Assembly: GCA_001786195.1 (NCBI GenBank)
Contig: MFVS01000024.1
Coordinates: 1 to 51,176 of the forward strand
Direction of reading: 5' to 3'
DNA: 51,176 nt
Source of the DNA: Candidatus Nomurabacteria bacterium RIFCSPLOWO2_12_FULL_40_42
Lineage (GTDB): Bacteria; Patescibacteriota; Minisyncoccia; Phycocordibacterales; UBA9973
The notes under the pieces are model-generated. The model made no database searches. It was not told where the DNA came from and worked only from the letters and a program-made list of their open reading frames with translations. The translations under genes and the position numbers were made by a program. Each line of letters starts with the position of its first letter. Positions within the stretch are counted from its first letter, which is position 1. Of the stretch, positions 1 to 51,176 are shown in pieces.

Positions 1-177
1 ACACACCTTAAACGAACTAAATGGTTTTGAAGAAGATAAGGAGTGGGCGTTGCGAAGCAACGCCCACGCTGTTTCGCCCGTTTTCGCCAATGAATTCTGG
101 GTTCGGAAGGGAGCCCCGCCTTCGGCGGTGCGCACTGTTTTTTCGCCAAGAAGGAGGTTCGCATCAAATGCAATTTT
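1..177 (-). repeat. Left arm of imperfect inverted repeat (relic of recombinase 3' end)
   Basis: Bases 1 to about 152 are the near-exact reverse complement of about 1733-1885, which is the 3' part of the recombinase gene plus the flank of tRNA-Ile. After one mismatch and a short match the left copy lacks about 46 nt that hold two small hairpins in the right copy, then matches again (ATCAAATGCAATTTT) up to 177. It is therefore a slightly degenerate, inverted copy of a recombinase gene end, not part of an active gene here. The track ORF at 50-286 is a shadow. Position 1 lies at the base of the tRNA 3' end (ACACACC), so the contig probably broke inside a longer repeat. A fold-back assembly artefact is the main alternative. 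Confidence 0.85.
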
Positions 178-219
178 AACTAAATACAAAAAGAATTTTT
201 GTTGCATAAATATTTTTGG

Positions 220-225
220 TATACT
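220..225 (+). promoter_or_regulatory. Possible -10 box for recombinase transcript
   Basis: TATACT at 220-225 with only a weak upstream hexamer (TTTGTT, spacer about 16). If used, transcription starts near 232 and gives a leader of about 110 nt that is almost entirely occupied by the overlapping inverted repeats at 228-326. Confidence 0.4.
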
Positions 226-227
226 GG

Positions 228-326
228 CTATGCACACAATTATTATTAGTAAATCAGCAGAAATGGTTATGCTAGAACAATTTTGATTTACGTTGAAATT
301 GTGTGCCTAGCATAACCATTTCTGCT
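228..326. repeat. Two interleaved inverted repeats upstream of recombinase
   Basis: Arm pair B is perfect over 20 bp: AGCAGAAATGGTTATGCTAG at 256-275 and its reverse complement at 307-326. Arm pair A is GCTATGCACACAATT at 228-242 against AATTGTGTGCCTAGC at 298-312 (14 of 15), helped by GTAAATC/GATTTAC at 249-255/285-291. The order is A, B, A', B', with A' and B' overlapping by about 6 bases, so the two stems compete or form a pseudoknot rather than nest. The site could be a binding or crossover site of the recombinase, or a leader RNA switch; the sequence alone does not decide. Confidence 0.8.
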
Positions 327-340
327 CCAAAAATAAATAT

Positions 341-2059
341 ATGCAAAAATTCTTTTTGTATGCTCGCAAGAGTACTGATGTCGAGGACAAGCAAGTGTTA
401 AGTATTGAAGCACAACTCACCGAATTGCGGGAGTATGCCAAGCGAGAGGATATTATCATTTCCGCCGAAGTGGTAGAAAAACAATCTGCGAAATACATTG
501 GTCGTCCATTGTTTAATAAGATGTTAGATGAGATTGAAAAAGTCGGCGGAAACATCCTCGCATGGAACCCCGATCGTCTCGCCCGCAATTCGGTGGACGG
601 AGGTCGGGTGATTTATCTCCTCGACACGGGAAAACTTGCGAGCCTGAAATTTCCTACTTTTTGGTGTGATAACACTGGTCAGGGGAAATTTATGCTCAAC
701 ATGGCTTTCGGGCAAAGCAAATACTATGTGGATTCTCTTTCCGAAAATACAAAGCGTGGACTTCGCCAAAAAGTTAGAAACGGAGAATACCCAACGCTTG
801 CTCCTGTCGGATACATAAATGATTCTCGGATAAAAAGTGTCATTGTTGATAGAAAGAAAGCGAAAATCATCAAGCAAGCGTTTGAGCTGTATGTGAAAGG
901 CAACCAACGACTTGAAGACATCGCAAACTTTTTGGCGAAGAAAAATATAATTTCGAAAAGAGGAAACATAATCCACAAATCCCGTGCGACTTCAATTTTA
1001 TCAAATCCTTTCTACACTGGATTGTTTCGCTATGGTGGCGAACTTCATGAAGGAAAGCACGAGCCAATCATTTCAAAGAAACTTTTTGACCAAGCACAGG
1101 AAATGTTGAAACTTCGTGGTAAACCAGACAGAAAAGCAAAGAATGAACCTCAATCATTTTGCGGACTCATTTCCTGTGCTTCATGCGGAATGATGATAAC
1201 TGGCGAATACAAGGTTAAGAAACAAAAAAATGGAAATGTTCACGAATATATTTACTATCACTGCACCAAGAAAAACAAAAGTGTGAAATGTAAAGAACCT
1301 TGTATTCGCCAAGAGGAATTAAGTAATCAGTTATCATCGATCATTCAAAAAGTTTCTTTGCCCAAAGACTGGGCGGAGGAATTAAATCGCATAGCGTTAG
1401 AAGACCACAAAAACTCCGCCCAGTTTTTAACTGCTGGTGTGAAAGAGAAAGAAGAAAAAATACAAAATATCAAAATCAAACTGGAGCGACTTCTCACAGG
1501 ATACCTTGACCAAGATATTGAAAAAGAAATATATCGTGCTGAAAAATCAAAATTATTATTTTCCAAGAAGTCGCTAGAAGAAGAAATTATCTCTCTTTCA
1601 CACAAGCAAAATGCTTGGCTCGAACCTTTCCAAAACTGGGTAAAAGTCGCACAGGGATTGGACAAAATTGCATTTGATACCGACCTTTTTGCAAAAAAGG
1701 TCGTAGCCAAAGAAATCTTTGGCTCGAACCTGCTTCTTGGCGAAAAAACAGTGCGCACCGCCGAAGGCGGGGCTCCCTTCCGAACCCAGAATTCATTGGC
1801 GAAAACGGGCGAAACAGCGTGGGCGTTGCTTCGCAACGCCCACTCCTTATCTTCTTCAAAACCATTTAGTTCGTTTAAGGTGTGTCTGGAAGGAATCGGA
1901 CCTTCGACCTCTGTCTTATCAGGACAGCGTTCTACCACTGAACTACAGACACAAATTTTACTACCGGGGTCAGGACAGCGTTCTACCACTGAACTACAGA
2001 CACAAATTTTACTACCGGGGTCAGGACAGCGTTCTACCACTGAACTACACACTCGATGA
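341..2059 (+). CDS. Large serine recombinase (resolvase/integrase family)
   Basis: Site-specific DNA recombinase of the large serine type, probably the integration or inversion enzyme of a mobile element. The N-terminal resolvase domain (about residues 1-150) starts with LYARKS, where Ser11 is the expected nucleophile, and has the conserved NPDRLARN stretch. The Recombinase domain follows (about 160-260), then a zinc ribbon (CGLISCASCG at about 274, later YYHCTKK and CKEPC) and a coiled coil rich in K/E. The natural C-terminus is probably near residue 470 (FGSNLLL). The last 100 or so residues come from palindromic sequence and from reading tRNA-Ile and its partial copies antisense (SGQRSTTEL three times), so they are probably not functional. 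No Shine-Dalgarno is obvious. The family call is firm; the target site at tRNA-Ile is inferred from position. Confidence 0.93.
   Translation: MQKFFLYARKSTDVEDKQVLSIEAQLTELREYAKREDIIISAEVVEKQSAKYIGRPLFNKMLDEIEKVGGNILAWNPDRLARNSVDGGRVIYLLDTGKLASLKFPTFWCDNTGQGKFMLNMAFGQSKYYVDSLSENTKRGLRQKVRNGEYPTLAPVGYINDSRIKSVIVDRKKAKIIKQAFELYVKGNQRLEDIANFLAKKNIISKRGNIIHKSRATSILSNPFYTGLFRYGGELHEGKHEPIISKKLFDQAQEMLKLRGKPDRKAKNEPQSFCGLISCASCGMMITGEYKVKKQKNGNVHEYIYYHCTKKNKSVKCKEPCIRQEELSNQLSSIIQKVSLPKDWAEELNRIALEDHKNSAQFLTAGVKEKEEKIQNIKIKLERLLTGYLDQDIEKEIYRAEKSKLLFSKKSLEEEIISLSHKQNAWLEPFQNWVKVAQGLDKIAFDTDLFAKKVVAKEIFGSNLLLGEKTVRTAEGGAPFRTQNSLAKTGETAWALLRNAHSLSSSKPFSSFKVCLEGIGPSTSVLSGQRSTTELQTQILLPGSGQRSTTELQTQILLPGSGQRSTTELHTR
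1664..1885 (+). repeat. Right arm of imperfect inverted repeat
   Basis: Partner of the 1-177 repeat. It contains several nested palindromes: a 25-nt one built on GTGGGCGTTG/CAACGCCCAC, a CACCGCCGAAGGCGG-type hairpin, and two small hairpins (AGCCAAAG/CTTTGGCT and GACCTTTTTTGC/GCAAAAAAGGTC-type) that the left arm has lost. It covers the last natural codons of the recombinase and the extra tail. Confidence 0.85.
1881..1952 (-). tRNA. tRNA-Ile (anticodon GAT)
   Basis: Read on the minus strand it folds into a full cloverleaf: acceptor GTGTCTG/CAGACAC, D-arm GTTC-AGTGGTA-GAAC, anticodon arm CTGTC-CTGATAA-GACAG (GAT, isoleucine), 5-nt variable loop, T-arm GAAGG-TCCGATT-CCTTC, discriminator A. CCA is not encoded (ACCT follows). 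The T-loop has C at the usual second T (position 55), which is unusual for an elongator tRNA. The recombinase ORF reads through it antisense. Confidence 0.9.
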
Positions 2060-2060
2060 A
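1919..2060 (-). repeat. Tandem 51-bp partial copies of the tRNA-Ile 5' half
   Basis: The segment TCAGGACAGCGTTCTACCAC... recurs at 1919, 1970 and 2021 with an exact 51-bp period. The first copy belongs to the complete tRNA-Ile. The other two contain only the D-arm and the 5' side of the anticodon arm, plus a spacer (AAATTTTACTACCGGGG). They lie between the tRNA and its likely promoter, so they would be transcribed as a 5' leader. They may be scars of repeated integration at the tRNA or slippage duplications. Confidence 0.9.
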
Positions 2061-2063
2061 AAA

Positions 2064-2092
2064 ACTATAACAAAAATACGCTATCCAAGCAA
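2064..2092 (-). promoter_or_regulatory. Promoter of tRNA-Ile and its partial copies
   Basis: On the minus strand: -35 TTGCTT (2092-2087), 17-bp spacer, -10 TATAGT (2069-2064). The start would be near 2057. The -35 is one half of the palindrome AAGCAAATTTGCTT (2087-2100), whose other half is the -35 of the divergent promoter for the gene at 2129. Confidence 0.75.
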
Positions 2093-2094
2093 AT

Positions 2095-2122
2095 TTGCTT
2101 GATTTTTAAAATTTGATAAAAT
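2095..2122 (+). promoter_or_regulatory. Promoter of the sugar cluster, leaderless start
   Basis: TTGCTT (2095-2100), 16-bp spacer, TGA plus TAAAAT (2117-2122), then 6 nt to the ATG at 2129. The RNA would start at or next to the start codon. Confidence 0.7.
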
Positions 2123-2128
2123 TAAATC

Positions 2129-2596
2129 ATGAAAAAGATAGTCATGGTCAGCGGGGGATTTGACCCGGTTCATGTTGGTCATGTGCGAATGTTTGAAGAG
2201 GCTAAGAAATTGGGCGATGAACTGGTGGTGGTGATAAATAATGATGATTGGAAAAGAAAAAAAAGGCGTCACGTTTTTATGCCGGACACTGAGCGTAAAG
2301 AAATAATACAAGCATTTAGATGTGTGGACCGGGTAGTTTTGACGGGGCATAAGAATCCAGAAAACCCGCAAGAAATGAGTGTCATCCAAGAACTACAAAA
2401 AATAAAACCGCACATTTTTGCAAATGGAGGAGACAGAAATGAAGAAGATGCTAGAAATCCAGAGTCGTCTTTGTATTATGAAGTAGAGGTGTGTAAGAAG
2501 CTTGGTATCGAGATGTTTTTCAATATTGGACATGGTGGAAAGGTGCGCAGTTCTTCAGAATTATTAAAAGAATATGCTAAAATAATAAAAAAATAA
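2129..2596 (+). CDS. Cytidylyltransferase-like nucleotidyltransferase
   Basis: HIGH-superfamily nucleotidyltransferase of the CTP_transf_like / RfaE-C / TagD type, 155 aa, about the length of a single-domain enzyme. The nucleotide-binding motif HVGH sits at about residue 16, after GGFDPVH. The C-terminal RSSSELLKEY resembles the RTSTT/RSSS motif that contacts the nucleotide. It would activate a phosphorylated sugar or alcohol as a CDP or ADP derivative; the substrate cannot be read from sequence. It is the first gene of a run that continues without a gap into the HAD gene (stop TAA, then ATG at 2597), so the two are probably co-translated. Cytoplasmic; no signal peptide. Confidence 0.85.
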   Translation: MKKIVMVSGGFDPVHVGHVRMFEEAKKLGDELVVVINNDDWKRKKRRHVFMPDTERKEIIQAFRCVDRVVLTGHKNPENPQEMSVIQELQKIKPHIFANGGDRNEEDARNPESSLYYEVEVCKKLGIEMFFNIGHGGKVRSSSELLKEYAKIIKK

Positions 2597-3394
2597 ATGA
2601 AACCTTTAAATTTCAAAAAACTTCAAAAAAAAGATTTATTTGTTTTTGATTTAGATGGAACTCTGATAGAAACAAAATCACCTCTGGAAGATGATATGTC
2701 TGAATTAATAACTTGGCTTCTGAAGGTAAAAAAAGTCGCTATAATTGGGGGAGGAAAATACGATATTTTTCAAGAATTATTTATTCGCAAACTCAAATGT
2801 CCAAGGGAGCTTCTTAAAAACCTTTTTTTGTTTCCTACTACTGCAACCTCTTTTTATAGGTATAATAATGGTTGGAAAAACGTTTATGCCAAACTTTTGA
2901 CTATTTCTGAAAAAAACAAAATTAAAAAAGCCTTTCTAGATGTATTTAGAGAAATGGGATATAATCATCCTAAAAAAACTTATGGACAAATTATAGAAGA
3001 TCGGGGAACTCAAGTATCTTTCTCTGTATATGGACAGGATTTAGTTCGAGTCTTGGGCGACAAGGGTGTGAGAATAAAAAAAAAATGGATAAAGGATAAA
3101 AATAATTTAAAAACTAAAATGAAAATTGCCAGGCTGATGGCAAAAAAACTTCCTAACCTGAAGGTAGTAGCGGCCGGATTTACAACTATTGATGTAACTA
3201 GGCGGGGAATTGATAAAGCTTACGGTATTCACCAGATTCAAAAGCATTTAAGAATCCCGATAAATAATATGTTTTTTATCGGTGATGCCATATTTCCAGG
3301 TGGGAATGACTATGCGATTGTCAAAACAGGGGTAGATTATGCAGCGGTAAAGGGACCTGCAGAAACAAAAAAAATTATTCTTCAGATATTGTAA
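2597..3394 (+). CDS. HAD-IIB phosphatase resembling eukaryote-type phosphomannomutase
   Basis: HAD-superfamily enzyme, 265 aa. Motif I FDLDGTLIE is at about residues 17-25, and the C-terminal motif GDAIFPGGNDYAIV closely parallels the GD..MPGGND motif of eukaryotic phosphomannomutase (PMM). The TRRGIDKAYGI stretch corresponds to the PMM segment ending in G.DK. The length matches PMM (about 250 aa). The likely reaction is mannose-1-P to mannose-6-P or the reverse, which fits the next gene (mannose-6-P isomerase cupin) and the GH130 enzymes behind it. In motif I the second Asp is kept (DLDGT), as mutase or phosphatase chemistry needs. A general sugar phosphatase remains possible. Confidence 0.8.
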   Translation: MKPLNFKKLQKKDLFVFDLDGTLIETKSPLEDDMSELITWLLKVKKVAIIGGGKYDIFQELFIRKLKCPRELLKNLFLFPTTATSFYRYNNGWKNVYAKLLTISEKNKIKKAFLDVFREMGYNHPKKTYGQIIEDRGTQVSFSVYGQDLVRVLGDKGVRIKKKWIKDKNNLKTKMKIARLMAKKLPNLKVVAAGFTTIDVTRRGIDKAYGIHQIQKHLRIPINNMFFIGDAIFPGGNDYAIVKTGVDYAAVKGPAETKKIILQIL

Positions 3395-3406
3395 AATTTT
3401 TATGAA

Positions 3407-3435
3407 TTGGATAAAATCTAATATAGTTATATAAT
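3407..3435 (+). promoter_or_regulatory. Promoter of the isomerase/GH130 genes
   Basis: TTGGAT (3407-3412), 17-bp spacer, TATAAT (3430-3435). The start is expected near 3442, just before the ATG at 3445, so the mRNA is nearly leaderless. Confidence 0.75.
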
Positions 3436-3444
3436 ATCAAGAAC

Positions 3445-3795
3445 ATGGAAAAGTTTAAACCATTTACAAAAGAGCGTCCTTGGGGAAATTTTAGGCAACT
3501 CACACATAATAGTTCCTCTACCGTAAAAATTCATAAAATTAAACCCGGGGAAGCAACCAGCTGGCAAAGTCACGCTAAACGCTCTGAATTTTGGTATATT
3601 GTAAGTGGCGATGGCCAAGTACTTATTGAAGACAAAAAATACAATGTAACTCCAGGTAATGAATACAATGCTCCGGTTGGGGCGAAGCATCGCTGGATGG
3701 CAGGACCGTCTGGCATGGTATTAGTTGAAGTCGCTAACGGAGACTTTGACGAAGAGGATATAGTTCGTTATGAAGACAAATATGGCCGCGCTTAA
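3445..3795 (+). CDS. Cupin, mannose-6-phosphate isomerase type II-like
   Basis: Single cupin domain, 116 aa, matching the C-terminal isomerase half of bifunctional GDP-mannose pyrophosphorylase/mannose-6-P isomerase. It opens with RPWGNF and ends with EDIVRYEDKYGR, both typical of that family. The first cupin motif is altered: W.SHAKRSEFWYIVSGDG keeps the H and E of the metal site, and KHRW provides the later His. The expected reaction is mannose-6-P to fructose-6-P with a bound divalent metal. The 3' end overlaps the GH130 start by 26 nt, which suggests translational coupling. Confidence 0.85.
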   Translation: MEKFKPFTKERPWGNFRQLTHNSSSTVKIHKIKPGEATSWQSHAKRSEFWYIVSGDGQVLIEDKKYNVTPGNEYNAPVGAKHRWMAGPSGMVLVEVANGDFDEEDIVRYEDKYGRA

Positions 3796-4909
3796 AAAGA
3801 AGAAAAAAATAATAAAGAGAAAGATACCAAAAACCGTTAAACGAAAAACAGTAGTAAAAAAAATAGCTGTCAAAAAGAAAAAGACTTCTGTTCTTAATCT
3901 CAAAAGATCCAACAAAAATCCGATTATCACTCCCACTAGCGGCAGATCCTGGGAATCCAAAGCCAGTTTCAATCCCACTGCTATTTTTCATGATGGAAAG
4001 GTTCACATTATTTACCGGGCCATCGGAGATTCCGATAATTCGGTTTTGGGTTATGCACAAAGCACTGATGGCGTTAGTTTTGACCAAAATTTCAAAGAAC
4101 TGGCGTATTCTCATGCAAATGCCCAATCTTTTTCTAAAACAGAGCCGCAAATTAACTATCTCTCCGGCGGCGGCTGGGGTGGCGGATGTGAAGACCCACG
4201 GTTGACACTTTTGGGCGACCAAGTGTATATGATATACACAGCTTTCGATGGATGGGGATCGGTGCGGATGGCTTTAACTTCGATTAGTTTGGACGATTTT
4301 ATTTCTAAACGTTTCAATTGGAAGAAACCGGTTCTTATTTCTCCGCCCAGTGAAATACATAAAAATTGGGCTCTTTTTCCTGAAAAAATACGAAAAGGCG
4401 GAAAAGAGAAATATGCTATTTTGCACGCCATTTCCCCGAAAATTATGATAGATTATTTTGATAGTTTGAATGAACTAGACGGAAATAAATATATTTACAG
4501 TGTCCACCAAGGCAGTCGCCTGTGGGAATCCCGGGATAAATTGACCCGCGGCATCGGGCCGTCTCCCATCAAAACCAAATATGGCTGGCTGGTTTTGTAT
4601 CACAAAATGGAAAAGCATGAAACGCATCGTTACAAACTTTGGGCCATGTTGCTTGATAGTAAAGATCCAACTAAAATTCTCCATGATTCAGAGCAACCGA
4701 TTTTGGAACCCGACGAATGGTATGAAAATGAGGGATACAAAGGCGGAGTGGTGTATTCCTGCGGCGCGATTGTAAAAAATGGAGAATTATTTGTCTATTA
4801 CGGCGGGGCGGATAAAGTTTCTTGTGTCGCCACGGCAGATTTGGATAAATTTTTGAAAGAGTTGGTTCATAAGAGTGGGTCTAAACTAAAAACTAAAAAG
4901 ATTATTTAG
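3770..4909 (+). CDS. GH130 family beta-mannoside phosphorylase-like enzyme
   Basis: 379 aa. Five-bladed beta-propeller glycoside phosphorylase of family GH130, recognised from the NPIITP opening, the F(N)PTAI...YRAIG...G(Y)A.S.DG module, GCEDPR at about residue 142, and the ending with VYYGGAD...VA.A. GH130 members cleave beta-mannosides with phosphate and release mannose-1-P. The first 45 residues are extremely lysine-rich, with no signal peptide, so the enzyme is cytoplasmic; this tail is odd and could bind nucleic acid or polyphosphate. Two ATGs (3770 and 3782) are possible; both lie inside the cupin gene. Exact linkage specificity (beta-1,4 or beta-1,2 mannan) is not visible. Confidence 0.88.
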   Translation: MKTNMAALKKKKKIIKRKIPKTVKRKTVVKKIAVKKKKTSVLNLKRSNKNPIITPTSGRSWESKASFNPTAIFHDGKVHIIYRAIGDSDNSVLGYAQSTDGVSFDQNFKELAYSHANAQSFSKTEPQINYLSGGGWGGGCEDPRLTLLGDQVYMIYTAFDGWGSVRMALTSISLDDFISKRFNWKKPVLISPPSEIHKNWALFPEKIRKGGKEKYAILHAISPKIMIDYFDSLNELDGNKYIYSVHQGSRLWESRDKLTRGIGPSPIKTKYGWLVLYHKMEKHETHRYKLWAMLLDSKDPTKILHDSEQPILEPDEWYENEGYKGGVVYSCGAIVKNGELFVYYGGADKVSCVATADLDKFLKELVHKSGSKLKTKKII

Positions 4910-4917
4910 TATTGTTA

Positions 4918-5508
4918 ATGAAGCACGAAATTGTACAAAAACTTCATAAGAATTTTAATGATTATGCTCAAAAAACTGAAAATGGTTTAGAGTTTTGGTT
5001 TGCTCGCGATTTGCAAGCATTACTGGGATACGAACAATGGAAAAATTTCCAAAAAGTAATTGAACGAGCAAAAATAGCTGCTCAAACAGCGAGTTTATCT
5101 GTTGCTGACCATTTTGCCGACGCCGGAAAAATGGTCTTGACAGGATCTGGGGCGAAACGTGAAATTGACGATATAGCTCTTACTCGGCACGCTTGTTATC
5201 TGATAGCGCAAAATGGCGATCCGCGAAAAGAAGAAATTGCTTTTGCAATGGCATATTTTGCGATTCAAACACGCAAACAGGAATTAGTTGAAAAAAGAAT
5301 TCCAGAAATGGAACGCCTTGGTTTTCGAGAAAATCTAACCAACTCTGAAAAAGAATTGTCGGGAATTATATATGAACGCGGAGTAGATAATATGGGTTTT
5401 GCTCGTATTGTTCCTGAAAACTTGCCACCAGAAGAAGATATTAAAAAAGTTGAGAGACGATTGAAATCGGAAGATAGAAAATTTCTAAAAGGGAGCAAGA
5501 AAAAATAA
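4918..5508 (+). CDS. DinD-like protein (short form)
   Basis: 196 aa from the ATG at 4918; the track start at 4912 is TTG. Similar to the N-terminal part of DNA damage-inducible protein D, with a BRO/KilA-like start (W.ARDLQALLGYEQW..F...I.RAK) and the DinD signature R.ACYLIAQNGDP.K...A.AYFAIQTRKQE. It keeps a middle helical part (ERLGFRENLTNSEKEL) but the C-terminal region is abbreviated to ENLPPEEDIKKVE compared with the 274-aa E. coli protein. Role unknown; E. coli DinD affects RecA filaments. It interrupts a run of sugar genes in the same direction, with 8 nt before it and 6 nt after it. Probably a mobile cargo gene; see the second copy at 22249. Confidence 0.85.
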   Translation: MKHEIVQKLHKNFNDYAQKTENGLEFWFARDLQALLGYEQWKNFQKVIERAKIAAQTASLSVADHFADAGKMVLTGSGAKREIDDIALTRHACYLIAQNGDPRKEEIAFAMAYFAIQTRKQELVEKRIPEMERLGFRENLTNSEKELSGIIYERGVDNMGFARIVPENLPPEEDIKKVERRLKSEDRKFLKGSKKK

Positions 5509-5514
5509 AATTTT

Positions 5515-7482
5515 ATGTACGTCGTCAAAAGATCCCATCACAATCCAATTCTTGTTCCCGATAAAGACCATTACTGGGAAGATTTTGCCACTTTCAATAT
5601 GAGCGTGGTGAAAGCTGGCTCTATGTTTTACGGCGTTTACCGAGCTATCTCGGCTCCGGATAGGCTGCGCACCCCGGAGAAGATTTCGATTATAGGCATC
5701 GGTCGGTGCCGGGACGGGGTGCATTTTGAAGAACGGGTGCCGTTTATCATCCCACAGGAAGACTGGGAAAAATACGGCTGTGAAGACCCGCGCATTACTT
5801 TTTTTGAAGGAAATTATTATATATTTTACACCGCGCTTTCCAAATATCCTTTCGAAGCAAGCGGTATTAAAGTCGCGGTCGCCATCTCTAAAGATCTAAA
5901 AAAAATCAAGGAACGGCATTTAGTAACGCCTTTCAATGCCAAAGCCATGACCCTTTTTCCGGAGCGCATTACCGGCAAAATCACCGTGCTATTTTCGCTC
6001 AACACCGATATACCGCCTGCGAAAATCGCCGTCGCGCAAATGGATCGGATCGAAGATTTGTGGAATCCAAAATTTTGGGAAGAATGGTCTAAGGATGTGG
6101 ACAAGCATGTCATCGATTTAAAAAAGTCTCCTTATGACCATATCGAAGTCGGCGCTCCGCCGATCAAAACTTCGTATGGCTGGCTTTTGGTGTATTCGCA
6201 TATTCAAAATTATTTTTCTTCTCCGGAAAATCTGGACCGCATATTTGGAATTGAGGCGGTGATTTTGGACTTGGATAATCCGCTCCGAGTTCTCGGGCGC
6301 ACCCGCGGTCCGCTCCTCGTCCCCCGGGAATCATACGAGCTTTTAGGTCATGTTCCAGATGTGGTTTTTCCTACCGGAGCGATTATCAAAAAGTCTGCTC
6401 GAGGCCTGCCGGGCGGAGATACGCTCTACATATATTATGGGGCGGCGGATATGACCAATTGCGTCGCCCATGTGAATCTGCACGATCTAGTGCGGACTAT
6501 GCTTCCGGGCTGGAGTTCACGTTATCATTTTGCGCGGGCGGCAGAGAACCCTATTATTACCCCTGACAAGACCCACCAGTTTGAAGCCAAGGCGACTTTT
6601 AACCCTGCTGTCATTCGTATACACCACACCACGCATATATTGTATCGAACCCTATCCAATGACAATACTTCTTATATCGGCTATGCCGCGAGCAAGGATG
6701 GGGTTCATATTGACGAGCGATTGTCTGAACCCATATATGGTCCACGGGAGGATTTTGAATTAAAGAAAATCTCTGGAGGTAATTCGGGCTGTGAAGATCC
6801 TCGGGTGACAAAAATAGGAAAAGTTGTTTATATGTGCTACACGGCCTTTGATGGCATAGGCCCGCCTCGAGTCGCAGTTACTTCTATAACCGAAAAAAAT
6901 TTCTTGCGTAAGAATTTTATATGGGAAAAACCGGTTCTCATAACCCCGGTTGGTTTTGATGATAAAGATACCTGCATTTTTCCGGAAAAAGTCAAAGGCA
7001 ATAATCAGAGTCAGTATTTTATTTTACACCGAGTTGGCAATGATCTTTGTGGGGATTATTTGAAAACGCTTAATTTTAAAAAAGACACAGTCAAAAAATG
7101 TATAAGAATTATAGGGCCTAGGATAAACAGCTGGGACAGTTCCAAAGTAGGTATCTCTGCGCCGCCCATAAAAACAAAAGCTGGCTGGCTGCTCTTGTAT
7201 CACGGTGTTTCCAAAAGTCACAATACTTATCGCATTGGAGCTATCCTCTTAGATCTCAAAGATCCAACTATAGTCCTTGCGCGCACGACTGATCCTATCT
7301 TTGAGCCGCAAGAACTGTATGAAAAAGTCGGGGTAGTCAACAACGTAGTTTTTCCCTGCGGGATGGCGGTAAAAGATGGCCTGCTTTATATTTACTACGG
7401 TGGGGCAGATACCGTGGTCGGAGTGGCCACCATCGAATTGGATATTGTTTTGGGAGCTCTTACGAGGGATGTGAAGAAGTAG
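5515..7482 (+). CDS. Tandem double-domain GH130 protein
   Basis: 655 aa containing two complete GH130 propellers: domain 1 about residues 5-335 (HNPILVPD, YGCEDPR, IYYGAADM) and domain 2 about 340-650 (ENPIITPD, SGCEDPR, IYYGGADTV). Domain 2 resembles the single-domain neighbour at 3770 (shared YTAFDG and AVTSI stretches) more than it resembles domain 1, so an old duplication and fusion is likely. Family chemistry is phosphorolysis, or in some members hydrolysis, of beta-mannosides. No signal peptide. One domain could be catalytic and the other substrate-binding, but both retain GCEDPR. GH130 proteins are normally about 300-400 aa, so this length is unusual. Confidence 0.88.
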   Translation: MYVVKRSHHNPILVPDKDHYWEDFATFNMSVVKAGSMFYGVYRAISAPDRLRTPEKISIIGIGRCRDGVHFEERVPFIIPQEDWEKYGCEDPRITFFEGNYYIFYTALSKYPFEASGIKVAVAISKDLKKIKERHLVTPFNAKAMTLFPERITGKITVLFSLNTDIPPAKIAVAQMDRIEDLWNPKFWEEWSKDVDKHVIDLKKSPYDHIEVGAPPIKTSYGWLLVYSHIQNYFSSPENLDRIFGIEAVILDLDNPLRVLGRTRGPLLVPRESYELLGHVPDVVFPTGAIIKKSARGLPGGDTLYIYYGAADMTNCVAHVNLHDLVRTMLPGWSSRYHFARAAENPIITPDKTHQFEAKATFNPAVIRIHHTTHILYRTLSNDNTSYIGYAASKDGVHIDERLSEPIYGPREDFELKKISGGNSGCEDPRVTKIGKVVYMCYTAFDGIGPPRVAVTSITEKNFLRKNFIWEKPVLITPVGFDDKDTCIFPEKVKGNNQSQYFILHRVGNDLCGDYLKTLNFKKDTVKKCIRIIGPRINSWDSSKVGISAPPIKTKAGWLLLYHGVSKSHNTYRIGAILLDLKDPTIVLARTTDPIFEPQELYEKVGVVNNVVFPCGMAVKDGLLYIYYGGADTVVGVATIELDIVLGALTRDVKK

Positions 7483-7505
7483 AAAAGTATGATATGATAT
7501 ATTAT

Positions 7506-7799
7506 ATGAAACCAGAATCATTTAAACCAATAAAAAATAGAATAGATGCCGAAAGAAATAAAAAAATCAAAGATATCTTGTTAAAATTAAGTGCCAGAGG
7601 AGACTATGAATATATGGATGAAATTGCAGAATTTTCTAGAAATTTAGAAAAAAAATACTCCGATGCCAGGAAACATATGATATTTCACGATTTAATAGGA
7701 AGTGGGTTACCTGCAACTTTCGAAGCAACATACGATGATTTTCCAGGTGAAGACTCAGTCGAAGAATTTGTGAATGACTTATCAAAAAAATATAAATAA
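7506..7799 (+). CDS. Hypothetical protein (small, charged)
   Basis: 97 aa from the ATG at 7506. I prefer this start to 7494 because TGA-TATGAT (7490-7498) forms an extended -10 box 7 nt before it, the pattern seen at many genes here. No family recognised. It is mostly helical and rich in K, E and D, with no membrane segment, and ends in DDFPGEDSVEEFVNDL. One nucleotide separates its stop from the start of the hibernation factor, so both are probably expressed together. Confidence 0.6.
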   Translation: MKPESFKPIKNRIDAERNKKIKDILLKLSARGDYEYMDEIAEFSRNLEKKYSDARKHMIFHDLIGSGLPATFEATYDDFPGEDSVEEFVNDLSKKYK

Positions 7800-7800
7800 T

Positions 7801-8196
7801 ATGCAAATAAATTTACTGGGTAAAAATATGGAGGTGACGGAGGCCATACGAGACTATGTGGTAAAGAGAGTTACTAATTTGGGGAAATTGCTCTCTCGGA
7901 TTGAAGAAGGGAAGGGGAAAGTGATGGTAAATTTTGAAGTTGGCAAGAGCACCAATCACCACAAATCAGGCGACATTTTTCATGCGGATTGTTTGATTAA
8001 AATAGATGGGAAAGAATTTTATGGCAGCGCTGACAAGGAAGATTTGTATGAAGCCGTGGATGCCGTCAAGGACAGTCTGTATAACGAAATAAATAAAAAC
8101 AAAGATCGAAAAAAGGCTCTCTTTAAGCGAGGGGCGCTCAAAATCAAAGAAATGATAAAAGGGATCTCTCGAAAAAATTCTTTTACTTCAAAATAA
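7801..8196 (+). CDS. hpf: Ribosome hibernation promoting factor (HPF/RaiA family)
   Basis: 131 aa from the ATG at 7801 (the track ORF starts upstream in the preceding gene). It has the S30AE/HPF N-terminal domain: INLLGKNMEVTEAIRDYVVKR, then the F.V...H...GD.F.AD..I...GK.FYG and DLYEAVDAVKD motifs. It binds the 30S A/P sites in slow growth and inactivates or protects ribosomes. It is longer than short HPF (about 95-110 aa) through a basic tail but lacks the C-terminal dimerisation domain of long HPF. It closes the forward cluster and converges with fmt. Confidence 0.92.
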   Translation: MQINLLGKNMEVTEAIRDYVVKRVTNLGKLLSRIEEGKGKVMVNFEVGKSTNHHKSGDIFHADCLIKIDGKEFYGSADKEDLYEAVDAVKDSLYNEINKNKDRKKALFKRGALKIKEMIKGISRKNSFTSK

Positions 8197-8225
8197 ATTA
8201 GTTACGTAATTAACTACGTAATAGA

Positions 8226-9068
8226 TTACATAACTCTATAATCAATTTCTTTTCCATTTTCCGGAATGATTTTTTCGATGATAAATTTATTATCTTCCAG
8301 TCTAGCTTTGGTGATTATTATTCTCCTGCCATTTTGAAAAAAGAAAGTTCTGGGCCAAAGAGCGTAGGCTCTGAATTTATTGTAATTTTTTATTGCATCG
8401 CCATCTAAATCAATGAGTCCATCTTCTTTTTTTATTTTTTTGCAGTAGGTTGCTTTGGAACCGTCTTGTTTTACCCCTACCCAGCCGGGGGTCTGTAAAA
8501 TTTTTACCAAAAGTTCTCCCCCGATTTTTACCAAGCGTTTGCGCAATTCCGGAGCTTTTTCGTCAGCAAAAATATTTACTTTTTCTTGGGCTATTATATC
8601 GCCAGAATCCAATTCATACGCCATTTTCTGGATGGTGACTCCTGTTTCTGTTTCTCCATTTAAAATAGCTGATTCAACAGGGGAAGCCCCGCGGTATTTT
8701 GGCAGAAGGGAATAGTGAATGTTTAAAGAGCCAAGTTTTGGCATATTTATAATTTTTTCCGGCAGGATTTTTCCATAGGCGATGACTATAAATAGATTAA
8801 ACTCAGCATCCCTACCCAACCTCCCCCTTGATAAGGGGGAGGTGCCGAAGGCGGAGGGGGTAATTTCCCCTGGCTGAATATACGGAATTTTATTTTCTTC
8901 AGCCCAAACTTTCACCGGCGGCGGAGTAACGAGCATTTTGCGCCCCTGCGGTTTGTCCATAGAAGTGACAATAAGCGTTGGCAAAAATCCTTCTTGTTTT
9001 AAAATCTCTAATGTTTCGGAAGCAACATCCGGCGTTCCAAAAAATACAAAATTTAAATTACTGCGCAT
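8226..9068 (-). CDS. fmt: Methionyl-tRNA formyltransferase
   Basis: 280 aa. Transfers a formyl group from 10-formyl-THF to Met-tRNAfMet for initiation. Motifs: FFGTPDVASETLE at the N-terminus, SLLPKYRGASPVESAIL with the catalytic region, and LDSGDII. The catalytic Asn/His pair normally lies in NIHYSLLP, present here as LNIHYSLLPK. The protein is shorter than E. coli Fmt (315 aa) because the C-terminal domain is reduced. A palindromic repeat is inserted in frame (8811-8863), adding about SAFGTSPLSRGRLGRDAE before the FNLFIVIAYGKILP strand. It follows def with a 5-nt gap, the usual def-fmt pairing. Confidence 0.95.
   Translation of the reverse strand: MRSNLNFVFFGTPDVASETLEILKQEGFLPTLIVTSMDKPQGRKMLVTPPPVKVWAEENKIPYIQPGEITPSAFGTSPLSRGRLGRDAEFNLFIVIAYGKILPEKIINMPKLGSLNIHYSLLPKYRGASPVESAILNGETETGVTIQKMAYELDSGDIIAQEKVNIFADEKAPELRKRLVKIGGELLVKILQTPGWVGVKQDGSKATYCKKIKKEDGLIDLDGDAIKNYNKFRAYALWPRTFFFQNGRRIIITKARLEDNKFIIEKIIPENGKEIDYRVM
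8811..8863. repeat. In-frame palindromic element in fmt
   Basis: The stem CTCCCCCTT/AAGGGGGAG with a 3-nt type loop and flanks CCCTACCCAAC and CCGAAGGCGGAGGGGG. Close relatives occur in tgt (35199-35245), dnaX (31151-31199), the DUF192 gene (37725-37777) and between dnaE and the next gene (15904-15975). The reading frame of fmt is kept. Confidence 0.85.
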
Positions 9069-9073
9069 GGAAT

Positions 9074-9658
9074 TTAATTTGGTTTCGGCTCTTCGGCTTT
9101 GACATCTTTGGCGTGGTCGATAAAGAGGACGCCGTTTAGGTGGTCTGTCTCATGCTGGAAAATCTGCGCGAGCAAACCCGCTGCGCCGCGAGTAAATTTC
9201 TTGCCGTTTTCATCGTAAGCGGTGACGGTGGCCTTGAGGGACCTCCAAGTCTTGCCGTATAGTGGGCGGACCGAAAGACAACCTTCAGGCATCCAAATTT
9301 TTTCCCGGGAAAGTTTAGAAATTTTTGGATTTATGAAAATTAAGTCTTTGGGAACAAAATCTTTCTGTGCGGGGTCGCTATCTGCGCCTTCTGGCGCAGC
9401 GCTGCTTCTCGGCTCGCCAACCTGCGAAACACCCCGTCCAGAAAATTTTGTTCCCAAAACTTTCCCAGACACCACAAAAATCCGCAGTGGATACCCAATT
9501 TGCGGCGCGGCGATAGCCACGCCGTCCCCCTGGCTTTTGAGCGCCTCAGACATTTCTCTTAATATTTTTTTTATTTTAGCTGTTTTTATGTCGCCGATGA
9601 CGACTTCTTTGGCGACTTTACGGAGTATTTTTTCTTCTTTTTGTAAAATTTTCTTCAT
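9074..9658 (-). CDS. def: Peptide deformylase
   Basis: 194 aa. Removes the N-formyl group from new proteins; metal hydrolase. All three motifs are present: GDGVAIAAPQIG (motif 1), EGCLSV (motif 2, Cys metal ligand) and QHETDHLNG (motif 3, HExxH). Length is slightly above the usual 170 because an element at 9369-9435 inserts about 30 residues (VSQVGEPRSSAAPEGADSD) between motif 1 and the next strand. The flanks of this insert are mutually inverted (TTGGGAACAAAAT / ATTTTGTTCCCAA), so the DNA forms one long hairpin. Upstream of fmt and downstream of hisS on the same strand. Confidence 0.96.
   Translation of the reverse strand: MKKILQKEEKILRKVAKEVVIGDIKTAKIKKILREMSEALKSQGDGVAIAAPQIGYPLRIFVVSGKVLGTKFSGRGVSQVGEPRSSAAPEGADSDPAQKDFVPKDLIFINPKISKLSREKIWMPEGCLSVRPLYGKTWRSLKATVTAYDENGKKFTRGAAGLLAQIFQHETDHLNGVLFIDHAKDVKAEEPKPN
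9343..9460. repeat. Long-hairpin element in def
   Basis: The core at 9369-9435 (GCGGGGTCGCTATCTGCGCC ... ACACCCC) is about 80 percent identical to 35521-35586 in tgt. The core ends are themselves complementary (GCGGGGT/ACACCCC), and the bordering codons form an outer stem, TTGGGAACAAAATCTTTCTG against CAGAAAATTTTGTTCCCAA. The gene stays open through it. Confidence 0.85.
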
Positions 9659-9665
9659 AATTCTC

Positions 9666-10964
9666 CTACTTCATTTCCTTTAAGTATTCCAGCAATTTTG
9701 GTAGTTTGACTGTATTTTGTGAACGGTTACTCATATCCCGCACGATGACAGAATTATCCAATGCTTCCTTAACTCCAAAAATAAGGGCGTAAGGAATATT
9801 AAGTCGTTCGGCGATGGCGAGCTGGCTCCCTAGGCTGTCTTTCGAAAGAGACTGGGCTATCGGAATATGGGCCTTGCGGAGTATTTCAATTATGTTCAAG
9901 CTTTTTAACCTTGCCTCACTCCCAAGCTGAATGAAATAAATTTTTGGTTTCTTTAATATGCGTGGTGCCAGTTTCTTGTACCAAAGGGAGGCGATGATCC
10001 GGTCGACGCCGATAGATATCCCTACTGCAGGCACGTCTTTTTTTGATCCGATTTGGCGAGCCAAATAGTCATAGCGTCCGCCGCCCGCGAGTGTTAGCGG
10101 CGCGCCGTTTTCTCCGCCTGTTTCCTCGATAATTTCAAAAACAGTGCGGGTATAATAAGAAAGTCCGCGCACTAAATTTTTATTTATATTGTACCCAATA
10201 TTCATTTCTTCCAAATATTCCAATACCTCTTTAAAATGTTTTTTACAGGCAGGACAGAGGAATGAAATCGAGTCCGGGGCATTTTTGTTTATCTCCTTCG
10301 TTTTTTCTTCTTTAGAGTCGAGGATGCGCAACGGATTTATTTTTAAACGTTTGCGGTCAATGGGAGCCAAGTCGTCCACGTGCCTTCGATAATAGCCAGC
10401 AAGTTCTTTGATATAAACATTTCGGCATTCTTTGTCCCCGATGGAATTTAAATCAATCGAAAGATTTTCAGCTCCTGCCTCTTCTAGAATACTTATCCCG
10501 GTTTTAATCACGAGCGCATCCATAATGCTTTTATCACTGCCAAGCGAATCCAGGTCAAACTGCCAAAATTGCCGATAACGGCCGCGCTGGGGTTTGTCAT
10601 GCCTGAACACCGGACCGTATTGGTAGAGCATAACAGGCTGAGGGAAGGTCTGCATTCCGTGTTCGATATAAGCGCGCGCCAACGGAGCGGTGTGTTCTGG
10701 TCGAAGCGCCAAATGGTCTCCGCCTTTGGTTTTTAGCGTATACATTTCTTTGTCCACGATGTCAGTGCCTTCGCCTATTCCGGAGGTAAAAATTTTTTCA
10801 TTTTCCAATATAGGAGTCTCAATTGGCTTAAAACCATAGTATTCCGCCACCTCTTGAGCTTTTTCAAAAAAACCCTGAAAAGCGTAATATTTTTCATTCA
10901 TCAAATCTCTCATTCCTTTGGGCGAGGCAACGTCTTGATTTATATTTTTTATATTTTTTTTCAT
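9666..10964 (-). CDS. hisS: Histidyl-tRNA synthetase
   Basis: 432 aa class II aminoacyl-tRNA synthetase, normal family length. Motif 2 region LRPEHTAPLARAYIEHG, the histidine-specific GLSYYTRTVFEI and GGGRYDYLARQIG, and motif 3 AVGISIGVDRI are all visible. The C-terminal anticodon-binding domain covers about residues 335-430 (IYFIQLGSEAR...). Starts at ATG 10964 after an A/T-rich leader. 7 nt separates its stop from the def start, so they probably share a transcript. Confidence 0.97.
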   Translation of the reverse strand: MKKNIKNINQDVASPKGMRDLMNEKYYAFQGFFEKAQEVAEYYGFKPIETPILENEKIFTSGIGEGTDIVDKEMYTLKTKGGDHLALRPEHTAPLARAYIEHGMQTFPQPVMLYQYGPVFRHDKPQRGRYRQFWQFDLDSLGSDKSIMDALVIKTGISILEEAGAENLSIDLNSIGDKECRNVYIKELAGYYRRHVDDLAPIDRKRLKINPLRILDSKEEKTKEINKNAPDSISFLCPACKKHFKEVLEYLEEMNIGYNINKNLVRGLSYYTRTVFEIIEETGGENGAPLTLAGGGRYDYLARQIGSKKDVPAVGISIGVDRIIASLWYKKLAPRILKKPKIYFIQLGSEARLKSLNIIEILRKAHIPIAQSLSKDSLGSQLAIAERLNIPYALIFGVKEALDNSVIVRDMSNRSQNTVKLPKLLEYLKEMK

Positions 10965-10997
10965 AATTTTACTTGTTCCGTAGTGAGCTTTGCTCTA

Positions 10998-11603
10998 CTA
11001 CTGGGATTGTTTATCTGATTTTTGATATTGGCCTGGAGATACTCCTATTTTTTTTAGCGGCAGTAAACGCAAGAATGCTTTTCCAGTAATAAATTCTTTT
11101 TTGACCGGCCCCCAAGATCTCGAATCAGAACTGCTACTTCTGTTGTCTCCCATTACAAAATACTCATCACTTGCGAGAGCCACATGTGCATCTATTCCGC
11201 CGATATTTTTTACAAAAGGTTGGTCTAATTCAAACCCGTCCGGATGTTCGTTATTTGTAATTGTGACTTTATTTTGGCTGCTTTCCACGTCGACGGTTTC
11301 ATTTGGTAGGCCGATTATTCTTTTGATGTAATAAACATAAGTTGGTTCAAGCGAGTTGCCAGTTTGATGTTTGAACACTACGACGTCATATCTTTTTGGG
11401 TTGCCTAGTTTATAGGATATCTTATCGACAATCAAATAATTCGCATTATCGAAAATGGGGACCATCGAACTTCCTAATACTACAAACGGTTCCGCCACGA
11501 GAAGGCGAATAGGGACAACTATCAGTATCGCTATGATAGTGAACCGCAAAAGTTCCCAGAATGACTGTCCCTTGGTCGGTTCTTCTATTTTCGTCGGTTC
11601 CAT
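10998..11603 (-). CDS. lepB: Signal peptidase I
   Basis: 201 aa from the second Met of the track ORF. Membrane-bound serine protease that cleaves signal peptides. One N-terminal membrane segment (LLRFTIIAILIVVPIRLLV), then GSSMVPIF with the catalytic Ser, YDVVVFKH...YYIKRIIGLP with the general-base Lys, and GDNRSSSSDSRSWGPV. I chose 11603 over 11636 because TGC-TATATT (minus strand, 11619-11611) is an extended -10 box 7 nt before this ATG, while the longer form would place the promoter inside the gene. Divergent from pth; 34 nt behind hisS start. Confidence 0.93.
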   Translation of the reverse strand: MEPTKIEEPTKGQSFWELLRFTIIAILIVVPIRLLVAEPFVVLGSSMVPIFDNANYLIVDKISYKLGNPKRYDVVVFKHQTGNSLEPTYVYYIKRIIGLPNETVDVESSQNKVTITNNEHPDGFELDQPFVKNIGGIDAHVALASDEYFVMGDNRSSSSDSRSWGPVKKEFITGKAFLRLLPLKKIGVSPGQYQKSDKQSQ

Positions 11604-11610
11604 GTCAATG

Positions 11611-11619
11611 AATATAGCA
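11611..11619 (-). promoter_or_regulatory. Extended -10 promoter of lepB
   Basis: Minus-strand TGCTATATT followed by 7 nt and ATG. It decides the start at 11603 and predicts a leaderless mRNA. Confidence 0.65.
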
Positions 11620-11689
11620 TAAAATGTCCTTGACATAGTCGTTAAATTTGTGGTATAACTAGAATCTATAACCCAGAACCTAGAACTTT

Positions 11690-11698
11690 TGCTATCAT
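11690..11698 (+). promoter_or_regulatory. Extended -10 promoter of pth
   Basis: TGCTATCAT with 6 nt to the ATG at 11705. No good -35, as expected for an extended -10 element. Confidence 0.65.
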
Positions 11699-11704
11699 GT
11701 AATC

Positions 11705-12232
11705 ATGAAATTAGTCGCTGGTTTAGGCAATCCGGGAAAAGAATACGAAAACACACGGCACAACACCGGGCGAATTGTGGTTGGACTGGTGGAAAAAAAA
11801 TTGGAAGACCAAAAAATAAAATTTATTACTCCGGATAATTTTATGAATAATTCCGGTAAGGCCGTCGCCCCATTAGTTAAAACAAAAAAAGATTTGGAAA
11901 ATTTGGTGGTGGTCTATGACGATATTGATCTGCCGCTCGGGAAAATAAAAATTTCCTTCAACCGCTCCGCCGGAGGGCATAATGGTTTGGGTTCAATAAT
12001 CAAAGCTCTCAAAAGCCAAGAATTTTTGCGTATTAGAGTTGGTATTTCTCCCGCCACTCCCAAGGGCGTAGCAAAGAAACCAAAAGGGGAAAAAGCGGTG
12101 ATAAACTTTATTCTAGGTGAATTCAAAAAATCCGAATTGGAAACAATCAAAAAACTTTCCAAAAAAGTCAGCGAAGCAATTGAAACTATTTTCGCCGAAG
12201 GCAAGGATAAAGCAATGTCTCTTTACAATTAA
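11705..12232 (+). CDS. pth: Peptidyl-tRNA hydrolase
   Basis: 175 aa, somewhat below the usual 185-195. Releases peptides from stalled peptidyl-tRNA. Seen: GLGNPG.EY..TRHN (with the catalytic His), FMNNSGKAV, YDDIDLPLGK (catalytic Asp), GGHNGL and RIRVGI. Compared with E. coli Pth about 20 residues between the RHN helix and the FMN motif are missing, a region that normally contacts substrate RNA. The gene stands alone on the plus strand, divergent from lepB and convergent with the dnaE unit. Confidence 0.95.
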   Translation: MKLVAGLGNPGKEYENTRHNTGRIVVGLVEKKLEDQKIKFITPDNFMNNSGKAVAPLVKTKKDLENLVVVYDDIDLPLGKIKISFNRSAGGHNGLGSIIKALKSQEFLRIRVGISPATPKGVAKKPKGEKAVINFILGEFKKSELETIKKLSKKVSEAIETIFAEGKDKAMSLYN

Positions 12233-12411
12233 AATAACCATTGACAGGGAATTATATGAAGCTTATAAAATAATGCGTAGCTATGGTGTTTCGGATAACG
12301 ATCTTTTTACTTGAACATGTTTTTAAACTGTAAACTAACTATTTAGCATTAATAAGCGGTCGCGCACTAATGCTATACTAATGCTATTCAGATTTATTTG
12401 CTTCTGAATAT
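12233..12411. other. Intergenic pth/dnaE convergence region
   Basis: An out-of-frame peptide just behind pth (ITIDRELYEAYKIMRSYGV) looks protein-like but has no start, so it may be a gene remnant. There is a direct repeat ACTAATGCTAT (twice in 12366-12388) and a weak hairpin ATTCAG/CTGAAT. No clear terminator. Confidence 0.4.
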
Positions 12412-12588
12412 TTAGTGAGGGTATGTCCTATTTCTATCTTCTTGCTCTTCGCGCATTTCCTCAACCACAAGTTCTTTTTCTTCGGGATCTAGTTTAGTAT
12501 TTGGACATTTCTTCTCTCTCTTTTTTAAAATATTTTTTTCTAATTCTCTCTTTGTTTTTTTAATTAAATCTAATTGCTCTAATGACAT
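12412..12588 (-). CDS. Small hypothetical protein behind dnaE
   Basis: 58-aa ORF, too short for the ORF track: MSLEQLDLIKKTKRELEKNI..., ending EEMREEQEDRNRTYPH. It is predicted to be almost entirely helical and highly charged, with a single Cys and no membrane segment. It lies on the same strand, 27 nt after the dnaE stop, and could be read from the dnaE transcript. No ribosome binding site stands out and no family is recognised. Its amino-acid composition looks like a real protein rather than antisense noise. Confidence 0.5.
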   Translation of the reverse strand: MSLEQLDLIKKTKRELEKNILKKREKKCPNTKLDPEEKELVVEEMREEQEDRNRTYPH

Positions 12589-12615
12589 TTTTTTAAAAAA
12601 AGTAATTAATAAAAT

Positions 12616-15600
12616 CTACACCTCTTTCACTGCCTCTATTATAATACTCTTTTCGCCACTGCGCAACGAGACTTTACCCGAGAGGGCTATGCACTTTTCG
12701 GCTACCAGGATACCTATGGATTCTTTGAAGATGGAAGGGAAGCAGACGACTTCGATTGAGCCAGTCAAGTCGGCGATTTTTAGGAAGGCCATTCTTTCGT
12801 TATTTTTTGTTACGACTTGCCTGACATTTTCGATTATGCCGGCGATAGTAACCGGTACTCCATTCCCAATTTCCTCTTTTATTTTTTTTGTGTTCACCTC
12901 CCGGCTTTCTAATTTATTTCGCAGTCGGTCGAGCGGATGCCCAGAAATATACAGCCCCAACAATTCTTTTTCCCAAAGCAGTTTTTCCGCCTGGGTCGCC
13001 TCCGATGCTGGTTTTAATTTAAAAACTGGAACGGATTGTTTTAGGTTGCCAAAAAGCGAAGTCTGGTTGGCATTTTGCGTCGATGTCTCGCGGTGGTAGG
13101 CGAGCATATCTTCCAGATTCGCAAGCAGGACTCCGCGATCCGCCCATTTGTCAATACAGCCGGATTTGATCAACGCCTCCATCGATTTTTTATTTAAATT
13201 TTTATGTTTGATTCGGCCCAGAAAGTCAGCGATGGATTTAAATTTACCATTTGTTTTACGCTCCCGAATAATAGTGTCCGAAATATCCGTCCCTAAATTT
13301 TTTATGGTATAAAACCCAAACCTTATTTTTTTACTTTTATTGTTTTTATTTATTTTGCCTTCTTTCTCCGGTTCGCCTCGCTCTTGTTCCGGCGAAGCAG
13401 GTAAACAGGTGAAGCCCCCATAGCTCTCATTTATGTTTGGGGGTAAAACTGGTATTTTCATATTTCTACACTCTTCAATTATTTCCGCAATTTTTTCCAC
13501 ATCTCCTGATTCAGCGGTCAGAATAGCCGCCATATACTCCACTGGATAATTGGCTTTCATATAAGCCGTCTGGTAGGCGACCTTTCCGTAAGAGGCGGCG
13601 TGCGCTTTGTTGAATCCATAGGCTTGAAATGGTTCAAAAAGTTTCCAGAGTTTTTCCGCGAATTCCGGAGTCTGGCCATTGGAAATGATTCCCTTGGTGA
13701 ATTTTTCTCTTTGGGCGGCCATCTCTGCTGGGATTTTCTTACCGACGGCCTTGCGGAATTTGTCTGTTTCTTCCCAGTTGTAGCCGGCAAGTTCAATCGC
13801 GCAAAAGAGCAGGTCGTCTTGGTACACGATGAGTCCATAAGATTCTCCCAAGAATTTTTTCATCCGTGGATCCAAATATTTCACCAGTTTCGGATTATGT
13901 TTTCTTTTTATATATTCCGGGATAATTTCCATAGGGCCGGGGCGATACAGGGCAACCATGGCGTTGATGTCATGAATCGAAGTTGGTTTTAATTCTTTCA
14001 AATATCGAGTCATGCCGCTACCATTTAATTGAAAGAGCCCTTCGGTTTGTCCAGAAGCCAAGAGTTCAAAAGTTTTCTTATCGTCGAGCGGTATTCGCTC
14101 AATGTCTATATCTATGTTGTAGAAATTTTTTACCAAACTGACCGCATCGGCTAAAATTGCTAAATTTCGGATACCCAGAAAATCAAATTTTAAAAGTCCG
14201 GCACCACCACCATAGTCTGGGTCAAGAGAATACATGTCATATTGAGTAATTATGGCTTCACCCTTGGGATCATATTGAAGTGGAGTGTATTCCGTCAGGG
14301 GCAGGGGAGAGATGACCACTCCCGCCGCATGTACCGAGATGTGTCGGACGCAGCCTTCGAGTTTTTTTGCTAAGTCTATTATTTTTTTTGTATCCACTTC
14401 TTCCTTGTAGGCTTGAGCCAACTCGGGTACTATCTCCATAGCATGATCTAGAGTCATCGGCATACCTTGTGAGCCGAGCGGAATCATTTTAGAAAGTCGG
14501 TCACCGATGGTGTATGGATATCCCAGTGCTCGGGCGACGTCGCGGACGGCGCCGCGGGCCATCATTGTGCCGAAGGTTCCCACTTGAGCCACTTTATCTT
14601 CTCCATATTTTTTCTTTACATATTCAATCATTTCATCCCGCCGATTATCGGCAAAATCCATGTCGATATCTGGTGCCGAGGGACGGTATGGATTCAAAAA
14701 TCTTTCAAACGGCAGTTTGTAGGCTATGGGGTCTACATTGGTGATCCCGAGGAGGTAGGTCGTCATCGAGCCAGCCACCGATCCCCGGATCGTGGTCAAA
14801 ATTCCATTTTCTTTGGCGTAGCGCATAAGGTCTCCCACTACCAGAAAATATGGCGCGTAGCCTTTGTCTTTAATAATTTTTAATTCGTACTCGACTCTTT
14901 CTTTTAATTCCGGTGTGGCGTTAAGTTTTAATCTATTGAAGCCATCATAAGCAAGATGGCGCAATTCTTCATCGTAACTTTTCCCAGATTCAATTTTAAA
15001 ATCCGGGAAAACCCATTTTTTAAGTTCCAGTTCCAGATCACACATTTCCGCTATTTTCATAGTGTTGGTGACTGCTTCCGGAATATCTTTAAAAACTTCG
15101 AGGGCTTTCGCTGTATCGATAAAAGAAAAATCATCGTCAGAAAATTCGAATTTTACTCCATCTTTTACATCGCCTTGGGTGTTTATTTGCAGTAGAGTAT
15201 GGTGCGCATCATGATCATCACTACAAGGATAATGCGAGTCTTGTGTTCCAACAATATCTACATTGTGTTTCCTTGCCAGCTTGATCAGATTTTCTCGCAC
15301 CATTTTGTCACTTTCCACTGATGGATGACACTGAATTTCTATAAAGTAATTTTCTTTGCCAAAAATATTTTGATATTCCTGCACCAGCGCGTCGGTTTTT
15401 TTTGAATCGCCTTTTAAAACTGTCTGAGAAAGTTCACCGCCCAAGCATCCCGAGAGGGCAATAAGACCGCCGGAATATTTTCGCAGGATTTCTTTGTCCA
15501 TCCTAGGCTTGTAATAATATCCCTCCAAGTTAGCGATTGTTACCAACTTCATCAGATTCTTGTAACCTTGCAAATTTTTCGCGAGTAAAGTCAAGTGGTA

Positions 15601-15882
15601 ATATCTTTTAACGCCTCCAGCTTCGGCGGTTCGATCCGTCCGACTTCCAGCCGTCATGTATGCTTCTACTCCGATGATCGGCTTAATTCCTTCTTTTTTT
15701 GCGAGTTTATAAAATTCAATAGCGCCATACATATTGCCATGGTCAGTGATAGCCATCGCCGGCATGTTGAATTTCTTGGCCAGGGCCACTAGATCCTCAA
15801 GCTTAGAAAGGCCGTCCAATAGGGAATAGTGCGAGTGGGTATGGAGGTGGACGAATTGTGGGGTTTCGGATTCTTTTTGCAT
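12616..15882 (-). CDS. dnaE: DNA polymerase III alpha subunit
   Basis: 1088 aa, close to the E. coli 1160. Replicative polymerase. PHP domain at the N-terminus ([28 protein letters not shown]). The polymerase core has the [15 protein letters not shown] region and the catalytic [12 protein letters not shown] at about residues 400-410, then the [15 protein letters not shown] strand and KFDFLG. A helix-hairpin-helix region and an OB fold ([22 protein letters not shown]) follow. A small palindromic insert ([18 protein letters not shown]) precedes the [11 protein letters not shown] part. Start at ATG 15882 is supported by an extended -10 box 6 nt upstream. Downstream is the 58-aa ORF. Confidence 0.97.
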
Positions 15883-15888
15883 TTCTGT

Positions 15889-15897
15889 ATAATAACA
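15889..15897 (-). promoter_or_regulatory. Extended -10 promoter of dnaE
   Basis: Minus-strand TGTTATTAT followed by 6 nt and the ATG at 15882; leaderless geometry. Confidence 0.65.
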
Positions 15898-15903
15898 TAT
15901 TAC

Positions 15904-15975
15904 TTAACCCCCTGAATCCCCCTTATCAGGGGGACTTTCTGAATTTTTCCTCCCTTGATAATGGGAGGCTAGGAG
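15904..15975. repeat. Intergenic palindromic repeats
   Basis: CCCCCTTATCAGGGGG and CCTCCCTTGATAATGGGAGG, sharing sequence with the elements found inside fmt, tgt and dnaX. This shows that the family also occupies intergenic DNA. Confidence 0.75.
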
Positions 15976-16029
15976 GGGTTGTATTTTATGATATACTTAA
16001 ACTATTATAATTTATTTATTAAAAAATTT

Positions 16030-16323
16030 ATGAAAAAAAGATATTGGTTGAGGGTCGGTTCTGTATTCTTTGTAGTTAGTTTAATTGTAAGCTCGTATGC
16101 TGCATTTTTAATGTTACAAAATACTGCAAGAGTTAGTGTTATTAGTCAACCTCAACCTTTTGATATTATAGATTATTTACATTTTATCCCTGGTATTAAT
16201 TCTCTCATCTGAGGACCTATTGGAATAATTATCGGTGTGATAATACTATCTTTACTATATGGACTCGTTGGAGCAATAATTGGTGGATTATATGGTAAAA
16301 TTAAAAATAGAAATAAAATTTAG
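16030..16323 (+). pseudogene. Small membrane protein interrupted by TGA
   Basis: From the ATG at 16030 the frame reads MKKRYWLRVGSVFF... to a TGA at 16210-16212, then continues open for 36 more codons (GPIGIIIGVIILSLLYG...YGKIKNRNKI) to TAG. The second half contains a clear membrane segment. The paralog at 18484 has the same beginning (KRYWLRGG) and the same end (YGKIKNRNK), so the parts belong together. A TGG-to-TGA change would explain it. TGA is a normal stop elsewhere in the window, so recoding is unlikely; readthrough or an inactive gene is more likely. Confidence 0.75.
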
Positions 16324-16335
16324 ACAGGAACGGTA

Positions 16336-16363
16336 TTGACAATATCATAACAATGTATATACT
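16336..16363 (+). promoter_or_regulatory. Promoter of the RelBE-like pair
   Basis: TTGACA (16336-16341), 16-bp spacer, TATACT (16358-16363), 6 nt, ATG 16370. The best sigma70-type match in the window, and leaderless. Confidence 0.85.
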
Positions 16364-16369
16364 TGTAAT

Positions 16370-16642
16370 ATGACTACACAAATAATGTTTAAAATAGAAA
16401 ATAAGCTCAAAAAAGCAGCCCAGAAGAGAGCAAAAAAAGAAGGGATCACCCTCAGTGATTTTTTTCAGTCGGCTACTCGGTCCTTCATAGAAGGACGTTT
16501 GAACGTGGGTCTTACAGGAGAGGATATGCAGGAAGATTTTGAAATGTATAATTCTATAAATTATAAAAAAAGCATAGCCAGGGCCAGAAAATCAAAAAAG
16601 TTTTATACTAGTTCGCAACTCTACAAAAAATTAGGGTTATAA
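16370..16642 (+). CDS. Antitoxin, RelB/DinJ-like
   Basis: 90 aa. The N-terminal half (QIMFKIENKLKKAAQKRAKKEGITLSDFFQ) has the ribbon-helix-helix pattern of RelB/DinJ antitoxins that bind operator DNA as dimers. The C-terminal half is charged and ends in YTSSQLYKKLGL, as expected for the part that wraps the toxin. It precedes the toxin gene by 3 nt. Autorepression of the strong promoter just upstream is expected for the family. The RHH call is from pattern, without alignment. Confidence 0.78.
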   Translation: MTTQIMFKIENKLKKAAQKRAKKEGITLSDFFQSATRSFIEGRLNVGLTGEDMQEDFEMYNSINYKKSIARARKSKKFYTSSQLYKKLGL

Positions 16643-16645
16643 TAT

Positions 16646-16897
16646 ATGCGTTACTTGGTTACCTCCGAGGGGGTAAAAACTTTATCAATACTTCCAAAAT
16701 CAATTCAGAAAAGAATTCTTCAAAAGTTGGATTTTATTTTTAAAACCAGTAATCCGCTTAATTTCTCGAAAAGGCTCGAGGGTTTTGAATTTGGTGATTA
16801 TCGTATGAGGATAGGAGATTATAGAGCTTCTTTTGATGTAAGACAAAATACGGCTTATTTTTTAAGATTTGGGCACAGAAAAGATTTTTATAAATAA
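16646..16897 (+). CDS. Toxin, RelE/ParE superfamily
   Basis: 83 aa. The compact fold is recognised from LPKSIQKRILQKLDFIF, LEGF(E)FGDYRMRIGDYRASFDV and the ending FLRFGHRKDFYK, which match RelE/YafQ-type ribosome-dependent mRNA interferases (conserved R in Y.MRIGDYR and the terminal H.K..YK). Paired with the antitoxin 3 nt upstream. It would cleave mRNA in the ribosomal A site when the antitoxin is degraded. ParE-type gyrase toxins share the fold, so the exact target is not certain. Confidence 0.82.
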   Translation: MRYLVTSEGVKTLSILPKSIQKRILQKLDFIFKTSNPLNFSKRLEGFEFGDYRMRIGDYRASFDVRQNTAYFLRFGHRKDFYK

Positions 16898-16904
16898 AAA
16901 TACA

Positions 16905-16913
16905 TGTTATAAT
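16905..16913 (+). promoter_or_regulatory. Extended -10 promoter of gap
   Basis: TGTTATAAT, perfect extended -10, 7 nt before the ATG at 16921. It rules for that ATG over the TTG at 16915 used by the ORF track. Confidence 0.75.
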
Positions 16914-16920
16914 ATTGACT

Positions 16921-18018
16921 ATGAAAACAATCAAAGTTGGCATTAATGGTTTTGGGAGAATCGGCAGAGCGTTTTTGAAAGTCGCTTGGGAGCGGCCGGA
17001 GATTGAGATTGTGGCGGTGAATGATCTTGGGTCTGTGGAGAACATGGCATATCTTTTGAAATACGATACTGTCTATCATAAGTGGGATCATCCCGTGCGA
17101 GTCCAGAATTCTCAGGGCTCTAACGGGACAAGCGACAATTATATTGTGATTGGTGATAAAAAGGTAAGAGTTCTAGCGGAAAAAGAGCCGAATAAACTTC
17201 CCTGGAAAGATTTGGGTGTGGATGTAGTGGTGGAATCCACCGGGCTTTTTGTGAATTATGAGAAGGCGAAAGTGCATCTTGACGCAGGGGCAAAAAAAGT
17301 TGTTATTTCTGCGCCTGTCAAAGATTCTGCGGAAGCCTTGCTTCCGCCAGTTGGCGGAAGCAAGGCTTCCGCAACTTCCGCAACTTTAGGCGAGACAATT
17401 TTGATGGGTGTCAATGAAGAAAAATTCGGCACTTGCGATATTACTTCCAACGCGTCTTGCACCACCAACGCCGCTTCGCCTCTGATCGCTATTTTAGACG
17501 AAGCTTTAGGAATTGACAAAGCGCTTTTGAATACGGTGCATGGATATACCGCCAGCCAGTCAATCGTCGATGGGCCAAACAAAAAAGATTTTCGTGAAGG
17601 CCGCGCCGCAGCGCAAAATATCGTGCCGAGCTCGACGGGTGCAGCCATAGCCGTGACCAAAGCGTTTACCAAGCTCTCCGGACTTTTTGATGGCATTTCG
17701 ATGCGGGTGCCGGTGCCTGCCGGGTCAATTGTGGATATCACTTTTATTTCCAAGAAAGGTACGAGCATAGAAGAAGTAAATGAAATTCTCAAAAAAGCGG
17801 CGCAAGAAAAAAGATGGGAAGGAATTTTTAATGTGACCGAAGAAGAACTTGTCTCCAGCGATATTTTAGGCAATCCATATGGATCTATCGCGGACTTAAA
17901 ACTCACCCGTGTCGTCGGCGGAAACCTCATAAAAGTCATGGGTTGGTATGACAACGAGATGGGGTATACGCATACTTTAGTCGAGCATGTGATTAAAACA
18001 GGTAATTCAATAAAATAA
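16921..18018 (+). CDS. gap: Glyceraldehyde-3-phosphate dehydrogenase, type I
   Basis: 365 aa. Oxidises G3P to 1,3-bisphosphoglycerate with NAD(P). KVGINGFGRIGR is the nucleotide-binding start, SNASCTTNA holds the catalytic Cys, and WYDNEMGYT is present near the end. It is about 30 residues longer than usual. Part of the excess is an in-frame palindromic insert (17329-17372) giving SAEALLPPVGGSKAS between VISAPVKD and TILMGVNEEKF, a surface position before the catalytic domain. The last 27 bases plus the following start codon are duplicated at 18453-18488. It sits between two toxin-antitoxin pairs. Confidence 0.97.
   Translation: MKTIKVGINGFGRIGRAFLKVAWERPEIEIVAVNDLGSVENMAYLLKYDTVYHKWDHPVRVQNSQGSNGTSDNYIVIGDKKVRVLAEKEPNKLPWKDLGVDVVVESTGLFVNYEKAKVHLDAGAKKVVISAPVKDSAEALLPPVGGSKASATSATLGETILMGVNEEKFGTCDITSNASCTTNAASPLIAILDEALGIDKALLNTVHGYTASQSIVDGPNKKDFREGRAAAQNIVPSSTGAAIAVTKAFTKLSGLFDGISMRVPVPAGSIVDITFISKKGTSIEEVNEILKKAAQEKRWEGIFNVTEEELVSSDILGNPYGSIADLKLTRVVGGNLIKVMGWYDNEMGYTHTLVEHVIKTGNSIK
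17329..17372. repeat. Perfect palindromic insert in gap
   Basis: Two perfect 21-bp arms with a 2-nt loop; each arm is itself a palindrome (GCGGAAG-CCTTG-CTTCCGC). The reading frame is kept. Confidence 0.9.
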
Positions 18019-18027
18019 ATTTATGAA
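17992..18027 (+). repeat. Direct repeat, copy A (gap 3' end)
   Basis: 36 bp, identical to 18453-18488 except one base. It includes the final gap codons, the stop and the start codon of the next gene. Confidence 0.9.
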
Positions 18028-18400
18028 TAGACAAAAAGTTTTAAATTGGATTGGAGGAATTTGGTTTGTGGTGAATCTACCGATTCTTCCTTTTGTTGGA
18101 CCGGCAGTTTATGCAATTTTAGGTAATTATTTTTTTGACCAAAGAGTGCCATATGCGGTTGTCACGCTCATTGTGTTCACAACATTTTTGGTTTTGAGTA
18201 AAAGCTGGTCGGGTAAATATATGAAAACGCCTGTAATTTTGTCTGTGATTGTATTTCTTTATGCAACTTTGCAATTGGTGGTGGTTCAAGATTTTTTAGT
18301 AACACATCGACCCCTACTTTTTTGGATAATATTTGTAGTATTGGTTAGTGTAATTTGTATAGCAGTTATAAAAGCAATGCGTGGAGAACTGAATAAATAA
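18023..18400 (+). CDS. Four-helix membrane protein, unknown
   Basis: 125 aa with about four hydrophobic segments (WIGGIWFVVNLPILPFVG, AVVTLIVFTTFLVL, VILSVIVFLYATLQLVVV, LLFWIIFVVLVSVICIAV) and short basic loops. No conserved family recognised. It starts 4 nt after the gap stop, inside a 36-bp direct repeat, and the same repeat follows it, so this gene and the 80 nt behind it look like a cassette placed after gap by duplication of the gap 3' end. Confidence 0.7.
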   Translation: MNRQKVLNWIGGIWFVVNLPILPFVGPAVYAILGNYFFDQRVPYAVVTLIVFTTFLVLSKSWSGKYMKTPVILSVIVFLYATLQLVVVQDFLVTHRPLLFWIIFVVLVSVICIAVIKAMRGELNK

Positions 18401-18423
18401 AATTTTAGTTTTCGCAAGAGTTT

Positions 18424-18444
18424 TCGCAAGAACCGTTCTTGCGA
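18424..18444. repeat. Small palindrome TCGCAAGAA-CCG-TTCTTGCGA
   Basis: Perfect 9-bp arms within the cassette behind gap; part of an AGTTTTCGCAAG direct repeat. Confidence 0.7.
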
Positions 18445-18452
18445 CAGGTGTT

Positions 18453-18488
18453 ATTAAAACAGGTAATTCTATAAAATAAATTTATGAA
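18453..18488 (+). repeat. Direct repeat, copy B
   Basis: Second copy of the gap 3' end, 461 bp from copy A, ending in the ATG of the next gene. Confidence 0.9.
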
Positions 18489-18687
18489 ACAAAAAAGATA
18501 TTGGTTGAGGGGAGGGGTAATTATAACGAGCGTACCTCTTTTATATCAAATTTTTATGTTACCTTTTTCTGAAAGTTATAACCTAAATATTTCCAAAATT
18601 CTTCTTTATATTTTACCCTATTTCATAATCGGAATGTTTTTCGGCTGGATTTACGGAAAAATAAAAAATAGAAATAAAAGTATTTAG
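18484..18687 (+). CDS. Small two-helix membrane protein
   Basis: 67 aa. Starts KQKRYWLRGG, has two hydrophobic segments (VIITSVPLLYQIFML and ILPYFIIGMFFGWIYG) and ends KIKNRNKSI. It is a paralog of the TGA-interrupted gene at 16030, with shared ends. Function unknown. The start codon is in copy B of the 36-bp repeat, so its translation signals are those once used behind gap. Confidence 0.65.
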   Translation: MKQKRYWLRGGVIITSVPLLYQIFMLPFSESYNLNISKILLYILPYFIIGMFFGWIYGKIKNRNKSI

Positions 18688-18695
18688 TTTCAAAA

Positions 18696-19004
18696 ATGGA
18701 AATAAAAAACTTTACAACTGATATAGATAAATTCTTAGATAATTTAGAAGAAACTACTAGAAGTAAAGTTTCAAAAGTTGTGCATATGTTAATGATGGCT
18801 GGGAATGATATTGCGATGCCTTATAGTAAAAGTTTAGGTGAAGGACTTTTTGAATTACGCATATCAGGCAAAATTCCTATTAGGATAATATATTGTTTTT
18901 ATGAAAATTACGCTATTTTGCTTCATGCCCTTATAAAAAAGAGTGACAAGATACCAAAGCGGGAATTGGATTTAGCTAAAAGAAGATATGACACAATTCT
19001 TTAA
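18696..19004 (+). CDS. Toxin, RelE/HigB type (phage Gp49-like)
   Basis: 102 aa. RelE-superfamily toxin of the HigB branch: SLGEGLFELRISGKIPIRIIYCF is the hallmark L..GL.ELR....G..R..Y sequence, followed by ILLHALIKKSDKIPKRELDLAKRR. It would cleave translated mRNA. It precedes its antitoxin, the usual order for higBA. No clear promoter of its own was seen; it may be read from upstream. Confidence 0.87.
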   Translation: MEIKNFTTDIDKFLDNLEETTRSKVSKVVHMLMMAGNDIAMPYSKSLGEGLFELRISGKIPIRIIYCFYENYAILLHALIKKSDKIPKRELDLAKRRYDTIL

Positions 19005-19013
19005 GTTATCCAC

Positions 19014-19041
19014 TTGCATAATATAACGCATATGTTATACT
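19014..19041 (+). promoter_or_regulatory. Promoter of the antitoxin gene
   Basis: TTGCAT (19014-19019), 16 bp, TGT-TATACT (19036-19041), 7 nt, ATG 19049. The antitoxin can thus be made without the toxin gene. Confidence 0.8.
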
Positions 19042-19048
19042 CTTAAGT

Positions 19049-19351
19049 ATGAAAAAAGAACAAAAAAAATCAATAAAAGATATGACCAATTTTTCTAATC
19101 TTCATAATAAATGGATGAAGGATCTAAAGTTTAAAAAGGCTTATGATGACCTGGAGCCAGAGTTTGCTATTGTTCGCGCAATGATAAAAATGCGGCTAAA
19201 AAATAAAATGTCTCAGAAAGATTTAGCCAAGAAGCTCGGCACCAAGCAGCCAGCGATAGCTCGGTTCGAATCCGGGGCGTATAACCCAACTATTTCTTTC
19301 TTGAAAAAGCTTTCAACCGCGCTAGGGGGAAAATTAGAAATTAAGATTTAG
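19049..19351 (+). CDS. Antitoxin, HigA type with HTH (XRE)
   Basis: 100 aa. The C-terminal half carries a Cro/C1-type helix-turn-helix: MSQKDLAKKLGTKQPAIARFESGAYNPT. The N-terminal half (NLHNKWMKDLKFKKAYDDLEPEF) is the usual toxin-contacting region of this HigA branch. Pairs with the HigB-type toxin 44 nt upstream and has its own strong leaderless promoter. Confidence 0.88.
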   Translation: MKKEQKKSIKDMTNFSNLHNKWMKDLKFKKAYDDLEPEFAIVRAMIKMRLKNKMSQKDLAKKLGTKQPAIARFESGAYNPTISFLKKLSTALGGKLEIKI

Positions 19352-19360
19352 TGCAAGAGG

Positions 19361-19369
19361 TGCTATAAT
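19361..19369 (+). promoter_or_regulatory. Extended -10 promoter of the pentose phosphate operon
   Basis: TGCTATAAT, 6 nt before the rpiB ATG at 19376. Confidence 0.75.
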
Positions 19370-19375
19370 AAACTC

Positions 19376-19855
19376 ATGAAAATATTTATTGGAACAGATC
19401 ATGCGGGGTATGTGCTCAAGGAAAAGCTTGTCTCCACTTTGAAGGGAGAGGGATATGAAGTTGTTGATAGGGGCGCCTTTGAATATGATGAGCATGACGA
19501 TTATCCGGACTTTGTGATTCCGGTAGCCGAAGAGGTCTCCAAAGACCCAGAAAATGTGAAGGGCATTATAATCGGAGCGACGGGGCAGGGCGAAGCTATA
19601 GCCGCGAATAAATTTTCGAATGTGCGGGCTATGGTTTATTACGGTAAGACGCCAGTCGTGGTGGACGATGAAGCGGATATCATAGTCCGTTCGCGTGAAC
19701 ACAACAATTCTAATGTTTTATCTTTAGGAGCCCGCTTTTTGACCGAAGAGGCAATGATGATGGCGGTAGATGAGTGGCTCAAGACCCCGTATTCCGGTTC
19801 GGAAAGGCACGTTCGCAGGTTGGCCAAGATAGACAATATTAAATTGCAAAAATAA
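19376..19855 (+). CDS. rpiB: Ribose-5-phosphate isomerase B
   Basis: 159 aa, normal RpiB/LacAB length. Interconverts ribose-5-P and ribulose-5-P. IGTDHAGYVLKEKL is the phosphate-binding start; REHNN and GARF follow. The active-site loop reads GATGQGEAIAANK: the catalytic Cys of E. coli-type RpiB (CGTGIG) is absent and a Glu sits where the Mycobacterium-type enzymes have their catalytic Glu (SGNGE). So it is probably the Glu-dependent type. Its stop overlaps the ATG of the next gene. Confidence 0.9.
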   Translation: MKIFIGTDHAGYVLKEKLVSTLKGEGYEVVDRGAFEYDEHDDYPDFVIPVAEEVSKDPENVKGIIIGATGQGEAIAANKFSNVRAMVYYGKTPVVVDDEADIIVRSREHNNSNVLSLGARFLTEEAMMMAVDEWLKTPYSGSERHVRRLAKIDNIKLQK

Positions 19856-20667
19856 TGGAAAATAAATCAGAATTCTTAAAAGTAGCGATAAAAGCGGCGC
19901 TCGAGGCAGGAAAGATTCTGGAAAAATATTTTGAGACGGAGATATTGAAAGAATTTAAAGAAGATACCAGCATTGTTACTTTGGCTGATAGAGAATCCGA
20001 AGAAGTAATAAAAAAAATAATACTAAATGCCTTTCCTACTCATTCAATTTTAGGTGAAGAGATGGGTATGGCGGGTCAAGAAAGTGACTATGTATGGCAT
20101 GTTGATCCTGTCGATGGCACAAGAAATTTTGTTAATGGTATTCCTATTTTTGCGGTTTCTATTGCTCTTGTATATCAGGATAAAGTAATTATAGGTGTGG
20201 TTTATAATCCTGTTGCTCGCTCTCTTTTTTATGCATCCAAGGGAAAAGGAGCGTATTTAAATAATAAAAGAATATTTGTTTCAAAAGATGATAAAGATCG
20301 TGCTATTATCACAGTATCTCCTGGAAAGTTGGATGTAGAGAAAAAACTTTTTCTGGAACTTTTTCATGATTTACCCAACATTATTCGTTCGACGAGAAAT
20401 TTGGGGTGTACTGCCCTTGAACTCTCATATATAGCTCGTGGCGGAATAGAGGCAAATATTCAGCTTGGGTGGTCATATACTTACGACTTTGCTGCAGGGA
20501 CTTTGTTAGTGCAAGAAGCAGGAGGTACAATAACAATGCTTGATGGCAGTCCTTGGAAATTTCCCGAACACCACTTCATCTCTTCCAATGGTGTTTTTCA
20601 TAACTTACTCGTCGAGGAAGTTAAAAAACAAAAAGCGAAGTTGAATATCAAACAAAGCTATGAGTGA
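19855..20667 (+). CDS. Inositol monophosphatase family sugar phosphatase
   Basis: 270 aa, typical IMPase length. Li-sensitive, Mg-dependent phosphatase fold: GEEMG, DPVDGTRNFVNGIP (metal and substrate motif) and the C-terminal YTYDFAAGTLLVQEAGG. Members dephosphorylate inositol-1-P, fructose-1,6-bisP, PAP or histidinol-P. Its place between rpiB and rpe, with overlaps on both sides, points to a sugar (bis)phosphate such as fructose-1,6-bisphosphate as substrate; this is inference from context only. Confidence 0.88.
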   Translation: MENKSEFLKVAIKAALEAGKILEKYFETEILKEFKEDTSIVTLADRESEEVIKKIILNAFPTHSILGEEMGMAGQESDYVWHVDPVDGTRNFVNGIPIFAVSIALVYQDKVIIGVVYNPVARSLFYASKGKGAYLNNKRIFVSKDDKDRAIITVSPGKLDVEKKLFLELFHDLPNIIRSTRNLGCTALELSYIARGGIEANIQLGWSYTYDFAAGTLLVQEAGGTITMLDGSPWKFPEHHFISSNGVFHNLLVEEVKKQKAKLNIKQSYE

Positions 20668-21367
20668 AATAATTCCGGCAATTTTGGAAAAAAATTTTAA
20701 CGAAATAAAAAACAAGCTGACATCTTTACGTGAGCATGTAAAATGCGTGCATATAGACATTTGCGACGGTGTATTGACGTCTAGCGTCACCTGGCCATAT
20801 GGCGGAGGTCAATTGGGTGGTTTTGAAGACTCGGATTTCAAAAAAATTATAAGTGAAGAAGAAGGAATGCCGTTTTGGGACGATTTTGATTTTGAATTTG
20901 ATTTGATGGTCGCTGATGCGGTGGAGAATTTTGATTTGTATATGAAATTGGGGCCGAGAAGAATGATTTTTCATCCAGATTTGGGAGGGAATATCGAAGA
21001 CTTTGAACAGTTCTTTGAAGGTTTGGATGTGTATATCAGAGATAATGTGGAAATTGGGCTTGCTTTCAAGCCGAGCGATGATTTGTCGATGGTGTCTAGA
21101 CTTTCACACAAAGTTGATTTCTTGCACTGCATGGGTTCGGATAAGATAGGATTTCAAGGTGAAAAGTTTTCCGACCAAGCCTTAGAAAACATAAAACTTC
21201 TTAAAAAAAATCTGCCAGGAATTGTAATATCCGTGGATATTGGTATTAATCTGCAGAATGCAGAAAGTATTGTAGTGGCCGGCGCAGACCGGCTCACCGT
21301 GGGTTCTAGTATCTGGAAGAGCGGAGACCCTATCGGTGTACTACAAAGCTTCCAAAGTTTGGTATAA
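20660..21367 (+). CDS. rpe: Ribulose-phosphate 3-epimerase-like protein
   Basis: 235 aa TIM-barrel of the RPE family. Visible: PAIL at the start, VHIDICDG (metal-binding His and catalytic Asp), FDLMVADA, IFHPD, SVDIGIN (second catalytic Asp) and VAGADRLTVGSSIW with the phosphate loop. It is divergent: the usual MSVNPGFGGQ is CMGSDKIGFQGEKF and HVE is HPD. Interconversion of ribulose-5-P and xylulose-5-P fits the operon. The gene overlaps the IMPase gene by 8 nt, and its last bases contain the promoter of tktN. Confidence 0.85.
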   Translation: MSEIIPAILEKNFNEIKNKLTSLREHVKCVHIDICDGVLTSSVTWPYGGGQLGGFEDSDFKKIISEEEGMPFWDDFDFEFDLMVADAVENFDLYMKLGPRRMIFHPDLGGNIEDFEQFFEGLDVYIRDNVEIGLAFKPSDDLSMVSRLSHKVDFLHCMGSDKIGFQGEKFSDQALENIKLLKKNLPGIVISVDIGINLQNAESIVVAGADRLTVGSSIWKSGDPIGVLQSFQSLV

Positions 21368-21368
21368 T
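21360..21368 (+). promoter_or_regulatory. Internal promoter for transketolase, GTG start
   Basis: TGGTATAAT at the very end of rpe, 6 nt before GTG at 21375. It suggests a leaderless transketolase transcript starting at GTG. Confidence 0.65.
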
Positions 21369-21374
21369 GAAGCT

Positions 21375-22238
21375 GTGCTTTTAACTGAAGAAAAAATAAA
21401 AGAGCTAGAAATAAAAGCGAACGAGATTCGCAAAAGTATTATTGAGATGTTGCTCGTTGCGGGGAGCGGGCACACGGCGGGGCCCTTGGGCATGGCGGAT
21501 ATTTTTACGCTTTTTTATTTCCACATTTTAAAACTTGATCCCAAGAAGCCGGATTGGGAAGAGCGCGACAGACTCGTGCTTAGTAACGGACACATCTGTC
21601 CAGTTTTGTATGCAACGATGGCCCACGCTGGATATTTTCCATTAGAAGAACTGAAGACTTTGCGCAAATTTGGTACCCGACTCCAAGGACATCCGCATCG
21701 GGAGTATTTACCATATCTCGAAACTTCTTCCGGGCCGCTTGGCCTTGGGCTTTCGCAGGCGACGGGCATGGCTTTGGCAGACCGGATGGACGGCAAAGAC
21801 AAAGATCGATTTATTTATTGTTTCATGTCGGATGGAGAACATGATGAAGGCAATACTTGGGAAGCGATTATGTTGGCGGGAAAAAATAAATTGCGGAATT
21901 TAATTGCGGTTGTTGACCGAAATAATATTCAGATCGATGGCTTTACCGAAAATATCATGCCGCTCGAGCCGCTGGTAGACAAATGGCGGGCTTTTAACTG
22001 GCATGTGGTTGAGGTCGGCGGGCATGATTTTAGAACGCTCAATGAAGCAGTCGAAGAAGCGCAAGCGATATATGAAAAACCTACGGTCATTATCTCGCAC
22101 AATATTCCAGGCAAGGGCGTGCACGAGTTTGAAAGGGATTATAAGTGGCATGGCAAACCTCCAAATAAAGAAGAAGCCAAGATGGCACTTCACGAATTGC
22201 GAACACTTGGTGGCAAGATTCGAAGCGAGCATCAATAA
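21375..22238 (+). CDS. Transketolase, N-terminal (TPP-binding) subunit
   Basis: 287 aa from the GTG at 21375; the track start at 21336 overlaps rpe and adds residues unlike the family. TPP-binding half of a split transketolase: GSGHTAGPLGMADIF, GPLGLGLSQATGMALA and DGEHDEGNTWEAIMLAGKNKLRNLIAVVDRNN (the GDG...N TPP motif with the leading G as S). Transfers two-carbon ketol units between pentose and triose/hexose phosphates together with the C-terminal subunit at 22784. A DinD-like gene separates the two subunits. Confidence 0.93.
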   Translation: MLLTEEKIKELEIKANEIRKSIIEMLLVAGSGHTAGPLGMADIFTLFYFHILKLDPKKPDWEERDRLVLSNGHICPVLYATMAHAGYFPLEELKTLRKFGTRLQGHPHREYLPYLETSSGPLGLGLSQATGMALADRMDGKDKDRFIYCFMSDGEHDEGNTWEAIMLAGKNKLRNLIAVVDRNNIQIDGFTENIMPLEPLVDKWRAFNWHVVEVGGHDFRTLNEAVEEAQAIYEKPTVIISHNIPGKGVHEFERDYKWHGKPPNKEEAKMALHELRTLGGKIRSEHQ

Positions 22239-22248
22239 ATTTAAATAT

Positions 22249-22770
22249 ATGAAAGAAAATATATTTGAAACAATAAAAAAATTGGACAATAATGGCAAAG
22301 AATATTGGTCATCTCGTGAACTCTCAGAAATTTTAGAGTATGCTGATTACAGAAAATTTTTAGGAGTTATTGAAAAGGCTAAAATAGCTTGCGAAAATAG
22401 TGGAGAAGTTATCCACAACCATTTTGTCCATACCGACGAAATGGTTCCAATTGGATCTGGCGCGGAAAGACCTGTGGATACCATATATCTTTCTCGCTAC
22501 GCTTGTTATCTAATTGTTCAAAATTCAGATCCCACTAAGGTTGTAGTTGCAAAAGGTCAAACTTACTTTGCCATTCAAACACGAAGACAAGAAAACGCAG
22601 AAAATATTAAAGGTGAAGGAAACGCAAATCTAGCACATTTTAATGTAGGTCAAAAAGTAAGAAATACAATTGTAAGCCTTGGTGGTACAATGCCGGAAGA
22701 GCTTCCTACTCCTGACGCTATCGGCAAAGCGGAGACAAGGATAAGAAGTTCAAAGAAGATAAAAAAATAA
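22249..22770 (+). CDS. DinD-like protein (second short form)
   Basis: 173 aa from the ATG at 22249. The track ORF from 22003 begins inside transketolase. Strongly DinD-like: YWSSRELSEILEYADYRKFLGVIEKAKIACENSG, then SRYACYLIVQNSDP, GQTYFAIQTRRQE, then jumping to HFNVGQKVRNTIVSLGGTMPEELPTP. Compared with E. coli DinD (274 aa) the central helical block is missing, while the C-terminal block is kept; the copy at 4918 shows the opposite choice. It is placed between the two transketolase subunits, 10 nt after one and 13 nt before the other. Confidence 0.9.
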   Translation: MKENIFETIKKLDNNGKEYWSSRELSEILEYADYRKFLGVIEKAKIACENSGEVIHNHFVHTDEMVPIGSGAERPVDTIYLSRYACYLIVQNSDPTKVVVAKGQTYFAIQTRRQENAENIKGEGNANLAHFNVGQKVRNTIVSLGGTMPEELPTPDAIGKAETRIRSSKKIKK

Positions 22771-22783
22771 AAAATTAAAATTT

Positions 22784-23791
22784 ATGTTAAATCCCAAATT
22801 AAAACTAAACCCTAAAATATTCAATGCAGATTGTGAGCAAGTGCCAATCCGAAAAGGTTTCGGTGAAGGGTTGCTCCGGGCGGGGGAGTTGGATAAAAAC
22901 GTGGTCGCCTTATGCGCAGATTTGACGGAGTCTACCCAAATGATTTTTTTTAAAGAAAAGTTTCCGGAGCGTTTTGTGGAAATTGGGGTGGCGGAGCAAA
23001 ATTTGGCTACAGTTGCTTCTGGTATGGCGGCCATGGGCAAAATTTCTTTTATCTCGAGCTATGCAATGTTCAGCCCTGGGCGCAATTGGGAGCAGATCCG
23101 GACGACTATCGCCTACAATGATCGCAAAGTGGTGGTCGTGGGTTCGCACGGTGGAATCTCAGTGGGGGCTGACGGTGGGACGCATCAGGCGCTGGAAGAT
23201 ATCGCTTTGATGCGGGTAATTCCAAATATGGATGTGGTGAGTCCTTGCGACAGCATCGAAGCGAAAAAGGCGACGCTGGCTTTGGGAACGAGTAAGAGAC
23301 CAGCATATCTCCGCCTTGCGCGGGACAAAACCCCGATCATCACTACCGAAGAAACTCCTTTTGCGCTCGGCAAAGCGGAAATTTATTGGCTGCCGGAGGT
23401 AGGGCTGGCCCAAGTGGGCATCATCGCAACCGGGTCTCTGATGCATCGCGCGCTTCTCGCGGCCAAAGAATTGGAATCCGGAGAAGAATCACAGCGAATC
23501 AAAACAAAAGTTATGAATCTCTCGGGCATCAAGCCCATAGATAAAAATGCCATCATAACTCTTGCCAGAGAGACCAAAAGAATCGTGACTGTCGAAGAGC
23601 ACCAAGTAGCCGGCGGCATGGGTTCGGCCGTAGCCGAAATTCTCGCGCAAAATTTTCCGGTGCCCATCGAATTCATCGGCGTGCAAGATAAATTTGGACA
23701 AAGTGGCACACCAGATGAGCTCGTGGAGCATTATGGTATGGGCGTTCAATTCGTCAAAGAGGCGGTGAAAAAAGTTCTGGGGAGGAAATGA
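22784..23791 (+). CDS. Transketolase, C-terminal subunit
   Basis: 335 aa. Pyrimidine-binding half plus the C-terminal domain of transketolase: RKGFGEGLLRAGELDKNVVALCADLTESTQM, FVEIGVAEQNLATVASGMAAMGK (catalytic Glu for TPP activation), HGGISVGADGGTHQALEDIALMR and VTVEEHQVAGGMGSAVAEIL. Partner of the subunit at 21375. DXS and pyruvate dehydrogenase beta share the fold, but pairing with the N-subunit and rpe/rpiB supports transketolase. Last gene of the operon (TGA stop); converges with the minus-strand gene at 23820. Confidence 0.93.
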   Translation: MLNPKLKLNPKIFNADCEQVPIRKGFGEGLLRAGELDKNVVALCADLTESTQMIFFKEKFPERFVEIGVAEQNLATVASGMAAMGKISFISSYAMFSPGRNWEQIRTTIAYNDRKVVVVGSHGGISVGADGGTHQALEDIALMRVIPNMDVVSPCDSIEAKKATLALGTSKRPAYLRLARDKTPIITTEETPFALGKAEIYWLPEVGLAQVGIIATGSLMHRALLAAKELESGEESQRIKTKVMNLSGIKPIDKNAIITLARETKRIVTVEEHQVAGGMGSAVAEILAQNFPVPIEFIGVQDKFGQSGTPDELVEHYGMGVQFVKEAVKKVLGRK

Positions 23792-23819
23792 GAATCGAGG
23801 GGAACGACATCCATAGTAT

Positions 23820-24218
23820 TTACAAATTTTCCTCTTTTTTAATTTTGTTCTTAATGTCTCTGATTTTTTGCTTGTAGTCCCCGATAATTTTCAAAAATTT
23901 AGAAATTTCTTTATTTTGGCTGTTTGTATTATTTTCTTGGATTTTATTTTTTACTTTAGTTTTCATGTCCTGGTATTTGTCTTTCAGAAAATTAGTGGAC
24001 TTCACATAAAATCGCAGGCTAGTCACTAGCCCGGTGTATCCGTGCTTTCGCATATTTTTCACCATTAGGTGCTTGATTTCTTTCAAGAAAGGAACTTCGA
24101 ACAAGACTTCTTCATGATCTACAATCTGATCATGCTCCATGATGACCAACTTTCTACTGATCATAAGGATAATGGCAGTGAGCGACGCAAAGAATAAAAT
24201 TAATAAAAAATACATCAT
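23820..24218 (-). CDS. Membrane-anchored coiled-coil protein, unknown
   Basis: 132 aa: an N-terminal membrane helix (MMYFLLILFFASLTAIILMI) followed by a charged helical stretch to the end (DKYQDMKTKVKNKIQENN...IKNKIKKEENL), likely coiled coil. No family recognised. It starts 10 nt after the tsf stop and is probably transcribed with rpsB-tsf. Confidence 0.65.
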   Translation of the reverse strand: MMYFLLILFFASLTAIILMISRKLVIMEHDQIVDHEEVLFEVPFLKEIKHLMVKNMRKHGYTGLVTSLRFYVKSTNFLKDKYQDMKTKVKNKIQENNTNSQNKEISKFLKIIGDYKQKIRDIKNKIKKEENL

Positions 24219-24228
24219 CGTTTTATTT

Positions 24229-25035
24229 TTAAACTGAACACTGCCTTATCTCCTTTATCTTGGCCTTATTTTTTTGGAGAAGATGGCCCACGGTTTCTCC
24301 AGAATCCTTGATGAATGCCTGCTCCGAGAGCGTCTTTTCTTTGAAGTAAGTTCCTATCTTGCCATCCAGTATTTTCTTTTTTATTTCTTCCGGCTTGTCG
24401 ATGAGAGCAATTTCTTTCTGAAAAACTTCGGTGATTGTTTGCTTGGTGTCGGGAGTTATTTCCTCGCTAGTTATATATTCCGGTTTCATGGCGGCAATAT
24501 GCATGGCTATATCGCGGGCCAGCTCCGCGCTACCTCCTTCCAAACTCGTGATCACCGCGATCTTGTTATTATGTACATAACTTCCCAGATAACCTTTGTC
24601 TTTGTTTGATACTTCATAGGCGTCTCCGAGCTGAATATTTTCTCCAGTTTTTTGGATGATAGGATCGATCAGATCTTTGGCCAAAACTTTCATCTTCTCT
24701 AACCCCTTCGAAAGTGCAATATCGGCGAGTTTGCCGAGGAGAGTGGTAAAGTCCTCATTTCTAGCAACAAAATCCGTCTCACACAAAAGAGAAACTAAGA
24801 CCGCTTTTTTGCCTGCCTGCGCAGGCAGGTCTTTTAGCTTGATCGTTACCGCGCCGTCTTTAACCTCGCGGCTGCCTTTTTTGAGCGCAATGTCCGAGCT
24901 GGTCTTTTTCAAGATTGCTAGCGCTTTTTTCATATCGCCTTCGGCCTCTTCCAGAGCGTGTTTGCACTGCATTACCGAAATACCAGTGGCATCCCTTAAT
25001 TCTTTGATTATCTCGGTTGTTATGGAAAGTGGCAT
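24229..25035 (-). CDS. tsf: Elongation factor Ts
   Basis: 268 aa. Nucleotide exchange factor for EF-Tu. The N-terminal UBA-like domain IKELRDATGISVMQCKHALEEAEGDMKKAL and the core LLCETDFVARNEDF are diagnostic, as are the later DIAMHIAAMKPEYI and LSEQAFIKDSGETVGHLL. A small palindrome (CCTGCCTGCGCAGGCAGG) is inserted in frame as KDLPAQAGKKA, just before the conserved CETDFV strand. One nucleotide separates it from the rpsB stop; classic rpsB-tsf operon. Confidence 0.97.
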   Translation of the reverse strand: MPLSITTEIIKELRDATGISVMQCKHALEEAEGDMKKALAILKKTSSDIALKKGSREVKDGAVTIKLKDLPAQAGKKAVLVSLLCETDFVARNEDFTTLLGKLADIALSKGLEKMKVLAKDLIDPIIQKTGENIQLGDAYEVSNKDKGYLGSYVHNNKIAVITSLEGGSAELARDIAMHIAAMKPEYITSEEITPDTKQTITEVFQKEIALIDKPEEIKKKILDGKIGTYFKEKTLSEQAFIKDSGETVGHLLQKNKAKIKEIRQCSV

Positions 25036-25036
25036 A

Positions 25037-25759
25037 TTATTCTTTGATCGGGACGACCACAGTTCCGCTTTTGTAAGCGCTTGCTATGGTCTCTCCGAAG
25101 AACTTTATCGAAGGAATGCTGGAATCATTGCCGATAATAGGGTACTCAATGCCTTTAATGTTTGAATCTGAATTGATCAGAGAAATTATCGGCACATTTG
25201 ATTTTTGAGTTTCGGTAGCGGCAATATGTTCGCCCCTGGCGTCAATAATAAACAGCGCGTCCGGAGCTTTTTTCAAGCCAATCAGCCCGGAATAATATCT
25301 TTCAAGTTTTTCCATTTTTTTCGCCATTACCACTCGTTCTTTTTTGGTATACTTATCAAGATTGCCTTCCGCGCTATCTTTGCGATAATTTTCCAACTCC
25401 ATGATTCTTTTTTTTATTTCAGTAAAATTACTCAAAGTGCCTCCAATCCAGCGCTCAGCAACATAAGGCATATTTAAAGATTCGGCTATGTTTTTAGTTA
25501 TATTTTTGGCTTCGGGCTTAGTGCCGACGAAAAGTATAATTTTACCAGCGGCACCCAAACTTTTGGCAAATTCGGACGCTCTCTCCAGCATCTTGCTCGT
25601 TTTTTCCAAATCAATTATATCTGTTTTATTTTTGGTGGCGTATATATATTTTGACAGACTTGGGTGCCTTCGCGTTTTCGAATAACCATAATGCGCTCCG
25701 ACTTTGAACATTTTTTCAATAATGGTGTCCGAAATTTCAATATCTTTTATTTTTGGCAT
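25037..25759 (-). CDS. rpsB: 30S ribosomal protein S2
   Basis: 240 aa, normal length. Recognised from FKVGAHYGYSKTRRHPSLSKYIYATKN, GGTLSNF, GLIGLKKAPDALFIIDAR.E.IA and the final NSD.NI.GIEYPIIGND. The start at 25759 is backed by TGCTATACT 6 nt upstream. Heads the rpsB-tsf operon. Confidence 0.97.
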   Translation of the reverse strand: MPKIKDIEISDTIIEKMFKVGAHYGYSKTRRHPSLSKYIYATKNKTDIIDLEKTSKMLERASEFAKSLGAAGKIILFVGTKPEAKNITKNIAESLNMPYVAERWIGGTLSNFTEIKKRIMELENYRKDSAEGNLDKYTKKERVVMAKKMEKLERYYSGLIGLKKAPDALFIIDARGEHIAATETQKSNVPIISLINSDSNIKGIEYPIIGNDSSIPSIKFFGETIASAYKSGTVVVPIKE

Positions 25760-25765
25760 GCAAGC

Positions 25766-25774
25766 AGTATAGCA
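25766..25774 (-). promoter_or_regulatory. Extended -10 promoter of rpsB
   Basis: Minus-strand TGCTATACT, then GCTTGC and ATG: leaderless geometry, so the usual long S2-regulated leader of rpsB seems absent. Confidence 0.75.
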
Positions 25775-25838
25775 GAGACTTACCCACTTTGCAAATTAAT
25801 GTCTTGTTCAATTTAGGGATTAATATTTTTATAGCATC

Positions 25839-26708
25839 TTATGTATAAACAAGTCGTATTTCCCCTAATTCTTCCTTGATCAGTCCTTTGATTTCCATTA
25901 TCGTAAGCATTGCATTAGCGGCTGGAATAGGAAGTTTCATGGTGCGAATCAGATCGTCGCGAAATATTGGTTCGCGCAACAACTCAGTAATTTTTTTTTC
26001 TTCTGGTGACAAATCTGCAAAAAGCCTGGCTTGTTTTTCTTCGTCTTTTGGCAATTCAAAACCAAGCGCCTCCAATACATCTTCCGAGCAAGTGATGGGA
26101 GTGGCGCCCTGCCTCAATAATCTATTTGTGCCTTTAGAATTTGAAGAAAAAATTGACCCTGGCACTGCTAGTAAATCACGATTGTACTCTGTGGTCAGTC
26201 GTGCGGTGATAAGTGTGCCGGACTTTTCTTCGGCTTCAATTATGAGCACCGCTTTCGAAATACCTGCCATCAATCTATTTCGCATCGGGAAGCTCCACTG
26301 GGTCGCTTTGAAATCAGGTTCAAATTCTGAAATTAAACAGCCGCCGGAATCTACGATTTCTTGCATCAACCGCACATTGGTTTTTGGATACATTGCAGAA
26401 GCAGAGAGTCCTGAGCCGGGAAAGACAATCGTTTTCATTCCTATTTGCATCGCCTTCTTGTGAGCGATCGTGTCTATACCCATGGCAAAACCAGAGACTA
26501 TTACTATCGGATATCCTTTTAAGCCAGTAATTATTTTTTCACACGCTTCTTTTCCGTATGAAGTAAATTTTCTCGATCCCACCACGCATAGATAAATTAA
26601 ATTTTCGTTGCTTGGCAAATCGCCGATGATCCAAAGGTCTTCCGGGGGTTGAGGGATTTCCAAAAGCGCTTTAGGAAATTTAGTTTTTGGTAATTTTTTA
26701 ATTTCCAT
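25839..26708 (-). CDS. dprA: DNA processing protein DprA
   Basis: 289 aa. Loads RecA on incoming single-stranded DNA in transformation. The Rossmann-like domain shows VGSRKFTSYG, VSGFAMGIDTIAHKKA, FPGSGL, PMRNRLMAGIS and EKSGTLITARLT. The C-terminal part (about 215-285; LSPEEKKITELL...IPAANAMLTIMEIKGLI) is the winged-helix DprA domain. It lacks the N-terminal SAM-like domain of longer homologs. DprA and com genes are common in this phylum and suggest DNA uptake. Divergent from serS with overlapping promoters. Confidence 0.95.
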   Translation of the reverse strand: MEIKKLPKTKFPKALLEIPQPPEDLWIIGDLPSNENLIYLCVVGSRKFTSYGKEACEKIITGLKGYPIVIVSGFAMGIDTIAHKKAMQIGMKTIVFPGSGLSASAMYPKTNVRLMQEIVDSGGCLISEFEPDFKATQWSFPMRNRLMAGISKAVLIIEAEEKSGTLITARLTTEYNRDLLAVPGSIFSSNSKGTNRLLRQGATPITCSEDVLEALGFELPKDEEKQARLFADLSPEEKKITELLREPIFRDDLIRTMKLPIPAANAMLTIMEIKGLIKEELGEIRLVYT

Positions 26709-26723
26709 GATATGATTATAACA
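26708..26723. promoter_or_regulatory. Overlapping divergent extended -10 promoters of dprA and serS
   Basis: Plus strand TGA-TATGAT (26708-26716) lies 6 nt before the serS ATG (26723); minus strand TGT-TATAAT (26723-26715) lies 6 nt before the dprA ATG (26708). The two -10 boxes overlap by 2 bp, and each promoter starts inside the other gene's start codon. Confidence 0.8.
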
Positions 26724-27997
26724 TGTTAGACATAAAATTCATTCGGGATAATAAAGACATAGTCCAGGAAGGCGCCAAGAAAAAACGGGTGGAAGTGGAT
26801 ATTGGCCAGCTTATCGCTCTCGACGATGAACGCTTGAAACAGCTCAAAGAAATAGAGGACTTGCGGGCCGAAGTGAATCGAGTCTCAAATGACATCGCTC
26901 GCGACCAAGATTCGGCGCTTAAAATACAGCTGATCGAAGAAATGCGCGGGGTGAAAGAAGATATTAAGAACAAAGAAGAAAAATTAAAAAAAACAATCGA
27001 AGAGTGGCAAAAGATGATGCTCGCGGTGCCGAATGTCCCGGATATGACCGTGCCGGAAGGGAAAGGCGAGGAAGACAACAAAGAAATTCTGACGTGGGGT
27101 GAGAAACCGAAATTTGATTTCCCACCGAAGGACCATGTCGAGCTCATGACCGCACTCAAGATGGTGGATTTTGAAAGGGGTGTCAAAGTGCACGGCTTTC
27201 GAGGTTACTTTTTGCAAAATGACGGAGCGGAAATGAGTTGGGCAATTTGGAATTACGCCCGAGAATTTTTTCAAAAGAAAAAGTTTAGTAATTTTATCGC
27301 CCCGGCAATTGTCCACAAGCAGCATCTCTACGGCACGGGGCATCTGCCTGGCGGCGCTGAAGATATTTATCAGACGCAGGACGGGGATTATCTCTCCGGC
27401 ACCGCGGAGATACCGATGATGGGCTATCATAGTAATGAAATTATCCCGAGAGAAAAATTGCCGAAACGATATTTGGCATTTTCTCCGTGCTATAGAAGAG
27501 AAGCCGGCGCGCATTCCAAAGACACCAAGGGCCTTATCCGGGTGCAGGAATTTTATAAACTCGAACAGCTTATCCTCTGCGAAGCCAGCCACGAAGAGTC
27601 CGTCAAATATCACGAAGAAATAAATAAAAATTTTGAAGAATTTTTAGAATCACTTGGCATTCCGTACCGCCGGCTCGAAATCTGCACCGGAGATTTGAAA
27701 GCGGCCCATGTCAAAAGCTACGACACCGAAGCCTGGATCCCGTCGCAAAATCAATACCGCGAGCTCTCTAGCGCGTCCTATTATCACGATTTTCAAACTA
27801 GAAGATTTAACATCCGCTATAAAGACGCCGAAGGCAAGTCTCGTTTTGTGCATTCCCTAAATAGCACCGCCGTAGCGACTCCGAGGATCCTCGTAGCCAT
27901 TGTAGAAAACTATCAGCAAAAAGATGGCTCCATAAAAATTCCGGAAGTTTTACGAAAATACATGGGGGATAGGGAATTTATTAAAGGACTTGCATAA
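26723..27997 (+). CDS. serS: Seryl-tRNA synthetase
   Basis: 424 aa, normal length. Class II synthetase for Ser (and initial charging of tRNA-Sec where present). The N-terminal long coiled-coil arm covers about residues 25-100 and binds the tRNA variable arm. Catalytic motifs: SGTAEIPM, FSPCYRREAGAHSKDTKGLIRVQEFYKLE (motif 2) and SLNSTAVATPRILVAIVENYQ (motif 3; the usual G.G.A.GR is altered to STAVATPR). Divergent from dprA. Confidence 0.97.
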   Translation: MLDIKFIRDNKDIVQEGAKKKRVEVDIGQLIALDDERLKQLKEIEDLRAEVNRVSNDIARDQDSALKIQLIEEMRGVKEDIKNKEEKLKKTIEEWQKMMLAVPNVPDMTVPEGKGEEDNKEILTWGEKPKFDFPPKDHVELMTALKMVDFERGVKVHGFRGYFLQNDGAEMSWAIWNYAREFFQKKKFSNFIAPAIVHKQHLYGTGHLPGGAEDIYQTQDGDYLSGTAEIPMMGYHSNEIIPREKLPKRYLAFSPCYRREAGAHSKDTKGLIRVQEFYKLEQLILCEASHEESVKYHEEINKNFEEFLESLGIPYRRLEICTGDLKAAHVKSYDTEAWIPSQNQYRELSSASYYHDFQTRRFNIRYKDAEGKSRFVHSLNSTAVATPRILVAIVENYQQKDGSIKIPEVLRKYMGDREFIKGLA

Positions 27998-28024
27998 AAG
28001 ATGAAAGTGTGAAATAATGAATTT

Positions 28025-28258
28025 ATGACAAAAGTTATCAACATTAATGAACGAGGTACACTGACATTACCTAAGGAAATGCGGCGTATTTTCGGTGGTA
28101 AGAGCCTTAATCAGGTAATTGCCGAAGAAACAAACGAAGGCATTTTGTTGCGTGTCGGAGCTACTTTCCCTGTGGAATTATATTCTGAAAAGCGGCTAGA
28201 AGAATTTCGTCAAAACAACGAAAAAGCTCTTTCTGGGTATCGCTTCAATAAGAAATGA
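28025..28258 (+). CDS. AbrB/SpoVT-type antitoxin
   Basis: 77 aa. Swapped-hairpin AbrB domain at the N-terminus: VININERGTLTLPKEMRRIFG followed by N.V..E.... .GILLR. Serves as DNA-binding antitoxin of the PIN protein encoded next; the two genes overlap by 4 nt (ATGA). The C-terminal part (YSEKRLEEFRQNNEKAL) should contact the toxin. Confidence 0.85.
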   Translation: MTKVININERGTLTLPKEMRRIFGGKSLNQVIAEETNEGILLRVGATFPVELYSEKRLEEFRQNNEKALSGYRFNKK

Positions 28259-28653
28259 GAATTTTTCTAGATGCTAATATCCTTTTTTCAGCAGCCCAAT
28301 CGGGAAGCCGAATGAGTGATTTTTTGGATGTACTTTTTGATCAGGCGAATTGTCTGACGAATGTTTGTGCTGTGGAAGAAGTAAGACGCAATTTAGAATT
28401 AAAATCTCCGGAAGTCCTCTATCGTTTGGATGAGCTAGTCAAAAAATGCAAACTTATTTCCGCAATCGCTACTGATTTAAAAGTCGACTTATCCGCAAAA
28501 GATATTCCAATTCTCGGCGGAGCAATTGCTGGACAAGCGACACACCTTTTGACTGGTGATAAGCGAGATTTTGGTGTTTATTTCGGCAAAACAATTCAAG
28601 GAGTAAAAATTGTTTCGCCTATAATGCTGGTTAAGGAGTTGAAGTTGTCATAA
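28255..28653 (+). CDS. PIN-domain toxin (VapC-like ribonuclease)
   Basis: 132 aa. PIN fold: RIFLDANILFSAA with the first catalytic Asp, a VEEVRRN acidic site, and LLTGDKRDFG near the C-terminus with the last acidic pair. It probably cleaves RNA in a Mg-dependent way, inhibited by the AbrB-type partner whose stop overlaps its start. The pair separates serS from ftsQ. Confidence 0.85.
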   Translation: MRIFLDANILFSAAQSGSRMSDFLDVLFDQANCLTNVCAVEEVRRNLELKSPEVLYRLDELVKKCKLISAIATDLKVDLSAKDIPILGGAIAGQATHLLTGDKRDFGVYFGKTIQGVKIVSPIMLVKELKLS

Positions 28654-28679
28654 TACTTATTCATGTTACAGTTACTTAT

Positions 28680-29495
28680 ATGAAAGGTCGAAACATTTTA
28701 AATTCTCCACGGCTTTTGGAGTTAAAGAGAAAGAGGCGCCGGATTTTTTTCGGCAAGTTTTTGCTGGTTGTATTTTCTTTGGCGACTATTTTTGCTGGTT
28801 TGATTTATCTTTCTCGCCTGTCGGCTCTAAACATTAAGGAAGTAAAGATAATATCGAGCGGAGCGATAGATGCGCCCACAGTAAAAACTGCTGTCGAGAC
28901 AGAAATTACCGGAAATTATTTATGGTTTTTACCAAAAACTAATATTTTATTTTACCCGAAAAAGAAAATCGAAACAGAATTGTATCATAAATTTAAAAGG
29001 ATCAAGGACATAGACATATCTATCAAAGATCAAAAAATATTAGAAGTACAACTAACCGAGCGAGAAGCAACTTACCTCTGGTGCGAGGAACCCGAAAAAT
29101 GCTCTTTTATGGATAGTAGCGGCTATGTTTTCGACACGGTGCCGTATTTTTCCGGCAATGTGTATTTCAAATTTTTCGGGCCGCTCTCCGGAGACAATTT
29201 TGCTCCCGAAATTTTCGATAAAGTTATTGCTTTTAAAAATACGCTTCTAGACCTGGGTATCAAGCCGACGTCTCTTTACCTGGTGGGTGAAGACATTGAA
29301 ATTTATCTTTCTTCAAAATCCCCCTACTCTCCTAAAATAATATTTAAAAAAGATTTTAACTTGGAGGCAATTTCAGAAAACCTGCAAACTGCTTTGGATG
29401 CCGAACCCTTGAAATCAAATTTCAAAAATAAATATGCTTCACTAGAATATATCGACCTGCGATATGGAAATAAAGTTTACTATAAATTCAGATAA
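28680..29495 (+). CDS. ftsQ: FtsQ/DivIB-like cell division protein
   Basis: 271 aa. Basic cytoplasmic N-terminus (KRKRRR), one membrane helix (FFGKFLLVVFSLATIFAGLIYL), a POTRA domain (LNIKEVKIISSGAIDAPTV...GNYLWFLPKTNILFYPKKKIE) and the beta domain with LEYIDLRYGNKVYYKF at the end. This topology matches FtsQ, which bridges FtsB/FtsL in the divisome. Sequence conservation in this family is low, so the call rests on architecture and the ending. Weak promoter TTGTCA-16-TACAGT 7 nt before the ATG. Confidence 0.82.
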   Translation: MKGRNILNSPRLLELKRKRRRIFFGKFLLVVFSLATIFAGLIYLSRLSALNIKEVKIISSGAIDAPTVKTAVETEITGNYLWFLPKTNILFYPKKKIETELYHKFKRIKDIDISIKDQKILEVQLTEREATYLWCEEPEKCSFMDSSGYVFDTVPYFSGNVYFKFFGPLSGDNFAPEIFDKVIAFKNTLLDLGIKPTSLYLVGEDIEIYLSSKSPYSPKIIFKKDFNLEAISENLQTALDAEPLKSNFKNKYASLEYIDLRYGNKVYYKFR

Positions 29496-30523
29496 TGAAA
29501 AATTTCTGGAAAGAACTCAAAAAACCTTTTTTCTGTCTGGCGCCGATGTCGGATGTTACTGATGTTGCTTTTCGCCGCATCATAGCTAAATACAGCAAGA
29601 ACAGGGAAAATAGAAACAGGATTGTTTTTTGGACTGAATTCGTATCAGCGGATGGTTTGTGCGACAAGCTTGGCAGAAAAAAATTGTCGCATATGCTTGA
29701 ATTTAGCGAGGCGGAAAGACCTATCGTGGCTCAACTTTTTGGTGCCAACCCGGAGAATATGAAAAAGGCTTGCCAATATGTCGCCAGCCTTGGTTTTGAC
29801 GGAATTGATATAAATATGGGTTGCCCGGACAGATCGGTAGTCAGTCAGGGGGCTGGAGCCGGTATGATAAAAAATCCCGAGCGGGCGCGTAAGATAATCC
29901 AAGCAGTCCACGCCGGAATCAAAGCGGCGGGATTAAATATTCCTGTATCGGTAAAAACCAGAATCGGTTTTAATAAAGAAGAAATAGATACTTGGATTCC
30001 AGAACTTTTAAAAGAAAACATCGCCGCTCTGACGATTCATTTGCGTACTTCCAAAGAATTGTCTCTTGTTCCGGCACAATGGGAATATATACAAAAAATA
30101 AAAGAACTTATAAAAAATAGTGGGAAAGAAATTTTACTCATCGGTAACGGCGATGTTAAAGACATTGACGACGGGAGGAAGAAATGTGAAGAATACGGTT
30201 GCGATGGAGTAATGCTCGGGAGAGCGATGTTTGGAAATCCTTGGGTTTTTGCCTGTCAAAGAGACACTTTGACACAGAATCAGATGTCAAAGTGTCTCTT
30301 TGACAAAACTACAGAAGAAAAACTTCGCGTCATGGTCGAACACACCAAACTTTTTGAAAAAATGCTCGGGGCTCACAAAAATTTCGCCATTATGAAAAAA
30401 CATTTCAAGGCGTATGTAAATGGCTTCGATGGAGCAAAGGAATTGCGGGTGAAATTGATGGATACCGTTGATGCAAAGCAGGTGGAAGCTGTAGTGAATG
30501 AATTTTTAATAAAAATAGGGTAG
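29495..30523 (+). CDS. dus: tRNA-dihydrouridine synthase
   Basis: 342 aa FMN-dependent TIM barrel that reduces uridine in the tRNA D-loop. Motifs: LAPMSDVTDVAFR, FDGIDINMGCPDRSVVSQGAGAGMI (catalytic Cys in GCP), PVSVKTRIGF and CDGVMLGRAMFGNPW. Inside the protein a perfect inverted repeat (30254-30305) encodes QRDTLTQNQMSKCLFDK, behind the FGNPWVFA strand. Overlaps ftsQ by one base. Confidence 0.95.
   Translation: MKNFWKELKKPFFCLAPMSDVTDVAFRRIIAKYSKNRENRNRIVFWTEFVSADGLCDKLGRKKLSHMLEFSEAERPIVAQLFGANPENMKKACQYVASLGFDGIDINMGCPDRSVVSQGAGAGMIKNPERARKIIQAVHAGIKAAGLNIPVSVKTRIGFNKEEIDTWIPELLKENIAALTIHLRTSKELSLVPAQWEYIQKIKELIKNSGKEILLIGNGDVKDIDDGRKKCEEYGCDGVMLGRAMFGNPWVFACQRDTLTQNQMSKCLFDKTTEEKLRVMVEHTKLFEKMLGAHKNFAIMKKHFKAYVNGFDGAKELRVKLMDTVDAKQVEAVVNEFLIKIG
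30254..30305. repeat. Perfect 21-bp inverted repeat in dus
   Basis: Arms TGTCAAAGAGACACTTTGAC(A) and its exact complement with a 10-nt loop; the frame stays open. Confidence 0.9.
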
Positions 30524-30526
30524 AAT
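30521..30526 (+). promoter_or_regulatory. -10 box of dnaX
   Basis: TAGAAT, 6 nt before the ATG at 30533; its first three bases are the dus stop codon. Confidence 0.5.
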
Positions 30527-30532
30527 AATCTC

Positions 30533-31627
30533 ATGCATGATTTGGCATTATATCGCAAATACCGCCCGATAAGCTTCGAAGAAGTCTTGGGGCAGGATCA
30601 TATCGTAAAGGTCTTGGAAAGCTCTGTAGAGACGAATAAGGTCTCGCATGCTTACCTTTTTGTGGGTTCGCGGGGCACGGGCAAGACTTCGGTGGCTCGG
30701 ATTTTTGCTAGTGCTATAGGTGTGTCGGCAAATGATTTGTATGAGATAGACGCTGCCTCGAACAGGGGAATCGAAGACGTCAAGCTCCTGCGCGATGGGG
30801 TACGGGTTCTGCCTTTTGATTCCAAATATAAAGTTTTCATCATTGATGAAGTGCACATGCTCTCCAAGGATGCTTGGGGCGCACTGTTAAAAACTCTGGA
30901 AGAGCCGCCGAAGCATGTCATTTTTATTTTAGCCACCACGGAGCTGCAGAAAGTTCCAGAGACAATTATTTCCCGCTGTCAGGTCTTCACTTTCAAAAAA
31001 GCATCCGACACCGCTCTCAAAAAAATGTTGATGGATGTCGCCAAAGCTGAAGGCTTTGAATTGGATGTCGGCAGCGCCGAGCTTTTAGCAATTTTAGCCG
31101 ATGGATCTTTCCGCGACGGACTAGGGGAATTGCAAAAAGTTTTAAATTTCCACCCCACCCTTCGCCCTCCCCTTGACAAGGGGAGGGTTGGCGAGAGGTC
31201 TGTAAAAATTACTAGAGAAGACGTGGAATCGATCACCGGCGCGCCGAAGACCACGCTGGTGAATAATTTTATTTCCTCGATTGCCGAAAAAAATATAGAG
31301 AAAGGGATTTTGGCAGTGCAAACTGCGGCAGAAGAAAATTTGGATATGCGGCTTTATCTCAAACTCATCATCGAAAAATTCCGCCTGGCGATAATCTTGC
31401 GCTATGCGCCAAAATTATTGGATGGCAGCCTCCCTGCCGGTAGGCAGGGAGATATATCGGAAGCTGATTTGAAATTTTTGCAAGAACTGGTGAAAAAAGA
31501 CTCGGGGGGAATGCTCCGCTCGCCGGCCATATCTACCCTGTTAGAAAGTTACCAAGACATAGATAACGCATTTATAGCCGAATTGCCGCTAGAGCTGGCA
31601 TTAATAAAAATTCTGGGTGAGAATTAA
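30533..31627 (+). CDS. dnaX: DNA polymerase III gamma/tau subunit
   Basis: 364 aa, short. AAA+ clamp-loader ATPase: GSRGTGKTSVARIFA (Walker A), VFIIDEVHMLSKDAWGALLKTLEEPP (Walker B), ATTELQKVPETIISRCQ (sensor 1 and SRC). The zinc module with four Cys that normally lies between Walker A and DAASNRG is missing: ASAIGVSANDLYEIDAASNRG. No tau extension. Two in-frame palindromic inserts are seen: HPTLRPPLDKGRVGERS (31151-31199) and SLPAGRQGD (31431-31450). Confidence 0.95.
   Translation: MHDLALYRKYRPISFEEVLGQDHIVKVLESSVETNKVSHAYLFVGSRGTGKTSVARIFASAIGVSANDLYEIDAASNRGIEDVKLLRDGVRVLPFDSKYKVFIIDEVHMLSKDAWGALLKTLEEPPKHVIFILATTELQKVPETIISRCQVFTFKKASDTALKKMLMDVAKAEGFELDVGSAELLAILADGSFRDGLGELQKVLNFHPTLRPPLDKGRVGERSVKITREDVESITGAPKTTLVNNFISSIAEKNIEKGILAVQTAAEENLDMRLYLKLIIEKFRLAIILRYAPKLLDGSLPAGRQGDISEADLKFLQELVKKDSGGMLRSPAISTLLESYQDIDNAFIAELPLELALIKILGEN
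31151..31199. repeat. Palindromic insert in dnaX (1)
   Basis: CCCTCCCCTT-GAC-AAGGGGAGGG stem with CACCCCACCC / GGTTGGCGAG flanks; same family as in fmt and tgt. Confidence 0.85.
31431..31450. repeat. Palindromic insert in dnaX (2), LPAGRQG type
   Basis: TCCCTGCC-GGTA-GGCAGGGA. The same translated heptapeptide LPAGRQG occurs in mreC (34580-34600). Confidence 0.85.
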
Positions 31628-31635
31628 ATTTGTCT

Positions 31636-31664
31636 TTGACCAAAAGCCCTTTTTCGGTTAAGAT
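31636..31664 (+). promoter_or_regulatory. Promoter of proS
   Basis: TTGACC (31636-31641), 17 bp, TAAGAT (31659-31664), 6 nt, ATG 31671. Confidence 0.75.
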
Positions 31665-31670
31665 GAGCTG

Positions 31671-32945
31671 ATGAGACAATCACAACTTTTTACTAAAACT
31701 AGGAAGGAGGCATCTTCCGAGGAGGTTTCCCGCAATGCCGAACTTCTCATACGCGGCGGTTTTATTCACAAGGAGCTCGCAGGGGTTTATAGTTATCTGC
31801 CCTTAGGATTACGAGTGCTCAAGAAAATTGAAAATATCATCAGAGAGGAAATGAACAAGGTGGGCGGCCAGGAAGTTTTGATGTCCTCGATGCAACCAAA
31901 AGAAAATTGGGAAAAAACTGGTCGCTGGGAGACCATGACAGATTTATATAAAGTGAGCGACATCTCGGGCAGAGAGGTTGCGCTCGGGCCGACTCACGAA
32001 GAAATTGTCGTGCCAATTTTGAAAAATTATGTTTCTTCCTATAAAAATTTTCCTAAAAATTCTTCTCTGGCTATTTATCAGATTCAAAACAAGTTTCGGA
32101 TGGAACTCCGAGCTAAAAGTGGCATCTTGCGGGGTCGCGAATTTATGATGAAAGACATGTATTCATTTCATACCTCTGCAGAGGATTTTGAAAAATTTTA
32201 TGAAAAAATGAAGGAGATTTACAAAACCATTTTCGACCGGGTTGGGATTGGCCACTTGACTTATCTCACTTTTGCTTCCGGCGGCACTTTCTCCAAATAT
32301 TCGCACGAATTTCAGACCATCACTTCGCTCGGAGAGGATACCATTTATATTGATGAAGCTAGCGGCACCGCTCTTAATAAAGAAGTGTTGAATGATGAAG
32401 TTTTGATCCAGTTTCATTTAATCAAAGAAAAATTGGTGGAGCATAAATCCATCGAAGTTGGAAATATTTTTGATCTTAAAACAAAATATTCCAAGCCCTT
32501 CGACCTGTCTTTTACTGACGACCAAGAGCAAAAACACCCAGTTTTAATGGGTTGTTATGGCATTGGGCTCTCCCGTCTCATGGGGACGGTGGTGGAAGTT
32601 CTTTCCGACGACAAAGGCATTATTTGGCCGGAATCTATCGCGCCCTTCCAGGTTCATTTGCTTGCGCTCGGTGAAGATAAAGAGGTAAAAGAGCAAGCTG
32701 GGAAAGTTTATGAAAGTTTAGAGAGGAATAATATTGAAGTTTTGTTCGACGATCGTGAGGGTATATCGGCTGGCGAAAAATTTGCCGATGCAGATCTTCT
32801 AGGTATGCCTTACCGAGTAGTTGTGTCAGAGAGGAGTCTGAAGGAGAAGGGCGTAGAGATAAAAAAAAGGAATGAAGAAAAAGGCAAAATTATTTCTTTC
32901 AAAGAATTATTAGCCCAGATAGCGCCTAAAGCCCTATCTATCTAG
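31671..32945 (+). CDS. proS: Prolyl-tRNA synthetase (short, no editing domain)
   Basis: 424 aa class II synthetase: SYLPLGLRVLKKIENIIREEMNKVGGQEVLM, LGPTHEE (motif 2 area), FRMELRAKSGILRGREFMMKDMYSFH, MGCYGIGLSRLMGTVVEVL (motif 3), then the anticodon-binding domain. Bacterial-type ProRS is about 570 aa; the roughly 180-residue INS domain that clears mischarged Ala is absent, with only a short SGTALNKE linker. The last codons (APKALSI) and the stop lie in a palindrome that continues into the spacer before mreB. Confidence 0.96.
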   Translation: MRQSQLFTKTRKEASSEEVSRNAELLIRGGFIHKELAGVYSYLPLGLRVLKKIENIIREEMNKVGGQEVLMSSMQPKENWEKTGRWETMTDLYKVSDISGREVALGPTHEEIVVPILKNYVSSYKNFPKNSSLAIYQIQNKFRMELRAKSGILRGREFMMKDMYSFHTSAEDFEKFYEKMKEIYKTIFDRVGIGHLTYLTFASGGTFSKYSHEFQTITSLGEDTIYIDEASGTALNKEVLNDEVLIQFHLIKEKLVEHKSIEVGNIFDLKTKYSKPFDLSFTDDQEQKHPVLMGCYGIGLSRLMGTVVEVLSDDKGIIWPESIAPFQVHLLALGEDKEVKEQAGKVYESLERNNIEVLFDDREGISAGEKFADADLLGMPYRVVVSERSLKEKGVEIKKRNEEKGKIISFKELLAQIAPKALSI

Positions 32946-32966
32946 ATAGGGCTTTAGGCGCTATCT
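32917..32966. repeat. Perfect 23-bp palindrome at the proS stop
   Basis: Arms of 23 bp (AGATAGCGCCTAAAGCCCTA...) with a 4-nt loop; a partial third copy GGCGCTATCTGC follows at about 32971. It spans the end of proS. No T-run, so not a classical terminator. Confidence 0.9.
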
Positions 32967-32986
32967 GCAAGGCGCTATCTGCAACT

Positions 32987-34033
32987 ATGTTCGAAAAAAT
33001 TTACAAATTAATTTCTAACGACATCGGCATCGACTTAGGCACTTCCAATACCTTAGTGTATTTGAAAGGCCACGGCATTGTTATCAATGAGCCTTCAGTG
33101 GTGGCTGTCAATATCAAGACCAATCAAGTTCTGGCTGTCGGCGCTAAAGCTAAAGAGATGCTTGGCCGCACCCCAGGGCATATCAAGGCCATTCGTCCAT
33201 TAGTGGACGGCGTCATCTCGGACTTTGAAGTTACCGAAGAAATGCTTTCGTATCTGATTAATAAGGCGGATAAAATGTCAAAAAAATTAGCGCGGCCAAG
33301 AGTTTTGGTCGGGGTACCGACTGGCACCACAAATGTGGAAACGCGCGCGGTTTACGATGCGGCCTGTTCGGCTGGCGCGCGTGAAGTTTTCTTGGTAGAA
33401 GAGCCTATGGCGGCGGCGATCGGGGTGCGGCTGCCAATTAAGGATCCGGTCGGCTCAATGATCATCGACATCGGCGGGGGTACGACGGATATTGCCGTGA
33501 TTTCTCTTGGAGGAGTGGTGAAGTCCAAAAACTTAAAAATAGCCGGTGATAGATTGAACGACGATATAATTACCTATATGCGCGATGAATTTAAAATATT
33601 GGTGGGCGAGCGGACTGCTGAGATGGTCAAGATTGCGATTGGTTCGGTTATTCCCGGGGAATATATGGAGGCTGAAGTGCACGGACGGGATATTTTAACT
33701 GGCTTGCCTCGGGCGGTGACCGTGACGGATTCGGATATTCGCGAAGCTCTCGCATTCTCTATCAGAGAATTATGCGACGGGGTGAAAGATATGTTGGAGA
33801 CGACCCCTCCGGAAATTTTGTCGGACATCATGCATCGAGGCATCAATCTCTCTGGCGGCGGGGCCCTGATCTCCGGGCTCGACCAACTATTGCAAAGCGT
33901 TCTAAAAATTCCGGTATACGTGGTGGAAGATCCGCTTTCGGCGGTGGCCCGCGGGACCGGAATAATCCTAGATGATCTGTCATTTTTTAAAGAAGTTCTG
34001 ATTGGAAATCAAGATGAGTTACCTCCTCGATAA
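32987..34033 (+). CDS. mreB: Rod-shape protein MreB
   Basis: 348 aa, normal length. Bacterial actin that guides lateral wall synthesis. Phosphate-1 motif IGIDLGTSNTLVYLKGHGIV, VGVPTGTTNVETRAVYDAA, phosphate-2 IIDIGGGTTDIAVISLGG and the adenosine motif LSGGGALISGLDQLL are all present. Overlaps the mreC start by 20 nt. Confidence 0.97.
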   Translation: MFEKIYKLISNDIGIDLGTSNTLVYLKGHGIVINEPSVVAVNIKTNQVLAVGAKAKEMLGRTPGHIKAIRPLVDGVISDFEVTEEMLSYLINKADKMSKKLARPRVLVGVPTGTTNVETRAVYDAACSAGAREVFLVEEPMAAAIGVRLPIKDPVGSMIIDIGGGTTDIAVISLGGVVKSKNLKIAGDRLNDDIITYMRDEFKILVGERTAEMVKIAIGSVIPGEYMEAEVHGRDILTGLPRAVTVTDSDIREALAFSIRELCDGVKDMLETTPPEILSDIMHRGINLSGGGALISGLDQLLQSVLKIPVYVVEDPLSAVARGTGIILDDLSFFKEVLIGNQDELPPR

Positions 34034-34832
34034 AAAAATACAAAGAAAGAAAATTTTATACGCCGTATTTTCGGCTATCATTTTGCTCGTCTTATTTTAT
34101 TTTAGATTCGGTTTGTGGAATGGTCTCGCTTATTTCTCCCATACCGTTTTTCGCCCGATTTTGATTTTTGGGAATAATGTTGGTGGAAAATTAAACAGCG
34201 CCCGTTCATATTTTGCTTCCAAAAATTCTCTTTACCTTGAAAATCAAAATTTACAGTCTAAAATAACTGAAAATGAAGCCAGAATGTCAAATTACAATTC
34301 TCTTTTGTATGAAAATGAGAATCTAAAAGAAATTCTGGACAGAAAAGATGAAAAAACAAAGGTGGTTTTAGGGAGCATTTTATCAAAGCCGAACCAAAGC
34401 CCATACGACACTTTAGTTCTCGACATCGGCGCCGATCTAGGCATAAAATCGGGCGAGAGAGTTTTGGCTTTGGGCAATGTGCTGATTGGGAGGATCGCAA
34501 ACATTTACCACAATTCTTCAAAAGTGATTTTGTTTTCGAGTAACGGCGAAAAAACGCAAGTCGTAGTTGTTGAAAAAAACCTGCCTGCCGGTAGGCAAGG
34601 TGTTTTTTTGGAACTAGTCGGGCGCGGGGGCGGGAATTTTGAAATGATCATGCCGAGAGACTTAAAGTTAGAGAAAGGAGACCAAGTAGTTTTGCCTGGA
34701 ATTATCCCCTATGTGGTCGGGATTGTGGAAACCATCATTTCTGACCCGCGCGATCCTTTTGTGAAGGCTCTTCTTACCAGTCCGGTCAATATACAGGAAT
34801 TGAAATTCGTGGAGGTAGAGACGCAAAAGTAA
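34014..34832 (+). CDS. mreC: Rod-shape protein MreC
   Basis: 272 aa from ATG 34014 (the track start at 34002 is TTG). One membrane helix near the N-terminus (ILYAVFSAIILLVLFYFRFGL), a coiled coil (LYLENQNLQSKITENEARM...LKEILDRK), then two beta domains with VVLGSILSKPNQSPYDTLVLDIGADLGIKSG and GDQVVLPGIIPYVVGIVE. Scaffold linking MreB to cell-wall enzymes. An LPAGRQG palindrome is inserted in frame (34580-34600). The stop codon overlaps an ATG (TAATG) that begins the next frame. Confidence 0.94.
   Translation: MSYLLDKKIQRKKILYAVFSAIILLVLFYFRFGLWNGLAYFSHTVFRPILIFGNNVGGKLNSARSYFASKNSLYLENQNLQSKITENEARMSNYNSLLYENENLKEILDRKDEKTKVVLGSILSKPNQSPYDTLVLDIGADLGIKSGERVLALGNVLIGRIANIYHNSSKVILFSSNGEKTQVVVVEKNLPAGRQGVFLELVGRGGGNFEMIMPRDLKLEKGDQVVLPGIIPYVVGIVETIISDPRDPFVKALLTSPVNIQELKFVEVETQK
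34580..34600. repeat. Palindromic insert in mreC, LPAGRQG type
   Basis: CCTGCCTGCC-GGTA-GGCAAGG, extended outward by AAAAAAAC / TGTTTTTTT, which is host coding sequence on both sides. Confidence 0.85.
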
Positions 34833-36162
34833 TGCATTTTAAAATTAAAAAAAAATTTCCGCCCGAGACGGATCCGCCTTTAGTGGAAAAAAATATTTAG
34901 GACGTGCAGGAATCTTGACAACTGCGCATGGCGTGATTCATACTCCGGCCTTTGTGCCGGTCGGGACCAAGGCGAGCGTGAAGGCCTTGACCCCAGAGCA
35001 GGTTTTAGACCTTGGCGCGGAAGTTATACTTGCTAATACTTATCATCTTTATTTACAGCCTGGGGATGAATTGGTGGCCGCGACCGGCGGCTTGCACAAA
35101 TTTATGAATTGGCCGGGTCCTTTGATGACGGACTCCGGAGGTTTTCAAGTTTTTTCTTTAGGGGCGGCTTATGGGAAAGAAATCTCAAAGATAAGACCCT
35201 TACCCAACCTCCCCCTTATCAAGGGGGAGGAGAAAGGAGGGGGTGCTGATGATTCAGATGCGCCTCGCCTGGCCAAAATAGGGTCTGACGGCGTCTCCTT
35301 CAAGTCGCATTTGGACGGTAGTGTTCATTACATTACGCCGGAGAAATCGATCCAAATTCAGCACAACCTCGGCGTGGATATAATTTTTGCATTCGACGAA
35401 TGCACTAGCCCAGCCGAAAATTTGAAATATCAAGAAGAAGCACTGGAGCGGACGCACAGATGGGCGGAGAGGAGTTTGGAGGAGCATAAAAGATTAAGCG
35501 CGGAAGAAAAAGCTTTCCTTGCGGGGTCGCTATCTTCGCGTGCTCGCGGAGCGTTGCCTCTCGGCTCGTCAGCCTGCGAGACACCCCACAATGAAACTTT
35601 TTCTTCCGCGCTTTTTGGCATCGTCCAAGGCGGGCGGGATGAAAATTTACGCAAGAGATCTGCAAAATTTTTAAGCGATTTGGATTTTGACGGATATGGC
35701 ATTGGCGGTTCATTTGCCAAAGAGGATATGTTTTCCACTGTCAAATGGGTGAACGAAGTTCTCCCCGAAGACAAACCCCGGCATCTCCTCGGCATCGGCG
35801 AGCCGGAAGATCTATTCGGGGCGATAGAAAATGGCTGTGATTTATTTGACTGTGTCGTGCCCACTCGGATTGCTCGCAATGGCCAGCTTTATACCCGGCA
35901 AGGAAAAATAAATATAACCAACGCTAAATATAAAAAAGACTTCAACCCTCTGGAAGAAGACTGTGGTTGTTATACTTGCAAAAGTTATACTTGCGCATAC
36001 ATTTCCCACCTTTTCCGCGGCAAAGAAATGCTGGCGGCAACTCTCGCTTCGATACACAATTTATATTTCATTGTGAATTTAGTGAAAAAAATCCGGCAAT
36101 CTATTCTAGATGGTAAATTTTTCGAGTTTAAGGAGGAGTTTTTGAAAAAGTACCCAAATTAG
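34832..36162 (+). CDS. tgt: Queuine tRNA-ribosyltransferase, 5' end frameshifted
   Basis: Main frame from TTG 34915 (415 aa): TTAHGVIHTPAFVPVGTKASVKALTPEQV, LMTDSGGFQVFSLG, FGIVQGG, IGGSFAKEDMF, and a CYTC..C zinc site (DCGCYTCKSYTC). Exchanges guanine at tRNA position 34. In-frame codons upstream encode YLGRAGI, which belongs to the conserved start, but the only ATG (34832, overlapping mreC stop) is in another frame (MHFKIKKKF). A -1 shift in the A9 run 34847-34855 or at A-AAA-AAT in 34887-34894 would join them. Two palindromic inserts (35199-35245 and 35521-35586) add about 40 residues. Confidence 0.93.
35199..35245. repeat. Palindromic insert in tgt (1)
   Basis: CCTCCCCCTT-ATC-AAGGGGGAGG (35208-35230) with flanks TTACCCAA and AGAAAGGAGGGGG; same family as fmt and dnaX. 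Confidence 0.85.
35502..35606. repeat. Long-hairpin insert in tgt (2)
   Basis: Core 35521-35586 is a relative of the def element. Outside it, GCGCGGAAGAAAAAG is mirrored by CTTTTTCTTCCGCGC, so the host codons form an outer stem as in def. Confidence 0.85.
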
Positions 36163-36163
36163 C

Positions 36164-36191
36164 TTTACATTTTTTTGACAGCTGCTATACT
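36164..36191 (+). promoter_or_regulatory. Promoter of the decarboxylase gene
   Basis: TTTACA (36164-36169), 16 bp, TGC-TATACT (36186-36191); start near 36198, ATG at 36205. Confidence 0.7.
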
Positions 36192-36204
36192 GTTTTTCAG
36201 TTAG

Positions 36205-37623
36205 ATGTCAGACAAAAAAGCGATAAAAATAAAAACCCAAAAGAAGCAGCAGACGAATTGGAAAAAGTTTTGGAAACTCGGGGCGGAAGAATTCAATACC
36301 CAATTTTTCGGCGTTACCGAAGAAGGCGAATTGACTATCCGCGAAGGAAATTATATCTACAACTTAAACGATATTGTCAAGAAATATGGCACGCCGACAG
36401 AGATCGTTTTTCCCTTCATTCTCGAAGAACGTTTGGAAGATCTGCACGATTATTTCCTGGCATATATGAAGATTGGCGGCTATAAAGGTAAATTTTATTA
36501 TCACTATCCGATGAAGGTAAACCAAAATAAGGAATTTATCATGCCGCTTATTTCCGAGGGGGCGCATATGGAAGTGGGTTCCGTGAATGAATTATGGCTA
36601 GTTAAGAAACTTTGGGAAGGAGAAAAATTTTACTCCAAGCTTCGCGTTCTGTGCAATGGTCCGAAGACCGATGTCTATATAAAACTCATCGAGGAGCTTC
36701 GCTTGAAGAATTTAAGCATCATTCCGATTATCGAAGATGAGCACGAACTCGAACGCCTGGTGAAGTATAAAGGCGATGTCGGCATCCGGGTGAACCTAGA
36801 CACCAAGGCGGACACTCACTGGGATAAGAAAGTAGATCGTTTCGGTTTTTTTTCCAAAGAACTTCTAGATCTGCCGAAAATGAGAAATTTGAAACTTTTG
36901 CACTACCATATAGGCTCGCAAATCACTTCAGGGAAAAGCGTTTTGGAGCCAATCGAAGAAGCCATGAATTTATATATTAAGCTTCAAAAAAATCAGCCGA
37001 GTCTCGACACTCTCGATATCGGCGGCGGGTTCGGTATTCCTTACGAAAAAAAACCTTTTTATAATGCCAAAAAGATGTCGGAAAAAATTGTGAAGCTTTT
37101 AAAAAAAATGAGCGACGAAGCCGGTATCCGGCACCCAAACCTGGCTGTGGAGTGGGGAAGATACATCGTCGCCCCGGCGCAGATCACCATTTATAGAGTG
37201 ATTGCCGAGAAGCCAATCCCGAAGGCGAACGCCAAAAGTTGGTATGTCATTGACGGTAGTTTCATGAATGATCTCTTGGATACTTGGGCGATCCATCAAA
37301 AGTGGCACGTGGTGCCAGTCAACAACGCTAACACTCGGGCCTTTAAAAGCGTCTGGCTTGCCGGAAGCTCCTGCGATTCGGATGATAAATATACTGCCGG
37401 CGGTAATTATGTCCTCATGCCCAAGTTGAAAAAAGGCGAGCCGCAATACCTTGCCTTTTTTGACACCGGCGCTTATCAAGACGCGCTCGCTTCGCATCAC
37501 TGCCTGCTTTCCTCTCCAGCCAAGCTGATCGCGCAGGACGGAAATATAAAAATTGCGAGGAAGCGCGAATCGGCCGAATCGATCAGTAAACTTTTCGGCT
37601 GGAGCAACGGGGACCATAAGTAA
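36205..37623 (+). CDS. Arginine decarboxylase-like PLP enzyme (SpeA branch)
   Basis: 472 aa, fold type III (alanine racemase-like barrel plus beta domain). YPMKVNQNKEF holds the PLP lysine and matches the SpeA YPIKVNQ motif; HYHIGSQI, DIGGGFGIPY and SSCDSDDKY follow. Biosynthetic SpeA is about 630-660 aa, so this protein lacks some domains. It probably decarboxylates arginine or a related basic amino acid for polyamine synthesis. No other polyamine gene is in the window. Basic N-terminal tail (KKAIKIKTQKKQQ). Confidence 0.8.
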   Translation: MSDKKAIKIKTQKKQQTNWKKFWKLGAEEFNTQFFGVTEEGELTIREGNYIYNLNDIVKKYGTPTEIVFPFILEERLEDLHDYFLAYMKIGGYKGKFYYHYPMKVNQNKEFIMPLISEGAHMEVGSVNELWLVKKLWEGEKFYSKLRVLCNGPKTDVYIKLIEELRLKNLSIIPIIEDEHELERLVKYKGDVGIRVNLDTKADTHWDKKVDRFGFFSKELLDLPKMRNLKLLHYHIGSQITSGKSVLEPIEEAMNLYIKLQKNQPSLDTLDIGGGFGIPYEKKPFYNAKKMSEKIVKLLKKMSDEAGIRHPNLAVEWGRYIVAPAQITIYRVIAEKPIPKANAKSWYVIDGSFMNDLLDTWAIHQKWHVVPVNNANTRAFKSVWLAGSSCDSDDKYTAGGNYVLMPKLKKGEPQYLAFFDTGAYQDALASHHCLLSSPAKLIAQDGNIKIARKRESAESISKLFGWSNGDHK

Positions 37624-37663
37624 ATTAGGTGTTAGGGTCTAACGGCTAGGTTCTAGAAAACAT

Positions 37664-38122
37664 ATGAAAAAAAATTTCGCTATAGTTGTAATTTTTTTTA
37701 TAGTTTTTATTACTCTTAAAAGTTCACCTCACCCCTTAGCCCCTCTCCGAAACTCGGAGAGGGGTTGGGGAGAGGTCAAAATTGCCGGGCAAAATGTAAA
37801 AGTGGAACTAGCGATGACTCCGGAAGAACAGGCGCTAGGTCTTTCGGGACGGGATGAATTAAAAGAAGACGAAGGGATGCTATTTGTTTTTTCTCAACCC
37901 GGAAATTACCCCTTTTGGATGAAGGATATGAATTTCGAAATAGATATTATCTGGATTAGTGAAGATAAAAGAGTAATTTATATAAAAAAAGATGCCAGGC
38001 CGGAATCGTATCCAGAAATTTATGGGCCAGAAAATAGCGTCAAATATGTCTTAGAAGTTGTTTCTGGTTTTTCCGATAAAAATGATTTGCAAGTGGGGGA
38101 TGGGGTTCTATTTACTTACTAA
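37664..38122 (+). CDS. DUF192 family exported protein
   Basis: 152 aa. N-terminal hydrophobic helix (FAIVVIFFIVFITL; signal peptide or anchor), then the DUF192 domain: VELAMTPEEQALGLSGRDELKEDEGMLFVF, PFWMKDMNFEIDIIWI, and KYVLEVVSGFSDKN. Function of the family is unknown; it is a small beta-barrel found mostly outside the membrane. A palindromic element (37725-37777) is inserted exactly between the membrane helix and the domain. Confidence 0.88.
   Translation: MKKNFAIVVIFFIVFITLKSSPHPLAPLRNSERGWGEVKIAGQNVKVELAMTPEEQALGLSGRDELKEDEGMLFVFSQPGNYPFWMKDMNFEIDIIWISEDKRVIYIKKDARPESYPEIYGPENSVKYVLEVVSGFSDKNDLQVGDGVLFTY
37725..37777. repeat. Palindromic insert in the DUF192 gene
   Basis: CCCCTCTCCGA-AAC-TCGGAGAGGGG with CACCTCACCCCTTAG / TTGGGGAGAGGT flanks; frame kept. 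Confidence 0.85.
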
Positions 38123-38138
38123 AATTTTGTAGTATAAT
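38111..38138 (+). promoter_or_regulatory. Promoter of rnpB
   Basis: TTTACT, 16 bp, TATAAT (38133-38138); predicted start 38145 equals the first base of helix P1. Confidence 0.7.
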
Positions 38139-38144
38139 GTAGTT

Positions 38145-38478
38145 GGTCCTGTATTAGATAGCTACTCCGACTTCGGTCGGGGAGGAAAGTCCGAACACGC
38201 AGTTTCGACCTTGGGTCGGAATTAAACGTAGCGGGTAACGCCCGCCATCCGCAAGGATTGAGGTGAGAACAGTGACGAATCCCTCACCAATTGTTAAATT
38301 GGTGAGGGGGTGAAACGGCAAAATCCTTACGCGCGTGCAAGATCGTGTTCCCTCACCAGTTTAACTTAAACTGGTGAGGGAGAGAATCGCTTGACCCTGA
38401 GAGTAATTGAAGGGCTAGATAAATTGCTATCGTCCGACTTTGGTCGGACTACAAAATTCGGCTTATAGATACAAGACC
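38145..38478 (+). ncRNA. rnpB: RNase P RNA, type A
   Basis: Catalytic RNA that matures the 5' end of tRNAs. Diagnostic conserved regions: GAGGAAAGTCCGAACAC near the 5' end and GGGCTAGATAAATTGC plus TTCGGCTTATAGAT near the 3' end. The ends pair as helix P1 (GGTCCTGTAT / ATACAAGACC). Two hairpins with nearly the same stem end (CCCTCACCA...TGGTGAGGG) occur at 38281-38308 and 38350-38380 and are unusual. Followed by a strong terminator. Confidence 0.93.
38281..38380. repeat. Two related palindromes within rnpB
   Basis: CCCTCACCAATT-GTTA-AATTGGTGAGGG and CCCTCACCAGTTTAA-C-TTAAACTGGTGAGGG. They share 9 bp at the stem base and differ in the tip. Confidence 0.85.
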
Positions 38479-38487
38479 AAGAACATG

Positions 38488-38515
38488 AAAAATCCTCTCG
38501 CAAGAGAGGGTTTTT
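38488..38515 (+). terminator. Rho-independent terminator of rnpB
   Basis: CCTCTC-GCAA-GAGAGG stem flanked by AAAAA and TTTTT. Confidence 0.9.
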
Positions 38516-38524
38516 CTATTGAGC

Positions 38525-38553
38525 TTGCATTAATTTTTAAACTATGCTATGCT
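38525..38553 (+). promoter_or_regulatory. Promoter of candidate small RNA
   Basis: TTGCAT (38525-38530), 17 bp, TGC-TATGCT (38548-38553); start near 38560. Confidence 0.7.
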
Positions 38554-38559
38554 CACTCC

Positions 38560-38645
38560 GTGAGTGTGAGGTTACACTGACGTCATCTCGCGTTTATCGT
38601 AAACAACATAAGTGCCGCAAAAAACACCGGAAGGTGTTTTTTGTT
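38560..38645 (+). ncRNA. Candidate small noncoding RNA, unknown
   Basis: About 85 nt with its own promoter and a strong terminator. A short hairpin CACTCCGTGAGTG lies at the 5' end, then a single-stranded-looking stretch, then the terminator hairpin. There is no ORF longer than a few codons. It does not show the SRP RNA core or a tmRNA tag. Trans-acting RNA, or a 5' regulator that ends transcription before the ATPase gene, are both possible. Confidence 0.6.
38619..38642 (+). terminator. Terminator with GGAA tetraloop
   Basis: AAAAAACACC-GGAA-GGTGTTTTTT, perfect 10-bp stem. Confidence 0.9.
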
Positions 38646-38721
38646 TCATGCTAACAATTTTTTGATTTTAGACAAGACTTGTATTAGCAAAACGACCTCT
38701 TTTATTATAAAATAGTGCTAT

Positions 38722-40803
38722 ATGGCGGACTTACCTGAAATACCCATAAATAAAGAAATTACATATCTTGGCATCACCACTTATCGAGACAAGAATCAGC
38801 TCTTTGGCATAAAGCGCAAAGATCGGCGTCAGCATGTTTATATTCTCGGAAAATCCGGTACTGGTAAATCCGTCCTGATGTTCAACATGATTATCCAGAA
38901 CATCAAAAACGGCGACGGAGTCTGTATGGTGGATCCGCATGGCGAAAATGTCGAAGCTGTCCTTTCGGCTATTCCGCCGGAGCGTATCAAGGATGTGGTT
39001 TATTTCAATCCGGCCGATGCCGATCACCACATCGGTTTTAATGTTTTGGAATTGATCGATCCGCAATACAAGCACTTGGTGGCCTCGGGACTCATGGGAA
39101 TTTTTACGAAAATTTGGGCCAACGCCTGGAGTGCCCGAATGGAATACATTTTGAATAATGCGATTCTGGCGCTCCTCGATACACCGGGCACGACACTCCT
39201 CGGTATTCCACGTATGCTGGTGGATAAAGATTATCGCCAAAAAATAATTTCCAATTTGAAAGATCCGGTCATCAAAGCTTTCTGGGTGCACGAATACGAA
39301 GCTTGGCAGGATAAATTTCGAAATGAAGCCATCGCGCCGATCCAAAACAAAGTCGGGCAGTTTCTTTCGACTTCGATCATCCGCAATGTCGTCGGCCAAT
39401 CCAAGAGCACGATCAATATCTTTGACATGATGAACGAAAAGAAAATTTTCTTAGTGAATGTTTCCAAGGGGCGTATCGGCGAGGATAATTCCGGCCTTCT
39501 CGGTGGAATGATTATCACCAAAATTCAGCTGGCGGCCATGGAGCGGGTGCGTATTCCCGAAGAATCCCGCCAGGATTTTTACCTGTATGTCGATGAATTC
39601 CAAAATTTCGTAACCGATGCCTTTGCCGGCATTTTGTCGGAAGCTAGAAAATATCGATTGAACTTGACGGTGGCGCACCAGTATACCGCCCAGCTGGTGG
39701 TGGACAAAAGCTCTGCGGTGCGCGACGCGGTTTTCGGCAACGTCGGCACGATGATTGTTTTTCGAGTCGGCGCCGATGATGCGGAATTTTTGGAGTCCGA
39801 ATTTGATCCGGAATTTACGCCGCAGGACTTGGTGAATTTGCCGAACTATAAAATTTATTTGAAACTCATGATTGATGGCGTGACCTCTCGCCCTTTTTCT
39901 TCGAAAACTCTGCCGCCCTTGGTTCACTCCGGCGATAAAAAAATTGAAGAGGCTGTGATTAAATCATCCCGGGCGCTGTATTGCCGGCCAAAGGAAGTGG
40001 TGGAAAGAGAAATTAATGATTGGAGCGGAATGTCTTTGGGCAATGAGGGGGATACCGGGAGCGGAATCTTGGAAAAATTTCCGGTCATCTGTTCAAATTG
40101 TAAAAAAGAAACGACGGTACCCTTCAAGCCGGAACCCGGGCGCCCCGTTTACTGCAAGGACTGCATCGCGAAAATAAAGTCCGGAGAAATAAAAGTTACC
40201 AAGGGATCGGAAAATCAGATCAAGCACGACGAAGTCACTTTCTTCAAACCACTCTCGGATCTTGGAATCGAATTCGAACGGAAATATAAAGGCCATGTGG
40301 AAGAAGAGAACCGGCATCCGGAGCGAGCGTATACTCATGTTAAGGACATTCCAGTTGCACCAAAGCGACCGGGTATATTGGGAGCTATTAAAAAAGTCTT
40401 TACTTCATCGACACCGCAAGCTAAAGTAAATATTCCTCCAAAACAACCACTAAAGCCTGCCCGTCCGACAGGCGGGTCTGCCCGCCCAAGCGGGGCGAAT
40501 ACTGTTTTGCGGGAAGTTTTAAATAAAATAAAAAAGCCGCAACTTTCGCCCAAGGTAGATTCAGTTAATGTTCCGCCGTCGGTTTCCTTGGATACACTCA
40601 AAAATAAAATAAAAGAATCCGCGCCCGCAAGCCATTCCAAAGACCGCGCCGCAAGTCCGGAAGAGATGAATAAATTGAAGGATTTAATCTCCAAAAAAGT
40701 AGAAAATAAAAAAGAAGAAACTACTCCACCTCCGACACTTTCCCCTATACTCAAAAATCCAAAAGAAGTTCCGGAAGATGTGTTAAGAAAAATATTAGAA
40801 TGA
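38722..40803 (+). CDS. VirD4/TraD-like ATPase with zinc ribbon
   Basis: 693 aa. Walker A GKSGTGKS at about residues 43-50, Walker B FYLYVDEFQNF at about 286-296, and VAHQYTAQL behind it, as in TraM-recognition/TraD-type coupling ATPases. There is no membrane segment, unlike conjugative TraD, so it is a soluble ring ATPase that could move DNA or protein at the membrane through partners. Residues about 456-480 form a zinc ribbon (CSNCKKETTVPFKPEPGRP, CKDC), and the rest is a K/P-rich disordered tail. Its stop overlaps the start of the Cys-rich protein (ATGA), which ties the two together. Confidence 0.9.
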   Translation: MADLPEIPINKEITYLGITTYRDKNQLFGIKRKDRRQHVYILGKSGTGKSVLMFNMIIQNIKNGDGVCMVDPHGENVEAVLSAIPPERIKDVVYFNPADADHHIGFNVLELIDPQYKHLVASGLMGIFTKIWANAWSARMEYILNNAILALLDTPGTTLLGIPRMLVDKDYRQKIISNLKDPVIKAFWVHEYEAWQDKFRNEAIAPIQNKVGQFLSTSIIRNVVGQSKSTINIFDMMNEKKIFLVNVSKGRIGEDNSGLLGGMIITKIQLAAMERVRIPEESRQDFYLYVDEFQNFVTDAFAGILSEARKYRLNLTVAHQYTAQLVVDKSSAVRDAVFGNVGTMIVFRVGADDAEFLESEFDPEFTPQDLVNLPNYKIYLKLMIDGVTSRPFSSKTLPPLVHSGDKKIEEAVIKSSRALYCRPKEVVEREINDWSGMSLGNEGDTGSGILEKFPVICSNCKKETTVPFKPEPGRPVYCKDCIAKIKSGEIKVTKGSENQIKHDEVTFFKPLSDLGIEFERKYKGHVEEENRHPERAYTHVKDIPVAPKRPGILGAIKKVFTSSTPQAKVNIPPKQPLKPARPTGGSARPSGANTVLREVLNKIKKPQLSPKVDSVNVPPSVSLDTLKNKIKESAPASHSKDRAASPEEMNKLKDLISKKVENKKEETTPPPTLSPILKNPKEVPEDVLRKILE

Positions 40804-42470
40804 ATCAAGAAACTAAACAGTGTAAAAAATGTAATCAAGATTTTATTTTAGATTCGGACGATCTGGGTTTTTACGAGAAGATGAAAGTGCCACCACCGAA
40901 AGTCTGTCCTGACTGTCGTTTCAAAATGCGGGCAATGTTCAGAAACGAGATCGTTCTTTATAACCGCATTTGCGAAATGTGCGAAAAATCCACGATTTCA
41001 ATGTATGGGTCGAAATCCCCCTATACTATTTATTGCAAAGATTGCTGGCTCTCTGAAAAGTGGGATCCATTTTCTTATGGAAAAGATTATGATCCCCAAA
41101 AGCCATTTTTTGAACAGATGAAAGAGTTGATGTCGCGCGTTCCAAAAGCGGGAATTTTTGCATCCGAAGATGTTGGCCCAAATATAAATAGCGAGTATAC
41201 CAATTTTGCAGGGGGAAATAAAAATTGCTATTTCATTTTTAATTCAGGACCTAATAATGAAGAATGCGCTTATTCTCGCGGATTAATTTTATGTCGTGAA
41301 GTGCTAGACTCGTATTTTTCAAACAAGACGGAAAAGATCTATGAAGCGATAAATGTAAATTTAAGTTCTGGAATTGTATGGGCTCAGAATTCAGATAATT
41401 GTATTGATTCCGCTTTTCTTTTAAATTGCTCCAATTGCCATAATTGTTTTGGCTGTGTGAATTTACGTCATAAATCGTACCATTTTTTCAACCAACCATT
41501 ATTAAGAGACGAATATCAAAAAAGGATATCGGAAATTATTGGAAGTTATAAAAATATGGAGAAATTTCGGGTCCAGTTTGAAGAATTTTCAATGCGTTTT
41601 CCAAGAAAAGAAAATAACAATTTGAAAAATGAGAATGTTTCCGGAGATTATATTTTTGAATCAAAAAACTGTCACAATTCATATGAAATATCTTTTTGCG
41701 AGGATTCCAAATTTCTTTTTTCAAACAAACGTACAAAGAATTGTTACGATTTAATCGGTCATGGCCGAAGAAGCGAGTTATTATTAGAATGTGTTGCTGT
41801 GGGGACTTCAAGCGATGTCATTGGTTCATGGTGGAGTACTGGATCTCATGATGTTTATTATTCCTTTGCTTTGCGTTCTTGTGAGTATTGCTTCGGGTGC
41901 GATAGCGTCAGAAATGGTAAATATGTGATTTTAAACAAGCGATATAACAAAGAAGAATATGAAAGGATTCGCTTACAAATTATCGCTGAGTTGAAAGAAA
42001 AAAATTTATATGGTCTTTATTTTCCATCCGAGCTAGCGCCTTTTGCCTATAACGAAACAATCGCCCAAGACAATTTTCCGCTCTCCAAAGAAGAAGCGAT
42101 AACGCAAGGTTTTCGCTGGGAAGATGATATCCAAAAAACGGAAGGGAAGGAGACGATGGAGCCCGAAAAAATTCCAGATCATATCAAAGATGTGCTGGAT
42201 TCTATCACCAGTGAAATTTTAAGATGTGTAGATTGCAATCGAAATTATAAAATCATTGCGCAAGAACTTTTGTTTTATAGAAAAATGAATCTTCCGATAC
42301 CCCGGAAATGTTTTTACTGCCGGCACCAAGACCGCATTACCCGCCGCGGGCCGTATAAATTCTGGAATCGCAATTGCGCTAAGTGCGAAAAAGAAATCAC
42401 CACGAATTATTCTCCCAACCGGCCGGAAATAGTATACTGTGAAAAGTGTTACCAGCAGGAAGTTTACTGA
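40800..42470 (+). CDS. Cys-rich zinc-ribbon protein, paralog 1
   Basis: 556 aa with over 40 Cys. Order: N-terminal zinc ribbon (CKKCNQDF...FYEKMKVPPPKVCPDCR), a second knuckle (CEMC...YCKDCW), two central modules with the signature C..C.NCFGCVNLR.K.Y...N and SCEYCFGCDSVRNGKYVILN(K)RY(N)KEEYE, and a C-terminal ribbon pair (CVDC...CFYCRHQDR and CAKCEK...YCEKCYQQEVY). No catalytic domain is seen. A similar family is repeated in many CPR genomes, function unknown. Possibly a metal-rich scaffold or nucleic-acid binder working with the ATPase it overlaps. Confidence 0.8.
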   Translation: MNQETKQCKKCNQDFILDSDDLGFYEKMKVPPPKVCPDCRFKMRAMFRNEIVLYNRICEMCEKSTISMYGSKSPYTIYCKDCWLSEKWDPFSYGKDYDPQKPFFEQMKELMSRVPKAGIFASEDVGPNINSEYTNFAGGNKNCYFIFNSGPNNEECAYSRGLILCREVLDSYFSNKTEKIYEAINVNLSSGIVWAQNSDNCIDSAFLLNCSNCHNCFGCVNLRHKSYHFFNQPLLRDEYQKRISEIIGSYKNMEKFRVQFEEFSMRFPRKENNNLKNENVSGDYIFESKNCHNSYEISFCEDSKFLFSNKRTKNCYDLIGHGRRSELLLECVAVGTSSDVIGSWWSTGSHDVYYSFALRSCEYCFGCDSVRNGKYVILNKRYNKEEYERIRLQIIAELKEKNLYGLYFPSELAPFAYNETIAQDNFPLSKEEAITQGFRWEDDIQKTEGKETMEPEKIPDHIKDVLDSITSEILRCVDCNRNYKIIAQELLFYRKMNLPIPRKCFYCRHQDRITRRGPYKFWNRNCAKCEKEITTNYSPNRPEIVYCEKCYQQEVY

Positions 42471-42544
42471 AGATCCACGCCAGATTAGTATCAGCGTACT
42501 ATGAGTATATGAAAAATGTTGACGAAAACCGAATATGCCAGAAC

Positions 42545-42703
42545 CCCGAACGAAAGCAAAGCTTCGTACGGGGCAGGCTGCAAAAAAATTATGAAATATA
42601 AATCACAAAATGTAGTGTGTCAGAATTGTAAGGTTAGCTTCACAATCGATCCGGAGGATTTTAATTTTTACGAGAAAATCAAAGTCCCGCCGCCGACCTT
42701 TTG
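42545..42703 (+). repeat. Long direct repeat, copy 1
   Basis: 159 bp matching 45222-45380 with one mismatch. It covers about 46 bp upstream and the first 37 codons of paralogs 2 and 3, and begins with a palindrome CCCGAACGAA-AGCAAAGC-TTCGTACGGG. Confidence 0.92.
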
Positions 42704-44356
42704 TCCGCTTTGCCGAGCGCAGAGGCGGATGGCTTTCAGGAATGAGCGGAAACTTTTTAAAGTCAAAGATCATTTTACCGGAGAAGATATTTTTTCTACC
42801 TATCCAGCAGAAAGCGGAAGGAAAATAATTACTCGCGAAGAATGGTTTGGGGACAATTGGGATCTAATGGAATATGGAGCTTCGTATGATTTTTCCAGAA
42901 ATTTTTTTGAACAGCTGATGGAACTTCAGAAAAAAGTGCCCATGTATAATTTCAATGTTATAAGAATGGTCAACAGCCCTTATTCTTTCAATGCCACGGC
43001 GCTCAAAAATTGCTATCTCTTATGCAACTCCAATAGTTCAGAAGATTGTATGTATGGCAATGCGGTGGATTTTTCCAAAGATTGTGTGGATAATTCTCAT
43101 ATAAATCATTCTGAGCGGTGTTATGAATCTTTTTGGTTGGAGAATTGTTACCAATGCTATTTTACTACTAGGTCTATGGAATCCAGAAATCTTTATTTCT
43201 GCAGAGGTTGTGTGGGATGTAGTGATTGTTTTGGTTGTACCAATCTACGTAGTACTTCTTATTGCATTTTTAACCAAAATTATTCCAAAGAAGAATATTA
43301 CGAAAAAATAAAAAGTATGCAACTCGATACTTTTTCCGGAAACAAAAAAGCCAGGGAAAAAGCTCGAGCATTTTGGGATACGCAACCTGTCAAATATCAT
43401 CAAGGACTTAAAAATTTAAATTCAACCGGTTCTTATGTCACAAACTGCAAAAATGTTAATGACAGCTACCTGGTTCGAGAAAGTGAAAATATGCGTTATT
43501 GTCAATACCTGCAAGTGCCTAAAAATAAGGATAATTATGATGTCACAAATTGGGGAGAATATATTGAACTGTGCTATGAAACAATAGAGTGCGGGGAAAA
43601 TTCTTATAATAATAAATTTTCCAGAAATTGCTGGCCGGCTTGTAAGCACAATGAATATTGTATGGATAATTTTAGCTCCTCGGATTGTTTCGGTTGCGTG
43701 GGATTAAAGAAAAAACAATATTGTATTTTGAATAAACAATACACTAAGGAAGAATACGAAAAAATGGTAGAAAAAATTAAAAAAAATATGGATGAAATGC
43801 CTTATGTTGATGCACAAGGTTTGGTCTACAAATATGGCGAGTTTTTTCCTATAGAACTCTCACCGTTCGGATACAACAATTCGTTAGCGGTTCAACATTT
43901 CCCAATGACTCAAGAAGAGGCGCAAGATAAAAAGTATCCTTGGATAGAAGTGGGAAGGGGAGAATACAACATCACTAAAAAAGCGCGCGAACTTCCCGAT
44001 TCAATCAATGAAGTTTCAGATCAAATATTAAAAGAAGTGATTGAATGCGAAAATTGCAAAAATGCTTATCGTATATTAGAAAATGAATTAATTTTTTACG
44101 CAAAGAAAAACTGCCGCTTCCACGAATGTGCAATGAATGCAGACATGAGCGCAGAATAGAGGATAGGCTGAAATTGCATTTATATGAAAGGTCTTGTATG
44201 TGTGCTGGAACTATTGACTCAACCAATACATACAAAAATACTGTTTCCCATATCCACAAAGATTCTCCTTGTGCGGAAAAATTCAAAACTGGATATGCGC
44301 CAGGTCAACCAGAAATTGTCTACTGTGAAAAGTGTTATCAGCAGGAGGTTTACTAG
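42591..44356 (+). pseudogene. Cys-rich zinc-ribbon protein, paralog 2, frameshifted
   Basis: Starts at ATG 42591 (same start as paralog 3; the track start at 42516 is further upstream). It keeps the N-terminal ribbon, the CFGCTNLRSTSYCIFNQNYSKEEY and CFGCVGLKKKQYCILNKQYTKEEYE modules and ELSPFGYNNS. At 44106-44110 an A5 run seems one base short: the frame ends as ...KKNCRFHECAMN, whereas adding one A gives KKKLPLPRMCNECRHERR and continues to the conserved end CEKCYQQEVY at 44356. So it is a recent frameshift, a sequencing error in a homopolymer, or programmed slippage. All other regions look intact. Confidence 0.85.
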
Positions 44357-44383
44357 CCTTTGGCTAGTGTATTAAAATACGAA

Positions 44384-44428
44384 GATAGCATAATGGCAGC
44401 GGTCGCTGCCATTATGCTATCTTGAGTT
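44384..44428 (+). terminator. Long hairpin terminator between paralog 2 and rsmE
   Basis: 18-bp perfect stem GATAGCATAATGGCAGCG with loop GT and its complement, followed by TTGAGTTTTTTTTG. A smaller hairpin CTAGCC-TTT-GGCTAG lies just before, at 44353-44367. The convergent layout means it may also serve rsmE. Confidence 0.8.
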
Positions 44429-44449
44429 TTTTTTGTTTGCCGTAAATTC

Positions 44450-45160
44450 TTAGATTCCATGAACTGCGCGATAAGTCGCCACGATGGCTGCGGTAACGCC
44501 CGTGAGAATGAGTGATCCAAGGGAAGCGACAGAGAAGCCGCAATCTTTTGCCAATTCTATTTCTCGCTCGGTGAAGCCGCCTTCCGGTCCGATAAAAATG
44601 CTCACATTTTTTGCATTTTTACCTGCCCCGTTCTTTTCGGGGTCGGGTATGTATTCTTTCGCTCCCGGGTGAAAAATAATTTTTTCGCCTTCTGCTTTTT
44701 TAAGCGTGTCTTCAAAATTTAAAATAGGGGAGATGGTCGGCGTGAAATTTTGTCCGCATTGCTCGCTCGCTTCCAAAATTATTTTCTCCAAGCGGGGAAG
44801 ATTCAAGCCGGTTTTGATCGTTCGCTCGGTGATGATCGGCGTGATAGAGGAGACTCCACACTCGACCGCTTTTTGCGCCGCTAATTCAAAATTTTCTTTT
44901 TTGAGAATTGCTAAATACAAATGCACTTTCTTAGCAATTTCTTTTTCCGTATGTACTTCCAAAACCTGGCCAGTGATTTTTTCTTGGTAAATTTTATCTA
45001 GCCGAACTTTGGCGCTTTGACCCCTCCCATCTCCAAGAATTACCAAATCGTCAACTTTAAGCTCCAAAACGTCCTTTATTTGCTTGATAATTTTGTTATC
45101 TTTGATTTCTATCTCCTGTTTCTGTAAGTCGAAATTTCCAATAAACCTGTGTAATTTCAT
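44450..45160 (-). CDS. rsmE: 16S rRNA (uracil-1498 N3) methyltransferase
   Basis: 236 aa, normal length. SPOUT methyltransferase: N-terminal PUA-like part (HRFIGNFDLQ...HLYLAILKKENFELAAQKAVECGVSSITPIITERT) and knot motif FIGPEGGFTEREIELAKDCGFSVASLG. The next conserved piece, usually LG..ILRTETA, reads LGSLILTGVTAA, a change in the SAM-binding loop. The minus-strand TATCAT 7 nt before the ATG gives a leaderless start. It lies between paralogs 2 and 3 of the Cys-rich family, in the opposite direction. Confidence 0.92.
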   Translation of the reverse strand: MKLHRFIGNFDLQKQEIEIKDNKIIKQIKDVLELKVDDLVILGDGRGQSAKVRLDKIYQEKITGQVLEVHTEKEIAKKVHLYLAILKKENFELAAQKAVECGVSSITPIITERTIKTGLNLPRLEKIILEASEQCGQNFTPTISPILNFEDTLKKAEGEKIIFHPGAKEYIPDPEKNGAGKNAKNVSIFIGPEGGFTEREIELAKDCGFSVASLGSLILTGVTAAIVATYRAVHGI

Positions 45161-45221
45161 AATTTATATGATACACTTTTAGAGCAAAGATTCAAAATAT
45201 ATGGAAACTAGAAACTGCCAT

Positions 45222-45380
45222 CCCGAACGAAAGCAAAGCTTCGTACGGGGCAGGCTGCAAAAAAATTATGAAATATAAATCACAAAATGTAGTGTGTCAG
45301 AATTGTAAGGTTAGCTTCATAATCGATCCGGAGGATTTTAATTTTTACGAGAAAATCAAAGTCCCGCCGCCGACCTTTTG
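45222..45380 (+). repeat. Long direct repeat, copy 2
   Basis: Partner of 42545-42703. Confidence 0.92.
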
Positions 45381-46944
45381 CCCGGAATGCCGTTATATTC
45401 GTCGGCTTTTGGATAGAAACGAATACAATCTATATAAAAGAAAATGTGATGCAACTGGAAAGGATATTATTTCTATCTATCGATCGGATGCGCCGTTTCC
45501 GGTATATAATCAAGAATATTGGAAATCCGATAAATTTGATGGAATGGAATACGGACGCAATTTTGACTTTGATCGTTCATTTTTTGAGCAATACGAAAAA
45601 CTTCGCCGAGTAGTGCCGCATTTGGCGATCGTAAATTCTAACAGCGTTAATAGCGAATACACAAATCAATCACAAGACAATAAAGATTGTTATATGCTTG
45701 TCACCAGCGAATCTTGTGAAAAGTGCATGTATGGAAGCTGGTGTCAGCGAGGATGTTATTTTTTAAGTGATTGTTACATGGCGGAGAAAAGTGAGTTTTG
45801 TTATGAATGTATAAATATCAAAAAATGTTCAAAATGTATGTGGGCATATGATTGTTCAGACTGCGTAAATGTTTATTTTTCGAGAGATTGTCGCGGATGC
45901 ACTGACTGTTTTGGATGCGTCGGGCTAAGAAGTAAACAATACTATTATTTTAATGAAAATCTAGGAAAAGAAGAGTATGAGAAAAAAGTTGGCAAAATAA
46001 TTTGGAATAGAAGTTTTATAAAAGAAACAAAAGAAAAATTTTTCAAATTTCGAGCAAGTTTTCCGGTCAAATATTACCACGGCTCGCAAATTCAAAATTC
46101 TTTCGGGGATTATATTGAAAATTGCGAACGAACGCGCCACGCATTTAATTGCAAAGATAATAAAGATACAGCGTACATGCAGGATGCGTGGCAGCAAATA
46201 GAAGACTGTAGAGATTGCACTGAAATAATTACTGCTCAATTAGCTTATGAAATTCAAGGTGTTGAAATTCCACATAGAACAATAGTGGCTCGGAGTTGTT
46301 TTAACACTATCACTGACTCGTATTATTGCGACATGTGTTTTACTACACAGGATTGTTTTGGTTGTTTTGGTCTAAAGCAAAAACAGTACTGTATTTTTAA
46401 CAAACAATACCCCAAAGAAGAATATTTTATTTTGAAAGAAAAAATTATTGAGCACATGCGGCAAACAAAAGAATGGGGTGAATATTTTCCTGCTCGTGTG
46501 TCGCCATTTGCTTATAACGAATCAATGGCGCAGGATTATTTTCCTTTGACGAAAGAGCAGGCCATAAAGGCTAGATACACTTGGTATGATCGACCACCCA
46601 GGGATTATAAAATTACCGAAGGGATTTACAAATGTGCCACTCAAGATTCATCGGAGAAAGAGAAATATCCTTTATGCACTACTGCCTTTCGAACTACCGA
46701 CATGGAGTTATCTTTGTACAAAATTCTGAAATTGCCGATTCCAGAAAAATGCTTTCCCTGCCGTAGGCAAGATCGTTTTAAGTTGCGAAATCCTCGCAAA
46801 CTTTGGCACCGATCTTGTATGTGCGAAAAAGGAAATCATTTACACGGGGGAGAGAAATGTGAAGTAGAATTTGAAACCAGCTATGCTCCAGACCGTCCGG
46901 AAATTGTCTATTGCGAGAAGTGTTACCAGCAGGAGGTGTATTAA
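45268..46944 (+). CDS. Cys-rich zinc-ribbon protein, paralog 3
   Basis: 558 aa. Same order as the other two: N-terminal ribbon CQNCKVSF...PPPTFCPECR, central CTDCFGCVGLRSKQYYYFN and CFGCFGLKQKQYCIFNKQYPKEEY modules, PFAYNESMAQDYFP, and C-terminal ribbons (CFPCRRQDRFKLRNPRKLW, CMCEK...YAPDRPEIVYCEKCYQQEVY). A middle stretch is extremely Cys-rich (CYECINIKKCSKCMWAYDCSDCVNVYFSRDCRGC). The first 37 codons are DNA-identical to paralog 2 except one base. Function unknown. Followed, after a palindromic spacer, by the second VirD4-like ATPase. Confidence 0.8.
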   Translation: MKYKSQNVVCQNCKVSFIIDPEDFNFYEKIKVPPPTFCPECRYIRRLLDRNEYNLYKRKCDATGKDIISIYRSDAPFPVYNQEYWKSDKFDGMEYGRNFDFDRSFFEQYEKLRRVVPHLAIVNSNSVNSEYTNQSQDNKDCYMLVTSESCEKCMYGSWCQRGCYFLSDCYMAEKSEFCYECINIKKCSKCMWAYDCSDCVNVYFSRDCRGCTDCFGCVGLRSKQYYYFNENLGKEEYEKKVGKIIWNRSFIKETKEKFFKFRASFPVKYYHGSQIQNSFGDYIENCERTRHAFNCKDNKDTAYMQDAWQQIEDCRDCTEIITAQLAYEIQGVEIPHRTIVARSCFNTITDSYYCDMCFTTQDCFGCFGLKQKQYCIFNKQYPKEEYFILKEKIIEHMRQTKEWGEYFPARVSPFAYNESMAQDYFPLTKEQAIKARYTWYDRPPRDYKITEGIYKCATQDSSEKEKYPLCTTAFRTTDMELSLYKILKLPIPEKCFPCRRQDRFKLRNPRKLWHRSCMCEKGNHLHGGEKCEVEFETSYAPDRPEIVYCEKCYQQEVY

Positions 46945-47030
46945 TTCTCCTCTTCCTGAGTACCCTTTAGGGGGAGGTGGATAAAATTTTCCACCCCGGC
47001 TAAAGCCACCCCTCAAGAGGGGAATATGAT
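46945..47030. repeat. Palindromic spacer before second ATPase gene
   Basis: Contains GGTGGA-TAAAATT-TTCCACC and CCTC...GAGGGG pieces like those of the fmt/tgt element family. Confidence 0.6.
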
Positions 47031-47041
47031 ACAATATATAT

Positions 47042-48586
47042 ATGCCCAAGCCGAATCGAGTGCAAATAATCAAATACGGACCGCCGCCGCCAGAGCTGCC
47101 TGTTTTCGGCAAGGTCAAGCCCGAGGAGGTTTCTTTTATCGGACGGACGAATTACGTGGCCTCACTCGAAGAAAAAAAATTTATTTTCGGAATCAAGCGA
47201 GTGGACCGCCGCCGTCATCTTTATATCATCGGAAAGTCTGGTGTCGGCAAGACCAAACTTCTTGAGCTCATGCTCCGGCAGGATATTACTTACGATCACG
47301 GGCTTTGCTTGATCGATCCGCACGGGGATGTGATCGAAGCGATGCTGGATTATATTCCCAAAGAACGCATGGAGGATGTTTGCATTATCGATCCGACCGA
47401 TCTTGATTTTCCGGCTTCCTTCAATCCGCTGGCCAATGTCGATCCCTTATTTAAATTTCAATTAACCCAAGGGCTGATCGAAGTCTTTCAAAAGCAATTC
47501 GGAGCCAATTGGACACCTCGGCTCGAGCACGTCTTTCGCTTTACTTGTCTGGCGCTCCTTGATTATCCGCACGCGACCATGCGGGGGATGATCTCGATGC
47601 TGACGGACAGAAATTACCGGCAGAAAGTGGTGGAGTATATTACCGACGACATGGTCAAAAGATTCTTCGCAATCGAATTCGCGGACTGGTCCGAAAAGTT
47701 TGACACTGACGCGATTATTCCCTTGGTCAACAAGCTCGGACAATTTCTCTCCGATCCGCTCCTTCGAAATATTTTCGGTCAGAAGCAAAACAAGATAGAC
47801 ATCAGTAAGTTAATGAACGAGGAAAAAATTATTTTAATTAATCTCTCCAAGGGCCGCCTCGGCGAAGAAAATTCCTCTTTCTTGGGATCTATATTTTTGA
47901 CTAAGATCAAGCAAGCCGGCATGGAGCGCGCCGCAATTCCCGAACGTGACCGCAAAGATTTTTATATTTATGTCGACGAGTTCCAAAACGTCGTGACTCA
48001 AACTTTTGAAAATATTTTGTCCGAGGCTCGCAAATACGGGCTCAACTTGACCATGGCGCACCAATACGTAGGCCAGATTATTACCAAAGTCCATCAAGCC
48101 GTGCTCGGCAACTGCGGAAGCATTATTACTTTTCGTATTGGCGGTGAAGACGCAGTGAAAATGAAGCCAGAATTCGCGCCGCTTTTTGATGTCAAAGATA
48201 TGATCAATCTAGCGGTGACGGAATTTTATGTCAAAATGACTATTGACGGCGAATCTTACGATCCGTTTTCGGCCGAAACCCTTCGGGTCCTGCCGCCGAC
48301 CCATCCTTCCTATCGGAAAGAAATCATCGCGGCTTCGCGAGATAAATATTCCATACCAAAAGGCGATGCTGCGAGGTTGATTGCCGAAGAAGAAGCCACC
48401 ATCATCCGCAGTGCCGAAGAAAAAGCCATCATTGAAGGCCGGGCCAAAAGAAAAGAAAAAGAAAAAAAAGGAAATAAAGAAGAAGAGGAAGGAATCGAGG
48501 AATCTGCCACCGCTGAAAGCTCTGGCGAGATGAAAGAAGAAAAACCAAAAGCCAAAGCTTCCCAAGAAGCCGAGCCTATGATATAG
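47042..48586 (+). CDS. VirD4/TraD-like ATPase, second copy
   Basis: 514 aa. Paralog of the 38722 protein, aligned almost end to end over the ATPase part: Walker A GKSGVGKT at about 64-71, LIDPHGDVIEAML, Walker B FYIYVDEFQN at about 305-315, and MAHQYVGQI. It has a proline-rich start (KYGPPPPELP) and a long K/E-rich tail (KRKEKEKKGNKEEEEG) in place of the zinc ribbon. No membrane segment. A TATGAT lies upstream at about 47026. It may form a mixed or alternative ring with the first ATPase, or serve type IV pilus or DNA transfer machinery not found in this window. Confidence 0.9.
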   Translation: MPKPNRVQIIKYGPPPPELPVFGKVKPEEVSFIGRTNYVASLEEKKFIFGIKRVDRRRHLYIIGKSGVGKTKLLELMLRQDITYDHGLCLIDPHGDVIEAMLDYIPKERMEDVCIIDPTDLDFPASFNPLANVDPLFKFQLTQGLIEVFQKQFGANWTPRLEHVFRFTCLALLDYPHATMRGMISMLTDRNYRQKVVEYITDDMVKRFFAIEFADWSEKFDTDAIIPLVNKLGQFLSDPLLRNIFGQKQNKIDISKLMNEEKIILINLSKGRLGEENSSFLGSIFLTKIKQAGMERAAIPERDRKDFYIYVDEFQNVVTQTFENILSEARKYGLNLTMAHQYVGQIITKVHQAVLGNCGSIITFRIGGEDAVKMKPEFAPLFDVKDMINLAVTEFYVKMTIDGESYDPFSAETLRVLPPTHPSYRKEIIAASRDKYSIPKGDAARLIAEEEATIIRSAEEKAIIEGRAKRKEKEKKGNKEEEEGIEESATAESSGEMKEEKPKAKASQEAEPMI

Positions 48587-48618
48587 TCTAATTTATATTA
48601 GACGTTTAAGAAATTTTT

Positions 48619-48852
48619 ATGAAAAATGTAACTATTTATTCTACTCCAACCTGTCATTTTTGTCACATGGCCAAAGAGTTTTTTAAGGAAAAAAATGTCG
48701 CTTATACCGAGCATGATGTGGCGAGCGATATGGTCAAGCGCAAAGAAATGGTGGAAAGAAGCGGTCAGCTTGGCGTGCCGGTTATTATCATCGGCGACGA
48801 GCTGATTGTCGGTTTTAACCAATCCAAAATCGCGCAACTTTTGGGTATCTAA
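48619..48852 (+). CDS. Glutaredoxin-like protein
   Basis: 77 aa, the length of NrdH/glutaredoxin-type redoxins. Active site TPTCHFC at residues 9-15, cis-Pro stretch GVPVIIIGDE and the end GFNQSKIAQLLGI. Thiol-disulfide exchange in the cytoplasm. Its location behind Cys-rich zinc proteins may be meaningful (thiol maintenance) but could be chance. Confidence 0.9.
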   Translation: MKNVTIYSTPTCHFCHMAKEFFKEKNVAYTEHDVASDMVKRKEMVERSGQLGVPVIIIGDELIVGFNQSKIAQLLGI

Positions 48853-50601
48853 TTATTCTTTTTTATCTTTTAAAATTTTTTCGTTTAACACAGGGAGACT
48901 AACAGTGAAAGTACTGCCTTTTCCCTCGATACTTTTCACCTCAATATTCCCTCCGTGTTCTTCCGTTACCCTTTTTGATATTGCAAGCCCTAGACCTGAA
49001 TGTTTGTCCGACGAGTACTTGTGAGCTTTTTCTGATTTAAAAAATCTTTTAAATATTTTTGGTAGATCCTCTTTAGATATTCCAATGCCATTATCCGTTA
49101 TTTCTGTTTTGATAGTATCTTTTTCTTTGAGCATTTTAATACTGATTTTCCCATTATTTTTTCCATAATTGATCGCGTTTTTTATTACATTAAGAAATAG
49201 TTTTTCCAAATGTTCTTTATTTCCAAAAATAAAAAAGTCTATTTGTTCCTTTTTAAAATCAATTGACATATTTTTTTCTTGCGCGATAGATTCCAATCTC
49301 CTTACTATTTTTCTTAGTAAATCATTTAAATTTACACGATTGTTGTAAATTGCCAATTTATTTTCTTTATTGTCCAAGGTTAGAATTTCCATTTCTGAAA
49401 GAATATTGGATAAATGTTTTATTTCATTATTAATTTCCAAAAGGGCGTTTTTCGTGAATTTAGGATCTTTTTTGCCTCTCCGTAGCGCCAGATCAGTATT
49501 ACCTTTTATGATTGCAAGCGGAGTACGAAGTTCGTGCGTGGCGTTGGCGATAAATTCAGTTTTGATTTTTTCGGTTTCTTTTTCTTTTGTAATGTCACGA
49601 AATATAAGTATCGCGCCAACAATTTCATTCTTATTAAGAAAGGGAGTTACAGTTATAGTGACTGGAAATCGTCTCACTTTTTTAGTATTAAAATACAGAG
49701 AAGAAATATTAACGAGAGTGGTAATTTTTTTCTTTGTTGACAATGCCAGTCGAATCGGAAGCTGATTTTCAGATATAGAATTACCTTTTTCATCCCCCAT
49801 TTTTATCACTTCACTGATATGCCGGTCGACAACATCTGACATTTTCAACCCAGTTATTTCTTCTGCAGATTTATTGAAAAATGTAATTTTACGTTTGTTG
49901 TTTGTAATAATCATTCCGTCCCCGATACTTTCAAAAATAGCTTTATCTCTAGCTTTCCCTATTGCAAGTAAACTGTTTGTTTTTTCTAAATCCTCCATAA
50001 CATTGAGGAGCGTTTTTTTTGATTTTTTCTGTAATTCATCAAATTTTATTAACTTTGTGACCTTACCCTCTAATTTTAAAGATATTTCTCCTTCTTGTCT
50101 GAGAGCTGAACTCAAATTATGAAAATTAACTTCCATTTCTGCCCAATAAGCTAGTTCTTTCAGCATCACCATATCGTTTTTCGAAAATTCTCGCGGTTCG
50201 ATGTCTTTTATGCAAAAAACCCCAACTCGTTCTCCATCGGTTGACATGATAGGCACACCGGCATAAAAACGTATATATGGTTTATTAACCACCATAGGGT
50301 TGTCTGAAAACCTAGCATCTTTTTTTGTGTCTGGTATGACAAATATTTTATTAGCAAGAAGCGCATGTCCACAAAAGGAAATAGCGCGAGCATTTTCATA
50401 TTTTTTAAGTCCTTGGCAAGATTTAAACCATTCTCGTCTTGCATCAATGAGAGTTAACGTACAGATTGGAACACGAAAAATTCTAACAGCGGCTCTGGTA
50501 ATTACATCAAATCGTTTTTCGGGCATAGTATCAAGCAACCCCAATGTATGTAAGGAGAGAAGGCGTTTTTTTTCGTTTTTAGGAATTGGCGCTAGTTGCA
50601 T
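48853..50601 (-). CDS. Sensor histidine kinase (GAF-PAS-HisKA-HATPase)
   Basis: 582 aa, soluble. GAF domain about residues 20-160 (TMPEKRFDVITRAAVRIFRVP...FYAGVPIMSTDGERVGVFC), a linker coiled coil (165-215), PAS about 219-340 (IFESIGDGMIITNNKRKITFFN), HisKA with ANATHELRTPLAIIKG (phospho-His near 356), HATPase about 455-572 with N-box NVIKNAINYG, G1 DNGIGIS and G2 GLGLAISK. All catalytic boxes are intact. No response regulator is adjacent (the window ends soon after), so it is an orphan here. The gene abuts the glutaredoxin stop, tail to tail. Confidence 0.95.
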   Translation of the reverse strand: MQLAPIPKNEKKRLLSLHTLGLLDTMPEKRFDVITRAAVRIFRVPICTLTLIDARREWFKSCQGLKKYENARAISFCGHALLANKIFVIPDTKKDARFSDNPMVVNKPYIRFYAGVPIMSTDGERVGVFCIKDIEPREFSKNDMVMLKELAYWAEMEVNFHNLSSALRQEGEISLKLEGKVTKLIKFDELQKKSKKTLLNVMEDLEKTNSLLAIGKARDKAIFESIGDGMIITNNKRKITFFNKSAEEITGLKMSDVVDRHISEVIKMGDEKGNSISENQLPIRLALSTKKKITTLVNISSLYFNTKKVRRFPVTITVTPFLNKNEIVGAILIFRDITKEKETEKIKTEFIANATHELRTPLAIIKGNTDLALRRGKKDPKFTKNALLEINNEIKHLSNILSEMEILTLDNKENKLAIYNNRVNLNDLLRKIVRRLESIAQEKNMSIDFKKEQIDFFIFGNKEHLEKLFLNVIKNAINYGKNNGKISIKMLKEKDTIKTEITDNGIGISKEDLPKIFKRFFKSEKAHKYSSDKHSGLGLAISKRVTEEHGGNIEVKSIEGKGSTFTVSLPVLNEKILKDKKE

Positions 50602-51047
50602 GATGTATGCAATAAAATTGCCGTGACGTTATTTTTCATATTTTTATATTACCACGACACCAAAGAATATCAATACTTCAGGCAAGGAAAAAATTTTTAT
50701 TGTTAGATTTAATCCTTATTTAACAATTTCTCAATTAACGCCGTACTAAAGACAAAAACATTACAATACTTCCGCGTTTGTAATATTTTATTTTTTCTAA
50801 CGTCTCATCTATAAAGGTCGTATTTTATTACTAATTTATAATTAAAAAACAAAATTTATATGACTTAATAAGATAAAAATAGGTAAAAATAAATAATTTA
50901 GGACAGTAATCCACCAAAAAAAGAAGCAGAAAGGAGTGCTTCTTTTTTTGGTGGATTTGATTTTATAATGCACCATGGGTAAAAATTATTAATGCAGAAT
51001 TAATCATTCCTTGTGTACTTAATAGCTCATATTAAAACATCAGTGAA
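50602..51047. other. Intergenic region before the contig end
   Basis: About 450 nt of AT-rich sequence without a convincing ORF. It holds the long hairpin at 50908-50957; behind it, TATAAT at about 50964 precedes only a 5-codon ORF. Confidence 0.6.
50908..50957. repeat. Perfect 21-bp inverted repeat with 8-nt loop
   Basis: Arms AATCCACCAAAAAAAGAAGC(A) and exact complement. With the A/T run inside the stem it could act as a terminator in both directions, or be a palindromic element like those in gap and dus. Confidence 0.85.
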
Positions 51048-51176
51048 CTAAATCTGTATTTGCTTTGCTTCCATAGCGAGTCGATTAGCTTTTAATATAT
51101 CACTTTTCATTTTAATTAGCTTGTCATGTAGGGTTTTTGGATTCAATTTTTCGTGTTCAATTTTTAATTTTGTTTT
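51048..51176 (-). CDS. Partial hypothetical protein cut by the window end
   Basis: Open minus-strand frame entering from the right edge and ending in TAG at 51048: 42 residues, ...HEKLNPKTLHDKLIKMKSDI ... EAKQIQI. Charged and helical; no family recognised. The 5' part is missing. Confidence 0.5.
   Translation of the reverse strand, partial: KTKLKIEHEKLNPKTLHDKLIKMKSDILKANRLAMEAKQIQI

What the first reader, a model, noticed from the sequence alone, without database searches (positions are those of the whole stretch)
8811..8863. A second palindrome family (CCTCCCCCTT-AAGGGGGAGG) in fmt, tgt, dnaX, DUF192 and spacers
At least four genes carry it in frame and two spacers carry it too. In the DUF192 protein it sits exactly at the junction of membrane anchor and domain. 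Intragenic and intergenic copies share the stem, so this is a dispersed repeat under selection to keep frame, not simple local slippage.
Basis: seen in the sequence. Interest (0 to 1): 0.75.

Follow-up and report, generated by a model that had tools for sequence, protein, structure and literature searches.

The report
In-frame mobile palindromes with DUF559 endonuclease
A short DNA palindrome has been inserted, without breaking the reading frame, into many essential genes of this tiny bacterium; the same kind of palindrome brackets genes for an uncharacterised DNA-cutting enzyme (DUF559) in several bacterial phyla, so it looks like an unrecognised mobile element that lives inside working proteins.

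Summary
The palindrome is real and far beyond chance. Exact copies in the window lie in fmt and tgt. dnaX and DUF192 carry related stems, not the same sequence, and one spacer carries degenerate ones; the other "spacer" pair lies in RNase P RNA. In the 768-kb genome (a relative of Ca. Nomurabacteria MAGs) and in 80 congeners, such stems recur against zero reversed controls. Of 60 copies examined, 41 sit inside intact ORFs (29% expected for random insertion, p=4e-10), using all three codon phases equally: a dispersed element selected only to keep frame. Own-genome hosts include RecA, UvrA, RNase HI, TopA, PNPase, ArgS, IscS and MurB. In fmt the same disordered loop holds unrelated palindromes in different relatives. 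A 24-specified-base arm is shared with Chloroflexota, Bacteroidota, Pseudomonadota and Spirochaetota. Neighbour analysis found a partner: DUF559 (Vsr-like nuclease) genes are bracketed by these palindromes (32.5 versus 1.6 hairpins per 10 kb, near versus far; none at Y1/RAYT or rnpB flanks). Palindrome-DUF559-palindrome units sit in frame inside LeuS (this genome; same site in a Bacteroidota genome), MetH and RecG. Best reading: a splicing-independent, palindrome-bounded endonuclease element and its short derivatives. Nuclease-driven movement is inferred, not shown.

The parts
8808..8861 (-). Palindromic element (family A) inserted in frame in fmt; read on the minus strand: ACCCCCTCC-GCCTTCGGC-ACCTCCCCCTT-ATC-AAGGGGGAGGTTGGGTAGGGAT, encoding TPSAFGTSPLSRGRLGRD
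   Evidence: relatives' fmt without it or with other inserts at the same loop; AF2 pLDDT<50 for residues 75-88:
8226..9068 (-). fmt, methionyl-tRNA formyltransferase (host gene)
   Evidence: PF00551 1e-34, PF02911
35196..35244 (+). Family A element in frame in tgt, encoding PLPNLPLIKGEEKGGG; relatives have TKITDPSLLIPERF there
   Evidence: low pLDDT 75-118:
34915..36162 (+). tgt, queuine tRNA-ribosyltransferase (host gene)
   Evidence: PF01702 8.7e-140
31150..31200 (+). Close variant (CCCTCCCCTTG stem) in frame in dnaX, encoding TLRPPLDKGRVGERS; congener G014 carries a similar insert at the same site
30533..31627 (+). dnaX (host gene)
   Evidence: PF13177
37734..37790 (+). Related palindrome (CCCCTCTCCGA stem 37740-37764; outer limits approximate) between the hydrophobic anchor and the domain of a DUF192 protein, encoding SSPHPLAPLRNSERGWGEV
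15907..15980 (.). Two degenerate copies in the spacer upstream of dnaE (CCCCCTTATCAGGGGG; CCTCCCTTGATAATGGGAGG...GGAGGGGT)
9356..9449 (-). Different palindrome family (B) in frame in def, encoding GVSQVGEPRSSAAPEGADSDP; listed for comparison
35508..35601 (+). Family B copy in frame in tgt (second variable loop, SLSSRARGALPLGSSACETP)
   Evidence: low pLDDT 204-226:
38146..38481 (+). RNase P RNA carrying two palindromes (38281-38308, 38349-38381) absent from most congeners' RNase P examined

Best explanation
The repeat is the short, non-autonomous form of a mobile DNA element whose larger form is palindrome - DUF559 endonuclease gene - palindrome. Shown by sequence: copies are dispersed; they lie in frame in disordered loops of housekeeping proteins; different palindromes occupy the same loop in related species; DUF559 genes are bracketed by these palindromes in several phyla; complete palindrome-DUF559-palindrome units sit in frame inside LeuS, and DUF559 with flanking repeat-coded linkers in MetH and RecG, with no stop codon. 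Inferred: the DUF559 nuclease (Vsr-like PD-(D/E)XK fold, homologous by profile to the mobile-intron endonuclease 3R3P) cuts the unoccupied allele or the palindrome, and repair copies the element in; this can act on short palindromes in trans; copies that break frame or fold are purged, so survivors lie in tolerant loops. No intein or intron is needed because the insert is tolerated as a linker or extra domain.
For: Abundance versus reversed controls. In-frame copies: 41/60 in intact ORFs versus 29.2% expected, p=4e-10; codon phases 15/11/15. Own-genome hosts confirmed by Pfam: RNase HI, UvrA, ArgS, a class I aaRS, RecA, IscS (x2), MurB, R3H protein, TopA; PNPase by sequence. Same fmt loop with family A in 4 genomes needs 4 changes on the gene tree, at least 3 forced by supported branches. 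DUF559: near-flank hairpins 32.5 vs 1.61 per 10 kb in the genus (24/30 loci one side, 10/30 both); Y1 0/27 and rnpB 0/27 loci; named genomes 35.0 vs 0.77 (12/25 both). L369: DUF559 bracketed by exact family-A stems with the same GGTTGGGTAGGG tail as the fmt copy. In the own genome two stems lie 3' of a truncated DUF559 gene (L008). DUF559 in 33/34 motif-bearing named genomes; even phylum sample 7/10 stem genomes versus 94/370, p=0.005. Stem count tracks DUF559 count, rho 0.56; partial 0.48 given Y1. LeuS unit: 168-residue insert at residues 236-242 of T. thermophilus LeuRS; same site in L404. In-frame DUF559 domains form one clade, SH-aLRT 96, 0/500 shuffles. 3R3P E=5e-5.
Against: No transposition, homing or cleavage was observed; DUF559 biochemistry is not tested here, and one recent paper reads a DUF559 protein as a putative mismatch-repair nuclease (PMC12907096). 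Four congeners carry at least 4 stems without a detected DUF559. The cross-genome correlations are not corrected for relatedness; the independent-pairs test had too few pairs. The hairpin definition was set after seeing loci, though applied equally to controls. The named genomes were picked because they hold the motif. No clean empty/filled pair at strain level was found: the tgt copies replace 10-14 residues and are not simple insertions.
Confidence: 0.6

Rival explanations
1. The palindromes are REPs moved by the Y1 (RAYT/TnpA-REP) transposases that the genome encodes.
For: Five Y1_Tnp genes in the genome; 55/80 congeners have them and stem counts correlate with Y1 counts, rho 0.45.
Against: None of the Y1 loci examined is flanked by a C-rich stem at short range (0/27); some have their own flanking palindromes (e.g. 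CCAGATAGCGC in L012). Only 4/118 cross-phylum loci have a Y1 gene within the locus, none adjacent. The partial correlation with Y1 (0.32) is weaker than with DUF559 (0.48).
Confidence: 0.12
2. No dedicated enzyme: palindromes arise and spread by template switching, ectopic recombination and horizontal transfer of gene segments, and stay because loops tolerate them.
For: Perfect arms with compensated changes (24 of 30 non-exact listed stems) could come from quasipalindrome correction; same frame and orientation in fmt of four species could be gene exchange.
Against: Does not explain bracketing of DUF559 genes by matching palindromes in several phyla, nor whole palindrome-DUF559-palindrome units in frame in LeuS.
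Confidence: 0.2
3. Palindromes are functional RNA hairpins (terminators, stability or processing signals) or encode a selected peptide linker.
For: Stable stems; some copies are intergenic near gene ends (L007, L008).
Against: Most copies are inside ORFs, all three codon phases are used, orthologues lack them; no Rfam family matches the element.
Confidence: 0.05
4. Palindromes merely accumulate around DUF559 genes because those genes are dispensable landing zones.
For: DUF559 genes are variable and scattered; palindromes also nest inside DUF559 in LeuS (L406-L408).
Against: Other dispensable genes (Y1) show none; both-sided matching pairs such as L369, L367, L373; LeuS units have palindromes at both junctions.
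Confidence: 0.15

Closest known systems
Rickettsia palindromic elements (RPE) (Ogata et al. 2000; reviewed in PMC2229807)
   Same: Palindromes inserted in frame in conserved protein genes, also in RNase P RNA; protein tolerates the insert.
   Different: RPEs are 105-146 bp and Rickettsia-specific, and no DUF559 partner is described there. These are about 50 bp, share arms across phyla, and have an endonuclease-encoding larger form.
REP elements with RAYT/TnpA-REP transposases, REPtrons (PMC3733652, PMC2817692, PMC8266576)
   Same: Short imperfect palindromes, many copies, bracket a nuclease gene; some intragenic copies known (recB in Xanthomonas).
   Different: Partner here is a DUF559 PD-(D/E)XK-type nuclease, not an HUH Y1 transposase; copies are mostly intragenic.
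Homing endonucleases of the EDxHD/Vsr-like type (3R3P; families listed in PMC6083498)
   Same: Related nuclease fold; same-site residence in a conserved gene in distant hosts.
   Different: No intron or intein seen; the nuclease domain stays as an internal part of the host protein, flanked by palindromes.
Small dispersed repeats and bacterial MITEs (PMC2229807, PMC10969869)
   Same: Non-autonomous short dispersed repeats, fused in frame to ORFs.
   Different: Partner gene and cross-phylum conserved arm.

Membership tests
Rickettsia palindromic elements | Palindrome inserted in frame in protein-coding genes | tested here: met
   41/60 copies in intact ORFs; Pfam-confirmed hosts
Rickettsia palindromic elements | Length 105-146 bp and RPE sequence families | tested here: not met
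   Element about 50 bp; found in other phyla; RPE sequences themselves were not compared
REP/RAYT (GTAG REP) | Palindromes flank a Y1 tyrosine transposase gene | tested here: not met
   0/27 Y1 loci with C-rich hairpins within 200 b; 34 loci inspected
REP/RAYT (GTAG REP) | Mostly extragenic location | tested here: not met
   41/60 intragenic
REP/RAYT (GTAG REP) | GTAG tetranucleotide at the foot of the hairpin at one end | tested here: inconclusive
   GGGTAGGGGT tail contains GTAG but inside the outer arm
Homing endonuclease element | Nuclease homologous to a known homing endonuclease | tested here: met
   DUF559 profile hits 3R3P mobile intron protein E=5e-5
Homing endonuclease element | Same insertion site in distant hosts | tested here: met
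   LeuS site in the Nomurabacteria-like genus and in Aequorivita todarodis (L362, L404)
Homing endonuclease element | Cleavage of the empty allele and repair-driven copying | not testable with these tools
   needs biochemistry or genetics
Intein or group I/II intron | Self-splicing sequence around the nuclease | tested here: inconclusive
   No intein domain in Pfam scan of LeuS, MetH, RecG hosts; the insert is palindrome-coded linker plus DUF559. No intron search was run on these loci; the frame is open throughout

The most novel reading that the evidence does not exclude
A widespread class of mobile element, bounded by pyrimidine-rich palindromes and encoding a DUF559 endonuclease, inserts in frame into essential genes without any splicing and spawns short non-autonomous palindromes that remodel loops of housekeeping proteins across several phyla.
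Probability: 0.5. Interest if true: 0.88.

Novelty: new variant of a known kind. Interest (0 to 1): 0.8.

Why it matters
Short palindromic repeats inside proteins have lacked an identified mover (the REP survey PMC3733652 finds no dedicated transposase for the CGTC/RPE type). A nuclease gene bracketed by the same palindromes, and whole units sitting in frame in LeuS, MetH and RecG, gives a concrete, testable candidate and a possible role for DUF559, a very common domain of unknown function. It also shows a way by which essential proteins gain new loops and even whole domains without splicing, in some of the smallest bacterial genomes.

Tried and rejected
Y1/RAYT as mover: rejected as the main explanation by flank inspection, although counts correlate. 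Known RNA family: none matches the element. Literature by sequence string: no paper holds the motif. DUF559 with palindromes in the literature: none among the 14 DUF559 papers by title and opening lines of the abstract; the library lacks most subscription papers. 'of' with a locus id is not accepted. Tree-independent pair test of DUF559 versus stem abundance had only 3 pairs and says nothing. Single-origin reading of the fmt insert: 4 changes needed, but one gain with several losses is not excluded.

Full report
WHAT IS THERE. The stem CCTCCCCCTT-NNN-AAGGGGGAGG occurs exactly twice in the window, in fmt (8820-8842, minus strand) and tgt (35208-35230). With its arms the element is about 50 b: ACCCC(T)ACCC-x-CCTCCCCCTT-NNN-AAGGGGGAGG-x-GGAGGGGGT. 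In fmt one arm carries a second small palindrome, GCCTTCGGC; in another own-genome copy (L006) that position holds a different palindrome, GCCCAGAAAATTCTGGGC, so sequence changes while pairing stays. dnaX carries a close variant; DUF192 carries a palindrome of the same kind but another sequence; the spacer upstream of dnaE has two decayed copies. The other supposed spacer copies lie in RNase P RNA.

MORE THAN CHANCE. Own genome: 8 matches with up to 3 mismatches, 0 for the reversed pattern. In 80 genomes of the genus, the related stem CCTCCCCTT-NNN-AAGGGGAGG (up to 2 mismatches) occurs in 49, up to 24 per genome, 342 in all, with 0 reversed controls. A common sub-family is CCTCTCC/GGAGAGG, a compensated change; 24 of 30 listed non-exact stems have perfect arms.

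IN FRAME, NO PREFERRED PHASE. In the own genome copies lie in open frame inside RNase HI, UvrA, ArgS, a class I aaRS, RecA, IscS (two), MurB, an R3H protein, TopA (Pfam), PNPase (by sequence), fmt, tgt and dnaX. The RecA alignment to solved RecA ends at the insert. Across 60 distinct copies from eight genomes of the genus (own included), 41 are in intact ORFs of at least 150 aa with 25 or more residues on each side. Inserting the same elements at random in the same loci gives 29.2% (p=4e-10), and the coding-density proxy is 73.2% (p-value). Codon phases are 15/11/15 (p=0.68). Frame is kept; the peptide is not what is selected.

SAME LOOPS, DIFFERENT INSERTS. In tgt, own and G042 carry near-identical inserts (PLPNLPLIKGEEKGGG) where 28 others read ITKITDPSLLIPERF or similar; a second tgt loop is filled by other palindromes, often family B. 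In fmt one loop holds family A (4 genomes), family B, other palindromes, or a short linker. On the fmt tree built without that loop, family A needs 4 changes, at least 3 on supported branches. AlphaFold2 gives pLDDT<50 there (tgt 75-118 and 204-226; fmt 75-88).

ACROSS PHYLA. Three of these records are the fmt loci of congeners, which places the window's genus among MAGs named Candidatus Nomurabacteria (G019=MFUM01, G026=MFVH01, G013=MFWB01, by matching sequence).

THE PARTNER. Clustering ORFs around those loci showed a recurrent DUF559 nuclease. In the genus, C-rich hairpins within 200 b of DUF559 number 39 in 12.0 kb (32.5 per 10 kb) against 1.61 farther out; 24 of 30 loci have one, 10 have both sides. 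Y1 and rnpB loci: none near. Named genomes of several phyla: 35.0 versus 0.77, 12 of 25 both sides. L369 (G492) is the clearest: DUF559 between two exact family-A stems with the tail AAGGGGGAGGTTGGGTAGGGGT; the fmt copy has AAGGGGGAGGTTGGGTAGGGAT. In the own genome, two stems lie just 3' of a truncated DUF559 gene (L008). In distant members of the phylum, stems in G181:C18 and G387:C3 lie 21 and 42 b from DUF559 matches. Co-occurrence: 33/34 motif-bearing named genomes against 2/14 control genomes, and in an even sample of 380 genomes 7/10 stem-bearing versus 94/370 others (p=0.005). Stem and DUF559 counts correlate (rho 0.56; partial 0.48 given Y1), uncorrected for relatedness.

THE WHOLE UNIT INSIDE PROTEINS. 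The own LeuS has a 168-residue insert between T. thermophilus LeuRS residues 236 and 242, at the start of the editing domain; it is palindrome-coded linker, DUF559 domain, palindrome-coded linker, with no stop. Eight congeners share it (L346, L350, L355, L356, L371, L406-L408). A Bacteroidota genome (Aequorivita todarodis, L404) has DUF559 at the same LeuS site. MetH of a Phaeodactylibacter MAG (L398) and RecG of Aequorivita (L402, L403) carry DUF559 in frame. These in-frame domains form one clade across two phyla (SH-aLRT 96, short search). Further palindromes nest inside the DUF559 domain (L406-L408, L371). The DUF559 profile matches 3HRL (endonuclease-like protein, 1e-38) and 3R3P (mobile intron protein, 5e-5).

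MECHANISM. Shown: dispersal, frame keeping, loop preference, bracketing of DUF559, whole units in frame. Inferred: DUF559 cuts the empty site or the palindrome and repair copies the element; short palindromes are derivatives moved in trans. Not shown: any movement, cut or target duplication.

KNOWN OR NEW. In-frame palindromes are known in Rickettsia, including in RNase P RNA (PMC2229807), and intragenic REPs elsewhere (PMC3733652). I found no report tying such palindromes to DUF559 or describing splice-less DUF559 insertion in LeuS, MetH or RecG, but the library holds only open-licence papers. I therefore file it as a new variant of a known kind, with a categorically new element class as the strongest reading not excluded.

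Noticed in passing
38281-38308 and 38349-38381 in RNase P RNA 38146-38481: Two perfect palindromes (CCCTCACCAAT..., TCCCTCACCAGTTT...) inside RNase P RNA; most congener RNase P RNAs examined lack such palindromes, and lengths in the genus range from about 290 to 500 nt.
   Followed up: partly
32916-32967 and L012 1272-1300, 1974-2000: Palindrome CAGATAGCGC...GCGCTATCTG shares its stem with palindromes flanking a Y1_Tnp (RAYT-like) gene elsewhere in this genome, a likely separate REP/RAYT pair.
   Followed up: partly
9356-9449 and 35508-35601: Family B, a 94-b palindromic element (GCGGGGTCGC...ACACCCCGC), in frame in def and tgt; common in the genus in more than one orientation and frame.
   Followed up: partly
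31430-31451: Palindrome CTCCCTGCCGGTAGGCAGGGAG in dnaX encodes SLPAGRQG; a similar LPAGRQ peptide is seen at the N-terminus of the own RecA (L266).
   Followed up: no
L265 (own genome C8:91900-95100): Class I aminoacyl-tRNA synthetase with an in-frame histidine phosphatase domain (PF00300) inside.
   Followed up: no
L346, L371, L350, L407: LeuS of some congeners carries, beside DUF559, further in-frame stretches: an alpha/beta-hydrolase-like one between palindromes (L346, L371) and a NUDIX-like one (L350, L407); seen by eye, not searched.
   Followed up: no
1-168, 1718-1885, 1919-2071: A 168-b inverted repeat (98%) and tandem 51-b repeats of a tRNA part at the window's left end; possibly an assembly artefact.
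   Followed up: no
40800-46944: Cluster of long ORFs with repeated Cys-rich segments (zinc-ribbon-like) in tandem.
   Followed up: no
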